64,000 nt of DNA, taken from assembly GCA_015066395.1 (NCBI GenBank), contig SVOL01000005.1, positions 34,671-98,670 on the forward strand, in the 5' to 3' direction. This DNA is from Oscillospiraceae bacterium. Its GTDB lineage: Bacteria; Bacillota; Clostridia; Oscillospirales; Acutalibacteraceae. Under the pieces are notes generated by a model. The model had not been told where the DNA came from and did not search any database. It was given only the letters and a program-made list of their open reading frames with translations. A program made the translations under genes and the position numbers. Shown here piece after piece: positions 1 to 64,000 of the stretch (position 1 is the stretch's first letter; the number at the start of each line of letters is the position of its first letter).

Positions 1-111
1 AGTACCGTTTTCAGAAATAAGAGCCTTGAACTTCTCAACGAGTGCGTTGGTTGCCTCTTCACCGTTAACAACGGAGAAAACAAGCATTGCTTCATACTTC
101 TTGGTAATCAT
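1..111 (-). CDS. rpsF: 30S ribosomal protein S6 (partial, N-terminal 37 aa; runs off left edge)
   Basis: Reverse strand reads MITKKYEAMLVFSVVNGEEATNALVEKFKALISENGT, an S6-like N-terminus, preceded by an AAAAGGAGGTG RBS. Confidence 0.8.
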   Translation of the reverse strand, partial: MITKKYEAMLVFSVVNGEEATNALVEKFKALISENGT

Positions 112-366
112 GCGTTTACACCTCCTTTTGGACTTTTGGTTCGTTTTTAACGAACAAGGAGCTATTGGACATAATATTTCATCAATAGCGTGTTTATTAT
201 AGCAACAAACCTTAAGAATGTCAAGAAATATTTAATTAAATTCCTATTTTTCTACAATTCATTCAATAAAACAGATTTATTGCAAAACATCTTAGAAATC
301 ACTTGAAAATTCTCAAAAATATGTTAAAATACTATTGTTAAAATTTTCACTTTAAGGAGAATATTT

Positions 367-942
367 ATGGCAAAAGAATTTTTAGTTGAAATTTCCGCTC
401 GTCACGTTCACGTTTGCAAAGAGACTCTTGAGACTCTTTTCGGTGCAGGCTATGAGCTTACACCTAAAAAGGATCTTTCTCAGCCCGGTCAGTTTGCTTG
501 TGAAGAAAGAGTTACTGTAGTAGGTCCTAAAAAGGAGATCGCGGGCGTATCTATCCTTGGTCCCTGCCGTCCTGAGGATCAGGTCGAGCTGTCCGCTACC
601 GACGCTCGTTCCATCGGCGTTAAGGCTCCCATCCGTGAGTCGGGCGATGTTGCAGGCTCGGGTGCTTGCAAACTCGTAGGTCCTTGCGGTGAAGTTGAAC
701 TCGCTCAGGGTGTTATTGTTGCAAAGCGTCATATCCATATGACTCCCGAAGAGGCCGCAGAACTCGGCGTTAAGGATACTCAGATCGTCAACGTCAAGGT
801 TACTACCGACGGCAGAAGCCTTATTTACGGTGATACCGTTGTTCGTGTAAGCCCTAAGTATGCTCTTGCAATGCATGTTGATACCGACGAAGCAAACGCC
901 GCCGCCATCCCCGGCAGCTGCATGGCAACCATCGTTGAATAA
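367..942 (+). CDS. pduL: Phosphate propanoyltransferase (PduL family)
   Basis: VEISARHVHV and AKRHIHMTPEEA repeated His-rich motifs typical of PduL. Confidence 0.88.
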   Translation: MAKEFLVEISARHVHVCKETLETLFGAGYELTPKKDLSQPGQFACEERVTVVGPKKEIAGVSILGPCRPEDQVELSATDARSIGVKAPIRESGDVAGSGACKLVGPCGEVELAQGVIVAKRHIHMTPEEAAELGVKDTQIVNVKVTTDGRSLIYGDTVVRVSPKYALAMHVDTDEANAAAIPGSCMATIVE

Positions 943-2038
943 TATCGGTCTTTACTTGCACGCTCCGTTCTGCAAGAGTAAATGTGCCTACTGCAATTTT
1001 TACTCATTCAATGCAGACGGTCATACTAAGACTTGTTACACAGCCGTACTCCAAGAGCACATAAAGCTTAGCGGAGCACGGCTTTGTTCTGTTGCGGATA
1101 CTCTCTATTTCGGCGGCGGCACTCCTTCCCTGCTCGGCGGCGAGAGAATAGCCTCGATAGTTAGAACCGCTAAAGAGTCTTTCGGTGACTGCTTCAACGA
1201 GATCACCGTTGAGGTAAACCCCGGTGATGATCTGCAAAACGATTTTAACCTTATGAGATCTGCCGGTGTCAACCGACTGTCAATAGGTGTTCAATCCGCA
1301 GTGGCCGAAGAATTAAAAACATTATCCCGCCGTCATACGGCAGAGGACGCAAAGCATACAGTCGAACTGGCAAGAAGATCCGGGTTCGATAACATTTCGG
1401 TCGATCTGATGCTGGGCATTCCTAACCAGACAAGTGACAGTTTAAATCAGTCATTAAATTTTGTTTTGTCGCTCAAACCAACCCACATTTCCTGCTATAT
1501 TTTAAAAATTGAACCCGACACAGTCTTCGGCAAGACCGATTTAAATACCCTCAATCTGCCCTCTGAAGACGAGGTTGCCGATCTGTATTTACAGATGTGT
1601 ACCACCCTCGCCGATGCCGGTTTTGAGCATTATGAGATCTCGAATTTCGCACTACCCGGTTACCGTTCAATGCACAATATGAAATATTGGAACTGTGAGG
1701 AGTATTTGGGGTTGGGTCCTTCCGCACATTCATTTTTGAACGGCAAGCGATATTATTTTGAAAGAGATCTCGGCAAATACCTCACCTCACCCGATATCGT
1801 TTTTGACTCAGACGGTGGAGATGAAGAGGAATACCTGATGCTTAGACTCCGCCTTATCGACGGAGTAAACTATAATAAATACTTTCAAAAATTCGGCAAA
1901 CCCTTCCCTGCTCACATCGTCGACAAAGCCCGAAAATTCACCGATGCAGGTCTTGTTTCAATGAGTGAAAACGGTTTTCACCTCACCGAAAACGGATTTT
2001 TGGTGTCAAATTCTGTCATATCGGAACTTATTTTGTAA
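935..2038 (+). CDS. hemW: HemW-like radical SAM protein (coproporphyrinogen III oxidase-like)
   Basis: LYLHAPFCKSKCAYCNFYS radical SAM motif, YFGGGTPS, YEISNFA; likely TTG start at 935 overlapping the pduL stop. The ORF track start at 860 lies inside pduL. Confidence 0.85.
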   Translation: MNNIGLYLHAPFCKSKCAYCNFYSFNADGHTKTCYTAVLQEHIKLSGARLCSVADTLYFGGGTPSLLGGERIASIVRTAKESFGDCFNEITVEVNPGDDLQNDFNLMRSAGVNRLSIGVQSAVAEELKTLSRRHTAEDAKHTVELARRSGFDNISVDLMLGIPNQTSDSLNQSLNFVLSLKPTHISCYILKIEPDTVFGKTDLNTLNLPSEDEVADLYLQMCTTLADAGFEHYEISNFALPGYRSMHNMKYWNCEEYLGLGPSAHSFLNGKRYYFERDLGKYLTSPDIVFDSDGGDEEEYLMLRLRLIDGVNYNKYFQKFGKPFPAHIVDKARKFTDAGLVSMSENGFHLTENGFLVSNSVISELIL

Positions 2039-2103
2039 TTTGGGGTAGAAAATTCTATTTTAATGTGTTATTATTAACTCAATAAATGTAGGAGGTAACA
2101 AAA

Positions 2104-2577
2104 ATGAAAAAGTTTTTCTCGGAATTCAAAGCATTTATCAGCAAAGGTAATATAATCGATATGGCCGTCGGTGTTGTTGTCGGCGGTGCATTCAGTAAGA
2201 TCGTTTCATCGTTAGTTGCTGACATCATTAACCCTCTTGTCGGTCTTGCTACCGGCAAGGTTGAGCTCAGCGAAATGAAGTACATACTCCAGCCTGAGAT
2301 CGTAGACGCCGCTACCGAAACCGTCACACAGGCAGAAATTGCCCTTAAATACGGCAACTTCCTGCAGATGATCATCGACTTCCTCATCATCGCTTTCTCC
2401 ATCTTCGTTGTTATCAAGGTTATGATGGGTACTCAGAAAAAATTAGAGTCGCTCAAGCACAAAAATGAAGAAGAAGTCGTTGAAGCCGCACCTACCACCA
2501 AGGTATGTCCTTTCTGCAAATCCGAGATCGCTATCGATGCTACCCGTTGCGCACATTGCACTTCCGAAGTCGAATAA
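2104..2577 (+). CDS. mscL: Large-conductance mechanosensitive channel with C-terminal zinc ribbon
   Basis: FKAFISKGNIIDMAVGVVVGGAFSKIV MscL signature; C-terminus CPFCKSEIAIDATRCAHC. Confidence 0.93.
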   Translation: MKKFFSEFKAFISKGNIIDMAVGVVVGGAFSKIVSSLVADIINPLVGLATGKVELSEMKYILQPEIVDAATETVTQAEIALKYGNFLQMIIDFLIIAFSIFVVIKVMMGTQKKLESLKHKNEEEVVEAAPTTKVCPFCKSEIAIDATRCAHCTSEVE

Positions 2578-2581
2578 TTTC

Positions 2582-2622
2582 AAAACATCGGTTTTCCCGG
2601 GAAAACCGATGTTTTTTTTTAC
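2582..2622 (+). terminator. Rho-independent terminator after mscL
   Basis: aaaacatcggttttccc/gggaaaaccgatgtttt perfect palindrome followed by a T run. Confidence 0.85.
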
Positions 2623-2708
2623 AGTCTTAATCAAATTGCTATTGCAATAAAAGGCTTTATATGCTAAAATATTTAAGTTAAAACAATTCTTGAAAGGCGT
2701 GTTTTATC

Positions 2709-3722
2709 ATGGCAATTCTTATCACCGGCGGTGCCGGTTATATCGGCAGTCATACCTGCATCGAGTTAGCAAACGCAGGCTATGATATTGTTATTGTTGA
2801 TAATCTTCGCAACAGTAAATTTGAAGCCGTCAAACGTATTGAAAAGATAATCGGCAAGCCCGTTAAATTCTACGAGGCCGATGTCCGCGACAGAAAAGCT
2901 CTTCGCGAGATCTTTAGTGAAAACAAGATCGAAGCGGCAATTCATTTCGCAGGTCTTAAGGCAGTTGGTGAGTCGGCTAAAATTCCTATGGAATACTATA
3001 AGAACAATATCGACTCCACCTTTGCTCTCTGCGACGTAATGGAAGAGTTTAATGTTAAAAAATTGGTGTTCTCCTCTTCGGCGACTGTTTACGGTGTTGC
3101 TACCGAGATGCCGCTCAATGAAACAATGCCCTTGGGTGCAATTAACCCCTACGGCCGCACCAAACTCTTTATTGAGGAAATGATGCGCGACCTTTATGCT
3201 TCGGATAACAGCTGGAGCATTGCTCTGCTTCGCTACTTTAACCCCATCGGTGCTCACAAATCGGGCACTATCGGCGAAGACCCGAAGGGTATACCTAATA
3301 ACCTTATGCCCTACATTTCGCAGGTTGCAGTCGGTCGTTTAGAAAAGCTTCATGTTTTCGGCAACGACTACAAGACGGTCGACGGCACCGGTGTCCGCGA
3401 TTACATTCATGTTGTTGACCTTGCTGACGGTCACGTCAAGGCGGTCGACTGGGCACTTAAAAATACCGGTTGTGAAGCCATCAATTTAGGTACCGGTAAC
3501 GGATGCAGTGTTCTGCAGCTCAAAGACGCTTTCCAAAAAGCCTCAGGTATTGAGATTCCGTTCGTTATCGACCCGAGACGCCCCGGTGATCCCGACGAGG
3601 TTTATGCAAACGCCGATAAAGCGAAGGCTTTACTCGGTTGGGAAGCAAAGAGAACTATCGAAGATATGTGCTCTGACACCTGGCGTTGGCAGAAAAATAA
3701 CCCCAACGGCTATGCAGAATAA
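2709..3722 (+). CDS. galE: UDP-glucose 4-epimerase
   Basis: ITGGAGYIGSHTC Rossmann motif, SSSATVYG, YGRTK. Confidence 0.93.
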   Translation: MAILITGGAGYIGSHTCIELANAGYDIVIVDNLRNSKFEAVKRIEKIIGKPVKFYEADVRDRKALREIFSENKIEAAIHFAGLKAVGESAKIPMEYYKNNIDSTFALCDVMEEFNVKKLVFSSSATVYGVATEMPLNETMPLGAINPYGRTKLFIEEMMRDLYASDNSWSIALLRYFNPIGAHKSGTIGEDPKGIPNNLMPYISQVAVGRLEKLHVFGNDYKTVDGTGVRDYIHVVDLADGHVKAVDWALKNTGCEAINLGTGNGCSVLQLKDAFQKASGIEIPFVIDPRRPGDPDEVYANADKAKALLGWEAKRTIEDMCSDTWRWQKNNPNGYAE

Positions 3723-3732
3723 TCAGCAATTT

Positions 3733-3764
3733 AAAACCTCGAAAGCGTACGCTTTCGAGGTTTT
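3733..3764. terminator. Bidirectional terminator between galE and the convergent membrane-protein gene
   Basis: aaaacctcgaaagc/gctttcgaggtttt palindrome. Confidence 0.7.
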
Positions 3765-3766
3765 CT

Positions 3767-4603
3767 TTATACATTCAGTAATTCTTTTTGTCTTTTCAGC
3801 GAAAGTTTTGATGCAATCTTTTTTATTAACATTGCAATCAATATCATTATATACGCGGCCAAAGTAAACACACCTATGTATATCACAAGGCTTACCGCAA
3901 AAGGTACAAGCGGCTGAACAAGACTGAACAGCGGCAACGACGGTTCACAATGAGGGCTGATAAAGAACATATTGAACTCATCAGTCTCGAGCAGACCGGT
4001 CTTGAACGCGATCTCGTTCATAACTGCCGCTATGGCTACTGCTGCCGCAAAAACAGGAATTGCCTTCAAAACAGTCTTATGCTTTAACGGCACATAACCA
4101 GTGTAAAGCAGATAAACGCCAATCACGATCATAGAACTGTGACAAACCATTGTTTGGATATTGATACCGATAGTATCAATAAACACAGTGTTGGGATAAA
4201 GCATCACACAGACACCTGCAAAGATCGCGTATGACGCCAAAAAAGCACCCAAAGCATTGTGAACCTTTCCCTTTCGGATAATTCCGAACAGTAAACCTGC
4301 ATACATCGGAGTTGAACAGAACTGGAACGGGAAAGCGTACCATTTAAAATCCGAAGTTATAGCGCCGTCGGTAATACTAAAGGTATAGACTATCTGCTTG
4401 TAGACCTCTAAAACAGTAACGAGTATTGCCGTAAAGAATACTATCCTATGTACCTGTTTTTCAGTTCCCTCTTTGAAGAGCCGACACAGCAAGACCGAAG
4501 CCGCAACGGTCAGTATCAGCCACATAATATGAAACCAGCCGTACATAGTAGGTTCAGTCATTTCTACTTCCAGAACCTCAAGAACACTCTTAAAAATATT
4601 CAT
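3767..4603 (-). CDS. YwaF/TMEM164-like integral membrane protein
   Basis: About 7 hydrophobic segments; FPFQFCSTPMYAGLL and 'MVCHSSMIVIGVYL' patterns typical of the family; start M at 4603 has a better RBS (gagggtgg) than 4618. Confidence 0.6.
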   Translation of the reverse strand: MNIFKSVLEVLEVEMTEPTMYGWFHIMWLILTVAASVLLCRLFKEGTEKQVHRIVFFTAILVTVLEVYKQIVYTFSITDGAITSDFKWYAFPFQFCSTPMYAGLLFGIIRKGKVHNALGAFLASYAIFAGVCVMLYPNTVFIDTIGINIQTMVCHSSMIVIGVYLLYTGYVPLKHKTVLKAIPVFAAAVAIAAVMNEIAFKTGLLETDEFNMFFISPHCEPSLPLFSLVQPLVPFAVSLVIYIGVFTLAAYIMILIAMLIKKIASKLSLKRQKELLNV

Positions 4604-4625
4604 TTTATCCACCCTCAAAACAAAT

Positions 4626-4662
4626 AAAAGTGCGCAACCTCAACCAAAGTTGCGCACTTTTT
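4626..4662. terminator. Bidirectional terminator hairpin
   Basis: aaaagtgcgcaac....gttgcgcactttt inverted repeat. Confidence 0.75.
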
Positions 4663-4684
4663 AACTTCAAGTTGAGAAGTTTAA

Positions 4685-6091
4685 TTATTTCTCGCAGGAA
4701 TCGTCATATTTAAGATTCGGGAAATACTTGCAGAACTCCTTGAACTCTTTTCTGTAGTCGCCCTCGATCTCAACAAAGTGATGGATATAAGGACCGTCAA
4801 GCAATCTGTCCTCGATCTTGTCGAGATTATCAAACTCAGCCCAGATATAAGTACCGTGAGTCTGCGGACCGGGAACTGTGTGACCGCACAAGGGCAATAC
4901 CATATAGTTACCGCTCTCCTGATCAATACGTGCAACTGTGTATGTGCCGTCCTTACCTCTGAACCACTCACGCTGGTTTACAAGTCGAGCCGTGCTGTCG
5001 GGAGCCTTTACAGAAAGCGGGAAAGGTCCGCAATGCCACAAAAGCTCAGCATTCTTGTTTTCGGGATGGCGGACGGTGAACTCGCCTAAGAAGGGTCTCT
5101 TCTTGCCCAGAGCCGCACTGGTAAGCAACGAAGCGGTAATAGCACAGTGCATATCGCTCTCACAGCTGACATAATAACCCATATCATTGAGCACGCCGAA
5201 TACTGAACACGGGCACAGACCGTCAAACATCTGCGGATATCCTGTCCAGCATTCACTCGACATAACATCTACATTGTAGTCAGCAAAGAGCTTCTTATAT
5301 GTAACGACCAAGGTTGACATTCTCTCAACATAATCGGGAGTGAGGTCATCCATCTGATAGTTGTCGTAGAAGATCTTTTCGACCTCTTTGATCTCATCCT
5401 GCTTTGTTTCCTTAACTTCTTTATAAGCCTGCTCAACAAAAGCAAAGTTAATGGGAATAATGCGGATACCGAACTTCTCCATCAACTCGCCTTCGTTCCA
5501 GATTACCGAGAAGAAAGGCTTGGGACGGGTACCCAACTGACCGACGCGCATACCGCGGAAGTTCTTGACCATACAAGCAACTCTTACAAAGCTGTCAAAG
5601 CCGGTTGCAAATGTATCGGAATCAACGGTGCAGCAGTTGATATGAGAGAAAGGAATGTGATATCTCTGCATCTGACGCGAAAGACCGAACGAACCGCACT
5701 GAGAGTCGGTCGGACGCATACCGTCAACATAGTATTCATCATCAAGCGGAGCCCAGATACAAACGGGCAGATCCATTGCCTTTGCCAAATCGGCAGCAGC
5801 CTCTTCGTTACCGAAGTTGGCGTTGATAATGAAAACTGCGTCAACCTTCTCAGCCTTAAAACGCTCAACAGTAGCGGCAACCGATTCCTCATTATAAATA
5901 AGGTCGTTACAGCCTAAGCCTTTGGTGTCAACGAACTCAACGTTTTCACTCTTAAAGTTCTTTTCGATGTAATCTACAAATCTGTGTCCTCTTTCCTCAG
6001 CGGAGACCCAGGTAAGGAAGGTTTTTGCAGGACGGTTTGTAGCATCACGGCGAAGCGGAACAAGACCGATCTTTACTTTGTAATCAAACAT
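4685..6091 (-). CDS. L-fucose/L-arabinose isomerase-fold family protein
   Basis: MFDYKVKIGLVPLRRD... NANFGNEEAAADLA, SSECWTGYPQMFDGLCPCSV, ESDMHCAITA: fucose-isomerase-like pattern; RBS gaggtg before 6091. Confidence 0.7.
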   Translation of the reverse strand: MFDYKVKIGLVPLRRDATNRPAKTFLTWVSAEERGHRFVDYIEKNFKSENVEFVDTKGLGCNDLIYNEESVAATVERFKAEKVDAVFIINANFGNEEAAADLAKAMDLPVCIWAPLDDEYYVDGMRPTDSQCGSFGLSRQMQRYHIPFSHINCCTVDSDTFATGFDSFVRVACMVKNFRGMRVGQLGTRPKPFFSVIWNEGELMEKFGIRIIPINFAFVEQAYKEVKETKQDEIKEVEKIFYDNYQMDDLTPDYVERMSTLVVTYKKLFADYNVDVMSSECWTGYPQMFDGLCPCSVFGVLNDMGYYVSCESDMHCAITASLLTSAALGKKRPFLGEFTVRHPENKNAELLWHCGPFPLSVKAPDSTARLVNQREWFRGKDGTYTVARIDQESGNYMVLPLCGHTVPGPQTHGTYIWAEFDNLDKIEDRLLDGPYIHHFVEIEGDYRKEFKEFCKYFPNLKYDDSCEK

Positions 6092-6195
6092 AAAAAACAC
6101 CTCTTTGGTTTTTGGTATGTAAATCACTTACATACTATTATAATTATGCTCTTTTTTCCTCTAAAAAGCAACAATTATTTACAAATAAACTCAAA

Positions 6196-7329
6196 TTAAT
6201 CGTCGGAACTAAAGTTACCCAGCTCGTTTTTGGACGCGGCCTTGAGATAAGCATTCACAAAACCGTCAAGATCGCCGTCCATTACCGCACCGACATTGCC
6301 CGATTCAAAACCGGTTCGGTGATCCTTTACAAGAGTATACGGCATAAAGACGTAGGACCTTATCTGTGAACCCCAGGCGATATCCTTCTGAACACCCTTG
6401 ATATCCTCGATCTTGTCAAGATGCTCACGCTCTTTTATCTCCAAAAGCTTGGATTTAAGCATTGTCATTGCGACTTCCCTGTTCTGCAGCTGGCTACGCT
6501 CGTTTTGACAGGCAACAACTATTCCCGTAGGGATATGTGTAATTCGGATAGCAGATTCGGTCTTATTAACATGCTGACCGCCTGCACCGCTTGAACGGTA
6601 GGTATCGACCTTCAAGTCCTCATCGCGAATTTCAATATTAACATCTGCAGTGATCTCAGGCATAACCTCAAGCGAAGCAAACGAAGTGTGTCTGCGACCC
6701 GATGAATCAAACGGCGAGCAACGGACAAGTCGGTGAACACCGTTTTCACCCTTTAAATATCCGTAGGCGTTGATACCGTTGACAGTCAACACAGCACTCT
6801 TAAGACCTGCTTCTTCGCCGTCCAAAAAGTCGACCATATTGACCTTGAAGCCGTGCTGTTCACCCCAATGGGTATACATTCTCACCAGCATCTGGTTCCA
6901 GTCCTGAGCCTCGGTACCGCCTGCACCCGCGTGGAATGTGAGGATGGCGTTGTTAGAGTCATACTCACCGATAAGAAGCGTTGACAAACGCTGTTCCTCA
7001 AGACTTTTCAAGGCCTCGTCAACACCCTCAGTCACCTCATCGAGCATCGAGAGGTCACCCTCTTCATCAGCCATTTCGATGAGCACCAGGGTATCCTCAT
7101 AAAGTGACTGCAACTTCTCATACTTTTCGATTTTTTGTTTTAACTGACTGAGCTTCTGCTGTATTTTTTGAGCATTGGCAAGGTCGTTCCAAAAATCGGG
7201 TGCGGTCGACTGAAGTTCAAGACTCTCGACCTCACGGCGCAAATAATCAAGCCCCAGAGCATCGCCGAGTTCCTTAATATCACTCTCGACAGCCGTCAAT
7301 CGGCTCTTCTGTTCTTCGTACTGAAGCAT
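6196..7329 (-). CDS. prfB: Peptide chain release factor 2
   Basis: SPF tripeptide (VRCSPFDSS) and GGQ (SSGAGGQHVNKTESAIRITH). Confidence 0.95.
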   Translation of the reverse strand: MLQYEEQKSRLTAVESDIKELGDALGLDYLRREVESLELQSTAPDFWNDLANAQKIQQKLSQLKQKIEKYEKLQSLYEDTLVLIEMADEEGDLSMLDEVTEGVDEALKSLEEQRLSTLLIGEYDSNNAILTFHAGAGGTEAQDWNQMLVRMYTHWGEQHGFKVNMVDFLDGEEAGLKSAVLTVNGINAYGYLKGENGVHRLVRCSPFDSSGRRHTSFASLEVMPEITADVNIEIRDEDLKVDTYRSSGAGGQHVNKTESAIRITHIPTGIVVACQNERSQLQNREVAMTMLKSKLLEIKEREHLDKIEDIKGVQKDIAWGSQIRSYVFMPYTLVKDHRTGFESGNVGAVMDGDLDGFVNAYLKAASKNELGNFSSDD

Positions 7330-7343
7330 AAGTTCCTCCTAAT

Positions 7344-8264
7344 TTAAATCTTTTTAACAGCAAAAGCACGCCAATTCTCGCACTCTGCCTCGTCAATTAT
7401 CTCATATCCGTACTTTTTAAAAGCGGCTTTAACATCATCCTCACGGATATCGATTATACCCGAGCAAAGAAACACCGAGTCCTCTTTCATAAACTCTTCA
7501 ACATTGGAAAGCAAAGAGATGATGACATCGGCAACAATATTTGCACAAACAACATCATAGCGTTCCGTTATCTTATCGCAGAGGTCGCCGAGAATAAAGC
7601 TCGCCTTGTTCTCAACTTTGTTGATCTCAGCGTTCTCTTTAGCAACCTTGACCGCGACCGGATCAATATCAACTCCGTCAACCTTCTTAGCACCAAGCAG
7701 TGCCGCGCCGATGCTCAGAATTCCGCTGCCCGAACCGATGTCAAGCAGAGTGCAATCCTGCGATACGTACCTTTCAAGCAGTTCCAAACACATCTTGGTG
7801 GTGGCGTGAGTGCCGGTGCCGAAAGCAGCGCCGGGATCAATGCTTAAGACCACACGGCCGTCATTATTATCATAACTCTCCCAGCTGGGTCTGATCACCA
7901 ACTTTTCACCGATCTCGGTAACTTTAAAAAACCTCTTCCAATTATCGGCCCATTCAGCTTCGCTGATACTGTCGGTCATTATTTCACACTTGATACCGAC
8001 GGCATCATAGCGCGCTCTTAAATATTCAACCGACTCCAACGGATTCTGTTCATCACTCATATAAATATGAATGATGGACACGGTTCTGTCCTTCTTGACC
8101 AGTTCTTCGTCGATAAGATCAATGTGAGCTATCTCCAACGCGTCCTTTTCAAGTTCAGAATAATCCTCGGTATAAATGCCGTACGGCACGACCATATTGG
8201 CAATGGCCTCGGCCGTTTCGGTATCGCTTTGGGCAACCTTTATTTTAATTTCGGTCCAATCCAA
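7344..8264 (-). CDS. prmA: Ribosomal protein L11 methyltransferase
   Basis: DPGAAFGTGTHATTKMCLELLE, DIGSGSGILSIGAALLGA; probable TTG start at 8264 behind GGAGGG. Confidence 0.92.
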   Translation of the reverse strand: MDWTEIKIKVAQSDTETAEAIANMVVPYGIYTEDYSELEKDALEIAHIDLIDEELVKKDRTVSIIHIYMSDEQNPLESVEYLRARYDAVGIKCEIMTDSISEAEWADNWKRFFKVTEIGEKLVIRPSWESYDNNDGRVVLSIDPGAAFGTGTHATTKMCLELLERYVSQDCTLLDIGSGSGILSIGAALLGAKKVDGVDIDPVAVKVAKENAEINKVENKASFILGDLCDKITERYDVVCANIVADVIISLLSNVEEFMKEDSVFLCSGIIDIREDDVKAAFKKYGYEIIDEAECENWRAFAVKKI

Positions 8265-8357
8265 AAGTAACCCTCCAAAACTCATAAATTTCCATCTTCA
8301 TATTGTATCACAAACGCGGCAAAAATCAAACACAAATATATAAATTCTTTAAAATAA

Positions 8358-8386
8358 TTGATTTTTGCGATAAGTTATAGTATAAT
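8358..8386 (+). promoter_or_regulatory. Sigma-A-type promoter
   Basis: TTGATT - 17 nt - TATAAT. Confidence 0.65.
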
Positions 8387-8425
8387 TGGCGTATCAAAAT
8401 GCCATTCCAAAAGGAGTGTTAATTA

Positions 8426-11041
8426 ATGATCTGGCACAGTGCCACTCCCGAAGAGGTTTTAGAAGAGCTGGGCTCCGACCGTGAAAACGGTCTTCCCACC
8501 TCTCAGATCGCTAAGCGATTAAAGCAGTACGGCACCAACCTTTCGGTTCTCGAAAAGGATATAAGTATCAGCAAAGCCATACTTACTCAGGTCAAAAGAC
8601 CGAGTATCATTATACTGTTAAGCCTGCTTGTTATCTTCGTTCTGCGTGAACTTGTAACAGGTAATATGGACTTCACTCTGCCTATAGTCTGTCTGTTTTT
8701 GATACTCGTTAAGGCGGCCTGCTGTGTTTTTTTGGAATACCGTTCGAGGAATATGATGGCTTCACTCATCAACCGCGTCAAGACCTCTGCAAGGGTCGTT
8801 CGCGGCGGCCGTGAGGAGGTCGTACCGTCCGAAGGCATCGTACCGGGCGACATATTGAAGCTCACCGAGGGTGACTACATACCGGCCGATGCAAGACTTA
8901 TTGAGTCTATAGGACTGCGTTGCGATGAAGCCGCTCTTTATAATGAAAAAGAAACCGTTGTTATACCTAAAATCGCCGAAGATATCCACGAAGATCACAC
9001 ACCGCTTTCAGAGCGGACAAATATGATCTACTGCGGCTGTCATATTCTGACCGGTGATGCACTGGCGGTCGTCACCGAAACCGGTGAAGAAGCCGAAATA
9101 CGCCGAGCCGTTGTCAAAGATAAGGTCTTCTCTAACAAAGGCATTCAGGACAAGATCGCCAACCGCTACAGCGATTTTTTCAAGATCTTCAACGCTTTTG
9201 CCGTGTTCGGCTGTTTTCTCATCCTTTTCTTTGGAACTTTAGCGACCGACGGCACTATTGGCTGGGGCAAGTTTTTAGAGGCTTTGATTGCGGCAGTTTG
9301 CTTCTTCATTGCCGTTGTTCCGGGCAGTTTTGCTACCCGTATAGCCTCACTTTTGGCTCTCGGTATCAAACGCTTTGAGAAGGACAGGGCTTCGATCTTT
9401 AACGCTCAGACTATCGAAAAACTGTCGGGTGTGACCGTTATCTGTGCCGACAAAACAGGTATTTTGACCCAAAACAAGATGTCCCTCAAAAAGGTTTATG
9501 ACGGCGAGCAGATAATCGATCTTGATTACGATTCGATCACCAAAAACGGTGAGATCGCTCTTCGATTTGCCGCGCTCTGCTGTGACGACAATGAAGAGTT
9601 AACCGACCACACCGAAGAAGCACTTATAACCGCTTCATCGCGGTACTTAAATATATACAAAAGTGATTTTGATGCCGAATTCCCGAGGCTCGCTTGCATT
9701 CCGCTGACACCGGAACGCAAGATAAAGACCACTGTAAACATGATCGACGGACGTGTTTTTGTAATTGTCCGCGGTGCTCCCGATATAATTCTCGAAAAAT
9801 GTGTGGGTGCCGATAACAATAAGATCACCGAGGCATACGAACAGCTATGCAACGAGGGTATGCGAGTGCTGGCTATTTCTTATAAAACGCTCGACGCTAT
9901 GCCCACAAATCCCAACGAAGAGATTTTGGAAAACGAACTGCAGTTTTTGGGTCTTTTAGGGTTATCCGACCGCGAACGCCGCGGCATCAACAAGGATATA
10001 AGCCTTTGCAAAAAAGCCGGCATTTCAACCGTTATGTTTACAGGCGACCACATCAATACCGCCGCATCCATAGCCCAGAAAATGGATATTTTAGGTGCAG
10101 ATGACCTGTGTGTCACCGGTGAGCAGATCGCTTCTCTTTCGGATGCTGAACTGACTGCCGTCGCACCTAAAATAAAGGTTTGTGTAAGATTTTCGGCTGA
10201 TGACCGCATAAGAATGGTCAAAGCCTTGCAGGCAAACAATGAGACCGTGCTCATTACTGCTGACAGTGCCGCCAACTTCGCCCCGATGGCTTATGCCGAT
10301 GTCGGCTGTGCCATGGGCAAAAGCGGCACAGACGTTGCCAAGGGTAATGCCGACGTCTGTGTTTATGATGACAGTTTTTCGACCATCATAAAGGCCATTC
10401 GCAACGCGCGCGGTATCTTCGGCAACTTTATTAAGTACATCAACTATTACGTTGCAATGTGCACCTGCCTGCTTATTGTCCTGCTCTTTAATATGCTGGT
10501 ATTCAGAGCGATCGTCCCTTCCCAGTCAGTCATTCTGCTCGGTGCTGTTTTTGCACTTCTTTTCCCCATCGCGTCCATCGGTTTTGAGACTGCCGACTCA
10601 GGCATTATGAAACAGACACCGAGGACCGTCGGCGAAAAACTGTTCGGACTGCGTGACACCATTATTTCAGTAGTAAAGGGAATCGCTGTTTCAGTACCGC
10701 CGATTTTGAGCTATCTTTTAAACTGTGACGATCCGTCGGTTGCCACCACTGTATTCTTAAGCCTTGTAACGTCTCTTGTATACTTTATGTTGACCGATCG
10801 CTCGACCGATTTCGCATTCAAACGTATTGCACACAACCGTTTTCTTTTCAGTTTTTCGATAATCTGTATTGTTCTTGCAGGTATTATCGCCACGACCGAT
10901 CTCAGCTACCTGTTCGATATGGCCACAGTCAGCGCAGAAGGCTTAGTGACCTCGATCCTTTCGCCGTTGCTGATATTGATCGTGTTTGAAGCGGTCAAGA
11001 TCTATAAAAACGTTTTCCGTAAAAACAACAAAAACTCCTGA
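8426..11041 (+). CDS. Degenerate P2-type cation ATPase homologue
   Basis: P-type ATPase layout with CADKTGILTQN phosphorylation motif, RGAPDIIL and FTGDHINTA; other catalytic and ion-site motifs altered (see findings). Confidence 0.85.
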   Translation: MIWHSATPEEVLEELGSDRENGLPTSQIAKRLKQYGTNLSVLEKDISISKAILTQVKRPSIIILLSLLVIFVLRELVTGNMDFTLPIVCLFLILVKAACCVFLEYRSRNMMASLINRVKTSARVVRGGREEVVPSEGIVPGDILKLTEGDYIPADARLIESIGLRCDEAALYNEKETVVIPKIAEDIHEDHTPLSERTNMIYCGCHILTGDALAVVTETGEEAEIRRAVVKDKVFSNKGIQDKIANRYSDFFKIFNAFAVFGCFLILFFGTLATDGTIGWGKFLEALIAAVCFFIAVVPGSFATRIASLLALGIKRFEKDRASIFNAQTIEKLSGVTVICADKTGILTQNKMSLKKVYDGEQIIDLDYDSITKNGEIALRFAALCCDDNEELTDHTEEALITASSRYLNIYKSDFDAEFPRLACIPLTPERKIKTTVNMIDGRVFVIVRGAPDIILEKCVGADNNKITEAYEQLCNEGMRVLAISYKTLDAMPTNPNEEILENELQFLGLLGLSDRERRGINKDISLCKKAGISTVMFTGDHINTAASIAQKMDILGADDLCVTGEQIASLSDAELTAVAPKIKVCVRFSADDRIRMVKALQANNETVLITADSAANFAPMAYADVGCAMGKSGTDVAKGNADVCVYDDSFSTIIKAIRNARGIFGNFIKYINYYVAMCTCLLIVLLFNMLVFRAIVPSQSVILLGAVFALLFPIASIGFETADSGIMKQTPRTVGEKLFGLRDTIISVVKGIAVSVPPILSYLLNCDDPSVATTVFLSLVTSLVYFMLTDRSTDFAFKRIAHNRFLFSFSIICIVLAGIIATTDLSYLFDMATVSAEGLVTSILSPLLILIVFEAVKIYKNVFRKNNKNS

Positions 11042-11060
11042 CATCTGTCAGGAGTTTTTT
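11031..11060. terminator. Bidirectional terminator between P-ATPase homologue and upp
   Basis: aaaactcctgaca/tgtcaggagttttt. Confidence 0.85.
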
Positions 11061-11075
11061 GTTACAACAATAAAC

Positions 11076-11705
11076 TTAAAGTGTTCCGAAAATGCGGTCA
11101 CCTGCATCACCGAGACCGGGAATAATGTAGGCGTGATCGTTGAGATAGAGATCCTTGCCCGCACAGTAGACCTTGACATCGGGATGAGCCTTTGTCAACG
11201 CCTCCAAGCCTTCGGGTGCAGCCAGAATGCACATAAACTTAATGCTCTTCGGGTTATACGATTTGATCCTTGTTACCGCGTCGATCGCTGAGCCGCCGGT
11301 AGCAAGCATCGGATCGAGAATAATGACCTCGCGTTCGGGAACATCGCTCGGCAATTTGCAGTAGTACTCAACCGGCTCCTTGGTTTCGGGGTCGCGGTAC
11401 ATACCAATATGACCTACCTTGGCACCGGGAACGAGCGACAGAACGCCGTCGACCATACCGAGTCCCGCTCTCAAGATCGGAACAAACGCAAGCGTTTTAC
11501 CTGCGATCATTTTGGTATCGGCTGTAGCTAAAGGAGTCTCTACCTTAACGTCGGTCAACGGCAGATCTCTTGTTGCTTCATAGCACATCAACGTGGCTAT
11601 TTCACTGACAAGGGCACGGAATTCTTTAGTGCCGGTCGATTTATCTCTGAGTATTGCGAGTTTGTGCTGAATCAACGGATGATCAAAAATGCAAACGTTA
11701 TCCAT
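11076..11705 (-). CDS. upp: Uracil phosphoribosyltransferase
   Basis: [28 protein letters not shown] motif, GLGDAGDR. Confidence 0.95.
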
Positions 11706-11720
11706 ATAAAACTTGCCTCC

Positions 11721-12194
11721 TTAAAGATTTTCAATATCCATGACAGCGGAGACACGACGATCGTGACGTCCACCCTCATATTTGGTATTAATAAAAAGAT
11801 CCACCATCTCTAAAGCAACACCGGGACCTATCACTCTGCCGCCGAGGCAAAGCACGTTAGAGTCATTGTGAAGTCTTGTATATTTGGCCGAGAAGGTCTC
11901 CGAACAAGCGGCGGCACGAATGCCTTTTACCTTATTTGCGGCGATCGACATACCGATACCCGTTCCGCAAACGAGGATTCCGAGCTTTGCCTCACCGGAC
12001 TTTATAGCACCTGTTACCTTCAAAGCGATCTCGGGATAATCGACCGAATTTGAGTCATAACAGCCAAAATCCCTGACCTCAACTCCCTGCTCTTTCAAAT
12101 GTTCAATGATGCTCTGCTTCAATTCAAATCCGCCGTGGTCAGAACCTATTGCAAGCACATCACCCTTGTTAAAATCCGCCATATTTATCTCCAT
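11721..12194 (-). CDS. rpiB: Ribose-5-phosphate isomerase B
   Basis: IGSDHGGFELK, DFGCY, VDYPEIA, GTGIGMSIAANKVKGIRAA. Confidence 0.95.
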   Translation of the reverse strand: MEINMADFNKGDVLAIGSDHGGFELKQSIIEHLKEQGVEVRDFGCYDSNSVDYPEIALKVTGAIKSGEAKLGILVCGTGIGMSIAANKVKGIRAAACSETFSAKYTRLHNDSNVLCLGGRVIGPGVALEMVDLFINTKYEGGRHDRRVSAVMDIENL

Positions 12195-12214
12195 TTCCGT
12201 ATCCGAAGATACCT

Positions 12215-12931
12215 TTATTTTTGCTTAAGCTTTAGTTCACGCTCTGCCTGCGGCAGTCTTAAATAAAACGGCTGTAATTCACGTGCAGTTACGGTTTTAC
12301 CGTCAGCAATGAGTGCGGTAGCCACTGCACAAACACCCGAGGCTCGCTGTAACTTGATATTTTCGGGAGCCAGCCGCACAAAATCGATCTCTTTCGATAA
12401 AAGTACACGGTTTAACATTTCGGCTCCGTCACCGCAAAGAAAGATAGGCCTTTCGGGATCGTTCTCAAAAATGTCACAAAGTTCGGGTATAAGCTCGTCT
12501 ATCATCAACGCTCTGTCCTCGCAAAGCCTTGTAACAACCCCGTCGGACACCTTGAAAAGTGCATTATAGACCTGGTTGCATCTGGCATCCATCGTCGCGC
12601 AGACATAGCATTCCGAAGCTAAAAAGCCATAGGCCATTGCTTCAAGAACCGATACCGGCACGCACGGCTTAGATAGTCCTTGAGCCAAACCTTTCACGGC
12701 ACTGATGCCGATCCTGACACCGGTGAAAGATCCCGGTCCTGCAGTAACGGCAAAACAGTCAATATCCGAAATTGACACACCCGACATCTTCAAAAGGTTT
12801 TCACACATCGGTAAAAGTGTCTGCGAATGGGTTATCTTCTGATTCAAAAAGTATTCGGCAACAAGCAGTCCGTCATCGCACAAGGCGACCGAAACGGGAC
12901 TGGCCGTGCATTCAACACCGAGTATTAACAT
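12215..12931 (-). CDS. tsaB: tRNA t6A biosynthesis protein TsaB
   Basis: GPGSFTGVRIG motif; adjacent to tsaE. Confidence 0.93.
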   Translation of the reverse strand: MLILGVECTASPVSVALCDDGLLVAEYFLNQKITHSQTLLPMCENLLKMSGVSISDIDCFAVTAGPGSFTGVRIGISAVKGLAQGLSKPCVPVSVLEAMAYGFLASECYVCATMDARCNQVYNALFKVSDGVVTRLCEDRALMIDELIPELCDIFENDPERPIFLCGDGAEMLNRVLLSKEIDFVRLAPENIKLQRASGVCAVATALIADGKTVTARELQPFYLRLPQAERELKLKQK

Positions 12932-13365
12932 TACGGCTCTCCCTCCTTTTCGATCACTATCTTGCGCGTGTTTTCATCGATCTTTGTTATAATTACTGTA
13001 ATGCAATCTTCCGGCAAAGCGGCTTCGATATTTTCGCTCCACTCAATAACAAGCACACCGCCCGATTCCAAAGCTTCAAAATAACCCGTAGTATAAAGGT
13101 CATCCCAACCCGATACACGGTACATATCGAAATGATAGATCGGAAGCCTTCCACCGTGATACTCATTGACAATGGCAAAGGTCGGCGAACAAACGTCACC
13201 TAAATACCCCATACCTTTCGCAAAACCGTAAGTAAAACAGGTCTTGCCTGCTCCCAAGTCACCCTTCATTGCAAGCACCGAACCGCCTTTAACGGTTTTT
13301 GCAAAACCTTCGGCAAACATTTCGGTCTCAAGCCTTGAATGAGTGATTTTTTCTGCTAAAATCAT
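12931..13365 (-). CDS. tsaE: tRNA t6A biosynthesis ATPase TsaE
   Basis: LAMKGDLGAGKTCFTYGFAKG Walker A, SPTFAIVNEY. Confidence 0.95.
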   Translation of the reverse strand: MILAEKITHSRLETEMFAEGFAKTVKGGSVLAMKGDLGAGKTCFTYGFAKGMGYLGDVCSPTFAIVNEYHGGRLPIYHFDMYRVSGWDDLYTTGYFEALESGGVLVIEWSENIEAALPEDCITVIITKIDENTRKIVIEKEGEP

Positions 13366-13511
13366 TTGATTTCTCCAAATAACGTCTTTATTTTACAGTT
13401 CTAAGGTATTATAGCACAACCGATACATATTTTTCAATATTTAAAGTATATCTTGAACTATTTTTATTTTTGTTTTATAATTACAATATACCAACTGCTA
13501 AGGAACATATT

Positions 13512-14660
13512 ATGAGAATTATTTTCAGACGTATTGCGGACTATATCCGCGAGTGCGACAAGCTTTTATATATTTTATGTTTCGTCACAACGGCTTTCGG
13601 CTGTGTGGCGGTTTTGTCGACCACATATAAAAATTCGGGCAACAACCCCAGAGATTTTTATATGCAGGTCTTTTGTATGTTTTTAGGCATTATCGCTGTG
13701 GTATTCATCAGTAACTTCAACTACAAAAGTTTCTGCCGTTTCTGGCCGCTTATAGCAGGTTTGGGTCTAATTCCGGTCGTACTGACCTTCTTTATCGGTT
13801 ACGCTCCCGGCAATACCGATGACAAGGCGTGGCTTTTGATCGGCAATTTCTCGTTCCAACCGTCAGAGCTTTTGAAGATCTGTTTTATCGTCACTTTTGC
13901 TTACCATTGCTTTATTATCGGCGATAAAATAAAAAAATTCCTGCACATTTTACTGTTAGGAATCCACGGTGCCATTCCCGTCGTACTTATCCACCTCCAG
14001 GGTGATGACGGAACGGCATTAGTATTTGCAATAATGCTTGTAGGTATGATGTTCGCCGCAGGTGTACCTTTGAGGTACTTTATAATTGCTCTCTCAGCGG
14101 CGGCAGTTGCTCTGCCTGTCATTTACCTGTTTATAATGAACGATGACCAGCAGGCTCGAATAAACGCTTTGATTTTCGGAACCGAGACTGATTACTTAGG
14201 CACTCTTTACCAACAGTGGCGCGGACGTGTCGGTATGGCCAACGGCGGTCTTTTCGGCACGGGTCTTTTTAAAGGTCCCTTGGTACAAAGCGACAGTATA
14301 CCCGAGGTCTGGAACGATTTTATCTTTACCGGCATCGGTGAAGAACTAGGTCTTTTCGGCTGCATTTTGGTGCTTGTCCTGCTCTCAGCTGTATGTATCA
14401 GGATACTACGCATCGGATTTATGGCCAACAGTAAACTGGGACTCGTCATTTGTGCAGGCGTGTTTACGATGATATTTGCACAGACGGTTATCAATATCGG
14501 TATGTGTCTGTGGCTGTTACCCGTTATCGGCGTTACTCTGCCGTTTTTCAGTGCCGGCGGCACATCGCTTCTCTGTACCTATTTGGGCATTGCGCTTGTT
14601 ATGAGCGTTTACATTCACCGCAATTCGGGACTGACCTACTTAAGAGACGACACTATTTGA
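13512..14660 (+). CDS. FtsW/RodA/SpoVE family (SEDS) protein
   Basis: Polytopic; 'FSFQPSELLKICFIVTFAYH', 'DFIFTGIGEELGLFG', 'LPVIGVTLPFFSAGGTSLL' SEDS signatures. Confidence 0.88.
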   Translation: MRIIFRRIADYIRECDKLLYILCFVTTAFGCVAVLSTTYKNSGNNPRDFYMQVFCMFLGIIAVVFISNFNYKSFCRFWPLIAGLGLIPVVLTFFIGYAPGNTDDKAWLLIGNFSFQPSELLKICFIVTFAYHCFIIGDKIKKFLHILLLGIHGAIPVVLIHLQGDDGTALVFAIMLVGMMFAAGVPLRYFIIALSAAAVALPVIYLFIMNDDQQARINALIFGTETDYLGTLYQQWRGRVGMANGGLFGTGLFKGPLVQSDSIPEVWNDFIFTGIGEELGLFGCILVLVLLSAVCIRILRIGFMANSKLGLVICAGVFTMIFAQTVINIGMCLWLLPVIGVTLPFFSAGGTSLLCTYLGIALVMSVYIHRNSGLTYLRDDTI

Positions 14661-14980
14661 TAAAAAGCTTTTTCTATTAGCTCCTCGGCTCCGTTTATAG
14701 CAAAGCCGAGGAGTTTTATTATACCCGGTGCATACTGCTTCACAAAGTCTGATACGCGTCCGAAAAACGCGATTATGGGCAATCTTATCTTGTTTCCGAA
14801 TAAAATAAACTCCTCATCATTGAGTATTTGAAATGCCGACGCGGTATTGCCAAAGGCGTTCTGCTCAACAACACCGAAAATTCGACCTACTGCTATCAAC
14901 CCAAACCCTACACAAAATATCATAAAAAGAGTTACATACATCGTCCTTAGTGTTGTTCTGTTTCTTTTAGAGATCCTCAT
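14636..14980 (-). CDS. Hypothetical protein with one N-terminal TM segment
   Basis: Intact 114-aa ORF immediately downstream of spoIIP on the same strand. Confidence 0.6.
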   Translation of the reverse strand: MRISKRNRTTLRTMYVTLFMIFCVGFGLIAVGRIFGVVEQNAFGNTASAFQILNDEEFILFGNKIRLPIIAFFGRVSDFVKQYAPGIIKLLGFAINGAEELIEKAFYQIVSSLK

Positions 14981-14991
14981 TCATATTCCTT

Positions 14992-16062
14992 TCATTGCGA
15001 CTGGAGCAAACGGCAAAGCGTATCGCCTACCAATTCTGCCGAGTAAACTGCCTGCTCCATCGTATTGGCTTCACTGCCTATTTCTATCAAAAACGCTCCT
15101 GTGGACAAATTCTGGTTGTATTTTGTTGACCTTAAAAGCATAGTTCTGGCAAACTTCGGATAGGTCGATTCAAACAAATACTGAAGTTTCAAAGCCAATC
15201 TCAGGTTTTGCCGCCAGTGAGGATGATCGGTAATCGTTCCCGTCTGGCTACCCATTACGAGCATCACCTGCGCCGCCTCTTTGCCGTTGACCTCGACCAC
15301 CGGTGCAACCTTGTCATTATCACCGCCTGAGATAGAATCGCGGTGAATGTCAATAACTATCTTGATGCTCGGGTACTTAGCTAAATTTGCCTTAACTGTC
15401 TCGGCCGAGCGTGAATAACTTCCCGAAAAGCCGGGATAGTCGTGGATGGTCTTATCGTGAATGACAATATACCCTGCCGCCTCAAGCCGCTGCTTTACGA
15501 CCTCGCCGATCGCCACAACATTCTTTGTCTCATCGGTTGTCCGCGGTTCGTCTGTAGTGGTATAGTAATCCTCTTCGCTCTGCATATAGCTTTCGGTGGT
15601 GTGAGTGTGGTATATCAACACCTGCGGCTCAGAAGATTTTGTAATGCTGAATTCCAGCGGCTTCGACAACTCGTCAGCAATATTTATCTCAGTACCCGTC
15701 GAGTTGCTCAAATACACATTGTTATATTTATACTTAGCACTGTAGGGCGAAAGCGTCTTCTTTATAATATTTCCCATTACCGCCTCTTTAACCGAGACTG
15801 TTTTAGAATCGCCGGCATTACCTGCCGCTGTATCAACTTTATCAGACGGCTGTACAGCGGGTTCTTTATTGTAAAATTCGTTGAAATTAAGATCATCGGT
15901 ATTATAATCGCTGATATATCCAACAACGCCTTCGGGAAAGGCGGCAACCGCACAAATGGAGAAGATCCCGTTTCCCGCTAGTAGTATCAGCACTATCATA
16001 ACTATCGGCAGAACCGACAGAAGCACTATAGCCATAATTCTGGGCAGATCAAAACTTTTCAT
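14992..16062 (-). CDS. spoIIP: Stage II sporulation protein P
   Basis: VLIYHTHTTESYM, DIHRDSISG, GS.TG..DHPHWRQNL: SpoIIP amidase/endopeptidase motifs. Confidence 0.92.
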   Translation of the reverse strand: MKSFDLPRIMAIVLLSVLPIVMIVLILLAGNGIFSICAVAAFPEGVVGYISDYNTDDLNFNEFYNKEPAVQPSDKVDTAAGNAGDSKTVSVKEAVMGNIIKKTLSPYSAKYKYNNVYLSNSTGTEINIADELSKPLEFSITKSSEPQVLIYHTHTTESYMQSEEDYYTTTDEPRTTDETKNVVAIGEVVKQRLEAAGYIVIHDKTIHDYPGFSGSYSRSAETVKANLAKYPSIKIVIDIHRDSISGGDNDKVAPVVEVNGKEAAQVMLVMGSQTGTITDHPHWRQNLRLALKLQYLFESTYPKFARTMLLRSTKYNQNLSTGAFLIEIGSEANTMEQAVYSAELVGDTLCRLLQSQ

Positions 16063-16121
16063 AAAACACCCTCTCATAACTTTCTAAAAGATATTTATGA
16101 AAAGCAATCTTCAAATAGAAT

Positions 16122-16982
16122 TTATTTCATCAACGACAACAGCAATTCACGGTCAATGTCGGGCTGAAGAGCAAAGTTGAGTGCCTTTGATATAATGTCA
16201 GCAGCGTTTTTGATTATCATATCTATATCACGCTGGGTGACAATAAACGGCTCATTCTGCGGACAACCGACACCGGTCAGTTGTTGGCAAAGTGTCGCCG
16301 CATCAACAACAGTCGGCACGCCGATGGTAACACAGTCCACACCTAAAGTCTCACAGCTCAGCTCTATACGGCTGTTGCCGACACCCGAACCGGGTATGAT
16401 TCCCGTGTTACTTATCTGCACAGTTCGACCTAAACGCGAAATATCTCTTGCCGCCAGAGCGTCGACGAGAATTATCAGATCAACATCTATTTTGGATACT
16501 ACTCCTTTTATTATCTCGCTGATCTCAAGTCCGGTCTGCCCTAAAACCCCCGGAGATACCGTAGCCACGGGTCTCAAGCCCTTTAATCCGATACTGTCGG
16601 CCAGTTGCGACTCAATATGTCTTGTTGCTATAACGCCCTTTGCCGCTTTTGGACCTAAAGCATCGGGTGTAACTTCCGAATTTCCTATACCTACAACAAG
16701 TGTTGTTTTGACCTTTTTACCGATGTAATCGCAAAATTTCCGAGCCAGTAATTCGCAAAGCTCATCGCTGTAACTCACATCAAAACAGATGTCCGTCTCG
16801 AAAGTAATGTACCTTCCCTTCGGCTTGCCGATCTTTTGAGCGGCCGAGTCGGTGTTTATTTTAACCTCGGTTATCTTTACACCGTTTTGTGTCGACTCCT
16901 CGCAACTGACACCGTCGATCATTTCGGACTCCTCGCCTAAAAATTCAACGGCTATATCTGTTCTTACGCCCAAATACAACAC
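16122..16982 (-). CDS. gpr: GPR endopeptidase (spore protease)
   Basis: RTDIAVE, VVGIGNSEVTPDALGPKA, SPGVLGQTGLE, LVDALAARDISRLGRTVQISNTGI. Confidence 0.95.
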   Translation of the reverse strand: MLYLGVRTDIAVEFLGEESEMIDGVSCEESTQNGVKITEVKINTDSAAQKIGKPKGRYITFETDICFDVSYSDELCELLARKFCDYIGKKVKTTLVVGIGNSEVTPDALGPKAAKGVIATRHIESQLADSIGLKGLRPVATVSPGVLGQTGLEISEIIKGVVSKIDVDLIILVDALAARDISRLGRTVQISNTGIIPGSGVGNSRIELSCETLGVDCVTIGVPTVVDAATLCQQLTGVGCPQNEPFIVTQRDIDMIIKNAADIISKALNFALQPDIDRELLLSLMK

Positions 16983-17071
16983 TCCTTTTGCATTTATTTA
17001 CAAAAAATATCATTCCGCAGACAAGAAAAATTTATGCTATTTACAATTATCAAATTTTTTGAAAAAAAGTG

Positions 17072-17100
17072 TTGCATTTTGAAAAGGTTAGTGGTATTAT
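17072..17100 (+). promoter_or_regulatory. Promoter of rpsT
   Basis: TTGCAT - 17 nt - TATTAT upstream of rpsT. Confidence 0.65.
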
Positions 17101-17136
17101 ATATGCGTTGTAATTTGACCTGAAGGAGGTGCAATA

Positions 17137-17400
17137 ATGCCGAATATCAAATCTGCTAAGAAACGTGTACTCATTACTGAAGCAAATTATATGCGTAATA
17201 AGAGCTACAACTCTGCACTTAAGACCGCCATCAAAAAGGCTGACGCCGCTATCGAGGCTAACGCTGACGACAAGGCTGAGTGCGTAAAGGTTGCCGTTCG
17301 CAAGATCGACCAGGCAGTTACCAAGGGTATTCTCCACAAGAACACCGCTGCCAGAAAGAAGTCTGCACTCGTTGTACGTCTCAACAAGACCAACGCTTAA
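17137..17400 (+). CDS. rpsT: 30S ribosomal protein S20
   Basis: MPNIKSAKKRVLITE...; GILHKNTAARKKSAL. Confidence 0.96.
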   Translation: MPNIKSAKKRVLITEANYMRNKSYNSALKTAIKKADAAIEANADDKAECVKVAVRKIDQAVTKGILHKNTAARKKSALVVRLNKTNA

Positions 17401-17428
17401 TCGACTCTTTACCGCATAACGAAATAAC

Positions 17429-17455
17429 GGCCGCCATAATGGCGGCCTTTTTCGT
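17429..17455 (+). terminator. rpsT terminator
   Basis: ggccgccataatggcggcctttttc. Confidence 0.85.
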
Positions 17456-17507
17456 TTTTATAGTCAAAAAACTCTCGACCGCGGTCGGGAGTTTTTTAAA
17501 TACATTA

Positions 17508-18224
17508 TTATTCTTCGCTGTCGACTGTTGCCGATTGCTGTTCCTGCTTTTGCTTGCGACGCTTCTGAGATTTCTTCAAAGGTATATCGGAACGGAAAAG
17601 CTCCTGTCCGTTGTAGTTGTCCATAATCTTTTCGTACTGTTCGGGCGTAAGTGATTTACTGCCGCCCTCGGAATAAGTGTTGTAAATAGCCGTAACATAA
17701 TCATCGTATGCCTTATTAACACGCATTCTTTCTATAAACATCACAACGCCGATACCAATGGCCAACGCGGCAAACACTATAGACGGAATACCAAACGTTG
17801 ACCAAAAAAGCACCTGACCGCCGTTTTTGATATCGTTCTTAACGCTCGCTCCGTAGAAAACGACAAACGAAACAAGACAGTTGACAAGACCTAAAACGCT
17901 GAACGGAATGATTTTTTTGAACTTCAGCAAAACAAAGGTTGCAACCGTTGTGCCGACGGTAAATATCATTGACCAAAGCTGAACCGACGCCTCATTATAA
18001 AGTGCAACCTCGTCGACATTGGCCTTTGAGGAATACTCGTCCATTGTGAACAGACAGCCAAGTATCATGGTTGTACTTACAAGCAGACAGTATGCACCGA
18101 CTACGTAAAAAAACACACGTGCAACCTTGAACCACGTGTTCTTAGTAAGTATCTTTTTGTCAGCTAAGACCTTATGCTCAGCGTGACGCAAAATATTCTT
18201 ATTTTTCATAATAAAACTCTCCAA
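17508..18224 (-). CDS. Hypothetical membrane protein
   Basis: 238-aa ORF with four hydrophobic segments; no recognised motif. Confidence 0.6.
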   Translation of the reverse strand: MESFIMKNKNILRHAEHKVLADKKILTKNTWFKVARVFFYVVGAYCLLVSTTMILGCLFTMDEYSSKANVDEVALYNEASVQLWSMIFTVGTTVATFVLLKFKKIIPFSVLGLVNCLVSFVVFYGASVKNDIKNGGQVLFWSTFGIPSIVFAALAIGIGVVMFIERMRVNKAYDDYVTAIYNTYSEGGSKSLTPEQYEKIMDNYNGQELFRSDIPLKKSQKRRKQKQEQQSATVDSEE

Positions 18225-18322
18225 AGACTTATTGATAATCTAAGAATTTATGATATAATTGATACTAATATAGTAACTTTTTGAAATGTAAAAGTCAAGA
18301 TGTATTTGGAAAGAGTGTTTTT

Positions 18323-18835
18323 ATGCCTACTTTAAACATTGTACTCGTCGAACCCGAAATTCCGCAAAATGCCGGAAATATTGCAAGAACCTGTGCCGCG
18401 ACGGGCACAAGGCTTCACATCATCAAACCGATGGGATTCGCCGTTGACGACAAAAAATTAAAGCGTGCGGGACTTGATTACTGGTATCTTTTGGACATCA
18501 CCTACTATGAGAATTTAGACGATTTTTATTCCAAAAATGAAGGTGCCTGCTACTACTTCACCACCAAAGCTTTAAAGGCGCATTCCGACGTCGCCTACCC
18601 CGATAACTGCTACCTCTTTTTCGGCAAAGAGACCAAAGGATTGCCCGAAGAACTTTTACTCAAAAACCGTGATAACTGTGTACGGTTGCCGATGTTGGGA
18701 CCGGCCCGAAGTCTCAATCTCTCAAACTCGGTCTGCGTAGGTGTTTATGAGGTTTTAAGACAATGGGATTACCCCGAATTACAAAACGCGGGACAGCTTC
18801 ATAATTACAACTGGAGTGATGCTGAAACAGTATAA
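18323..18835 (+). CDS. trmL: tRNA (cytidine(34)-2'-O)-methyltransferase TrmL
   Basis: LNIVLVEPEIPQNAGNIARTCAATG, FGKETKGLPEELL, RSLNLSNSVCVGVYE; start M at 18323. Confidence 0.95.
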   Translation: MPTLNIVLVEPEIPQNAGNIARTCAATGTRLHIIKPMGFAVDDKKLKRAGLDYWYLLDITYYENLDDFYSKNEGACYYFTTKALKAHSDVAYPDNCYLFFGKETKGLPEELLLKNRDNCVRLPMLGPARSLNLSNSVCVGVYEVLRQWDYPELQNAGQLHNYNWSDAETV

Positions 18836-18911
18836 TTACACAACAAATGCCGGGATTTCAAGCCGATTTATGTTAAAGTATAAAAAAATTGGCAAAATCA
18901 GCAATATCTGC

Positions 18912-18940
18912 TTGAAAATTTAGTTAATATAGGATACAAT
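18912..18940 (+). promoter_or_regulatory. Promoter of pgk-tpiA-gpmI
   Basis: TTGAAA - 17 nt - TACAAT. Confidence 0.55.
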
Positions 18941-18989
18941 AAGTTTGTTCAAAATTTGACAATAATTAATTCTGAAAGGATGTTATCTT

Positions 18990-20201
18990 ATGTCAGTATT
19001 AAACAAGAAGACTGTCGATGATATCAACGTCAAGGGCAAGCGTGTTCTCGTTCGTTGCGACTTCAACGTTCCTTTGAAAAACGGCGTTATCACCGACGAA
19101 AACAGAATCGTTGCAGCTCTCCCTACCGTTAAAAAGCTCATCGCAGACGGCGGTAAGGTAATCCTCTGCTCTCACCTCGGCAAACCGAAGGGTGAGCCCA
19201 AGCCCGAGCTTTCTTTGGCTCCCGTTGCAAAGCGTCTTTCCGAGCATTTGGGTAAAGATGTTGTTTTTGCCGCTGATGACTGTGTGGTAGGCGAAAACGC
19301 AAAGGCCGCTGTTGCCGCTATGAAGGACGGCGACGTTGTTCTTCTCCAGAACACCCGTTACCGTGCAGAAGAGACTAAAAACGGCGAAGCTCTTTCTAAG
19401 GAACTCGCGTCTCTTTGCGAGATCTATGTAAACGACGCTTTCGGTGCTGCTCACAGAGCTCACTGCTCTACCGTTGGTGTTACCGAGTATGTTGAAGAAG
19501 CCGCTGTCGGCTATCTGATGCAGAAGGAACTCAAGTTCCTCGGCGGTGCTGTTGAAAATCCTGTTCGTCCTTTCGTTACCATTTTGGGCGGTGCTAAGAT
19601 TGCTGACAAGCTCCCCGTTATTGAAAATCTCCTTACTAAAGCTGACACCGTTATCGTCGGCGGCGGTATGGCATATACCTTCCTCGCCGCTAAGGGTTAC
19701 GGCGTAGGTACCTCGCTTCTCGACGAGTCTAAGATCGAGTACTGCAAGGAAATGATGCAGAAGGCTGAAGCCAACGGCGTTAAGCTCCTTCTCCCTGTTG
19801 ACTGTACTGTCGGCAAGGAATTCCCCAATCCCATCGATGCTCCGGTTGAAGTAACCGTTGTTGATGCTGACAAGATCCCTGCTGACTATCAGGGTCTTGA
19901 CATCGGTCCTAAGACTGCCGCTTTGTATGCTGAGGCTGTCAAGTGTGCTAAGACCGTTGTTTGGAACGGACCTATGGGCGTTTTCGAGAACCCCACTTTG
20001 GCTAAGGGTACTATCGCTGTAGCAGAAAGCTTGGCCGAGACTGACGCTACCACCATTATCGGCGGCGGCGACTCGGCAGCTGCTGTAAACACCTTGGGCT
20101 TCGGTCCTAAGATGAGCCACATCTCGACCGGTGGCGGCGCTTCTCTCGAGTTCCTTGAGGGTAAAGAACTTCCCGGTATCGCAGCTGTTAACAATAAGTA
20201 A
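18990..20201 (+). CDS. pgk: Phosphoglycerate kinase
   Basis: [45 protein letters not shown]. Confidence 0.97.
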
Positions 20202-20269
20202 TTAAATATGACCGCGGCACAGATCTTACCGTTTGTGCCGCAGTTTCTATGTTTATTGGAGGTATAATT

Positions 20270-21037
20270 ATGAACAAGACTCTTAGAAACGCAGTTATCG
20301 CAGGTAACTGGAAAATGAACAAGACCCCTGCTGAGACCACCGCTCTCATCAACGAGATGAAACCTTTGGTTGCAGGTGCTGATTGCAAGGTTGTACTTTG
20401 CGTTCCCTTTATTGACATTCCCGCCGCTATTGCCGCTGCAGAAGGCTCCAACATCGAGATCGGTGCTGAGAATGTTCACTTCAAGGCCAGCGGTGCTTAC
20501 ACCGGTGAGATCTCTGCTCAGATGCTCGTAGAAAGCGGTGTTAAGTACGTTGTTATCGGTCACAGCGAGCGCAGACAGTACTTCGGCGAGACCGACCAGA
20601 CTGTAAACCTTCGCACTCTTGCCGCTTTGGAAGCAGGTCTTACCGCTATTGTTTGCGTTGGTGAGACTTTGGAGCAGAGAGAACTCGGCTACACCGAAAC
20701 TCTTTTGAAGTTCCAGACCAAGATGGCCCTTACCAACGTTAAGTCTGAACAGCTTAAGAACGTTATCATCGCTTATGAGCCCGTTTGGGCAATCGGTACC
20801 GGCGTTACCGCTACTGCCGACCAGGCCGACGAGGGCAACGGTTATGTCCGCGAGGCTATCGCTGAGGTTTACGGCAAAGATGTTGCTGAGACTGTTACCA
20901 TTCAGTACGGCGGTTCTATGAACGCAGGCAACGCTGACGAGCTCGTAGCTAAAGTCAACGTTGACGGCGGTCTTATCGGCGGCGCATCATTGAAAGCCGC
21001 TGACTTTGCAACCATCGTTAAAGCCGCAAGCAAATAA
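20270..21037 (+). CDS. tpiA: Triosephosphate isomerase
   Basis: AGNWKMNKT, VVIGHSERRQ, AYEPVWAIGTG. Confidence 0.97.
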   Translation: MNKTLRNAVIAGNWKMNKTPAETTALINEMKPLVAGADCKVVLCVPFIDIPAAIAAAEGSNIEIGAENVHFKASGAYTGEISAQMLVESGVKYVVIGHSERRQYFGETDQTVNLRTLAALEAGLTAIVCVGETLEQRELGYTETLLKFQTKMALTNVKSEQLKNVIIAYEPVWAIGTGVTATADQADEGNGYVREAIAEVYGKDVAETVTIQYGGSMNAGNADELVAKVNVDGGLIGGASLKAADFATIVKAASK

Positions 21038-21055
21038 TTCAAAGGATCATTATTT

Positions 21056-22573
21056 ATGAAAAAACCTGTAGTTTTATGTATTATGGACGGATTTGGAATC
21101 CGTGAGTGCAACGAAGGCAACGCCATCTACTCCGCTAACACTCCCAATCTTTCCAAATTCTTCTCAGAGAATCCTTTTACCACCATCGGTGCTTCAGGTC
21201 TCGACGTTGGTCTGCCCGACGGACAGATGGGCAACTCCGAAGTCGGTCACACCAACATCGGTGCAGGCCGTGTTGTTTACCAGATGCTGGTTAAGATCTC
21301 AAAGTCTATCAAAGACGGCGATTTCTTCGACATCAAGCCGCTCATCGGTGCTATGGAAAACTGCAAGAAGAACGATTCTGCTTTGCATCTTATCGGTCTT
21401 TTGTCCGATGGCGGTGTTCACAGTCATATTGAGCATCTTTACGGCATTCTTGAAATGGCCAAGCGTTACGGACTTTGCAAGGTTTACGTTCACTGCCTTA
21501 TGGACGGACGTGACGTTTCGACCACTTCGGGTGTAGGTTTTATCAAAGACCTTCAAGCTAAGATGGCTGAGCTCCAGGTCGGCAAGATCGCTTCGGTTAT
21601 GGGTCGTTACTATGCTATGGACCGCGACTTTGCCTGGGACAGAGTTGAAAAGGCTTATGCGGCAATGGTTTACGGCGAGGGTATTAAGACTTTTGACCCT
21701 GTAAAGGCTATGGAAGAATCCTACGCAAATGACGTTACCGACGAGTTTATTCTCCCCACAGTTGTTGAGGGTGGTGCAACTATCGGTGCAAACGACAGCG
21801 TTGTTTCCTTCAACTTCCGTCCCGACCGTGCAAGACAGTACACCCGTACTTTTGTAGATCCCGACTTCGACGGATTTGAGCGTAAAAAGGGCTTCTTCCC
21901 TCTTAATTACGTTTGTATGACACAGTATGACGAGACAATGCCTAACGTCACCGTTGCCTTCCCGCCCGAAGAGCTTCGAATGACCTTCGGCGAGTATCTC
22001 GCTTCCAAGAATATGACCCAGTTGCGTATTGCTGAGACCCAGAAGTACGCTCACGTCACCTTCTTCTTTAACGGCGGTGAGGAAAAGACCTTCGAGGGCG
22101 AGGATAGGATCCTCATTCAGTCCCCCGATGTTCCGACCTTTGATCTTCAGCCCGAAATGAGTGCTTATCCTGTTTGCGACGCGGTTTGCGAGCAGATACT
22201 CTCGGGCAAGTACGATGCCGTTATCCTTAACTTTGCCAACTGCGATATGGTCGGTCACACCGGTGTTTTTGACGCCGCTGTAAAGGCTGTTGAGGCTGTC
22301 GACGAGTGTGTCGGTCGCGTTGTTGATGCTACACTTAAAATGGACGGCACGGTATTCATTACCGCCGACCACGGCAATGCCGACTGTATGATCGGTGAGG
22401 ACGGCAATCCGTTCACTCCGCATACCACCAATCCCGTTCCCTTCTGCGTTGTGGGCTACCCCTGCAAGCTTCGTGAAGGCGGCAGATTGGCTGACATCGT
22501 TCCCTCGATGTTGACTGTTTTAGGTCTTGAGCAGCCGAAAGAAATGGACGGCAAAAGCCTTATTGTTAAATAG
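21056..22573 (+). CDS. gpmI: 2,3-bisphosphoglycerate-independent phosphoglycerate mutase
   Basis: MDGFGIRE, GQMGNSEVGHTNIGAGRVVYQ, FITADHGNAD. Confidence 0.97.
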   Translation: MKKPVVLCIMDGFGIRECNEGNAIYSANTPNLSKFFSENPFTTIGASGLDVGLPDGQMGNSEVGHTNIGAGRVVYQMLVKISKSIKDGDFFDIKPLIGAMENCKKNDSALHLIGLLSDGGVHSHIEHLYGILEMAKRYGLCKVYVHCLMDGRDVSTTSGVGFIKDLQAKMAELQVGKIASVMGRYYAMDRDFAWDRVEKAYAAMVYGEGIKTFDPVKAMEESYANDVTDEFILPTVVEGGATIGANDSVVSFNFRPDRARQYTRTFVDPDFDGFERKKGFFPLNYVCMTQYDETMPNVTVAFPPEELRMTFGEYLASKNMTQLRIAETQKYAHVTFFFNGGEEKTFEGEDRILIQSPDVPTFDLQPEMSAYPVCDAVCEQILSGKYDAVILNFANCDMVGHTGVFDAAVKAVEAVDECVGRVVDATLKMDGTVFITADHGNADCMIGEDGNPFTPHTTNPVPFCVVGYPCKLREGGRLADIVPSMLTVLGLEQPKEMDGKSLIVK

Positions 22574-22584
22574 TTAAACGAAGA

Positions 22585-22811
22585 AGCCGTAGGCTGTGCG
22601 GTGTATCCTCACGGATACACAATAGCGATATAAATCCCTTGCGGGATTTGCGATATACCTGACTGAGCGATATAAGGCTTCACCTTGAGATATGTTCTTC
22701 GGACGACAAAAGGGATTTGTATCATATCGCAAACGAGCTTCGCTTGTTTATATCGAATTTACCGAAAGGTAAATATATCGCATTGCGAAGCAATATATCG
22801 CAAAAACCCTT
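22585..22811. repeat. Intergenic array of short hairpins separated by GCGATATA/TATATCGC linkers
   Basis: gtgtatcc-tcac-ggatacac; aaatccc-ttgc-gggattt; aaacgagc-ttc-gcttgttt; atttacc-gaaa-ggtaaat; attgc-gaa-gcaat, joined by gcgatata on the left and tatatcgc on the right. Confidence 0.8.
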
Positions 22812-22830
22812 CACTTATCAGTGTATAGTA

Positions 22831-22866
22831 AAAAGCTGTGTAGAAAATTTCTACACAGCTTTTTTA
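22831..22866. terminator. Terminator for convergent gpmI / plsC-like genes
   Basis: aaaagctgtgtagaaa-atttctacacagctttttt. Confidence 0.85.
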
Positions 22867-23661
22867 TTTCTTTAACATTATATCCCTTACCTCATCGGAC
22901 AAGGTGTGGGTATTCTTTTCCTTAAACGTATCGGGTTCAATCACAGCCTTGTAATCCAAGAAAACCCTCTTGCCCCAAAGTTTGCGTTTCTCGTATCGAA
23001 CGGTCATCACAACAACGGGACAATCGGCTTTTTTGGCAACGTAAAAAACACCGTCCTTAAACTCTTGCAGTTCACCCGTTTCACTTCTGTGTCCCTCGGG
23101 ATAAATACACACCGATGCAATATCGTTCTTCACAATATCAACACACTTGTGCAGTGTTCTCATCGAGTTTCTGGGACTATTACGGTCGATCGACAGAAAT
23201 CCGCATTGATGCATAAAACCGCCTGCGGCAGGAATTTTGAAGTTCTCGGGCTTTGAAACGAAAACAACACCAAAATCAGCAACACTTAGTATGGTGGAGA
23301 TCGGGTCGAACGCCGACAGATGGTTTGAAACAAGCAGGAATCTGCGCTTGGCAGGTATTATATCCTTGCCGGTTTCAAATATCTTGTACCCAAGGATAAG
23401 CAATACTACTTCAACCGTGTTATCTAATACAAATCTTAAGAATTTGCTTGGCCTCGACACTTCTTTTTTCTTGCTGACAAACAGCGAGATAACGTAGCAT
23501 ACCAGTATATGACATGCAAACAACAACAGAAAAGTCACCGGTAAAAGCACGATCGGCACGAGAATAAGCCACGGTTTATTTATCAAATCCAAGCGATAAC
23601 AAAGCAAAATATCGATCAGAACCGCCAGTGCACCGTAAATCTTAACAAACAACAGCTTCAC
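22864..23661 (-). CDS. 1-acyl-sn-glycerol-3-phosphate acyltransferase-like
   Basis: VSNHLSAFDPIS (HX4D), FLSIDRNSPRNSM, IYPEGHRSETGEL. Confidence 0.85.
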   Translation of the reverse strand: MKLLFVKIYGALAVLIDILLCYRLDLINKPWLILVPIVLLPVTFLLLFACHILVCYVISLFVSKKKEVSRPSKFLRFVLDNTVEVVLLILGYKIFETGKDIIPAKRRFLLVSNHLSAFDPISTILSVADFGVVFVSKPENFKIPAAGGFMHQCGFLSIDRNSPRNSMRTLHKCVDIVKNDIASVCIYPEGHRSETGELQEFKDGVFYVAKKADCPVVVMTVRYEKRKLWGKRVFLDYKAVIEPDTFKEKNTHTLSDEVRDIMLKK

Positions 23662-24589
23662 TTTCCTTAATTCCTAATTTTTCGGCTATCTTCTTGGGGA
23701 CGGCAAAATTTATAGCCCTTTTCAGCACTTCGACCTTAAAGTTTTTGGACACGTGAAGTTCGCCATCAACGCAGTAACAAAGATCTTCATCACCGATGAT
23801 CTCAACCACTTTGCCTTGTGCGTAGTTGATAATCCCTTTAGCTTTAGGTGAATCGAGATGAGTGCCGTTTTTATACAAACCGATAAGATTAATAAATTTC
23901 AATCGGGAGATCTTGTTCACAATACAGACCTCCATCAGACCGTCGTCATCCAGCGATCTTGGAGCACATTTGAACGAACCACCGACATAACGACCGTTGG
24001 CGATAGAGCCGAGCAAAAGGCAATCTTTACCTAATTTAACGCCGTCAACCAAGACCTTGGCTTTGGTTTTCATTGCATTTATAAGAGCGGTAAAAATACC
24101 GACAAAATAAGCCTTTTTGCCGGTCATAAACTTAATTCTCTTGACCTTTTCCATAGTTTTGACAACGGCAGGCTCAAATCCAAAATTTACGACATTAACA
24201 GAATATTTACCCTCAACCTTCATAACGTCTATATTATGCTCAACACCGTTGATCAATGACTCAAGATCATTAAAATCATCAGCCGTGCCGTAATACTTGA
24301 TAAAATCGTTACCGCTTCCGCACGGAAGAACGCTGATGCTCGCGTTACCGTGACCGACAGCACCGCAGACGACCTCATTCAAAGTGCCGTCACCGCCGCA
24401 GGCATAAAAGCGGCAGTTTTCTTCGGTCTCGCGGCAAACGCGATCGACATACTCGGTCGCATCTCTGCGACCTTTGGTGCAGTATATCTCATATTCAATT
24501 TTACCGTCAAAACTCGCAAGACGCGATCTTACCTCATCAGTGCAATCGTGCGAACCGGCAGCCGGATTGACAATAAAAATGTGTTTCAT
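23642..24589 (-). CDS. Diacylglycerol/lipid kinase family protein
   Basis: MKHIFIVNPAAGS, ACGGDGTLNEVV, LPCGSGNDFIKY. Confidence 0.92.
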   Translation of the reverse strand: MKHIFIVNPAAGSHDCTDEVRSRLASFDGKIEYEIYCTKGRRDATEYVDRVCRETEENCRFYACGGDGTLNEVVCGAVGHGNASISVLPCGSGNDFIKYYGTADDFNDLESLINGVEHNIDVMKVEGKYSVNVVNFGFEPAVVKTMEKVKRIKFMTGKKAYFVGIFTALINAMKTKAKVLVDGVKLGKDCLLLGSIANGRYVGGSFKCAPRSLDDDGLMEVCIVNKISRLKFINLIGLYKNGTHLDSPKAKGIINYAQGKVVEIIGDEDLCYCVDGELHVSKNFKVEVLKRAINFAVPKKIAEKLGIKESEAVVC

Positions 24590-24700
24590 TCAATCACACC
24601 CCTATACATGGAATATTTTATTGCAAATAAAGGCTCTTGTCAACCAAAACTTATTGACCAAATTGTTAATAAATACTATAATACTTGTTGTGGTGAGATT

Positions 24701-25609
24701 ATGTACTATTATACCTTAAACGAATATCTGAAAAATCAATTCGGTCAAAAGGTCTACAAATTGGCACTTCACTCGGGTGCCACCTGCCCTAACCGTGACG
24801 GCACGGTAGGTTACGGCGGCTGTATTTTTTGTTCGATGGACGGCTCGGGAGATTTTGCAGAAAAATGCAGAACTTCTGTAACCGAACAGATCGAAAACGC
24901 TAAATTAAGGGTAGCAAAAAAAGTATCACAAGGCAAATATATCGCATATTTTCAGAGCTTTACCGCCACCTATGCACCGATAGAACAGCAAAAACGGCAG
25001 TTTACAGAAGCAATAGAGCATCCAGATGTAGTTGCTCTATCAATAGCAACCAGACCCGATTGCCTGCCGGCCGAAGTGTTGGAACTGCTGGCCGAACTCA
25101 ATAAAATCAAACCCGTTTGGGTCGAGTTGGGACTGCAATCGATACACAAAGATACCGCCAACTATATCCGCAGAGGGTATGAATTAGAGGTTTTCGACCA
25201 AGCAGTAGAACAATTAAAAGCACTTGATTTGAAGGTAATAGTGCATCTCATTATCGGTCTGCCGAACGAAACAAGGGAAATGATGTTTGAATCGGCGCGG
25301 TATGTAGGAAGCAAAGGCGTTGACGGCGTTAAATTTCAGCTGCTGCATATTTTGGAAAACACAGATATTGCCAACGATTACAGAAAAGGACTGTTCTCTC
25401 TTCCCTCGTTGGAGGATTATGCTGAAATAGTGGCTGAGTGTATAAGGCTGACGCCCAAAAACACGGTCATCCACCGCATCACGGGTGACGGAAACAAAAA
25501 GACACTCATCGCGCCTATTTGGAGTGCCGACAAAAAATATGTTTATCAATTTATGATAGACCACTTTAATAAAATTGATTTAAAACAAGGCGAAAAAACA
25601 GAACCCTGA
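24701..25609 (+). CDS. YhcC-type radical SAM protein
   Basis: LALHSGATCPNRDGTVGYGGCIFCS, ATRPDCLP, VELGLQS, HLIIGLPNET; Met at 24701 is the likely start, the ORF upstream overlaps the kinase. Confidence 0.88.
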   Translation: MYYYTLNEYLKNQFGQKVYKLALHSGATCPNRDGTVGYGGCIFCSMDGSGDFAEKCRTSVTEQIENAKLRVAKKVSQGKYIAYFQSFTATYAPIEQQKRQFTEAIEHPDVVALSIATRPDCLPAEVLELLAELNKIKPVWVELGLQSIHKDTANYIRRGYELEVFDQAVEQLKALDLKVIVHLIIGLPNETREMMFESARYVGSKGVDGVKFQLLHILENTDIANDYRKGLFSLPSLEDYAEIVAECIRLTPKNTVIHRITGDGNKKTLIAPIWSADKKYVYQFMIDHFNKIDLKQGEKTEP

Positions 25610-25630
25610 TGTTTAATCAGGGTTCTTCAT

Positions 25631-26992
25631 TTATAATGTTCTGAGACCTTTTGGATAATGATTTTTCAAAGTGCCGTTTGAAGCCTTGCCGTATCCTAAC
25701 GGCACACCGTCACACAAAACCTGAACATAGCCTTTCAATGTGCTGTCGCAGTCAATTTCCTCGCCGTGCAGGAATTTTTGCACCTTTTCACCGTCTGACA
25801 TCAATCGAAGCACACTTTTAGGCTTATATTTCATATTGTTAAACATTGAATGCTCGGGCGCAAATCGGTTACCCTTAACAACACCGGCCAAAATTCCACA
25901 GGATACAGGTTTTAAACCCAGTTTTGAAATATCTGCAGGGATTATGTAAACAAATCCGTTGTGAGAAATAGCATTTCTCGGCACGTCGCCGTAGAAATTT
26001 TCTTTAAAAAATTCCGCGAAAATTTTAAGGTCATTCGATTTGTTATCATAAACGTCCGGCTCAAGTGTCAAAATAACACTGTCATCATCGCCGTCGCGCT
26101 GCATGACCGCTACAAAATGACCTTCACCACCGTTGAAATTAAAGATCCTGCGGGCAAATTCAATGTTTTCGACACTTGGAGCGAATTTGCCGAATGCAGG
26201 CTCACCGAAGTCCTTTAAAGGCTTGACTAAATGAAAATCGTTGTGTGATCTCAAAAACTTTTCTATAACACCCTCATTTTCTTCTGCCGAATAGGTGCAG
26301 GTGCTGTAGACCATTTTGCCGCCTTTTTTGAGCATCTTTGCTGCACTTTCAAGAATTTTCAGCTGTCGGTCGGCACACGCTTTTACGTTTTCAACACTCC
26401 AATTTTCAATCGCCGCTGATTCTTTGCGGAACATTCCCTCACCCGAGCACGGTGCATCAACAATGATCTTGTCGAACGTCTCAGGGCATTTTTCGGCGAT
26501 AATGTCCGGTCTCAGCGACAGCACAACGGCGTTCACAATACCCATTCGCTCAATATTGGACAGCAACGGCTTGACCCGTGACGACACAAACTCGTTTGAA
26601 ACAAGCAGACCTGCGCCGTTAAGTTTTGATGCGGCCTGCGTCGATTTACCGCCGGGTGCGGCACAAAGATCAAGAACGATATCGCCCTCATCAACACCTA
26701 ACGCTTCAACAACTGCTGTGGCCGACGGCTCCTGCATATAAAAGGCTCCCGCATGGTGAAGCGGATGATTGCCCACGCCTTTTTCATCGCAGGGTATATA
26801 AAACGCATCGTCGCAGAATGCGGTTTTTTCGCCTAAAAATGTTAATTTTTTAAGACTTAGCACACTTTCGGTCTTGATAAGATTTCGGCGAAGTGCGCGG
26901 TAATTAGGACCGCTCAAAGCGTCTTTAAAACGCTCAAAATCTTCGCCCAGCATCGACCTCATTCTCGCTAAAAACTCTTCGGGTAACGCCAT
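25631..26992 (-). CDS. RsmF-like 16S rRNA m5C methyltransferase
   Basis: YMQEPSATAVVEAL, LDLCAAPGGKSTQAA, VDAPCSGEGMFRK, YSTCTYSAEENE; start MALPEEF at 26992 has RBS AAGGAGG. Confidence 0.92.
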   Translation of the reverse strand: MALPEEFLARMRSMLGEDFERFKDALSGPNYRALRRNLIKTESVLSLKKLTFLGEKTAFCDDAFYIPCDEKGVGNHPLHHAGAFYMQEPSATAVVEALGVDEGDIVLDLCAAPGGKSTQAASKLNGAGLLVSNEFVSSRVKPLLSNIERMGIVNAVVLSLRPDIIAEKCPETFDKIIVDAPCSGEGMFRKESAAIENWSVENVKACADRQLKILESAAKMLKKGGKMVYSTCTYSAEENEGVIEKFLRSHNDFHLVKPLKDFGEPAFGKFAPSVENIEFARRIFNFNGGEGHFVAVMQRDGDDDSVILTLEPDVYDNKSNDLKIFAEFFKENFYGDVPRNAISHNGFVYIIPADISKLGLKPVSCGILAGVVKGNRFAPEHSMFNNMKYKPKSVLRLMSDGEKVQKFLHGEEIDCDSTLKGYVQVLCDGVPLGYGKASNGTLKNHYPKGLRTL

Positions 26993-27061
26993 TTCGTCCT
27001 CCTTAAAAGAATAAAACAACTCTTTCGTGCAATAATATTTTCGAAAGCGGGGTGATTCCAA

Positions 27062-27202
27062 ATGAACAACCAGAATCAGAACAATAATCAGAACAGAAAT
27101 CAGAACAACAATAACAACAATCAGAACCAGAACAACAACCAGAACAGAAATCAGAATAATAATAACCAGAACAACAATCAGGACCAGCAGAACAGAAAGT
27201 AA
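27062..27202 (+). CDS. 46-aa Asn/Gln-rich microprotein
   Basis: ATG..TAA reads MNNQNQNNNQNRNQNNNNNNQNQNNNQNRNQNNNNQNNNQDQQNRK; upstream GGGGTGA RBS-like; downstream hairpin at 27231-27262. Confidence 0.7.
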   Translation: MNNQNQNNNQNRNQNNNNNNQNQNNNQNRNQNNNNQNNNQDQQNRK

Positions 27203-27276
27203 TTTTAAATTAAAGCTGTTCTCAAAATTTAAAGCCGACAGGGGTTATTCCTGCCGGCTTTTACTTTAGGCAAGGA

Positions 27277-27654
27277 TCAATCCTTGATACCTTTCCAAAT
27301 AATATCAAACAACATATTAAGTCTTTCTGTCTCACCTTTAAGATAAAGAAAACCGAACAAGGCTTCAACACCCGTGGCACTGTGATAGACACCCGAAGTG
27401 GCATTTTTAGGGATCTGACCGACGTGGTTATTCCGACCGCGTTTGTAGATACCCGCCTCCTCTTCGGTCAAGCAATCCTTTATCAACTCAAACGCACTGC
27501 TCTGAGCATTGGCGTTGACATATTCGACCGATCTTTTATGTAACTCGCCGACCGGTCTCTCGACCTCGGCAAGTTTTGCCCTTACCAACACACCGTATAC
27601 GGCATCACCCACAAAGGCGAGTGTTGACGGGCTCAAAAGTTTTGGATTTTCCAT
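27277..27654 (-). CDS. mrnC: Mini-ribonuclease III
   Basis: LSPSTLAFVGDAVYGVLVR, RGRNNHVGQIPKNAT, EALFGFLYL. Confidence 0.92.
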   Translation of the reverse strand: MENPKLLSPSTLAFVGDAVYGVLVRAKLAEVERPVGELHKRSVEYVNANAQSSAFELIKDCLTEEEAGIYKRGRNNHVGQIPKNATSGVYHSATGVEALFGFLYLKGETERLNMLFDIIWKGIKD

Positions 27655-27656
27655 AA

Positions 27657-28928
27657 TTACGGCACGTAATTGAACTCAATATCGTAAACGCTGACGATAT
27701 CGCCTTCCTTAACCCCTGCCTCTTTAAGCGCGTGTATGATTCCGCTCGATTGAAGCACTCGCTGAAAATACTGCAAGGACTCATAGTCATCGGGATCGAC
27801 CGTCTCCAAAATGCGGAGCAACCACGGTGCCTCGATAACGAAAACATCGTCCTCGACGGTAAGAGTGAACTCACGCTTTTTGGCAACCGTATAATCCTCA
27901 ACGGGCAACGGCTCGGGCTCATATTTTACAACCGGCGGCAGTTTGCTAAGCTCAGCGGCAACGTGATTTATGACATCGGCAGTACCCTCAGCGATAGCCG
28001 CCATACATTCGAAATATGCAAAACCGCGCGACTCGAAATACTCACGGACTGTTGCCAGAGTTTCTTCATCGGTAAGGTCGCACTTATTGGCAACTATGAC
28101 CTGCTTGCGTTCTGCAAGTTCAGGACTGAAGTTCTTTAATTCGTAATTTATCTTTTCAAAATCGTCAATAGGATCTCTGCCCTCACTGCCCGAAACATCG
28201 ATAACGTGAACAAGCAGACGGCAACGCTCAACGTGACGTAAAAACTCGTGACCGAGACCCAAACCTTCACTCGCACCCTCGATAATACCAGGAATATCCG
28301 CCATTACAAAGGAACTTCCGGCATCGACTCTGACAACGCCCAAGGTGGGAATAAGAGTGGTAAAATGATAGTTGGCGATCTTCGGTTTTGCTTCGCTGAC
28401 GACCGAAATGAAGGTTGATTTACCGACATTCGGGAAACCAATAAGTCCCACATCAGCCAGCAACTTCAACTCTAAAATAACGTCGAATTCCTCACCGGGA
28501 ATGCCGGGCTTTGCGAATTTCGGGATCTGCCTTGTAGCATTGGCAAAATGGCTGTTACCCCAACCGCCGTTACCGCCTTTAGCTACAGTCACGGGCTCAT
28601 CATCCGAAATATCAGCGATAATGCGACCGGTTTCGGCATCCTTAATAAGCGTGCCGCGAGGTACTGAAAGCACTAAATCCTTGGCGTTTTTGCCTGTGCA
28701 ACGTCCTGCACCGCCGGGCTGACCGCTTTCGGCGATATATTTTTTCTTGTATCTGAAATCGGCCAAAGTAGAAAGACTGTCGTCGACCTTAAAAACAACG
28801 TTTCCGCCTTTTCCGCCGTCACCGCCATCAGGTCCGCCTGCGGCGACAAACTTCTCACGGTGGAAAGAAACCTTGCCGTTACCGCCGTCTCCCGCCTTTA
28901 TATAGATTTTTGCAATATCAACAAACAT
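27657..28928 (-). CDS. obgE: GTPase ObgE
   Basis: MFVDIAKIYIKAGDGGNGKVSFHREK, GFPNVGKSTF, C-terminal OCT domain; start at 28928 rather than 28994. Confidence 0.95.
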   Translation of the reverse strand: MFVDIAKIYIKAGDGGNGKVSFHREKFVAAGGPDGGDGGKGGNVVFKVDDSLSTLADFRYKKKYIAESGQPGGAGRCTGKNAKDLVLSVPRGTLIKDAETGRIIADISDDEPVTVAKGGNGGWGNSHFANATRQIPKFAKPGIPGEEFDVILELKLLADVGLIGFPNVGKSTFISVVSEAKPKIANYHFTTLIPTLGVVRVDAGSSFVMADIPGIIEGASEGLGLGHEFLRHVERCRLLVHVIDVSGSEGRDPIDDFEKINYELKNFSPELAERKQVIVANKCDLTDEETLATVREYFESRGFAYFECMAAIAEGTADVINHVAAELSKLPPVVKYEPEPLPVEDYTVAKKREFTLTVEDDVFVIEAPWLLRILETVDPDDYESLQYFQRVLQSSGIIHALKEAGVKEGDIVSVYDIEFNYVP

Positions 28929-28997
28929 AAATTTTCCTCTCAAAGGATAATTTTTAAGAAAAAAACCCGGGAAAACCCGGGTTTTAGTGAACAAATC

Positions 28998-29282
28998 TTA
29001 CTGCTCGACAGCGTAGATGCTGACCTTCTTGCGGTCACGTCCCATACGCTCGAACTTAACCTTTCCGTCAATAAGAGCGAAAAGTGTGTCGTCAGATCCT
29101 TTGCCTACATTTTCACCGGCATGGATATGAGTTCCTCTCTGGCGAACGATGATGTTGCCTGCGAGAACAAACTGTCCGTCTGCGCGCTTAACGCCAAGAC
29201 GCTTAGACTCACTGTCACGGCCGTTCTTAGTAGAACCAACACCCTTTTTGTGAGCGAACAGCTGAATGTTAATCATCAACAT
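28998..29282 (-). CDS. rpmA: 50S ribosomal protein L27
   Basis: [29 protein letters not shown] with N-terminal extension ahead of AHKKG. Confidence 0.96.
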
Positions 29283-29286
29283 AGGA

Positions 29287-29607
29287 TTACACCTCCGAAT
29301 AAACTTTTAAGTGATTTCGATATTGTTTTGCGAGTTGCTCCAAATGAATTTTCAGTCCCATTAAAGTGACCTGCGATTCTTGGAACATAGACTTCAAGTT
29401 AACCGACATAAATCCGGTCTCTTCATCGATCTCCGTGTCCACCTCAGCCTTGACTACTTCAATAAGCGTGTTAGCCGTAAGATACGCGGCTGAAGAAATG
29501 CTCGAGCAAATGATCTTACCAAACATATCGTCTTCATCGCACGTGCTGTGTCCCGAAATCGAGAAACCAACGATTGGATCTTGTCCGAAAAACTTAACCT
29601 CGGTCAT
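29287..29607 (-). CDS. prp: Ribosomal-processing cysteine protease Prp
   Basis: [35 protein letters not shown]; between rplU and rpmA. Confidence 0.92.
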
Positions 29608-29619
29608 CTTTTCACCCTA

Positions 29620-29928
29620 TTAACCGATAGAGTTGATCTGAACCTTGGTATACGGCTGTCTGTGACCCATCTTGCGAGCGGAACCCTTCTTGGGCTTGTA
29701 GGTGAAGACGGTGATCTTCTTACCCTTACCGTTCTTAAGAACGACACCTTCAACCTTTGCATCGACATAGGGAGCTCCTACTTTAAGTTCACCGTTGTCG
29801 TCACAAACTGCAATAACCTTATCGAATACTACAGTTTCGTCTGCGGAGAGACCGAGCTTTTCAACGAAGATAACGTCTCCGTTCTCTACACGGTACTGCT
29901 TACCGCCGGTTTCGATGATAGCGTACAT
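29620..29928 (-). CDS. rplU: 50S ribosomal protein L21
   Basis: [38 protein letters not shown]. Confidence 0.96.
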
Positions 29929-29940
29929 TTTACCTGGCAC

Positions 29941-30005
29941 CTGCCTTAATATAAGTCTCGCTACGGTAGGTGGAATTTGACTTCACTTTATAAACCTACA
30001 ATATG
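29941..30005 (-). ncRNA. Candidate L21 leader (autoregulatory 5'UTR of rplU)
   Basis: GTAGGT...ACCTAC helix in the 5'UTR immediately upstream of rplU; position matches known Firmicute L21 leaders. Confidence 0.4.
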
Positions 30006-30064
30006 CGGCTCATATACTTTACCACAAACCCTTCTAAATGTCAAGCATTTTTTTACATTTTCCG

Positions 30065-31390
30065 TCAACGTGACAGAGTACCGCCGTCGGTCTTTAAAAG
30101 TATCAATATCTCCTCTTCCTCCATAGTCGCAACATTGATATAAACGAGCACTTCTTCATCATTCAGACCCTTACATAAAAACTCGTAGCAATGCAGTTCC
30201 GTTCCTGCATCGGTGGGAATTATGACCCGTTGAGATGTTACAACTTCCAGCATATCGGAAACGGCCGATTTTGCCTCGACTGCAGTATACTGCGGTGTGT
30301 TTATGGTCCTCGGATGGTGGTTCGAAAGGTATGCAGTGGCCTCGACCGACACGACCTCACCCGTATCCAATGCAACACCGACTTTAATTAAGTCGGGATA
30401 ACAGATCGTAGCACCCTCTTTATACGCCAAATTCACGGTGCAGACACCCTCTTCGGCAAAATAATAGGTCGAAACAAAGGTCTGACCCGATCCCTCTTTA
30501 ATATACCGCTCGGCGATTTCAGCAGCGACCTCGTATGACACGGTGTATTCGCCTATCGGTCGGTATTTTTTCATAAAACTGACAAATCCGCCCTGCTTCG
30601 TGACATTAACGGACATATCGCCGCTCGAGAAACTGTAGCAAGGTATTTTACCGCCTGTTTCTTCCACCGTTTGGAATATATTAGCGTCAACACCTAAAAC
30701 GCTTGCCGCTCTCTGCTTTGCCTCTTCGGCGGTGACAGTTAACTTACCTTTGAGCATAACTATCTCACCGTCGACAAGTCCGTCGGAGAACGGTCCGTCA
30801 TACACTAAAGTCGGGTAGTCGCTGAGCATTTCCTCGATACTGCCTAATCCTTCCTGCAACGAAGTCTCGGCAGCATTGTCAAGCTTTTGAAACAGTTCCT
30901 CATTCCATTTACCGTTTGTATCATATTCCATTCTGATAGACTCGACAGTATGAGCTATGGTATCAGCTGTAATCGACATTTTATTCAAACTCTGCCTTTC
31001 CTGCTCGCTGATACTTTCGCCGTGGACCAACTTATTGGACAAGTAGAGTGAATAATCACCCACTTGGGTCAAGAATTTGCCGACCTTTTCGAAGGTCTGA
31101 CCGGAAGACGGCAGCTTTGACAGCGACTGCATAGCAGTATTCGACTCGGCGGCAAGCTGGGTTGCCAACCGTGCAAACTGCGCGGCACCGTTTGAATAGA
31201 CCGCCTTTTTCAAAGCGGTACTTATATTTCCGACGCTTCCGTCAAATTCGTAAAGATTTGCGCTGTAATTATTTGTAATGCTTCGACGCAATCTTGTTAA
31301 TTCTCCGTTGGTTGTAATTATAAAAGCCAGCACAGAGACCGAAACAGCCACACAAAACGAAACGATTTTTACAACCGTTCTTCTTTTCAT
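30065..31390 (-). CDS. ypeB: Germination protein YpeB
   Basis: Single N-terminal TM; 'ITNNYSANLYEFDGSVGNISTALKKAVYSN' and C-terminal PepSY-like repeats. Confidence 0.85.
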   Translation of the reverse strand: MKRRTVVKIVSFCVAVSVSVLAFIITTNGELTRLRRSITNNYSANLYEFDGSVGNISTALKKAVYSNGAAQFARLATQLAAESNTAMQSLSKLPSSGQTFEKVGKFLTQVGDYSLYLSNKLVHGESISEQERQSLNKMSITADTIAHTVESIRMEYDTNGKWNEELFQKLDNAAETSLQEGLGSIEEMLSDYPTLVYDGPFSDGLVDGEIVMLKGKLTVTAEEAKQRAASVLGVDANIFQTVEETGGKIPCYSFSSGDMSVNVTKQGGFVSFMKKYRPIGEYTVSYEVAAEIAERYIKEGSGQTFVSTYYFAEEGVCTVNLAYKEGATICYPDLIKVGVALDTGEVVSVEATAYLSNHHPRTINTPQYTAVEAKSAVSDMLEVVTSQRVIIPTDAGTELHCYEFLCKGLNDEEVLVYINVATMEEEEILILLKTDGGTLSR

Positions 31391-31480
31391 CTTAACACTT
31401 CCCCTTTAATTTTACTTATTTTGCCACAAAATTTCTTAAATATTTATTTCGTAAGTATGTCGGTTGGTGTCAAAAAAAGA

Positions 31481-31509
31481 TTGTAATAACGATGTAAGTG
31501 TAGTATAAT
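31481..31509 (+). promoter_or_regulatory. Promoter of nifS-like/thiI operon
   Basis: TTGTAA - 17 nt - TATAAT. Confidence 0.65.
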
Positions 31510-31558
31510 CTATATGATAGTGTAGATAATTATTGTTTATCGGTCAGGAGAACTGAAA

Positions 31559-32692
31559 ATGATTTACCTCGACAACAGTGCAACAACTAAGCCTTGTGAC
31601 TCGGCTGTTAAAAATATAAACGATGCTTTGACTGAAAATTGGGGCAACCCATCTTCCCTTTACAGCTTCGGTGTTGAAGCCGAAAGTACTGTGAACTCGG
31701 CAAGAGCAACAATAGCAGAAACTCTCAACTGCCGCGAAGATGAAGTGATCTTCCTAAGCGGCGGCACAGAGGCAAATAATTTAGCACTTTTAGGCACTGC
31801 CGAAAGTTTAAAAAGAAGAGGGCGCAGAATAGTCTCGACTTCTGTTGAGCATCCGTCGGTACTCAACACATTACGGCACCTTGAATCGTCGGGATTCGAG
31901 GTCACCTACATAAGACCCGAACGCGACGGACACATTGATAAGGACAAAGTAACTGCCGCCATAACCGATGACACGATACTTGTGTCGATGATGCTCACCA
32001 ACAACGAAACCGGTTGCATCTTCCCTGTCCGCGAGGTCGCGGAATATATAAAGGATAACAAACTGCCCGCCGTTGTTCATTGTGACGCGGTTCAGGCTTT
32101 CGGAAAAATGCCTATTGATATTGAAAGTCTTGGTGTCGACCTGCTCTCGGCCAGCGGACACAAAATCCACGCCTCAAAGGGTATCGGTTTCCTTTATAAA
32201 TCTCGGAAACTAAATTTAAAGCCAATAATCTTCGGCGGAAACCAGGAATCGGGTCTTCGTTCGGGCACTGAATGTGTACCGCTGATCGCCGGTTTAGAGG
32301 GCGCTATAAAAGAGTTGACAGTCAAAGATACTCTGCAAAGGATTCAAAAGCTGCACGATTATGCTGTAGAAAGACTTTTAGCAACCGGAATCGTCAAGAT
32401 AAACTCACCGTCCGACTCGCACCTTCCGTTTGTTTTAAACATTTCGGTGCCCGGTTACCGTTCGGAAACAATGCTTCACTTTTTAGAGTCTAAGGGCATT
32501 TTTGTTTCGAGCGGAAGTGCCTGCTCCAAAGGCAAAGGCAGTCATGTTCTGAACGAAATGGGTCTTAACAGAGACATTATCGACAGCGCGTTGAGAATAA
32601 GCTTTTCGAGATACAACACCGAAGCCGATATTGACGAGCTGGTGCTGTGTTTAGAGGAAATGTCACAAAAACTTCGCAAATCAAAACATTAA
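31559..32692 (+). CDS. Cysteine desulfurase (NifS/IscS family)
   Basis: MIYLDNSATTKP, SGGTEANNLAL, HKIHASKGIGFLY, SSGSACSKG. Confidence 0.95.
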   Translation: MIYLDNSATTKPCDSAVKNINDALTENWGNPSSLYSFGVEAESTVNSARATIAETLNCREDEVIFLSGGTEANNLALLGTAESLKRRGRRIVSTSVEHPSVLNTLRHLESSGFEVTYIRPERDGHIDKDKVTAAITDDTILVSMMLTNNETGCIFPVREVAEYIKDNKLPAVVHCDAVQAFGKMPIDIESLGVDLLSASGHKIHASKGIGFLYKSRKLNLKPIIFGGNQESGLRSGTECVPLIAGLEGAIKELTVKDTLQRIQKLHDYAVERLLATGIVKINSPSDSHLPFVLNISVPGYRSETMLHFLESKGIFVSSGSACSKGKGSHVLNEMGLNRDIIDSALRISFSRYNTEADIDELVLCLEEMSQKLRKSKH

Positions 32693-32701
32693 GGTGATAA
32701 A

Positions 32702-33871
32702 ATGAAGGAAATTATACTGATAAAAAACGGCGAGCTGGCGTTAAAAGGCCTCAACCGCTCGACATTTGAAGATGTCCTTGTAAAAAATCTTAAATACCGC
32801 TTGAAAAAATGCGGTCAATTTGAAATAAAGAAGTCGCAATCAACCATTACGGTAGAACCCGTATCAGATGATTTTGACTTTTCTTCTGCCATAAAATCCG
32901 TAAGCCGCGTTTTCGGTATCGCCGCTTTCTCTCGTGCACTCGCCGTCGAGAAGGATATGGACGAGATCATAAAATACGGTGTCGATTATCTCGCCGATGC
33001 TTTAAAGGGTGTTAAGACCTTCAAGGTCGAGTCCAAGCGGTCGGACAAGAAGTTTCCCTTAAACTCCCTGGAGATAAGTGCTGAGTTCGGCGGTGCTTTG
33101 CTCGAAAAGTATCATCACTTAAAAGTAGATGTTCACAATCCCGAGGCTGTCGTCGTTGTCGAAATTCGCGATAAATACGCCTTTATTCGTTGCGGACAGC
33201 AAAAAGGAGCAGGCGGTATGCCTGTTGGCACAGGCGGACGTGCCGAAATACTGATCTCGGGCGGTATCGACAGCCCTGTTGCCGCCTGGATGATCGCAAA
33301 ACGCGGTATCCAGTTATCGGCGGTCCACTTTGCTTCTCCGCCGTACACAAGCCTTCGTGCTGAGCAAAAGGTAATAAAACTGCTCTCTAAAGTTGCGGCA
33401 TATTCGGGTCCCATTGCACTTGACATTATTCCGTTCACCGAGATCCAGGAAGAGATCGCCGACAAGTGTAAAGAGGAGTATTTCACGCTTATTATGCGTC
33501 GGTTTATGATGAAGATAGCCGAAAAAATGGCCGAACGTGAGCACGCTTTGGCACTGATAACCGGTGAAAGTGTCGGTCAGGTCGCAAGCCAGACTCTCCC
33601 TGCTCTTTGCGTTACCGACCGCGTTGTAACTATGCCTGTGCTCCGTCCTTTGATCGGAATGGACAAGGATGAGATCATCGACATCTCCCGCAAGATAGAC
33701 ACTTTTGATATTTCTATCGAACCGTATGAGGACTGCTGTACAGTCTTTACTCCCAAGCATCCTAAGACCCGACCCGAATTAGCCAAGGTCGAAGAAGCCG
33801 AATCGGCACTCGATATCGACGGACTTATCGAACGTGCCATTGAAGGCCGAAGATTTATGCTGGTCGAATAA
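32702..33871 (+). CDS. thiI: tRNA 4-thiouridine synthase ThiI
   Basis: THUMP region, LISGGIDSPVAAWMIAKRG PP-loop; follows cysteine desulfurase. Confidence 0.95.
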   Translation: MKEIILIKNGELALKGLNRSTFEDVLVKNLKYRLKKCGQFEIKKSQSTITVEPVSDDFDFSSAIKSVSRVFGIAAFSRALAVEKDMDEIIKYGVDYLADALKGVKTFKVESKRSDKKFPLNSLEISAEFGGALLEKYHHLKVDVHNPEAVVVVEIRDKYAFIRCGQQKGAGGMPVGTGGRAEILISGGIDSPVAAWMIAKRGIQLSAVHFASPPYTSLRAEQKVIKLLSKVAAYSGPIALDIIPFTEIQEEIADKCKEEYFTLIMRRFMMKIAEKMAEREHALALITGESVGQVASQTLPALCVTDRVVTMPVLRPLIGMDKDEIIDISRKIDTFDISIEPYEDCCTVFTPKHPKTRPELAKVEEAESALDIDGLIERAIEGRRFMLVE

Positions 33872-33932
33872 TCAAAGATCAACCGTTTACCATTGATCAG
33901 TAAATTTATCCACAGACTTTAAGGAGAAATTT

Positions 33933-36752
33933 ATGTCGAAAGATGTTAAATTAGAAATATTGTACTATAAAACAAACGCTGATGTGGCACTCGAATTCGG
34001 TCTGCACGGCGATTATCCGTTGCGCCTTTTATCCATTGGCAGTGACGATATGTCGCAGTTGCTCCACAACCTGAAAAGGGCTATTTCGAGAAGTGAAATA
34101 ATCATCATTGTAGGCGCTCTTCAAAGCAGGGACAATCTCACGTCTTATCTTGCCAAATTTATCGGTCGCGGAACCGAAACGGGTGACAACGGCGATTACG
34201 GAATTTTAGAACCGGGAACCGTTACTATCCCTGCAGGTGCGTATCCTTTGGTAACTAAGGGTAAATACGGCGGATTTGTCATAGAAAGCGGACCGCAGAC
34301 CATCTTCGCACTCAATGAGGACCGTGACACCAGATTGAGAATTACCGAAGAGACGCTTGTTCCGTATATTACCGAACATCACAGGACCTTCGGCATACCG
34401 TCGGCCGCGATAAACACTCAGAAGGATATTTCTGCCACACCTGAATTTGAACCCGAAGCCGACAGCGAGCCTGCTATTACACCGATCATCGAAGAACCGA
34501 TCGCAGAAACCGAATCGGCAACTGTTGAAACAGTCGAACAGACTGCCGAAACCGAAGCAGCAAACGACAGTTTTACATCTTCAATCCTCTTTTCGGACAG
34601 CGATCCCGACGAAAACGGACCCGAGGCTTATAATGACTTATTGCAGTCGCTTGATTTTGATGAGGAAGAAGAGAATTTAGCAACACCAAAACCAATAAAA
34701 GGTAATCATAAAGAAATTCGTTTTGTCCGCGTTTTGTGTATAGTGCTGGCAAGTCTTGTATTGTTATGCTCGGTCGCCTGTGCTTTTTTTGATATCAGAA
34801 GGCTTTATTTTAACCCCGACACATACTACTCCGAATTAGCCAAGGATTACAACACTCCGGGAGAAAGTGCCGCCGCCGCATTTGAAAGAATCAAAAAAGA
34901 GAACAATGCATTTTTCACATGGCTTTCGTTTACTGCCGCCGGTATCGACCACCCGGTCATGTCGGTAAACTCCATTGAAGCCAACAAGAAGTTCCTAAAA
35001 AAACTTCCTAACGGCTGGTCGCACGAGTCGGGTTCGCTCATCAGCACCACCAACGTCTCCCCTAACCTTTCTAAAAACAACACTGTTATTTACGGCAACG
35101 CGGAAAACGGCGGTATTTTCAGCAACCTCAAGACCGCTGTTTTATCGCCCGATATGTATAGCGGATACTCTATCATAACCGCCGACAGCCGCTATCAAAG
35201 CACATGGTCGGTATTTTCGGTATTCACAAAAACAGACGCGGGAAGTTTTGATTTCACAAAACCGACCGACGGCTACGAAAACTACCTCAACACGTTAAGA
35301 TCGCTTTCCCGATTTGAAAACAATACGGAAATTTACGGCAACGAGATTCTGCTGATCTTAGTCGGCGTCCAAGGTGACGAAAACTACGTGGTTGTTGCAT
35401 CATTGAAGCAGGTTCGCGTGCTCTCCGAGTCGACTCCCGTTATTGGCGGTGTTACCTCTGACACAGCATCGACCGGCGAAGGTGAGCCCGACATCGGCAA
35501 CGACAAATCGGACGAGACAAATGAGCCCGAGAATGACGATTTCCAGGGTGACTCCCCCGATATTGAGATCGAGTTGCCTCCTGTTGTAAAACCGCCGGTG
35601 ACAAGTTCTACCCCTGCATCATCTGCTGTTTCTTCCACGGTTCCGTCCACACCGTCGTCGACAACGTCAAGCACAGCTTCTTCAAACACATCAACCGAAA
35701 GTTCAAAGCCACCGGTAAGTTCATCGGCGGTGTCATCTGCCACTCCTTCTAAACCCTCGTCGACTCCGCCGACATCCTCTGTCATTTCTTCAACGCCTTC
35801 GTCGGTAGTTTCTTCGACGGTTTCTTCCGCTACTTCATCGATGACTTCATCGGCTGTATCGTCGAATGTTTCTTCTGAGGTCTCATCAGTAACCTCGTCA
35901 GAGGTCACGTCCTCAGGCACAACCTCTCAGCCTGATGTTGATCCGATCTTCACCTGGGACAAGGAATTTACCATCACCGACAGTTCAACGGGCATCAAAT
36001 ATACCGCCAAAGCCGTCGATATGGTCGCTATGATAATTGAAGACGAAATGAGTCCTACCATAGACCCTGCCGAGGCACTTATTGCCCAGGCAATAGTCAA
36101 GTACAACTGGCTGCTCCACAACAACGGCGGTTCAAACGCTCTTGACCCCAATCCCACTCCGCAGGCCAAGCAGTATGCCGAAATGGCCAAAGGCTCACTT
36201 ATAATGTACGGAAATACGGTCGCCAAAACATATTGTTTCTCGTATTCAGCAGGTAAAACAGCAAATTACCACGACATCTGGGGTGGCGGTAAATACGCAT
36301 ATTTAGTAAGCGTAGACTGCCCTGTTGACGAAACCAATCCAAAATTTGAGACAGTTACGGTATACTCTTCCGAAACAATACGTAATGTTATAAAGGACGT
36401 TTGTGGTATTGATGTCAGCGATATGGATAAGGAAAAGTGGCTTGTACCCACCGAATATGACGATAACGGTGTTTACTGCACCAAGATCAAGATCGGTGGC
36501 AAGGAATACAAGGGTACATACCTCAGAAACAATATTCTGACCAAGGCAAAAACCGGTCAGAGCACCATTCGCTCTTCGGCCTATAAGATTCAGTATAACG
36601 AAGAGGACGACACCTTTACCGTCACAGTCCGCGGCTACGGTCACGGCGTGGGACTTAGCCAATACGGTGCGAAGCAGTATGCTAAGCAAGGCTGGACGCA
36701 CGAGCAGATAATCGCGCACTTCTTCCCCGGCACAACTTTAGTAAAACATTGA
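33933..36752 (+). CDS. Multidomain protein: CinA/MoCF-like N-terminus, TM, class-B sortase-like domain, Ser/Thr/Pro linker, SpoIID domain
   Basis: C-terminus VRGYGHGVGLSQYGAKQYAKQGWTHEQIIAHFFPGT is SpoIID-like; NNTVIYGNAENGGIFSNL resembles SrtB NTVIYGHNMKDGSMF; TM about 34715-34800; Ser/Thr-rich about 35599-35930. Confidence 0.8.
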   Translation: MSKDVKLEILYYKTNADVALEFGLHGDYPLRLLSIGSDDMSQLLHNLKRAISRSEIIIIVGALQSRDNLTSYLAKFIGRGTETGDNGDYGILEPGTVTIPAGAYPLVTKGKYGGFVIESGPQTIFALNEDRDTRLRITEETLVPYITEHHRTFGIPSAAINTQKDISATPEFEPEADSEPAITPIIEEPIAETESATVETVEQTAETEAANDSFTSSILFSDSDPDENGPEAYNDLLQSLDFDEEEENLATPKPIKGNHKEIRFVRVLCIVLASLVLLCSVACAFFDIRRLYFNPDTYYSELAKDYNTPGESAAAAFERIKKENNAFFTWLSFTAAGIDHPVMSVNSIEANKKFLKKLPNGWSHESGSLISTTNVSPNLSKNNTVIYGNAENGGIFSNLKTAVLSPDMYSGYSIITADSRYQSTWSVFSVFTKTDAGSFDFTKPTDGYENYLNTLRSLSRFENNTEIYGNEILLILVGVQGDENYVVVASLKQVRVLSESTPVIGGVTSDTASTGEGEPDIGNDKSDETNEPENDDFQGDSPDIEIELPPVVKPPVTSSTPASSAVSSTVPSTPSSTTSSTASSNTSTESSKPPVSSSAVSSATPSKPSSTPPTSSVISSTPSSVVSSTVSSATSSMTSSAVSSNVSSEVSSVTSSEVTSSGTTSQPDVDPIFTWDKEFTITDSSTGIKYTAKAVDMVAMIIEDEMSPTIDPAEALIAQAIVKYNWLLHNNGGSNALDPNPTPQAKQYAEMAKGSLIMYGNTVAKTYCFSYSAGKTANYHDIWGGGKYAYLVSVDCPVDETNPKFETVTVYSSETIRNVIKDVCGIDVSDMDKEKWLVPTEYDDNGVYCTKIKIGGKEYKGTYLRNNILTKAKTGQSTIRSSAYKIQYNEEDDTFTVTVRGYGHGVGLSQYGAKQYAKQGWTHEQIIAHFFPGTTLVKH

Positions 36753-36761
36753 GGAGACAGT

Positions 36762-37268
36762 ATGGTTGAACGATTTATAGAACTTTTAAAAGGCATCCCG
36801 CCCGAACTGATTATTTTCATAATCTCACTGATTCCGATTTTAGAGCTGAGAGGCGGTCTTGTTGCCGCTGCTCTCTTGGGTGTTGAATGGTACATAGCCT
36901 TCCCCATCTGCGTTATCGGCAATATGCTGCCCATTCCGTTTATTCTGCTGTTTATAAAGCAGATATTCAAATTTCTGCGCAAATTCCCCGGTTTCAGAAC
37001 TATTATTCCGAAACTGGAAGCGAAAGCCGGCGAAAAAGGCAGTCTTATCAACCGCGGCCGTTTCATAGGTCTGTACTCATTCGTTGCAATACCCTTGCCG
37101 GGCACCGGTGCCTGGATGGGTGCTTTGGCGGCCAACCTGTTCGATATCAGGATCAAACGCTCCTTCCCGATTATTTTCTTAGGTGTAGTGACAGCGGGTG
37201 TAATAATGTTGCTTATAGCCTACGCGCTTCCCAATCTCTGTGCGAAATTATTTGGTTTCAGTTTCTGA
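36762..37268 (+). CDS. COG2426-type small multidrug export protein-like membrane protein
   Basis: SLIPILELRGGLVAAALLGVEW, FVAIPLPGTGAWMGALAANLFDI. Confidence 0.8.
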   Translation: MVERFIELLKGIPPELIIFIISLIPILELRGGLVAAALLGVEWYIAFPICVIGNMLPIPFILLFIKQIFKFLRKFPGFRTIIPKLEAKAGEKGSLINRGRFIGLYSFVAIPLPGTGAWMGALAANLFDIRIKRSFPIIFLGVVTAGVIMLLIAYALPNLCAKLFGFSF

Positions 37269-37275
37269 TCAAAAC

Positions 37276-37305
37276 AAAAAAACCGCCGATTGGCGGTTTT
37301 TTTGT
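37276..37305. terminator. Bidirectional terminator
   Basis: aaaaaaaccgccgattggcggtttttttg. Confidence 0.85.
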
Positions 37306-37315
37306 TTTGAATTTA

Positions 37316-39202
37316 TTACTTGCACATCTGCATTTCTTTAGACTCGGCGGCTTTGCTGTTGACGACGTCGGCCGAATGGAAGGTCGGAACGACCTGCATA
37401 AGTGCGGACTTTATATCGTCATTATCACCACTCAAAGCCTCTTTCAAAACTGCAAGTTTCTTGTCAACCTCTTCCCGTGACAAAGGAGCATCACGTTCAA
37501 CAAAAATGAGGTTGTTTTTAGTTCTTTCAAGATTATCATCATTCTGAATGAGCAATTCCTCATAAAGCTTCTCTCCGGGTCTCAAGCCGGTTTCGATGAT
37601 ATTTATATCGCGGTACGGAACGTAACCCGCGAGCTTTATCATATTGATAGCAAGATCGATGATCTTAACGGGATTACCCATATCAAGAACATACAGTTCG
37701 CCGTTCTTGGCCATCGAGCCTGCCTGCATAACCAGCTGAGAAGCCTCAGGGATCGTCATAAAGTAGCGAATAATGCGACGGTCGGTGATGGTAACCGGTC
37801 CGCCTGCCTCGATCTGACGGCGGAACAAAGGAATGACCGAGCCGTTGGAGCCGAGAACGTTGCCGAAGCGGACAGCCGCAAACTCAGTAGTGGCAGAATC
37901 GAAACGGCTCTGAACGATCATTTCGCACATACGCTTGGTGGCACCCATCACATTTGTAGGGTTAACGGCCTTATCGGTCGAGATCATAATAAACTTCTTG
38001 ACTGCGTGTTTTTCGGAAACATTAACGGTGTTAAGAGTACCGAAAACATTGTTTTTAAGAGCCTCACAGCAGGAATTTTCCATAAGCGGCACATGCTTAT
38101 GAGCCGCGGCGTGGAAAACGATATCAGGCTTGTACTTATTAAATACATCGTCGAGTCGGTTGTAATCGCGGATAGAACCGATCTCAACCGCCAAATTAAG
38201 TTTACTGCCATAATTCTGATGCAGTTCCTGCTGAATATCGTATGCGTTATTCTCGTAAATGTCGAAAATGATCAACTGTCTGGGCTCGGCCTTAACCAGC
38301 TGACGGCAGATCTCACTGCCGATCGAACCGCCACCGCCGGTTACAAGAACGACCTTGTCGCGGTAATAGTTATATGTATCATTATCGTTTATCTGCAGAG
38401 TGTCACGGAACAGAAGATCCTCGATCTTAAGTTCGCGAAGGCTACGGCGTGTAGCCACATTACCCGTATTGCCGTTAATGGCAAAATCATAAAGTTTGAT
38501 CTTACAGCCGGTATTAGAGTAGTAATCGTAAAGAACGTGTGCTTCACTCGACGAAAGTTTGGGGAGTGCAATGAATATCTCCTTGACCGACAAATCCTTC
38601 AGGTGCTTGAAGACCATATCATCCTCACCGATGACCTTGATGCCCGAAATATATCCGCCGACCTTATACTTGTCCTTATCAATAAAGCAGACAGGACGAT
38701 AGTGCGAATTGGAGTTATGCAACAATTCTTCAACCAGCAATGAACCGGTCTGACCCGCACCGACAATGGCTACAGGGATCTGATAAGCCTCACCCGTTGC
38801 ACTGTTTTTAATATTCATGTGCATCTGGTAAACGAAACGGGAAAGCAGGGTCAGCAAAGTGAAAATAACGATATTGGAAACGGTAAACCAAACCGATACA
38901 TACCAGAAATTGTGAAGCACCAAGCGGGTGAACATCGTTGCAAAACAGTAGGACAAAAAGTCGCAACCGATCACAGCCAAATACGCCTTATTATTCGCAT
39001 AACGCCAAACATTGGAATAAACCTTTGCGGCACAGCGAACGCCGAAAACAGTAACGTAATAAAAGACGAAATTGTGCAAAAAGACATCCAACTCCATCAT
39101 CGTGTTGACTTCGGACAGAGTGGACAACAAATATGTAAAGATGTAGGAAACGACCAAAAAAGCGGAATCTATCAGAAACAGCGCCAGTTTTCTTAAATTC
39201 AT
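37316..39202 (-). CDS. CapD/FlaA1-type membrane nucleotide-sugar epimerase/dehydratase
   Basis: N-terminal TM helices; VTGGGGSIGSEICRQL, FHAAAHKHVPLME, STDKAVNPTNVMGATKR. Confidence 0.93.
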   Translation of the reverse strand: MNLRKLALFLIDSAFLVVSYIFTYLLSTLSEVNTMMELDVFLHNFVFYYVTVFGVRCAAKVYSNVWRYANNKAYLAVIGCDFLSYCFATMFTRLVLHNFWYVSVWFTVSNIVIFTLLTLLSRFVYQMHMNIKNSATGEAYQIPVAIVGAGQTGSLLVEELLHNSNSHYRPVCFIDKDKYKVGGYISGIKVIGEDDMVFKHLKDLSVKEIFIALPKLSSSEAHVLYDYYSNTGCKIKLYDFAINGNTGNVATRRSLRELKIEDLLFRDTLQINDNDTYNYYRDKVVLVTGGGGSIGSEICRQLVKAEPRQLIIFDIYENNAYDIQQELHQNYGSKLNLAVEIGSIRDYNRLDDVFNKYKPDIVFHAAAHKHVPLMENSCCEALKNNVFGTLNTVNVSEKHAVKKFIMISTDKAVNPTNVMGATKRMCEMIVQSRFDSATTEFAAVRFGNVLGSNGSVIPLFRRQIEAGGPVTITDRRIIRYFMTIPEASQLVMQAGSMAKNGELYVLDMGNPVKIIDLAINMIKLAGYVPYRDINIIETGLRPGEKLYEELLIQNDDNLERTKNNLIFVERDAPLSREEVDKKLAVLKEALSGDNDDIKSALMQVVPTFHSADVVNSKAAESKEMQMCK

Positions 39203-39439
39203 TAATATGCCTCCGTTCCAAAAAATTATACCACACGGTCAACCTCGTGTCAAATGTCAACGTAGCGAAAAAGTGCATAAAAAAGCATCAACATATATGG
39301 TTAAAAGCAATAAACTCCCTTTAAAACCGCCGTTTTTCAGAGTATTTTTGTGTATTATTCTGCATTTTTTATAAAAAAGTATGGAAAAACCACAGCATAT
39401 ACTTTATAATATATACAAACGTTAAAAGGAGCAGGATAT

Positions 39440-40789
39440 ATGAATATCATTATTGCCGGTTGCGGAAATATCGGCACCTCGGTACTTGAAAGCCTTGTTA
39501 CAGAGGGTCACAACGTAACTGTTATTGATAAAGACCCCAAAATCATCGAAACGGCAAGTACCGCTTTTGACACAATGGGTGTTGTCGGCAATGCGGCAGA
39601 CAGCGACGCTTTGCAGGAAGCCGGTATCGGCACCTGCGACCTCTTTGTTTCGGTCACCGGTTCGGACGAGTTCAATATGCTCAGTTGCTACCTTGCAAAA
39701 AGGCTCGGTGCGGCTCATACCATCGCACGTATCCGCGCGCCGGAATACAACGACCATAGCCTCACCTTTATGCGTAACGAATTAGAGCTCGATATGTCCA
39801 TAAATCCCGAAATGCAAAGTGCTATGGAATTGTTCAACATCTTGAAGCTTCCCGGCGCGCTTAATATAGAAACATTTGCCAACCGACGTATGGAAATGGT
39901 TGAGATCCCCATTAAAGACGATATTCAGTTTACTCTGACCGAACTGCGCAAAAAGATCAATCAAGACTTCCTTATCTGTGCCATTGAGCGTGATGGCAAC
40001 GTTATTATTCCTGACGGTCGCAGTGTCATTCGCAAAGGCGACCGTATCCGTCTCACCGCTTCTCCGTTCACCATTCAGAAGCTGCTAAAGCACTTCGGTA
40101 TTGAGACAAAGCAGGCTAAAAACGTTATGATCATCGGCGCAAGCCAGACCTCATACTATCTCGCCAAGATGCTTTTAAATAGCGGACATAACGTAAAGAT
40201 CGTCGAACGTGATGCCGAAAAGTGCCTGAAGTTCAGCGAGCAGCTGCCCAAAGCAGTTGTTATCAACGGCGACGGACTCGACCAGGATCTGCTGACCGAG
40301 GAAGGCATATTATCAATGGACAGTTTTATATCCTTAACCTCATCCGACGAAGAAAACATACTTCTCTCCTTCTTCGCGTTATCCAACTGTGTGCGCAAGG
40401 TTATTACTACAGTCAGCCGCCCTGAGCTTGCCTCAATGGCTGAGAACCTCGGTCTCGACAGTATCGTATCGCCTAAAAAACTTATTTCCGACATTCTGAC
40501 AAGGTATGCCAGAGCGCTTGACAATTCCAAGGGCAGTAACGTCGAAAAACTTTATAAGATAATCGACGGCAAAGCCGAAGCGCTTGAATTCAATGTAAAA
40601 AAGGATTTTGAGGGACTTAATCTGCCGATCAAAGAACTAAAACTCAAGAAAAACGTGCTTATTGCCGGCATTATCCGCGGTCGCCAAGGCATTATTCCCA
40701 CCGGTGACGATTGCTTTAAAGCGAATGACAAGGTCATTATCATCGCTGCCGGAATTAAGATGAATGATCTTTCCGATATTTTCGCGTAA
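39440..40789 (+). CDS. trkA: Trk potassium uptake protein TrkA
   Basis: MNIIIAGCGNIGTSV, duplicated TrkA-N/TrkA-C (MIIGASQTSYYLAKML). Confidence 0.94.
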   Translation: MNIIIAGCGNIGTSVLESLVTEGHNVTVIDKDPKIIETASTAFDTMGVVGNAADSDALQEAGIGTCDLFVSVTGSDEFNMLSCYLAKRLGAAHTIARIRAPEYNDHSLTFMRNELELDMSINPEMQSAMELFNILKLPGALNIETFANRRMEMVEIPIKDDIQFTLTELRKKINQDFLICAIERDGNVIIPDGRSVIRKGDRIRLTASPFTIQKLLKHFGIETKQAKNVMIIGASQTSYYLAKMLLNSGHNVKIVERDAEKCLKFSEQLPKAVVINGDGLDQDLLTEEGILSMDSFISLTSSDEENILLSFFALSNCVRKVITTVSRPELASMAENLGLDSIVSPKKLISDILTRYARALDNSKGSNVEKLYKIIDGKAEALEFNVKKDFEGLNLPIKELKLKKNVLIAGIIRGRQGIIPTGDDCFKANDKVIIIAAGIKMNDLSDIFA

Positions 40790-40802
40790 CGGAGTTTGAT
40801 TT

Positions 40803-42251
40803 ATGAATATTAAAATGGTTTTAAACACCGTCGGCAAGATACTGATAGCACTCGGCGGACTGATGCTGTTGCCGGTCGCAGTATCCCTTATCTACGGTGA
40901 AAAATGCGTTTACGCTTTTATTGCGGCAATAGGTATATCACTTGTGTTGGGATATGCACTTACAGTCCTTGTCAAACCCCGTAACACAAATATGTATGCC
41001 AAGGAAGGCTTTGCAATCGTAACCGTCTCGTGGATCATCTTGTCGCTGATCGGTGCGCTCCCCTTCTTTTTAAGCGGTGAGGTGCCCAACTATATCGACG
41101 CTGTATTTGAGACCGTCAGCGGTTTCACGACCACGGGTGCTTCGATACTCAAAGATGTCGAGGCTCTAAGCCGCGGACTGATATTCTGGCGAAGTTTTAC
41201 ACACTGGATCGGCGGTATGGGTGTACTCGTATTTGTTATGGCTATTTCACCCACCGCAACCGACCGTTCGTTGCACATTATGCGTGCCGAAATGCCCGGT
41301 CCTATAGTCGGAAAGCTGGTTCCCAAAGCCAAAGAGACCGCAAAGATACTCTATATCATATATATCGTCCTGACCCTTGTAGAAGTAGTCTTCTTGCTCT
41401 GCGGCGGTCTCTCACTCTTTGACAGCGCTGTGCTGTCATTTGGTACCGCCGGTACCGGTGGATTCAGTATGAAAGCAAGCGGTATTGCCAAATACAGTTC
41501 CTACGTTCAATGGGTGATCACAGCATTTATGTTGATCTTCGGTGTCAACTTCAACCTTTATTTCCTGATACTCATCAAACGCTTTAAAATGGCCATCACC
41601 AGTAGTGAGCTGTGGGTATACCTTTGTATCGTTTTGGCAAGTATCACACTTATTGCAGCCAACATCTCAAAAGAAGTCGGCTACTCGGTTTCGGATTCTA
41701 TAAGATACTCGGCTTTCCAGGTATCGTCTATCGTCACGACCACGGGATATGCCACCGCCGATTTCAACCTTTGGCCGACCTTCTCAAAAGCAATATTGGT
41801 ATTACTAATGTTCATCGGCGGATGTGCAGGTTCAACAGCCGGAGGTTTCAAGGTTTCGCGCGTTATTATGCTTTTTAAAAGCGTCAAAAAAGAGTTCGGG
41901 AAACTGTTGCATCCGAGATCGGTCAGCACGGTCAAATTTGAGGGTAAGACCTTGGAGGACAACACCATTTCAGGTGTCACCAACTATCTTGCGATCTATA
42001 TGATTTGCATACTGTTGCTTTTCGTCGGACTCAGCCTTAACGGACTTGATTTTGAGACTAACGCCACCGCCGCCATCACCTGCTTCAACAATGTAGGTCC
42101 CGGTTTGTCATTGGTCGGTCCTTTCGGCGGATTTTCCTGCTTCAATTCCTTTTCGAAGGTGTTGCTATCCTTCGCCATGCTGTTGGGACGACTTGAGATC
42201 TTCCCTGTCCTGCTTTTCTTCACACCCGCAACCTGGGTGAGAACTAAATAA
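40803..42251 (+). CDS. trkH: Trk potassium uptake protein TrkH
   Basis: FETVSGFTTTGASIL, HWIGGMGVLVF, FGTAGTGGFS, IGGCAGSTAGGFKVSR. Confidence 0.95.
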   Translation: MNIKMVLNTVGKILIALGGLMLLPVAVSLIYGEKCVYAFIAAIGISLVLGYALTVLVKPRNTNMYAKEGFAIVTVSWIILSLIGALPFFLSGEVPNYIDAVFETVSGFTTTGASILKDVEALSRGLIFWRSFTHWIGGMGVLVFVMAISPTATDRSLHIMRAEMPGPIVGKLVPKAKETAKILYIIYIVLTLVEVVFLLCGGLSLFDSAVLSFGTAGTGGFSMKASGIAKYSSYVQWVITAFMLIFGVNFNLYFLILIKRFKMAITSSELWVYLCIVLASITLIAANISKEVGYSVSDSIRYSAFQVSSIVTTTGYATADFNLWPTFSKAILVLLMFIGGCAGSTAGGFKVSRVIMLFKSVKKEFGKLLHPRSVSTVKFEGKTLEDNTISGVTNYLAIYMICILLLFVGLSLNGLDFETNATAAITCFNNVGPGLSLVGPFGGFSCFNSFSKVLLSFAMLLGRLEIFPVLLFFTPATWVRTK

Positions 42252-42257
42252 ATTTTA

Positions 42258-42282
42258 AAGCCGATGCATTAGCATCGGCTTT
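42258..42282. terminator. Bidirectional terminator between trkH and pstB
   Basis: aaagccgatgc-att-agcatcggcttt. Confidence 0.8.
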
Positions 42283-42286
42283 CATT

Positions 42287-43039
42287 TTACCCAAACTGAC
42301 CTGAAATATAGTCTGCGGTTCTTTTATCAAACGGTGTTTTAAACAGTACATCTGTGTTATTGAACTCTATCATCTCACCGAGCAGAAAAAAGGCTGTTTT
42401 GTCGGCGATCCTCATTGCCTGCTGCATATTGTGGGTCACCATTATCACCGTGAACTTACTCTTCAATTCCTTTACAAGCGATTCGATCTTCGCGGTCGAA
42501 ATCGGGTCAAGTGCCGAGGTCGGCTCATCCATCAGCAACACTTCGGGACTCACAGCGAGTGCCCTTGCTATACAAAGCCTCTGCTGCTGACCGCCCGAAA
42601 GACCTAATGCGTTGGTTTTTAACCGATCCTTTGTCTCATTCCAAAGGAAAGCCTGCTTTAAGGAGCGTTCAACTATCTCGTCAAGTTCGGTCTTTTTTCT
42701 AATACCGTGAACACGCGGTCCGTATGCAATGTTATCATAAATGCTCATTGGAAAAGGGTTCGGCTTTTGAAAGACCATTCCTATACTTTTCCGTAGAGAA
42801 TTTACATCATAGCGGCTATATATATCCCTACCTCTAAACAACACAGACCCGCTTATTTTACATTGAGGTTCTAACTCATTCAATCGGTTAAAGCACTTTA
42901 AAAAGGTCGACTTTCCGCAACCCGAAGGACCGATCAGAGCGATAATATTCTTCTCGGGAATATGAATGTCGATACCCTTTAAAACGTGTGTCTGACCGTA
43001 CCACAGCTGCAGATCACGCGTGCTCAAAATACTGCTCAT
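42287..43039 (-). CDS. pstB: Phosphate ABC transporter ATP-binding protein
   Basis: [36 protein letters not shown]. Confidence 0.96.
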
Positions 43040-43881
43040 GTCTTTACCCTTCCTATTTTGAAAAGTGCGCGCGCCGACAGATTCAGCACAAAACTAAGAA
43101 GCACAAGAACAAGTGCTATTGTGAATGCCATATCAAAATCGCCGCGTTCTTTTGCATAGATATAAAGTGCCACAGTCAAAGTCGAGCCCGAGTTATTAGG
43201 ACTAAAAATCTCAAAAATATTAAGCATTTTGTCAGCTACACCGGCCGTAAAAATCAGAGCGGCACTCTCGCCGATTATTCGTCCAACACTCAAAATTGCA
43301 CCGGCCAGCACGCCGTTCAACGCCGACGGAAGTACTACAGTCCGCGTTGTGTGCCATCTGCCGGTTCCTAAGGCAAACGCACCGTCTCGGTAACCTGCCG
43401 GCACGGATTTCAAAGCTTCCAGAGAGGTTCTGACAATACCCGGCAACACAACGAAGGCCATCGTGAGTGCGCCCGAAATGATACTCGTGCCGAGTCCTAA
43501 AGATGTAACAAAAACAAGCAGTCCGACCAGACCGTAAATTATAGAAGGAACACCGGCCAGAATATCGACAGCGAACTCGATGATGCGAACGGTAATACCC
43601 GCCCTACGGTATTCATTGAGATAAATCGCTGTGCCGACACCTAAAGGCAAAGCAATACCCAAGGTCAGCACAACGATATAAACCGTATTCAAAATATTCG
43701 GCAGTATGCCGATAGTACCCTTCAAAAAACTCGGTATTCCCGTTAATATTTCGACCGTCAGCATTTCGCGGCCGCGGATAAATACAGTAAAAACTAGCCC
43801 TAATATCAAAAGAACCGTCACGGCCGCCGAAATATAACATAGCCAGAGAAACAAAACGGATATCAATTTTCTTTTGCTCAT
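43036..43881 (-). CDS. pstA: Phosphate ABC transporter permease
   Basis: [45 protein letters not shown]. Confidence 0.94.
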
Positions 43882-44738
43882 TTTTTATCCTGCCTTATAA
43901 GAAGTTTGAAACTCAAATTTATAATAAGCAAAAACAAAAGCAGCACCAATGCTATCGAAAACAGAGCCTTGCGATGCAGTCCCGAAGAATAGGACATCTC
44001 ACCCGAAACAGCAGTTGTTAAGTATCGTACGCTTTTAAATAACGACGGCATATTAGCCACGTTACCCGATACCATCATTACCGCCATAGTCTCTCCGATG
44101 CTTCGACCCACACCGAGTACGATCGAAGCCGCTATACCGCTTTTGGCCGCAGGCATGGATACTCGCAGAGCGGTTTCGACCCTGTTGGCACCTAACGCCA
44201 GACTGCCGAGCTCGTACTCTTTAGGTACTGACCTCAATGCGTTTTCGGAAACGTTGACGACCGACGGCAGGATCATCACCGACAGAACGATTATAGAAGA
44301 AAACAGATTTGCACCGCTCGGCAAATTAAATACCCTTTGCACAAACGGAACAAGCACAGTCATACCGATAAGACCGAACACTACCGACGGGATCCCAGCA
44401 AGCAGTTCGACTGTAGTCTTTAGCATAGAGCGGATTGACCTCGGTGCTATTTTTGCGATAAAAACAGCACAAAGAACCCCTAACGGCACTCCCAAAAGTA
44501 TCGCACCGACTGTGCCGTAGACCGATGTAAGTATAAAAGGCAAAATGCCGAATTGAGGTGTTTGCGACTCAGGTCTCCACTCAGTTCCAAACAAAAAATC
44601 CCTTAACCCGATCTCTTTTATGGCAGGTATACCCGCGACGAAAAGATAAATGATTATCACGCCGACAAAAGCGACGGTCACAATAGCACAAAGAAAAAGC
44701 AACACCCTGAACGCCCTTTCTTTATCGACAAATCTCAT
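43878..44738 (-). CDS. pstC: Phosphate ABC transporter permease
   Basis: LLAGIPSVVFGLIGMTVLVP, LGANRVETALRVSMPAAKSGIAASIVLGVGRSIGETMAV. Confidence 0.94.
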   Translation of the reverse strand: MRFVDKERAFRVLLFLCAIVTVAFVGVIIIYLFVAGIPAIKEIGLRDFLFGTEWRPESQTPQFGILPFILTSVYGTVGAILLGVPLGVLCAVFIAKIAPRSIRSMLKTTVELLAGIPSVVFGLIGMTVLVPFVQRVFNLPSGANLFSSIIVLSVMILPSVVNVSENALRSVPKEYELGSLALGANRVETALRVSMPAAKSGIAASIVLGVGRSIGETMAVMMVSGNVANMPSLFKSVRYLTTAVSGEMSYSSGLHRKALFSIALVLLLFLLIINLSFKLLIRQDKK

Positions 44739-45535
44739 TGCTGACTTTCCTTTCCAACCGCCACCGCACCTGCCAGTTCAATGTAGTATGCACCGCGTGA
44801 AGACGTGGCAAATTCCAAAAACTCTCTGTTGTTTTGCGGCAACTGACGCGATGCGGACACCACCAGAGAAAACCGGCGGTTGAGAGTATATTTACCTGAT
44901 TTAATGTTTTCCTCGGTCGGCTCAGTACCGTTAAAGGTCAACACCTTAACACTGCCCTTGACCGCTTCAAGCGAAGTATATCCGATAGCGTTTTCATTAA
45001 CGCTCACAGCGGTTATAATGTCACCTGCCGATGTCAGTTCCTGCACATATTGACACTCACCCTTTGTGCCCGTTGCTGACTCGAAAACATCGCGGGTACC
45101 GCTACCCGATTCGCGACCGATCGGCACAATCGGACGATCCTCACCTCCAAAGTGTTTCCAGTTGGTCACCTCACCCTTGAAAATCGAAGCGATATCCTCA
45201 GAGTTTAGATCATAGATGCTGTTTTTCGGGTTAACGACCAACACGATCGTATCGACCGCTATTGGAATGTAGTGCAGTTTTTCGGTCTCTTCCGCAGTCA
45301 ATTCCCGACTGACAACACCAATGTCGCACCGACCCTCCAACACGGCCTCAATGCCTGCACTCGAACCGGTCGGGTTGAAATTAACTCGGTTACCTGTCTC
45401 CTGCTCGTATCCTTCTGTCAAGAAGCCCAGCACCTGCTCAACAGAGGTCGAACCTTCGACCGTCAGCGTTTTTGAACCACTACCGCACCCGACGAGCAAC
45501 AAACAAAAGCTCAACAAAACCGCCGCAAGTCTCAA
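44735..45535 (-). CDS. pstS: Phosphate-binding lipoprotein
   Basis: Lipobox LLLVGCGS, EGSTSVEQVL, GSSAGIEAV, VPIGRESGSGTRDVFE. Confidence 0.93.
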   Translation of the reverse strand: MRLAAVLLSFCLLLVGCGSGSKTLTVEGSTSVEQVLGFLTEGYEQETGNRVNFNPTGSSAGIEAVLEGRCDIGVVSRELTAEETEKLHYIPIAVDTIVLVVNPKNSIYDLNSEDIASIFKGEVTNWKHFGGEDRPIVPIGRESGSGTRDVFESATGTKGECQYVQELTSAGDIITAVSVNENAIGYTSLEAVKGSVKVLTFNGTEPTEENIKSGKYTLNRRFSLVVSASRQLPQNNREFLEFATSSRGAYYIELAGAVAVGKESQQ

Positions 45536-45752
45536 AAAACCACCACCGTTTCATAGTAAAATTTATGTACCTCTAAATTAAAATACCACAAGATTATTTT
45601 GCCTTTTTAGCGGAAAATATGCACAAAAAGAAAAACCTGTCAAAGAAAGGTTTTAAACTCGGAACGAAATCCAAGAAAGTTTTAAATAAGGTTTCTAAAC
45701 AAAACCTTTAACTTTTTTATGCTTAATGATATAATACTGTTCGATAAGTCGA

Positions 45753-45921
45753 AATATGTCGAATAGATAAAGAGCAGATGGAGACCCATCTGCTCTTTAT
45801 CGGCGGGAGCAAGCCCCTGCCCTGCACTATTTATTTCCCTTAGTTTTAATCAAAACTCGGGTTGATGGCGTAGAAATTCTTTTCGTTGAGGCGATCGGTC
45901 AGCAGTCTCAATCCCTCACCG
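45753..45921. repeat. 169-bp direct repeat, copy 1 (cotJC 3' end plus terminator)
   Basis: About 95% identical by eye to 47008-47176; includes gagcagatgg-agac-ccatctgctc. Confidence 0.93.
45846..45921 (-). pseudogene. Detached C-terminal fragment of cotJC
   Basis: Minus strand reads GEGLRLLTDRLNEKNFYAINPSFD*, identical to the CotJC C-terminus. Confidence 0.9.
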
Positions 45922-46186
45922 TTCTTACCAAATCAAAAAGATGCCCCAAAACCCTTGATACACAAGGGTTTTTGAGCATTTTGCATTTTCACCGATTTTT
46001 TCGATTTTTGCCCTTTTTCGATGCAAAAACCTTTGATGTAGATAGTATAGCACAAAAGGACGAAAAAAAGCAATAGTTCCTTCCGACCAACCAAACATAT
46101 AGGAAAGATGTTGAATAAAGTTACAAATAAATTCTTTAATTCTTTTCTGTTTTATGGTATAATCAGTTCGATAAATAAGAATTTGA

Positions 46187-46975
46187 ATGGGAGTAACGGC
46201 AATGCTAAATACTGTAAATATTAAGACCATCATTGTAGATTTAGATAGAACATTGCTACACACAGATAAATCCCTATCTGCATATACCATTAAAGTTCTT
46301 AATGAATGTAAAAAATGCGGAATGAAAATTATGGTTGCTACTGCCAGACCCTTTCGCACAACAAAACAATATTGTGATTTGATTGATTTTGATGCAATGG
46401 TTGTTTCCAATGGCGCAAGAATTATATACAGAAACCAACGAACAGATTATGGTATATGTCTAAGAAGTGCTCAGCATTTAATAAATGCGTTGAAACGCTA
46501 TCCAAATCTACGAATAACTCTTGAAACAGGAGATTGTGCATATTCTAATCTTCCGATTGAGGATTATGAAACGATTCTTTCTGATAATTTGGTTGGTATT
46601 GCTAATGATGAGGGTGTATTAAAAATACTGGTACACCTTGACAATGAGGAAACATTGGCACTTGTCAAAAATGAATTGACAGATGATTTGTATTATACAA
46701 TTGCACATGGATATTTAATGCAAATTATGAATACCTCTGCTACAAAGTGGAACGGAATAAAGGCTATGTTGGATATTTGCAACTGTTCCCCTAATGAAAC
46801 AGTTTATTTTGGAGATGACCAAGACGATATTGAGCCGATAAAAATGTGTGGGGTGGGGGTTGCTGTTACCAATGGAATTGATGATGTAAAGATTGTTGCT
46901 GATTATATCACAGAAGCTAATGATGCAGATGGTGTTGCAAAATTCATAGAATATCAGATATTGAAGAATTCATAA
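46187..46975 (+). CDS. HAD-IIB (Cof-type) phosphatase
   Basis: IIVDLDRTLLHTDKSLS, VATARP, YFGDDQDDIEPIKMCGVGVAVTNG; AT-rich relative to neighbours. Confidence 0.88.
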   Translation: MGVTAMLNTVNIKTIIVDLDRTLLHTDKSLSAYTIKVLNECKKCGMKIMVATARPFRTTKQYCDLIDFDAMVVSNGARIIYRNQRTDYGICLRSAQHLINALKRYPNLRITLETGDCAYSNLPIEDYETILSDNLVGIANDEGVLKILVHLDNEETLALVKNELTDDLYYTIAHGYLMQIMNTSATKWNGIKAMLDICNCSPNETVYFGDDQDDIEPIKMCGVGVAVTNGIDDVKIVADYITEANDADGVAKFIEYQILKNS

Positions 46976-47007
46976 AATCCAATTTGGTGAACGGTTAGAG
47001 AAACTTG

Positions 47008-47176
47008 AATATGTCGAACAGATAAGAGCAGATGGAGACCCATCTGCTCTTTTTTCGGCGGGAGCAAGCCCCTGCCCTGCACTATTTATTTCCCTTAGTT
47101 TTAATCAAAGCTCGGGTTGATGGCGTAGAAATTCTTTTCGTTGAGGCGATCGGTCAGAAGTCTCAATCCCTCACCG
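47008..47176. repeat. 169-bp direct repeat, copy 2 (3' end of intact cotJC plus terminator)
   Basis: Matches 45753-45921 with a few substitutions and compensating 1-nt indels. Confidence 0.93.
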
Positions 47177-47697
47177 AAGCGTTGGTAATGGACTACCTCA
47201 CGCTGACGCAGGAATTTAATAACGTCGCGAACATCGGGATCGTCGGCACAGTAACGGAGAATATTGTCATAGGTCGTTCTCGCCTTTTGCTCAGCGGCCA
47301 TCGACTCGTGCATATCGGTGATCGCGTCGCCCTTAGAAGCAAAGCTGAACGCATTATACGGCACACCTGCGGCGGACACAGGATAAATACCGGCGGTGTG
47401 ATCGACAAAGTAAGCGTCAAAGCCTGCCTTCTTGATATCCTCCTCAGTGAGATTTCTCGTCAACTGGTAAACGATGGTGCCCACCATCTCGAGATGCGCG
47501 AGTTCCTCTGTACCAACATCGGTCAGAAGTCCTTTCAATTCAGCATACGGCATGGCGTAACGCTGGCTGAGATAACGAAGGCTGGCTCCGATCTCGCCAT
47601 CAGGACCGCCATATTGACTCATGATAAGACTAGCAAGCTTGGGGTTGGTCTGTTTTATCTTGATGGGATATTGCAATTTTTTCTGATACTGCCACAT
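47101..47697 (-). CDS. cotJC: Spore coat protein CotJC (manganese catalase family)
   Basis: ASLRYLSQRYAMPY, GTEELAHLEMVGTIVYQLT, TGDP-region analogue; cotJABC gene order. Confidence 0.93.
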   Translation of the reverse strand: MWQYQKKLQYPIKIKQTNPKLASLIMSQYGGPDGEIGASLRYLSQRYAMPYAELKGLLTDVGTEELAHLEMVGTIVYQLTRNLTEEDIKKAGFDAYFVDHTAGIYPVSAAGVPYNAFSFASKGDAITDMHESMAAEQKARTTYDNILRYCADDPDVRDVIKFLRQREVVHYQRFGEGLRLLTDRLNEKNFYAINPSFD

Positions 47698-47946
47698 TTA
47701 GTTAGCCTCCTTTTCCCATGGCCACGGATCGCAGATCCAGCTGAAGTCTGCACCGCTCTCATCGATCCCGACAGTAAGCGGTCCAAACTTTTCCTCGAAC
47801 TGTTTTACAAGCTCGTCACGCTTGGCCTCTACCTCTTTAGCGGCGGCAATAGCTTTTTGATCACACGGGTGGGTATCGAGATACAACCCTAACTCAGTCA
47901 ACGCGAACTGAGTTGCGGAGATCTCTTTGAGCAATTTGTTTCTCAT
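47698..47946 (-). CDS. cotJB: Spore coat protein CotJB
   Basis: QFALTELGLYLDTHPCDQKAI; YGPLTV-like C-terminus. Confidence 0.9.
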   Translation of the reverse strand: MRNKLLKEISATQFALTELGLYLDTHPCDQKAIAAAKEVEAKRDELVKQFEEKFGPLTVGIDESGADFSWICDPWPWEKEAN

Positions 47947-48161
47947 CTCATTCTCTCCCCCGTAAACTTTCCGTAGAACGGCTTGTCAAGCTCCGGGAAC
48001 AAGGTACCGCGAAGCAATGCTTCATGCCAATTATAGCTCTCATTAAAACGTTGCATCGGGGTATAGCTCATTGCCAAAGGCAGGTCGCAAAGTTTGGTAT
48101 CACAGAATTTCAGTCTGCAATCGCGTCCGCCTGGAAAATCTTTATATTTCAGATCCGACAC
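47943..48161 (-). CDS. cotJA: Spore coat-associated protein CotJA
   Basis: LPLAMSYTPMQRFNESYNWHEALLRGTLFPELDKPF. Confidence 0.88.
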   Translation of the reverse strand: MSDLKYKDFPGGRDCRLKFCDTKLCDLPLAMSYTPMQRFNESYNWHEALLRGTLFPELDKPFYGKFTGERMR

Positions 48162-48302
48162 AAAAACACTCCTTTTAAAAAATAGAAAACATGCTTTCCT
48201 TTATCATTTTATGATTGTAATAAAATTTGTGATAAAAGTTGCGAATTTTATCAAAAAAAGACTTGCTTTTTTCTGAATAGTATGGTATTATATCACCGTT
48301 GT

Positions 48303-48379
48303 CCGGGTGTAGCCCAGTTTGGTAGAGCGCTTGAATGGGGTTCAAGAGGCCGCAGGTTCGACTCCTGTCACTCGGACCA
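48303..48379 (+). tRNA. tRNA-Pro (anticodon GGG), CCA encoded
   Basis: Acceptor ccgggtg/cactcgg, anticodon arm cttga-atGGGgt-tcaag (anticodon 48337-48339), T arm caggttcgactcctg, 3' acca. Confidence 0.95.
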
Positions 48380-48513
48380 AGTAAAAACCGTCAACTTCCT
48401 TTATTTACTGGGGATGTGGCGGTTTTTTATTTTTCTCTCATAAATCATAAAATTTTATAAAAATTTTTTCTATTTCACCATTGGTTTCACAATTTTAGGG
48501 AAAACGAAAAACG

Positions 48514-48543
48514 ACCGCCTCACTCCGAATGGAACGAGGCGGT
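48514..48543 (-). terminator. Terminator of the phage lysis module
   Basis: accgcctc...gaggcggt stem followed on the minus strand by T-rich sequence. Confidence 0.7.
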
Positions 48544-48549
48544 TTAAAA

Positions 48550-48753
48550 TTATTCTTTGATTTCGGGCAGACCCTTGATGCAGGTGAGTACAGTCACAAC
48601 ACCCGAGAGTAGACAAGCACTGCCAACGCCGATCCAGTTTACATCGGTGATGCCGATCGCGTTTGTGCCGATGATGGCGATTGCTGTTTCTGCCATGGTC
48701 TTGACTGTTCTGATGCCTGCGGCCTTGAGCCACTTTTTGAAATTATTTTTCAT
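48550..48753 (-). CDS. Phage holin (r1t/phi LC3-like)
   Basis: RTVKTMAETAIAIIGTNAIGITDVNWIGVGSACLLSGVVTVLTCIKGLPE. Confidence 0.88.
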   Translation of the reverse strand: MKNNFKKWLKAAGIRTVKTMAETAIAIIGTNAIGITDVNWIGVGSACLLSGVVTVLTCIKGLPEIKE

Positions 48754-48768
48754 AAATATTCCTCCTAA

Positions 48769-49065
48769 TTATTTTGGACTGTGATATTTTTCGAGTTTGT
48801 CGATTCTTAAATGTGCCTGCTTTGCCGACTCTTCAACCTTGGTAAGATGCCTAATGACATCGATGTGCTGGTTTTCCTGCCGTTCCAGACGTTTTTCGAT
48901 GCCGTCAATACCTTTCTTTATGTAGCCGAGTTCGGTTAATACAACGCCGTTTTTCTCACCCTCAGACTTATCATCTGTTTTCTTGTTACGAAGCATAGCA
49001 ACCAAACCGAATATTGCACCTAAGACACCGACAACACCTCCAATAATAGCCAACGTCATTTCCAC
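48769..49065 (-). CDS. Phage membrane-anchored coiled-coil protein (lysis-module associated)
   Basis: N-terminal TM then coiled coil; between holin and endolysin. Confidence 0.65.
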   Translation of the reverse strand: MEMTLAIIGGVVGVLGAIFGLVAMLRNKKTDDKSEGEKNGVVLTELGYIKKGIDGIEKRLERQENQHIDVIRHLTKVEESAKQAHLRIDKLEKYHSPK

Positions 49066-49068
49066 TGC

Positions 49069-49848
49069 CTACACCCCCAAAAATGCCTTGTGAATGTTTA
49101 TGCCGATCTTGCCGTCAACTTCCTTACCGGTGAAGCCTAAAGCCTTCTGGCGTGCTTTTACGGCCTTTTCGGTAGCCGTCCAGAATTTACCGTCAATATC
49201 TTTGCCGGTAAAGCCGAGCAGACGCTGATAGAAGGCGGTGAGATTTTTGTTTTTATATAAGCCCTTGATCAGAGGCTTTTTACAAACTGCCTTCTTAGCA
49301 ACAGCTTCGCACTCTTCACCCCAAACACCGTCAGCTCCGTACTTCGGGAATTTGTATCCGTCAGCGATGGCGGCTTTCTGAAACTCCTTGACAGTATAAT
49401 TGACCTTTGAAACTGCACCGCCGAAGGTCGAGCGGTATTTCTGGGCATGTCCGTACCAAAAGCCCTTTTTATCACGTGTATCGATATGTACGAAATGTCC
49501 GTCTTTATCGGTATCATACAAACCGATACCTAAAACACCGATGCTCTCGGCGTACTTTGCGACCTCTGCAGGCTCAACACCCTCAACCTTGATGTCGGCC
49601 GCCATACCTTTAAGGTGCTTACTGGACTTGACTCCGCCGACCTTGGGGTTATGGATCTCACATCGATACGAACTGCAGATCTTGACCGGCGCACCGAAAT
49701 GGTCACGGATCTGCTGCAGGTGCTCAACCAACTTCGGGTCGATAAGAGTCTTTGAGCAACAGCCCTTGCCGTTGCAATCAAACTCGGTTGATTTAAAGTT
49801 CTCGGACAATCGCACAGCAACGCCCTTTTTATATTCCTTAATTACCAT
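49069..49848 (-). CDS. Endolysin: peptidase M15A-like domain plus peptidoglycan-binding C-terminus
   Basis: ICSSYRCEIHNPKVGGVKSSKHLKGMAADI, HFVHIDTR; C-terminal LLGFTGKDIDGKFWTATEKAV repeats; start MVIKEYKKG at 49848. Confidence 0.88.
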   Translation of the reverse strand: MVIKEYKKGVAVRLSENFKSTEFDCNGKGCCSKTLIDPKLVEHLQQIRDHFGAPVKICSSYRCEIHNPKVGGVKSSKHLKGMAADIKVEGVEPAEVAKYAESIGVLGIGLYDTDKDGHFVHIDTRDKKGFWYGHAQKYRSTFGGAVSKVNYTVKEFQKAAIADGYKFPKYGADGVWGEECEAVAKKAVCKKPLIKGLYKNKNLTAFYQRLLGFTGKDIDGKFWTATEKAVKARQKALGFTGKEVDGKIGINIHKAFLGV

Positions 49849-49849
49849 A

Positions 49850-50041
49850 TTATTCCTCCTCGCTCTCTTCGGTGTCGACCGACATCGGGCAGGCAATAGC
49901 GATCTGTTCTGCCTGCTCCACGGTGATAAGGCCTTTGGAGACATAGGCGGCAGTGAGCTCGGTCACCCTTGCGAACGGAGTGAGACCCCTATTAAAGCCG
50001 TCAATAATTCCTTTTACTAACCATTCAGATAAATTAAACAT
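49850..50041 (-). CDS. Small phage protein, XkdX-like
   Basis: 63-aa ORF between baseplate and endolysin genes; 'AAYVSKGLITVEQAEQI' pattern. Confidence 0.5.
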   Translation of the reverse strand: MFNLSEWLVKGIIDGFNRGLTPFARVTELTAAYVSKGLITVEQAEQIAIACPMSVDTEESEEE

Positions 50042-51630
50042 CAGATTATACCTCCTAAAGTTTGTACTGCGGTAATAAGCTCCGCAAAAGCCTTATTTAT
50101 ATCACGGTTGTATTTAACCGTCAGTTTTGCTTGATCGGAATTGAGCATAAGTGTTGTTGTAGGGGTAATGGGCGTTACACCATTAACGATACCGCCACCT
50201 TGACTATCTGACACCGGAGCATAAACCGTCGGCTCAACATACGGGTAAAAAGTTGTCTTGACATCACCCAGTTCTATTTGGGGCGCGAACACTAAATTTT
50301 TAACGGTAGTTCCGGCAATGATTTTTATATAGAACCAGTCCGAAGTCTGCTTATCCAAAACTCGTTTAAAACCGTTGCCGACATCATTCATAGAAAAGCC
50401 ACCCATAAAATATGTAGAAGTACTACCGTTTGCAGGGCAACCGCTCACATAATAAGTTCCCGGTTGCAAAACTTGTTTTTCAGAAGAGGATGAAGACCTG
50501 AGAAAAAACTGTGCATCTGCTGTTGCTGTACCGTTCACTCTAACCTTACCACCATTGAACACCGTAAACGTAACGCCGTTGATTTCGGTCGAACCGGTTC
50601 CGGCCGGTAACGACGAATACGGGAACCTCAACAAATTCTTTCTATGTCTGTATAAAACAAAATCACTCAATTCAAGTGTGCTGTCCAAAAGTGTGAGTGA
50701 CACGGACATTTCGTGTTCCAACGGAGATGCGTCTTCTATCCTGACCACGTAATCTGAAACGGTTTTATTCAAAGCGTTCGAAAAATCATTCTTGGCACTG
50801 TTTAAGATATCGTTTGCTTCGTCCATTGCTGCTTGGATATTTCGAGAGGTTTCTTCTGTTTCATCACGATATCCTCCGGCATCAATTGCGGCCTGCTTTG
50901 CCTCATCCATATTTTGGCGAGAATTCAGTTCGTTTGCTTCGGCGTTCTTTGCCGCTGATTCTGCAGATGCTACATACCCACTCGCCTGAGTTGCAAAACC
51001 TTGAGCATTCTCGGCAAAGGCTTGAGCTGCACTTGCGTATTCGCCAGCCGTTTCAGCAGATGAATCAGCCTCGTTCTGACATTCCTCCGCTTTCCTTGCC
51101 GCCCTATCTGCGTCCTCCAAATTCTGTCTCGATTCAAGCACATTAGCTTCTATTGTTTCCAAATAACTCCACGCCTGCTGCTGATAACTATCGGCTTTAT
51201 TTGCGGCTTCCTGTGCTTTTTTAACGAGATAACCAAACGCATCCACATCCGTCTTGGACTCTATTTCTTCACCGTTATAAACGGTGCCGTCTACCAAGAG
51301 ATTAAATCGTGGACTTGTAAGCCGTTGATCGCCTTTTAAAAGAATGACCTCACACTCAACAATTCCCTCGCACGGCACAGTCTGTTCCGTGAAGTGATAA
51401 ACAATCTCATTATCTTCAATGCTACACTCTGCGGAATGATACAGAAAATTACCGTCGGGTTTCTTTGCACTAAAAAATGCATTACAGCCGTCTGCGATAT
51501 TATATACCCGACCGTTCTCGGTCAAGGTAATGTGAATTGTGCAGGCAGTATCGCCTTTTTTAGCTTTTAACGTTGTCTGCACCGCGACATCGAACATATC
51601 CAGCGAAATCCTATAATGTATGTGATTCAT
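50041..51630 (-). CDS. BppU-like phage baseplate upper/receptor-binding protein
   Basis: N-terminal TLKAKKGDTACTIHITLTENGRVYNIADG..FFSAKKPDG then Ala/Glu/Asn-rich coiled coil and beta-rich C-terminus. Confidence 0.8.
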   Translation of the reverse strand: MNHIHYRISLDMFDVAVQTTLKAKKGDTACTIHITLTENGRVYNIADGCNAFFSAKKPDGNFLYHSAECSIEDNEIVYHFTEQTVPCEGIVECEVILLKGDQRLTSPRFNLLVDGTVYNGEEIESKTDVDAFGYLVKKAQEAANKADSYQQQAWSYLETIEANVLESRQNLEDADRAARKAEECQNEADSSAETAGEYASAAQAFAENAQGFATQASGYVASAESAAKNAEANELNSRQNMDEAKQAAIDAGGYRDETEETSRNIQAAMDEANDILNSAKNDFSNALNKTVSDYVVRIEDASPLEHEMSVSLTLLDSTLELSDFVLYRHRKNLLRFPYSSLPAGTGSTEINGVTFTVFNGGKVRVNGTATADAQFFLRSSSSSEKQVLQPGTYYVSGCPANGSTSTYFMGGFSMNDVGNGFKRVLDKQTSDWFYIKIIAGTTVKNLVFAPQIELGDVKTTFYPYVEPTVYAPVSDSQGGGIVNGVTPITPTTTLMLNSDQAKLTVKYNRDINKAFAELITAVQTLGGII

Positions 51631-51709
51631 ACCCTATTCCTCCTTTATTTATGTATATAGTAACATAAAAGGGAGGTTAGCCGAACCCCCCTTAAATGAG
51701 TATTAAATT

Positions 51710-54700
51710 TTACTTTTTGGCTGACTTGATCCAATCTTGACTAGTCTTTGTCACATCGTTTGAATTGCCATAAAGATTAGACTTGAGGAGAATATTCTTT
51801 ATCCTTTTCACTTCCTCGTTATCCTTGCTCTTGTACGCCTCGATGTATAGAGGTTTCCAATACGACGTCATTGAACTTTTAACCGATGATTTGGCCTTTT
51901 TCTCAGCTTCCTTTTTGGTCTCACCTTTACTGATATAATTCTCGGTCTTACATTTAACAATATCGTCCATGATTTCAAGGGCGAGCGAAGTGTTCCCTTT
52001 TTCGAAAGCGACATTTATATCCGAGACTTCATAAATTGATTCAGCCTTGTCGTTTTCCTTGTTCTCGTCGATCTCGTTTCCGTTGTTACTCGATGCATCG
52101 GAGAGTTTGTCGGCCTCTGCTCTAATAGCCGATTTAACGATATCAGCCTCAAAACCGCTTTCGTCCACAATATCATCAAGCAACCTTTCGTAAGCCTTGA
52201 AATCTCCATCACATAGAGCTTCGGCGGCATCCGCCACACGTTGATCGTTTTCGCGAAGTGCCTTTCGAAGAGCAGTCTCCATCGCCTTATCATCAGCAAA
52301 CTGAGCCTTAATCTTTTCTGCTTCAACATCGTCGCCTTCCATGATTGCTTTATAGAGACGTTCACCAAGCACCTTATTAGAAGGCTCGTACATACTCAAA
52401 ATCAGTGTCGAATCAACTTCACCGGCCGTATTATTCCACAATGTCACAATTTCTCGCATTGCACTGCTAAAAGGAATACCAGTCACAGAAGATACAGCCC
52501 TGACAGAGTTGTATATTGCGTTATAAAGAGTTTTCGACGTTTTCGCTCCACCATTTGCCTCTGTTATCAACTCTTTCCAAACCGAAAGTGCAGTGTGTAA
52601 TTGATCAGCACCCTCCATATAAAGAGAACCGGAATCAAAATAGCCGACACCGGCCAAAGACGCAACTAAATCTGCACCATCAGCAAGATACGGTATTTTA
52701 CTAATTGGGTTTATATTCGACAAGAGATTTTCTGTAAACGCCTGCAAAAACTTTTCCTTATACTCTTCGTCATCATCGTCTCGCCAGGCATCCGCAAAAC
52801 TTTCAGCTAACGCCGTGATGATTGCCGATACAGAGTATACCGCAACTGCATTACCGATGATTTTATGAGTCTTTTTCCAAGCAAGACTTGATGAGCCAGT
52901 CTTTCTTTTTTCCACATTAAATTGAAAAGATGCGTTCATGAGGATGTTTGTTGAAACTGTTGGTTCAGACATAAAAGCCGTGGCAGTTTGGGTAAGCCCA
53001 GACTTTTTTCTCATTATCTGCGACCTCGTCAACACAGAGTCTACCACCTGTGTCGCATATACCACCTCACGTAGTTTTTGACTAACGGCACGGTAAAAAT
53101 CATCCGAAAAAACCTTATACTTTTTGGTGGCGGCAACTTCATACTCGCAAGCGTTCCACAACGCCCCCCAAGTTATAGCATCAGCGTATTCAGCGCCTTT
53201 CAACGACAGTTCTACCAGTTTCTGTTTTACATCCACTGAACCTTTAATTTGATCCTCAATGCTACGGGCAATATTGGTATCATAAAATCCAAAAGACTTC
53301 CAAAGAGCTATACCACTATACTTTTGAGCCATACGAATTTTAGGTAGTTTAGTGAGTCCCAAAACCAAACTCTTTTTAGACAATACCATTGCCGCTCTTG
53401 GATATGCAGTAAACTGAAGCATTGCCACCCGCAAATTGGCACCGACCATTGCAGTTTTTGCCGTTTTTGTAAGTCTCATCAAAAAAGGATGATCGCCGCT
53501 ATCATTAGAACGACCGTTGATGTCCTTAATCAGATCAATAATATAGCTTGTCGCCTTCTCTCCATAGGCATTGTTCATGGCAATTCGAACGCCTCTTGTA
53601 TGAACCTGACCGATATTATTGGTCACACTCTCGCGATAATTTACCCACTTCATATAGTCAAGTAGCGCCATACCAAATGCATTGAGCCTCGCCATATCCG
53701 AAGTGTGATTGGTAAAGACGTCAAAGATATTCCTTATAATAACTTCATTATTCGCACCTTTAACAAGTTGTTTTGTTGCAGAAATGTTCAGAAGTCGGTA
53801 GAGATCGCTTTGCTGAGCCCGAGGATCTTTTGCAACCAAGTTCTCACTATTGGATTCTATTGGGAAATAATGTTTTTCTGTAAATTCGCGTGTAAGAAAA
53901 CGTTTCATCGAAATCTCATTTCCCCACTCCGCACAAACAGTTGACATATATTCCTGCATCGCCTCTGCAACTTTTCTCTGGCGATCCGTCAAAGAGGTGT
54001 GAATTGCGTCAATATCCTCAAGTGTTAAATTCGTTCTACTATCCGCATCCTTGGAGGCACGATTCTTTTTGCCGACAACCTTAACGCCACCGCCCAGCAA
54101 ATGTTGTAATCCTTGCTCTCTCCGACTAAGACAGTAAATAGACATTGCATCCGCGGTGGTTAACGTAATAACATTTCCGCTCGGAAGGTTAATAGTGTGC
54201 TTGTCCTCACTCCACGCCTTAGCCTCTTTATCCGACCAGGTTTTATCCCTAAACTTAAAGATCTCATCTGCCAAAAAAGCCAATTTATCTTGGGCGTCCA
54301 TAAGTTCTTCAAAGATAGATACTCCACCATCACCAAATCTTTTAAATGCATAGTAAGGAAGAGCGTTATCCCACAGCAAGAAATCTTTTATAACTCCGGA
54401 TTTTTTGATGTCGCCCAAATCTTCCATAAACGAAACAGAGTTATTGCCAAGTTCCTCAATCTTCGCAAAGCGTTGATTTGCATACAAAGTGCTCATTTCT
54501 TTTATGGCATGATTCAACACGCGGATGATCTTTGTTAGTGATTTGACCTGTGCGGATGACATAACATTAACAACAAAATCACCGTCAACCATAAGATCAG
54601 AAATCTCCGTCGCCATTTCACGGAGCCGCTGAACATAGTCCTGGGGCAAATCAAGATATCCTGCGTCGAGATTTTCTCTTTTTGAGTCATCAGTAGATGC

Positions 54701-57700
54701 ATCCTGGTCGATCCGTATTCTTTCGATTGCATTGGCAAGATTATTCATTGCAACCGACATTTTAAGGTCATTATTAGTCGGAGTTCCGCCTTCGCTCAAC
54801 CTTTTAGACGAAAGATCAATATTGCTTAAAAATTCTGCATAAGGCCCACGAAGTATATCAGGACATTTGACATCGGTCTTCGATGGATGAGAGATCCATT
54901 TAGAAGTATTAAGAACTATCTGTTGCAATTTAGTAACAGCGTCTCTCTTATCACGTGTTTCTCTAACTTTCTCTACTGCTCCTTTTCGTTTTTCTTGATA
55001 CTCGGCCTTTAACCTTTCGACCTTTGCCTCGCTTTTTTCCTTATAACTCTTTAGCACTTCAGCATCTTTTAATTTCTGCCTATTTTTAGCAAGAGTCTTT
55101 TCTCTGTTCAAAACATTCTGCAATGGTTTGGTTGCCTCAAGGTTCAAGAGTTGACGGTCGTATATGTTTATGCGATTGGCCGTACGCACGGCTTCGTCCT
55201 TAAGGCTTCGCAGTTTGGCCATATCTCGTTCTCCCTTGGAAAAGGATAAGTCGTGTATTTCACGTCTCAATGCGGCTAACTTCTTTTCCTCTGCATTCAA
55301 ATGACTTATTTTTGATTGATACTCCTTTAGCTTGTTTTTCTCTATTTCATTCTGAGCAATGCTTTCCAGAGAATTAACAAGCAGATTGCGATTAGAAACT
55401 GCATCGGTATCTCGGTCAGAGTTCTTCACAACATTTTCCTTGACTTTTTCGTTAGGATTGAGTATATTATTATTAGAAGCATTCTTGCTATAACCGCCGG
55501 CGATTAGTGCCGTCCGTTCAATGGCTTGTGTGCTTCTATTTTTTATCCTTACAAGATCCCCATTTTTTACCTTATCTTGAATATAGTCAAAAAAGTTGTC
55601 TCTTCCAAATACTGTTGCAATCTTATTTGTATCCATGAACACCCGATTGTATTGACCCTTTTCGTTAATATACACAGGAACATTTATTGTGTTTCCATTT
55701 GCGTCTTTATATTGGGAAATGAGCAAAAAGTAATTTTCTCTCCGACTTGTATCTGATGCATTTTTCGTTCCGCGATAAGCAAGTTTTACATCGTCCAAGC
55801 CATCAATGATTTTTAAGAATAAATCCTTACCAAGTCCGTGATAATGTGTGTGTTCATCAACTTTTAATCCGAGATTTTTTGCCTCTTGTTCAGTATACAC
55901 ATTCTCCCTTATGTGAGAAGCTTTCATCAACATAGGAAGATTACGTACACCCTTTTGGCTCGCAATAATAGAAGGGCTGCTTTCCGTTAGATAAACATCA
56001 TTTCTGTATTTTTTATCCTTTAGAGCCTTTTCTACATCATTTTCAGCTCCTTTTCTCAAAGAATAGCTCACCCCGCCCTCAGCGGTGGTGTTTTTTTGTG
56101 TCCTCACATCAGTTTTTTGATAACTATCACTCGCATCAGCAAGCGCCTCGGCAAACAAAGTCTCCAACCGCTCCGCAACATTGACCATTTCCGAAACTAT
56201 CCTGCCCTCATTGGAATCGGGTGTAAGACCTTTATATGCAGCCTTGATTTTAGCCACTAATGCAGTCAAATACTCTTTGATCTTCTCAACAAGCCCTTTA
56301 TCTTTTGCTTTAAGTAAAGCAAGTTTTTCAACCACATTACCATCAGCAAGCATTGTTTCCATAGAATCAGCGATCACTTCCTCATAGGCGGTATCGTAAT
56401 CTATCTCACGGCCATGTTCTTTCGCCTTAGCAATTTGCTTTTTGACGAGAGTATCAACCGAAATACCCTTTTCACCGTACTGATCCATAAGAAAATCGGC
56501 AAGTATCTTGAATTTTGCCGGTGACCACTGTTTAATGAAATGCGTAAGTTCGTGAGCGGCAGTAAAGAGAATTGTTCCTTCGCCTGTATTTCCTGCATGT
56601 AGATCTATGTAGATCGTTCCAGTAGAAGGGTCATAATATCCGTTTGGAGCGATTTTAATTGAACCATTATTATCCTTATAAACTCGCTTACCGCTTTCGT
56701 TTTCATATGATTCAAACACAACGAAATTAGTGCCAAGATGCTCAGACAGCTTTTGAATCACTTCGAGAGACACTTTTTGTCTGTCACTCAGATGTGTTGT
56801 GTCGCCGTCAAAATACACTTTTCCTTTTTTATTAGCAGATGGTTTGGTTAAATTAGCATTGATTTTTTGCTGTGCCTTTGCAAACATAACCTCAGCATCG
56901 TTTTTGCCGAGTTTATAAGCGTGTAACCGCTGTGGCTCGGTAAGATCCATAACATAACCTTTAGTGGACATTTCATTCATCGGAATACCGGCCTTGCCGT
57001 AAGTGTACGCCTCTTTAATGCCAAGTGCATAAGTCTGAGCAGATACACCGTCGGCAGGGTCAAAGTTTTTAATAAGCGACTCTGCAACCGCGGCATTAGT
57101 ACCCAAGTCATCAACAACTGAGTATATCAAAGCCTCTTCCTGCGAAGCAAAACTGATGTCCTTTGCCCTCACGTTTTCAACCTTGCCCTCGCCATTTTTG
57201 ACCTTAAGCATCATATCGCCGTTTTGTGAAGCCACAACCCCAACAACTTCAACCGCCTCACCCGATTTGGTGTTGATTGTCTTACCGTCCATAGATGCCT
57301 CAAATTTGCTGTCTGTGGGGTTCGAGGTGACGGGTGAAGATTTACTATCGGCAGATGTGGCCGATCGTGTTTTAGCCATAGCACGAGCCTGCTCTGCGGA
57401 CATTCCCATTGCCTCAAACTCTTTAACCACACTTTCGATGTAATGTTCATCAGAATAAGGAGCGTTGATTTTAGAGGTTTTAGCAACATCATCTTGAGAT
57501 ATACTTGAAGATTTTGAGTTCGACTCCGCTTCTGTAGCAAACTGAACAAGATCACTGTATTCTCTCGTTCTTTGATACATCGAAGTGTTTCTTCCTATAA
57601 TGCTTTTTCTCAGCACATCTGCAAGCGGATCAAGTTCCTCAAGCACTTTGACCTGCTCGTCGGTAAGGCTCATTTCCTCATTAAGGAATGCTTGGTAAGA

Positions 57701-59851
57701 CTTTGCAATTCTCTTTGAAGTAGCCTTATCCATACCCTTATTAGTTAATTCCGTTGCAATATCTGAAACATTCTGCTCTGATAGGGTACCACCCACCTCC
57801 TGAAGGAGAAGTCCAATTTTATATGCTCCGGTTTCATTAGTGACTTGGTCTGCAATTTTATATGCCACAGTATCTGCAGAAAAGGTTGTGCCAAGCCGTT
57901 TAAGTCTTTCGACACCGCCGTCAATCTTCTGCACGTTCTTACCAAGTTTTGTAGTTTTTACATCAGAAACAATGGTACTACCACCCTCAAGTATTCCTGC
58001 GGATAAAGCACCGAGGATACCGTTATACAAAGCCTCTTTTGAAAATAATTTTACGTTTTCATTTGTACCAAGAGCAAAATTTTTAAAAACAGGGTTAAGA
58101 ACTTCCTGCAAATATTCTTCAGTAAACTCGCCCAAAGCGTTTCCGCCAAGTTTAATTGCTACCCTTGCAAAAGCGTTATCAAAATTGTTGGCAATTCCAA
58201 CAGCAACCTTGCTCGACACCTTTCCGCCAAGTTTGCCCACACCACCAAGCAAATACTGCAAACTCGCTTCAGAAGCGCCTACCAAACCCGAATACAAGCG
58301 CGCTTGTCCTTTATCGTATCCGAGGTTTAACATTTCCGCATAAGCATTACCCGATGCGGATGCACCCATAAGCCCTGCACCAACCGCTTGACCTGCTACA
58401 GGGTTGATATAACTAATTGCGGCCGAGGTCAATATAGATGGCAGCATATTAGATGTGGTAGTAGTCAAATCATAACCAATCTGTCCAAGTGAACTACCAA
58501 GAATTGTATCTTCCCATTCGCCCTCTTTAAAGTTGTACCATATAGGGATACTTGAGTTTGCAAGGTCTTCTCTAACCATACCCGATGCCATTTGAGTGGC
58601 CGATGGTGGGATATAATTATCCTTGGTGTTAAAAAGATTTTCCATACCCGAAGCAAACTGATCGAGACCAGCTTCAACACCAAAAAGAAGTTCAAAGAAG
58701 GTGTCGCCTTCTAACCCGGAAAAAATCCTACTTGCCTCTCGTGAGTTAATACTTTTTTCGATACTTTTTAAGTATTCTTCGGCTTTCTCTTTGCCCTCTT
58801 TGGCATAATAATAGTTATAAACCTTGATCTCATCGGCGGTCATATTATCATATATTGACAAATAAAATTCGTCATCGTCATACGGATTATCCGCCGAATA
58901 TGTGATGTGTCTCCTCTTATAATCATCACGAATACCATTAACATTATTTATGTATTCGTAAGTAGTGTCTTTGTACCCGAAATCATCTGCCGTAAGTTTT
59001 TCCCAAAAACCCTCGGCTTTGGTACTAATGTACTTACTCATCTCTTCAAAGTCCTCTGCATTCACGGCATTATTGTTGAGTGCAATACCATCTTGGACAT
59101 ACTTGGCTTGGTTATAATATGCCTGCTTTTCGTCTATGGTTGATTGAATACGGGATAGTTTTTCATCTATTTGAGATAGCTTCTTTTTTGCAGATTCAAC
59201 TTGCTCCTGTGTTTTATAAGTTGTTCGTACCCCTCGGTTATACTTCCTGATGTTATCCCACAACGTTTGCCTTTCAGTTCTTAAAGCCACAACTTCATCA
59301 CTATTGCGTAAACCCTCAATTTCCGCTTTTCCTGCCTCAAGGTCGAAAGTAGTCAACGCCTCATAATCCTTTTGAGCCTGAACAGCTTCGTTATACTCTT
59401 CCTCAGACTTAAAAATCTCAGTCCAATTATAGTGGTCCTTTTTCGCAAACGAAAAAATTTCTGAATATACTTTACTATTCCTATCAAGCGTCTCGTATAT
59501 CTTTTGCATTTTTTTTGGATCTACAAAGTCCTTATATTCTTCAAGACGATTTTTAATATACTGACTCTCTTCGTTATAGTGCTTTCTTTTGTTCGAAACA
59601 CTTTCAAGCCAATCAGCACTATCATCGCGGTATTCATTAATAAAGTTGCCATTGCTGTCATAAAAACGTTTATTAAATGAAGTTAAAAACTTATTTGAAT
59701 ATGCATCCAAATCAGAAAGTTTAGCGGAAATTTCATCAAATACATTTTTTGCGTTTTTCGACTTATAACGGTATTCAACACCGTAATTCACTTGATTTTT
59801 TGAATTTTCCTGTTCTTTTCTTTTTTGCTCATATCTTTCAATAACGCCCAT
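51710..59851 (-). CDS. 2713-aa polyvalent-type phage protein with HELTH metallopeptidase motif and MuF-C-like region
   Basis: AAHELTHFIKQW (about 56528-56563); ESSPSIIASQKGVRNLPMLMKASHI..HGLG..LKI; flanked by phage structural and lysis genes. Confidence 0.75.
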   Translation of the reverse strand: MGVIERYEQKRKEQENSKNQVNYGVEYRYKSKNAKNVFDEISAKLSDLDAYSNKFLTSFNKRFYDSNGNFINEYRDDSADWLESVSNKRKHYNEESQYIKNRLEEYKDFVDPKKMQKIYETLDRNSKVYSEIFSFAKKDHYNWTEIFKSEEEYNEAVQAQKDYEALTTFDLEAGKAEIEGLRNSDEVVALRTERQTLWDNIRKYNRGVRTTYKTQEQVESAKKKLSQIDEKLSRIQSTIDEKQAYYNQAKYVQDGIALNNNAVNAEDFEEMSKYISTKAEGFWEKLTADDFGYKDTTYEYINNVNGIRDDYKRRHITYSADNPYDDDEFYLSIYDNMTADEIKVYNYYYAKEGKEKAEEYLKSIEKSINSREASRIFSGLEGDTFFELLFGVEAGLDQFASGMENLFNTKDNYIPPSATQMASGMVREDLANSSIPIWYNFKEGEWEDTILGSSLGQIGYDLTTTTSNMLPSILTSAAISYINPVAGQAVGAGLMGASASGNAYAEMLNLGYDKGQARLYSGLVGASEASLQYLLGGVGKLGGKVSSKVAVGIANNFDNAFARVAIKLGGNALGEFTEEYLQEVLNPVFKNFALGTNENVKLFSKEALYNGILGALSAGILEGGSTIVSDVKTTKLGKNVQKIDGGVERLKRLGTTFSADTVAYKIADQVTNETGAYKIGLLLQEVGGTLSEQNVSDIATELTNKGMDKATSKRIAKSYQAFLNEEMSLTDEQVKVLEELDPLADVLRKSIIGRNTSMYQRTREYSDLVQFATEAESNSKSSSISQDDVAKTSKINAPYSDEHYIESVVKEFEAMGMSAEQARAMAKTRSATSADSKSSPVTSNPTDSKFEASMDGKTINTKSGEAVEVVGVVASQNGDMMLKVKNGEGKVENVRAKDISFASQEEALIYSVVDDLGTNAAVAESLIKNFDPADGVSAQTYALGIKEAYTYGKAGIPMNEMSTKGYVMDLTEPQRLHAYKLGKNDAEVMFAKAQQKINANLTKPSANKKGKVYFDGDTTHLSDRQKVSLEVIQKLSEHLGTNFVVFESYENESGKRVYKDNNGSIKIAPNGYYDPSTGTIYIDLHAGNTGEGTILFTAAHELTHFIKQWSPAKFKILADFLMDQYGEKGISVDTLVKKQIAKAKEHGREIDYDTAYEEVIADSMETMLADGNVVEKLALLKAKDKGLVEKIKEYLTALVAKIKAAYKGLTPDSNEGRIVSEMVNVAERLETLFAEALADASDSYQKTDVRTQKNTTAEGGVSYSLRKGAENDVEKALKDKKYRNDVYLTESSPSIIASQKGVRNLPMLMKASHIRENVYTEQEAKNLGLKVDEHTHYHGLGKDLFLKIIDGLDDVKLAYRGTKNASDTSRRENYFLLISQYKDANGNTINVPVYINEKGQYNRVFMDTNKIATVFGRDNFFDYIQDKVKNGDLVRIKNRSTQAIERTALIAGGYSKNASNNNILNPNEKVKENVVKNSDRDTDAVSNRNLLVNSLESIAQNEIEKNKLKEYQSKISHLNAEEKKLAALRREIHDLSFSKGERDMAKLRSLKDEAVRTANRINIYDRQLLNLEATKPLQNVLNREKTLAKNRQKLKDAEVLKSYKEKSEAKVERLKAEYQEKRKGAVEKVRETRDKRDAVTKLQQIVLNTSKWISHPSKTDVKCPDILRGPYAEFLSNIDLSSKRLSEGGTPTNNDLKMSVAMNNLANAIERIRIDQDASTDDSKRENLDAGYLDLPQDYVQRLREMATEISDLMVDGDFVVNVMSSAQVKSLTKIIRVLNHAIKEMSTLYANQRFAKIEELGNNSVSFMEDLGDIKKSGVIKDFLLWDNALPYYAFKRFGDGGVSIFEELMDAQDKLAFLADEIFKFRDKTWSDKEAKAWSEDKHTINLPSGNVITLTTADAMSIYCLSRREQGLQHLLGGGVKVVGKKNRASKDADSRTNLTLEDIDAIHTSLTDRQRKVAEAMQEYMSTVCAEWGNEISMKRFLTREFTEKHYFPIESNSENLVAKDPRAQQSDLYRLLNISATKQLVKGANNEVIIRNIFDVFTNHTSDMARLNAFGMALLDYMKWVNYRESVTNNIGQVHTRGVRIAMNNAYGEKATSYIIDLIKDINGRSNDSGDHPFLMRLTKTAKTAMVGANLRVAMLQFTAYPRAAMVLSKKSLVLGLTKLPKIRMAQKYSGIALWKSFGFYDTNIARSIEDQIKGSVDVKQKLVELSLKGAEYADAITWGALWNACEYEVAATKKYKVFSDDFYRAVSQKLREVVYATQVVDSVLTRSQIMRKKSGLTQTATAFMSEPTVSTNILMNASFQFNVEKRKTGSSSLAWKKTHKIIGNAVAVYSVSAIITALAESFADAWRDDDDEEYKEKFLQAFTENLLSNINPISKIPYLADGADLVASLAGVGYFDSGSLYMEGADQLHTALSVWKELITEANGGAKTSKTLYNAIYNSVRAVSSVTGIPFSSAMREIVTLWNNTAGEVDSTLILSMYEPSNKVLGERLYKAIMEGDDVEAEKIKAQFADDKAMETALRKALRENDQRVADAAEALCDGDFKAYERLLDDIVDESGFEADIVKSAIRAEADKLSDASSNNGNEIDENKENDKAESIYEVSDINVAFEKGNTSLALEIMDDIVKCKTENYISKGETKKEAEKKAKSSVKSSMTSYWKPLYIEAYKSKDNEEVKRIKNILLKSNLYGNSNDVTKTSQDWIKSAKK

Positions 59852-59872
59852 TAGAATCTCTCCATTCTCTTA

Positions 59873-61441
59873 CTACTTTCCAAAAATCTTGTCCCACCAG
59901 TTTGCCAAAGAAGATTCTTGAGACTCTTTTTCTTCGACGCGAAACGCTTTATACATTTCGTCCGCGTATGCTTCTGAAATCGTACCCGCCGAGACCAAAC
60001 TATCAAGATACGATCCGAGTTTCACATTGTCTCCACTATCGTGATAAGACTGAAGCTGAGTAACAATTCTATCATGATCAGTAACCGAAAGAGTGTTTTT
60101 ATCGGTCGCTGTTTTTCCCGAACCACTACTCGAGCTCTTTATCTGGCTTTTATATACCTTAGCCATCGCCAATACAGTGTCCTTATCAAGACCTGCGGCG
60201 GCAATCATCTCATCCGACGGAGTAACACCCGTCTGAATAGCGTTGTATACATCATCCTTGGCTGATTCCTTGGCCTGGGCGTCTGCGCTGTATTTATTCC
60301 AATATTCAGATGCCTCAAATTCTTTCTCGTTCCATTTTTCGTTGGAATCAAAAGACTGTTGCCACTGACTGTCGGAAACCTTGTCGCGGTCGAGCTGATA
60401 CTGATAGTTTCTGTCATCAATAGACTTGTTATATTCAAAGTTACGATCATCAACCGTTTTATTGTAATCAAAGTTTTTGTTATCGATATGTTCGCCGTAT
60501 TCGCGGTTATACTGATTCCAATACTCGTTGTCCGCACGATTAAGCTCGTTCTGCCAATCGGCAATCTCGTCACGGTGCTGACCGTAAGCAATATTATACT
60601 TATCCATATACTGACCGTATTCCGTTTCAGCCTTATACCTTGCATCTTCGGTCAATCGATCTAATTCGGCATAATAATCCGACACATTATCACGATGCTC
60701 GCCATACTGTCGATTATATTCATCAATATAACGGCCGTAATCGTTCTCTGACTGATACCTCGCGTCTTCGGTAAGGCGGTTTAATTCAGTATAATAATCG
60801 GACAAATCGTCTCTGTATCTGCTGTAGTCCTGTGCTTCTCTGTCAGCGTACATTCCGTACTGGTTATAAAGGTCCTGGCCTTCCTGGTTGTACTGGTTGA
60901 GTGCCATCTGATAAAACTCGGGAACTTTATCATTTAACTGCTGAAGGTAGCCTTGATAGGTCTGCTGACCCACGGTCTGGGCATAAGAGTTTCCGTAACC
61001 ACCTGTCGCGGCCGCGGCTTGTCCCATGGTGTCCATCATTGCCTGCTGACCCTGGAGCATATACTGGTCCTTATACTGCTGATAAAGAGCATCAGCGTTT
61101 ATGTCATAAGAAAACTTTTCTCTGTTAAGGATCTTATCCAGTGTTTGGTTGAGCTGTGACTGCCACGCCGACTGATATCCGCCGGGCTTCTGTGACAATT
61201 GCTGTTGCAGTAAGGCCTCTGCCTGCTTAACCGAGTCGCTTTTCTGATAAGCTCCATAATTAAAGTTAGTTGGCTTATTGGCCGTGTGTTCATCGCGCAA
61301 AGACTCGGCTGATTTTACTGCCTCACTCTTTTCATAAGGGTTATAGGTAAAATCACTCGGCTTTGATGCCTCTAATTCCTTTCTTCTTTTATCCTTTGCG
61401 ATCGTTGAATCACTTTCAACAAATTTGGTGTTATAGGACAT
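59873..61441 (-). CDS. Phage virion-associated repeat protein
   Basis: Gln/Tyr-rich; two 40-aa repeats (DDLSDYYTELNRLTEDARYQSENDYGRYIDEYNRQYGEHR) and short (D)DRNFEYNKS repeats. Confidence 0.6.
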   Translation of the reverse strand: MSYNTKFVESDSTIAKDKRRKELEASKPSDFTYNPYEKSEAVKSAESLRDEHTANKPTNFNYGAYQKSDSVKQAEALLQQQLSQKPGGYQSAWQSQLNQTLDKILNREKFSYDINADALYQQYKDQYMLQGQQAMMDTMGQAAAATGGYGNSYAQTVGQQTYQGYLQQLNDKVPEFYQMALNQYNQEGQDLYNQYGMYADREAQDYSRYRDDLSDYYTELNRLTEDARYQSENDYGRYIDEYNRQYGEHRDNVSDYYAELDRLTEDARYKAETEYGQYMDKYNIAYGQHRDEIADWQNELNRADNEYWNQYNREYGEHIDNKNFDYNKTVDDRNFEYNKSIDDRNYQYQLDRDKVSDSQWQQSFDSNEKWNEKEFEASEYWNKYSADAQAKESAKDDVYNAIQTGVTPSDEMIAAAGLDKDTVLAMAKVYKSQIKSSSSGSGKTATDKNTLSVTDHDRIVTQLQSYHDSGDNVKLGSYLDSLVSAGTISEAYADEMYKAFRVEEKESQESSLANWWDKIFGK

Positions 61442-61456
61442 ATTCTTCCTCCTTAA

Positions 61457-64000
61457 TTATTTATTCCAAATAACTGTATCGTTTTTGACATAGGCTATTC
61501 CATCGGGTTTAAACCATATCTTATAAGTGTTATTGGCTGTTGATATCGTGAGTCTGCAAATATCGTTTGCTTCATCGGCATATACATTAGCTTTAACGGC
61601 ATTTCCTTCAAAGTGAAGTAAAGTATCAATGCCGGGCTTCCACTCACCGTAACTCCATTTACCCTCACCGTCAGATGAGATATACCGTCTGTATTCAGGT
61701 GCACCTGCTTCAACAGAACGGAACTCCTGCATAATGTATTTCCAGTTACCAGAAGTCACATAGTCTTGTCCAATAGCCGCATAAACCCTCAAAAGTCCCG
61801 CGGTTTGAAGCGGTATGTTTTTAATCGTTTTCGCATTAGCATAGGACGAAACGGCAAAGACGCCGGGTGTTTTGTAATCATTAGCATCGCCATTAGCCGG
61901 TATGCTTCCCGAAGAGCCAAGAAGCCCTAAAACGCTACCGCTTACACAACCTTGAAACTCGGCATCAAAACGACAGTCAAACACATTATATTTAGAAGGA
62001 TCGTGATAACCTCCCAAAGTAAATCCGTGACCGCCTATAGGTGCGTGCCATGTCGCAAACATCGTGCGAATCACAACAGTAACCGTGTCCTTTTCGCCTA
62101 TATCGTCCTCCGCGATCAACCGAACGTCGTAGGCTGTTTGCGTGTTTAACGACACACCGGGCACGACAATCGACACGTAATCGTCGGTTGCATCCTTCGG
62201 CAACAATTCGACCGCTTTTGAATAATCGCCTTCTCCTGCGGCGTCCGTCTTATACTGATAACTCAGCTTGCAGTAATTCTTTTGGATTCCGTTTGAAACA
62301 ACTCCGCTATACATTCTTCCGATTTCTATCTTCAAATATGTACCGCCGGGATCAAGCCCACCGTCAGAATTACACCGTTCGCAAATTATCTTAGTTTGAC
62401 CTTCGCCGGGAATAATTCGAGGTTTGCTGTAAGGGATCACAACAATTTCTGTCGATTTTTCCACCGAATAACCGCGTGTGTCGGTAACTGTACCGGCAAC
62501 GGAAACTTTTCCATTAGTTGTAAGTACCTGGGAAGTATGCGGATTGCCGTATCCGCTTCGACCGAGTACAACGGTTTTATAAGTGCTAATATCTGAATAG
62601 TCAGACTTTGCCGCATACGATACCTTGACCTGCGATTTTCCTTGGACATATATTCCGTTAAATACGTCCGGCAACTCACTTACCGGCTCAACACTCATCG
62701 TGAATGTCAACCTCGTATCGTCGTTATTAGGCACGGTAACGGTAAATGATACCGCCTTTTCTCCCACTACAGATGTACTATTCTTGAAAAGAGTTTGACA
62801 AGTAATTGTTATCGTACCTTTAATGGCATTTGGCATTTCAGCCGCAAGCGACAGCGGCACTTCCCACTCATAATTACCACCTATGACCTCACCGATTGTA
62901 CCGTTGTAAATGACCGTAGAACCACCGACATTTTTTAAAGCATACGAAAGATTATGAGTATACGCATCCGTTTTCTTATCTAAAGTGATAGTTAATTTGC
63001 CGCCCATTTCGACCGTTGATGCCGACAGAATGGGAATTGTTGCATCAGGCACAGTCAAAGTGATATCGATGGTTTTCTTGCCAACAAGTGCAGATCCTGT
63101 ATATGTTTCGCAAATGATCTCGCAGATTGCACTTAATTTATTGTTTGTATATGCGGCAAGCTCCTTAGAAGGTGTCCACTCACCTTTCTTGATAACATCT
63201 GTCGCAATAACTTCACTCTTACCACCTATAACATAAGACAGTTTATGCCTAAAGTGGTCTGAGTTCGGAGTGATAGTAAAAACAACATTGTTCCCCATCT
63301 TAACTGTTAATGAGGAAGCAGAGAAGCTACTTGCATCAGGCACATTCAAGGTCAGGTTGATCGCGGTAGTGCCAACTTCGGCGGTTCCATTCATTGTCTT
63401 GCAATAAACGGTACACACGTCATTTGTCTTGCCTGATATGACTGCACTTAAATCGGGTATCCTCCATTCATACGAACCTTTTACGGAAGAAACAATATTT
63501 CCGCTCTTTCCGTTGACCGTATAAGACAAATCGTGGGTAAATCCATCACTTAAACTATCCATAAAGACAGTCACCCTACCGGGCATTTTAACCGTGTCAG
63601 CGGATAACCTTATCGAGGTCTTTTCAGGAACACTTACCGTCAATGTTACAGACTCGATGCCGACTTCGGCGGTGCCGTTTTTTGTCTTACAATAAATAGT
63701 GCAAGTATCACTCGTCTTACCAGATATCTTAGACACGAGATCCGGTACTGTCCACTCATACAACTCGTTAACTCCTGTAGCTATTACGCCCTCAAAACCA
63801 TTGATTTTATACGTTAAGTCGTGAGTGAATGAATTGCTCTGTCTATTAGCGGTGATAGTAACCTTATTAAGCATAACCACCGATAATGCCGATAATGTGG
63901 GCTTAGATTTTTCGGGCACATGCAAGGTGAGTTCTACTGTTTTACTGCCGACTGTTGCGGTACCGTTCCTTGTGGTTAATGTGACCGTACATTCCACATT
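61457..64000 (-). CDS. Phage minor structural/tail protein with tandem Ig-like repeats (DUF859-like); partial at right edge
   Basis: Tandem repeats LTVSVP...FTHDLSYTVNG..YEWRIPDL...CTVYCKTMNGTAEVG; C-terminal GGYHDPSKYNVFDCRFDAEFQG. Confidence 0.75.
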   Translation of the reverse strand, partial: NVECTVTLTTRNGTATVGSKTVELTLHVPEKSKPTLSALSVVMLNKVTITANRQSNSFTHDLTYKINGFEGVIATGVNELYEWTVPDLVSKISGKTSDTCTIYCKTKNGTAEVGIESVTLTVSVPEKTSIRLSADTVKMPGRVTVFMDSLSDGFTHDLSYTVNGKSGNIVSSVKGSYEWRIPDLSAVISGKTNDVCTVYCKTMNGTAEVGTTAINLTLNVPDASSFSASSLTVKMGNNVVFTITPNSDHFRHKLSYVIGGKSEVIATDVIKKGEWTPSKELAAYTNNKLSAICEIICETYTGSALVGKKTIDITLTVPDATIPILSASTVEMGGKLTITLDKKTDAYTHNLSYALKNVGGSTVIYNGTIGEVIGGNYEWEVPLSLAAEMPNAIKGTITITCQTLFKNSTSVVGEKAVSFTVTVPNNDDTRLTFTMSVEPVSELPDVFNGIYVQGKSQVKVSYAAKSDYSDISTYKTVVLGRSGYGNPHTSQVLTTNGKVSVAGTVTDTRGYSVEKSTEIVVIPYSKPRIIPGEGQTKIICERCNSDGGLDPGGTYLKIEIGRMYSGVVSNGIQKNYCKLSYQYKTDAAGEGDYSKAVELLPKDATDDYVSIVVPGVSLNTQTAYDVRLIAEDDIGEKDTVTVVIRTMFATWHAPIGGHGFTLGGYHDPSKYNVFDCRFDAEFQGCVSGSVLGLLGSSGSIPANGDANDYKTPGVFAVSSYANAKTIKNIPLQTAGLLRVYAAIGQDYVTSGNWKYIMQEFRSVEAGAPEYRRYISSDGEGKWSYGEWKPGIDTLLHFEGNAVKANVYADEANDICRLTISTANNTYKIWFKPDGIAYVKNDTVIWNK

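Follow-up and report, generated by a model that had tools for sequence, protein, structure and literature searches.

The question raised by this locus is whether a protein that is built like an ion pump still works as one. The window, by which we mean the whole 64,000-nucleotide stretch of DNA analyzed here, carries an intact ORF that is open over 871 codons (Table 1). The original prediction was that its product has a P2-type fold and that, with most catalytic and ion-site motifs lost from an intact ORF behind a good promoter, it would be a pseudo-ATPase with a regulatory or sensing role and not a decaying gene. The fold was borne out. The Pfam domains run in the order Cation_ATPase_N, E1-E2_ATPase, Cation_ATPase, and Cation_ATPase_C; the ORF scored 141 bits with the P-type ATPase superfamily model TIGR01494, passing its cut-off of 62.3; and the AlphaFold and Foldseek matches agreed. 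The frame is intact, as predicted, and is open in three sister species as well.

The best NCBIfam model for the ORF was that of the PMR1-type Ca2+ pump (TIGR01522), at 319.6 bits, far below the curated cut-off of 798.3 bits for this equivalog, and the nearest solved structures by sequence were LMCA1 of Listeria (E 3e-97), then human SPCA1 and SERCA. The product is therefore a P2A-type protein that lies outside the functional family, and a plain profile match, which would label it a Ca2+ pump, calls for caution in annotation. Judged from its nesting in the tree and its best matches (LMCA1, SPCA1), it descends from the P2A lineage. The AlphaFold model (pLDDT 86, pTM 0.81) matched P-type ATPases in Foldseek, the closest being E1-like states of SPCA1, LMCA1, and SERCA, and its TM-score with the E1-Ca state of LMCA1 was 0.85-0.86. 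We dropped the idea of an E1-locked state: a canonical relative modelled from the same 40 sequences was equally E1-like, so the conformation of the model supports no claim on locking.

Table 1. Features of the window protein gene and its surroundings (window positions; residue numbers after the arrows and in bare form are those of the window protein).
Feature	Position	Strand	Basis or remark
P2A-type P-type ATPase homologue, 871 aa; TM bundle with A, N, and P domains	8426..11041	+	Pfam, NCBIfam, structure matches, AlphaFold
Promoter: AAAATAATTGATTTTT block, inverted repeat AAAAT..ATTTT overlapping -35 TTGATT; -10 TATAAT	8351..8386	+	conserved in all four genus members
Ribosome-binding site AAGGAG, conserved as GGAG	8411..8416	+	
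K96 in M2, invariant in genus	8711..8713	+	Asn in 94/98 canonical relatives
YNEKE for TGES(E): T->Y, G->N, E kept (E174), S->K	8939..8953	+	alignment, 98 canonical relatives
M4 PGSF for PEGL; E309-equivalent = G300	9320..9331	+	Gly also in G003, Glu in G001 and G002
R305 in M4, invariant in genus	9338..9340	+	I/T/V in canonical pumps
DKTGI phospho-acceptor motif, Asp342	9449..9463	+	DKTGT in three sisters
L427 for adenine-stacking Phe (F487, SERCA numbering)	9704..9706	+	alignment, 98 canonical relatives
R449 for KGA lysine (K515, SERCA numbering)	9770..9772	+	alignment, 98 canonical relatives
DRER for DPPR	9968..9979	+	alignment
TGD (HAD motif II region), kept	10040..10048	+	alignment
R594 for HAD motif III lysine (K684, SERCA numbering)	10205..10207	+	alignment, 98 canonical relatives
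TADSAAN for TGDGVND; D613 kept (= D703), N706->A, D707->N	10256..10276	+	alignment, 98 canonical relatives
M5 ion-site positions lost: N768->C679, E771->L682	10460..10471	+	alignment
M6 ion-site positions lost: N796->A707, T799->A710, D800->L711	10544..10558	+	alignment
prmA (ribosomal protein L11 methyltransferase), divergent neighbour, locus marker	7344..8285	-	
prfB (release factor 2), locus marker	6196..7329	-	
upp and rpiB, convergent neighbours, other side	11076..12194	-	

Four members of the genus were sampled, that of the window (G000) and G001, G002, and G003. Each of the other three genomes has an intact orthologue with 55-61% identity to the window protein, and the four share 55-72% amino-acid identity among themselves. 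A profile of the four, run against 398 genomes of the family, gave about 1670-1715 bits for these four and at most 698 bits for all else, so the type is restricted to the genus in this sample. P0001 as a lone query had no match in the genome contigs; profile A1 recovered the same three sisters and distant relatives; no relatives were found in the viral contigs scanned. Common to all four orthologues are LYNEKE at TGES, TADSAAN at TGDGVND, RGAPD at KGAPD, IPL at IPF, Arg in place of the motif III lysine, and an M6 that is hydrophobic where NLVTD is expected. At the replaced sites, the ancestral residue is shared by 97-100% of 98 canonical relatives. The new motifs rank among the most conserved stretches (LYNEKE invariant at 6/6 positions, TADSAANxAPM at 10/11), while 42% of all columns are invariant across the four. 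Because the same replacements occur in three independent genomes of the same genus, chance and sequencing error are ruled out.

Motif positions were assigned by column in a 127-sequence alignment, which revealed no intact TGES, PEGL, GDGVND, or NLVTD elsewhere in the protein. The strings quoted in the original prediction are all found in the ORF where it had placed them: YNEK at aa 172-175 (nt 8939-8950), PGSF at aa 299-302, CADKTGILTQN from nt 9443, FTGDHINTA from nt 10037, TADSAANFAPM from nt 10256, and LLGAVFALLFPIASIG from nt 10535, at the expected NLVTD region of M6. What had been read from them held in part. The TGES signature of the dephosphorylation loop is gone from all four species, but its Glu survives, alone of the motif, with E174 aligning to the catalytic Glu in every one of them. 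Likewise, the TGDGVNDAPAL hinge is replaced in all four, the hinge/Mg2+ motif GDGxND reading ADSAAN, but the first Asp stays (D613, aligned with D703 throughout). The change of DKTGT to DKTGI is true of the window, whereas the other three species have DKTGT; the Asp, Lys, Thr, and Gly of this phosphorylation motif are invariant in the four.

The roles of individual SERCA residues, such as D703 in binding Mg2+, the TGES Glu in catalysis, F487 in stacking on adenine, and Asp707, are general knowledge for the family. Kept by position in the window protein are D342, K343, T344, T539-G540-D541, D613, E174, R480, and R431; replaced are the Thr, Gly, and Ser of TGES, hinge Gly702, Gly704, Asn706, and Asp707, the DPPR prolines, F487, and both K515 and K684 (each to Arg). 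The predicted loss of most catalytic motifs is thus correct for the signatures, whereas the aligned columns still show DKTG with its phospho-acceptor Asp, TGD, the A-domain Glu, and the first motif-IV Asp. At its phosphate end, the active site has changed only in part. Since those residues are kept, phosphorylation would still be possible, and ATP/Mg binding or aspartyl phosphorylation may persist.

Ca2+ site II (the M4 Glu and the M6 Asn and Asp) is lost, with the M4 Glu kept in two of the four species. PEGL reads PGSF in the window, as predicted, but the sisters read PGSL, PEKL, or PENL. The predicted loss of NLVTD from M6 was found in all four orthologues, where the Asp position is Leu and the Asn position A, A, S, and S; the T799-equivalent is still Thr in two sister species. 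M5 and M6 are without any acidic residue, and the membrane core has gained two invariant basic residues, K96 and R305. With the cation ligands lost and new basic residues in M2 and M4, the cation pathway looks disabled, and cation transport has very probably been lost.

We estimated dN and dS by NG86 in pairs of genus orthologues, with the canonical paralogue of the same species as the control. For the orthologues of the window protein, dN was 0.21-0.38 and dS 2.2-3.5 where computable; dN/dS was 0.08-0.16, a rough value because dS is saturated. The canonical paralogue gave 0.06-0.12, and the dN of the window-type protein was about 1.4-1.7 times that of this paralogue. In the canonical paralogue, conservation was much stronger in M3-M6 than in the N domain (odds ratio ~0.2, p < 1e-6), and no part of that pump was under tighter constraint than the M3-M6 ion path. 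The same comparison in the window-type protein gave an odds ratio of 1.8 (p ~0.02) for G000-G001 and G000-G002, and 0.95 for G001-G002. Relative to the canonical pump, M3-M6 accepted 3.5-3.9 times the changes and the N domain 0.76-0.97 times. The constraint has shifted: M3-M6 is relaxed 3.5-4-fold, and the N domain has stayed as tightly constrained as that of the pump.

The good promoter of the original prediction is conserved in all four genus members, and its AAAATAATTGATTTTT block and TATAAT are kept even in G001, whose upstream neighbour differs. The AT-rich inverted repeat over the -35 box (window 8351-8366) is conserved and may be an operator. As a regulon marker the promoter element was set aside; elsewhere in the genome, its single weak match lay in front of an AzlC-like ORF. 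No operon partner was found at the locus, where the flanking genes are housekeeping genes on the opposite strand. Farther along that strand lie a gene for a 480-aa protein (window 4685-6127), 74-87% identical in two sister species and with no Pfam-A match at E 0.001, and one for a TMEM164-family membrane protein (window 3767-4618).

The window gene occupies the prmA locus, where other genera have a canonical pump. A fully canonical P2A pump (L040) lies between rpiB and prfB/prmA in a sister lineage (G012); it is the positional orthologue of the window gene, and its product is 33% identical to the window protein but has all pump motifs intact. In G080, too, a canonical P2A pump adjoins prmA, and partly altered forms adjoin prmA/prfB in G095, G207, and the isolate SIG570, with TGSH, TESH, and TGET for TGES and a hinge of TGDSVDD or VGSKIDD. 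All non-canonical forms in the tree group in one clade (100/99), to which the canonical G012 pump is sister (99/98); a long stem (1.12 changes per site) leads to the four genus members, whose own branches are short. The long branches make details within the non-canonical clade unsafe. Tree and synteny support the order from canonical to altered. Three proteins in the slot beside prmA/prfB (L143, L162, and L073) resemble the window protein in having the TGES Glu or hinge residues altered, but they keep the hinge Asp707, and their cation site is intact in L143, lost in L162, and mixed in L073. L143, together with a group at a yqeG-like locus, suggests that in some lineages TGES or hinge residues changed while the cation site stayed intact.

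Among characterized proteins, LMCA1 (lmo0841; PDB 6zhf/9evc) is the best relative in sequence and structure. It pumps Ca2+ and has Glu292, Asn716, Asp720, TGES, and GDGVND (PMC11977196). The window protein shares its domain order, DKTG, and TGD and has equivalents of E169 and R491, but the other elements just named are replaced or lost, except for the TGES Glu and the first hinge Asp. The closest known analogue would be human TMEM94/ERMA, which has DKQGI for DKTGT and GSSANL for GDGVND and lacks TGES (PMC13322241), a whole P-type fold with the same kind of motif degeneracy. We liken the two by this degeneracy; TMEM94, which was not among the listed sequence or Foldseek matches, is no close relative in sequence but a eukaryotic ER protein with another N-domain region, and it differs from the bacterial protein, in which the A-domain Glu and the first motif-IV Asp are both present. 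The status of TMEM94 as a pump is disputed: one group reported D427-dependent Mg2+ uptake (PMC13322241), and another measured AMPPCP binding in the micromolar range but neither ATPase activity nor a cycle (PMC12134183). At issue is whether the P-type ATPase fold can persist in a protein that does not pump, and on this the bacterial case offers ordered losses at one locus, conserved replacements, and a canonical paralogue as a same-cell control in three of the four species. KdpB, in which phosphorylation of the TGES serine shuts a P-type ATPase (PMC7535926), is a precedent for shutting such an enzyme at this loop, although there a reversible modification acts on an active pump, whereas the change in the window protein is fixed in its sequence. 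A limited literature search found no bacterial pseudo-P-type ATPase, although one may already have been described.

In our reading, the window protein corresponds by position to a canonical P2A (Ca2+-type) pump, of which it is the orthologue, but has lost cation transport and been retained for a new, non-pumping role, as a sensor or scaffold reporting nucleotide or phosphorylation, with a probability of about 0.6. That the protein is non-canonical and probably non-pumping is well supported, and that it is a sensor or regulator moderately so. The sequences show that M5/M6 no longer have a cation site, that two invariant basic residues have entered the membrane core, and that a new set, fixed across the genus, has replaced the coupling residues of the A, P, and N domains. 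Purifying selection has kept the phosphate/Mg end (D342, T344, T539-G540-D541, D613, and E174) and the N domain. The cytosolic headpiece would still bind nucleotide, or phosphorylate slowly at D342, and change conformation without ion coupling or normal turnover, and its state would report nucleotide or phosphorylation status to a putative partner protein or the membrane. The protein is probably a nucleotide-binding membrane sensor or regulator in this gut bacterium and its sister species, and the regulatory or sensing role of the original prediction can reasonably be inferred. A bolder form of this proposal, which we put forward tentatively, is that a P2A pump, by stepwise loss at one locus, became a membrane switch that no longer transports but can still be phosphorylated. 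It would serve as an aspartyl-phosphate signalling receptor, and living relatives would still display the intermediates (canonical, dephosphorylation-deficient, and ion-site-less).

The main rival is a still-active P-type ATPase with a new non-cation substrate, such as a lipid, an anion, or an organic molecule, in which the odd motifs tune a working cycle. We regard it as a possible but rather unlikely explanation. The buried Lys and Arg might suit an anionic substrate, some constraint persists in the membrane core, and two species keep the M4 Glu; in the headpiece, D342, T344, TGD, D613, E174, R480, and R431 are kept by position, and the Lys-to-Arg change in HAD motif III is conservative. TMEM94/ERMA, according to one group, transports Mg2+ without TGES or GDGVND (PMC13322241). 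However, the would-be substrate path, M3-M6, is what has relaxed most, and the (T/D)GES-type loop and GDGxND are both replaced, along with F487, K515, and the DPPR prolines. To our knowledge, P-type ATPases with non-cation substrates (P4, P5) keep both the (T/D)GES-type loop and GDGxND.

Another possibility is that the protein joins the cell's own canonical Ca2+ pump in a hetero-oligomer, as a pseudo-subunit that is its dominant partner or inhibitor, and G000, G001, and G002 do have both proteins. In the 97%-complete assembly of G003, however, the window-type protein was the only P2A-type protein found and no canonical P2A Ca2+ pump was found, although the ~3% incompleteness leaves some doubt. 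Because G003 apparently lacks that pump, an obligatory inhibitor of it is unlikely, and we consider this explanation improbable. Decay, with the gene caught before its first frameshift, is more improbable still: the faster evolution than in the canonical paralogue and the DKTGI confined to the window would fit it, but the gene is intact in four species at 55-72% identity, with dN/dS ~0.1, a conserved promoter, and identical replacement motifs. Neither a broken frame nor the signal of a relaxed pseudogene was seen. By this pattern, selection is for a different job and not toward decay; the preference of the original prediction for a pseudo-ATPase is well supported by the genus-wide motifs, dN/dS, promoter, inverted constraint, and cation-site loss. 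It is scarcely credible that this is a normal Ca2+ pump and that visual reading or the alignment put its motifs in the wrong place. Its overall fold and its DKTG and TGD are typical, but the 127-sequence alignment, the score of 319.6 against 798.3 bits, and the consistent replacement in all orthologues speak against such an error.

Other altered relatives were observed. A second P2A clade (L062, L063, L064, L066, L067, L069, L071, L076, L079, and L084) lies at another locus, downstream of leuS-like and YqeG-like genes, named by eye from their ORFs; its members have TGVE, TGDD, or SGSE for TGES, DKTGV(F/L)T, and TGDSxxD, with the cation-site motifs mostly intact, and are possibly Ca2+-binding, dephosphorylation-deficient proteins. 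Three further P2A-like ORFs (L065:4438-7053, L072:2226-4886, and L085:8001-10661) have lost the cation site and have altered TGES, M4, and hinge motifs; L065 and L085 lie near a spo0A-like gene, again named by eye, and this degenerate lineage is perhaps the nearest to the genus of the window. Poribacteria contain P-type ATPase-like ORFs (L124, L125, L128, and L129) with DEVG or DEIG for DKTG and without TGES and GDGxND, apparently independent pseudo-ATPases. Two very divergent relatives, L126:7977-10430 and L133:495-3119, have DKGG or have lost DKTG wholly.
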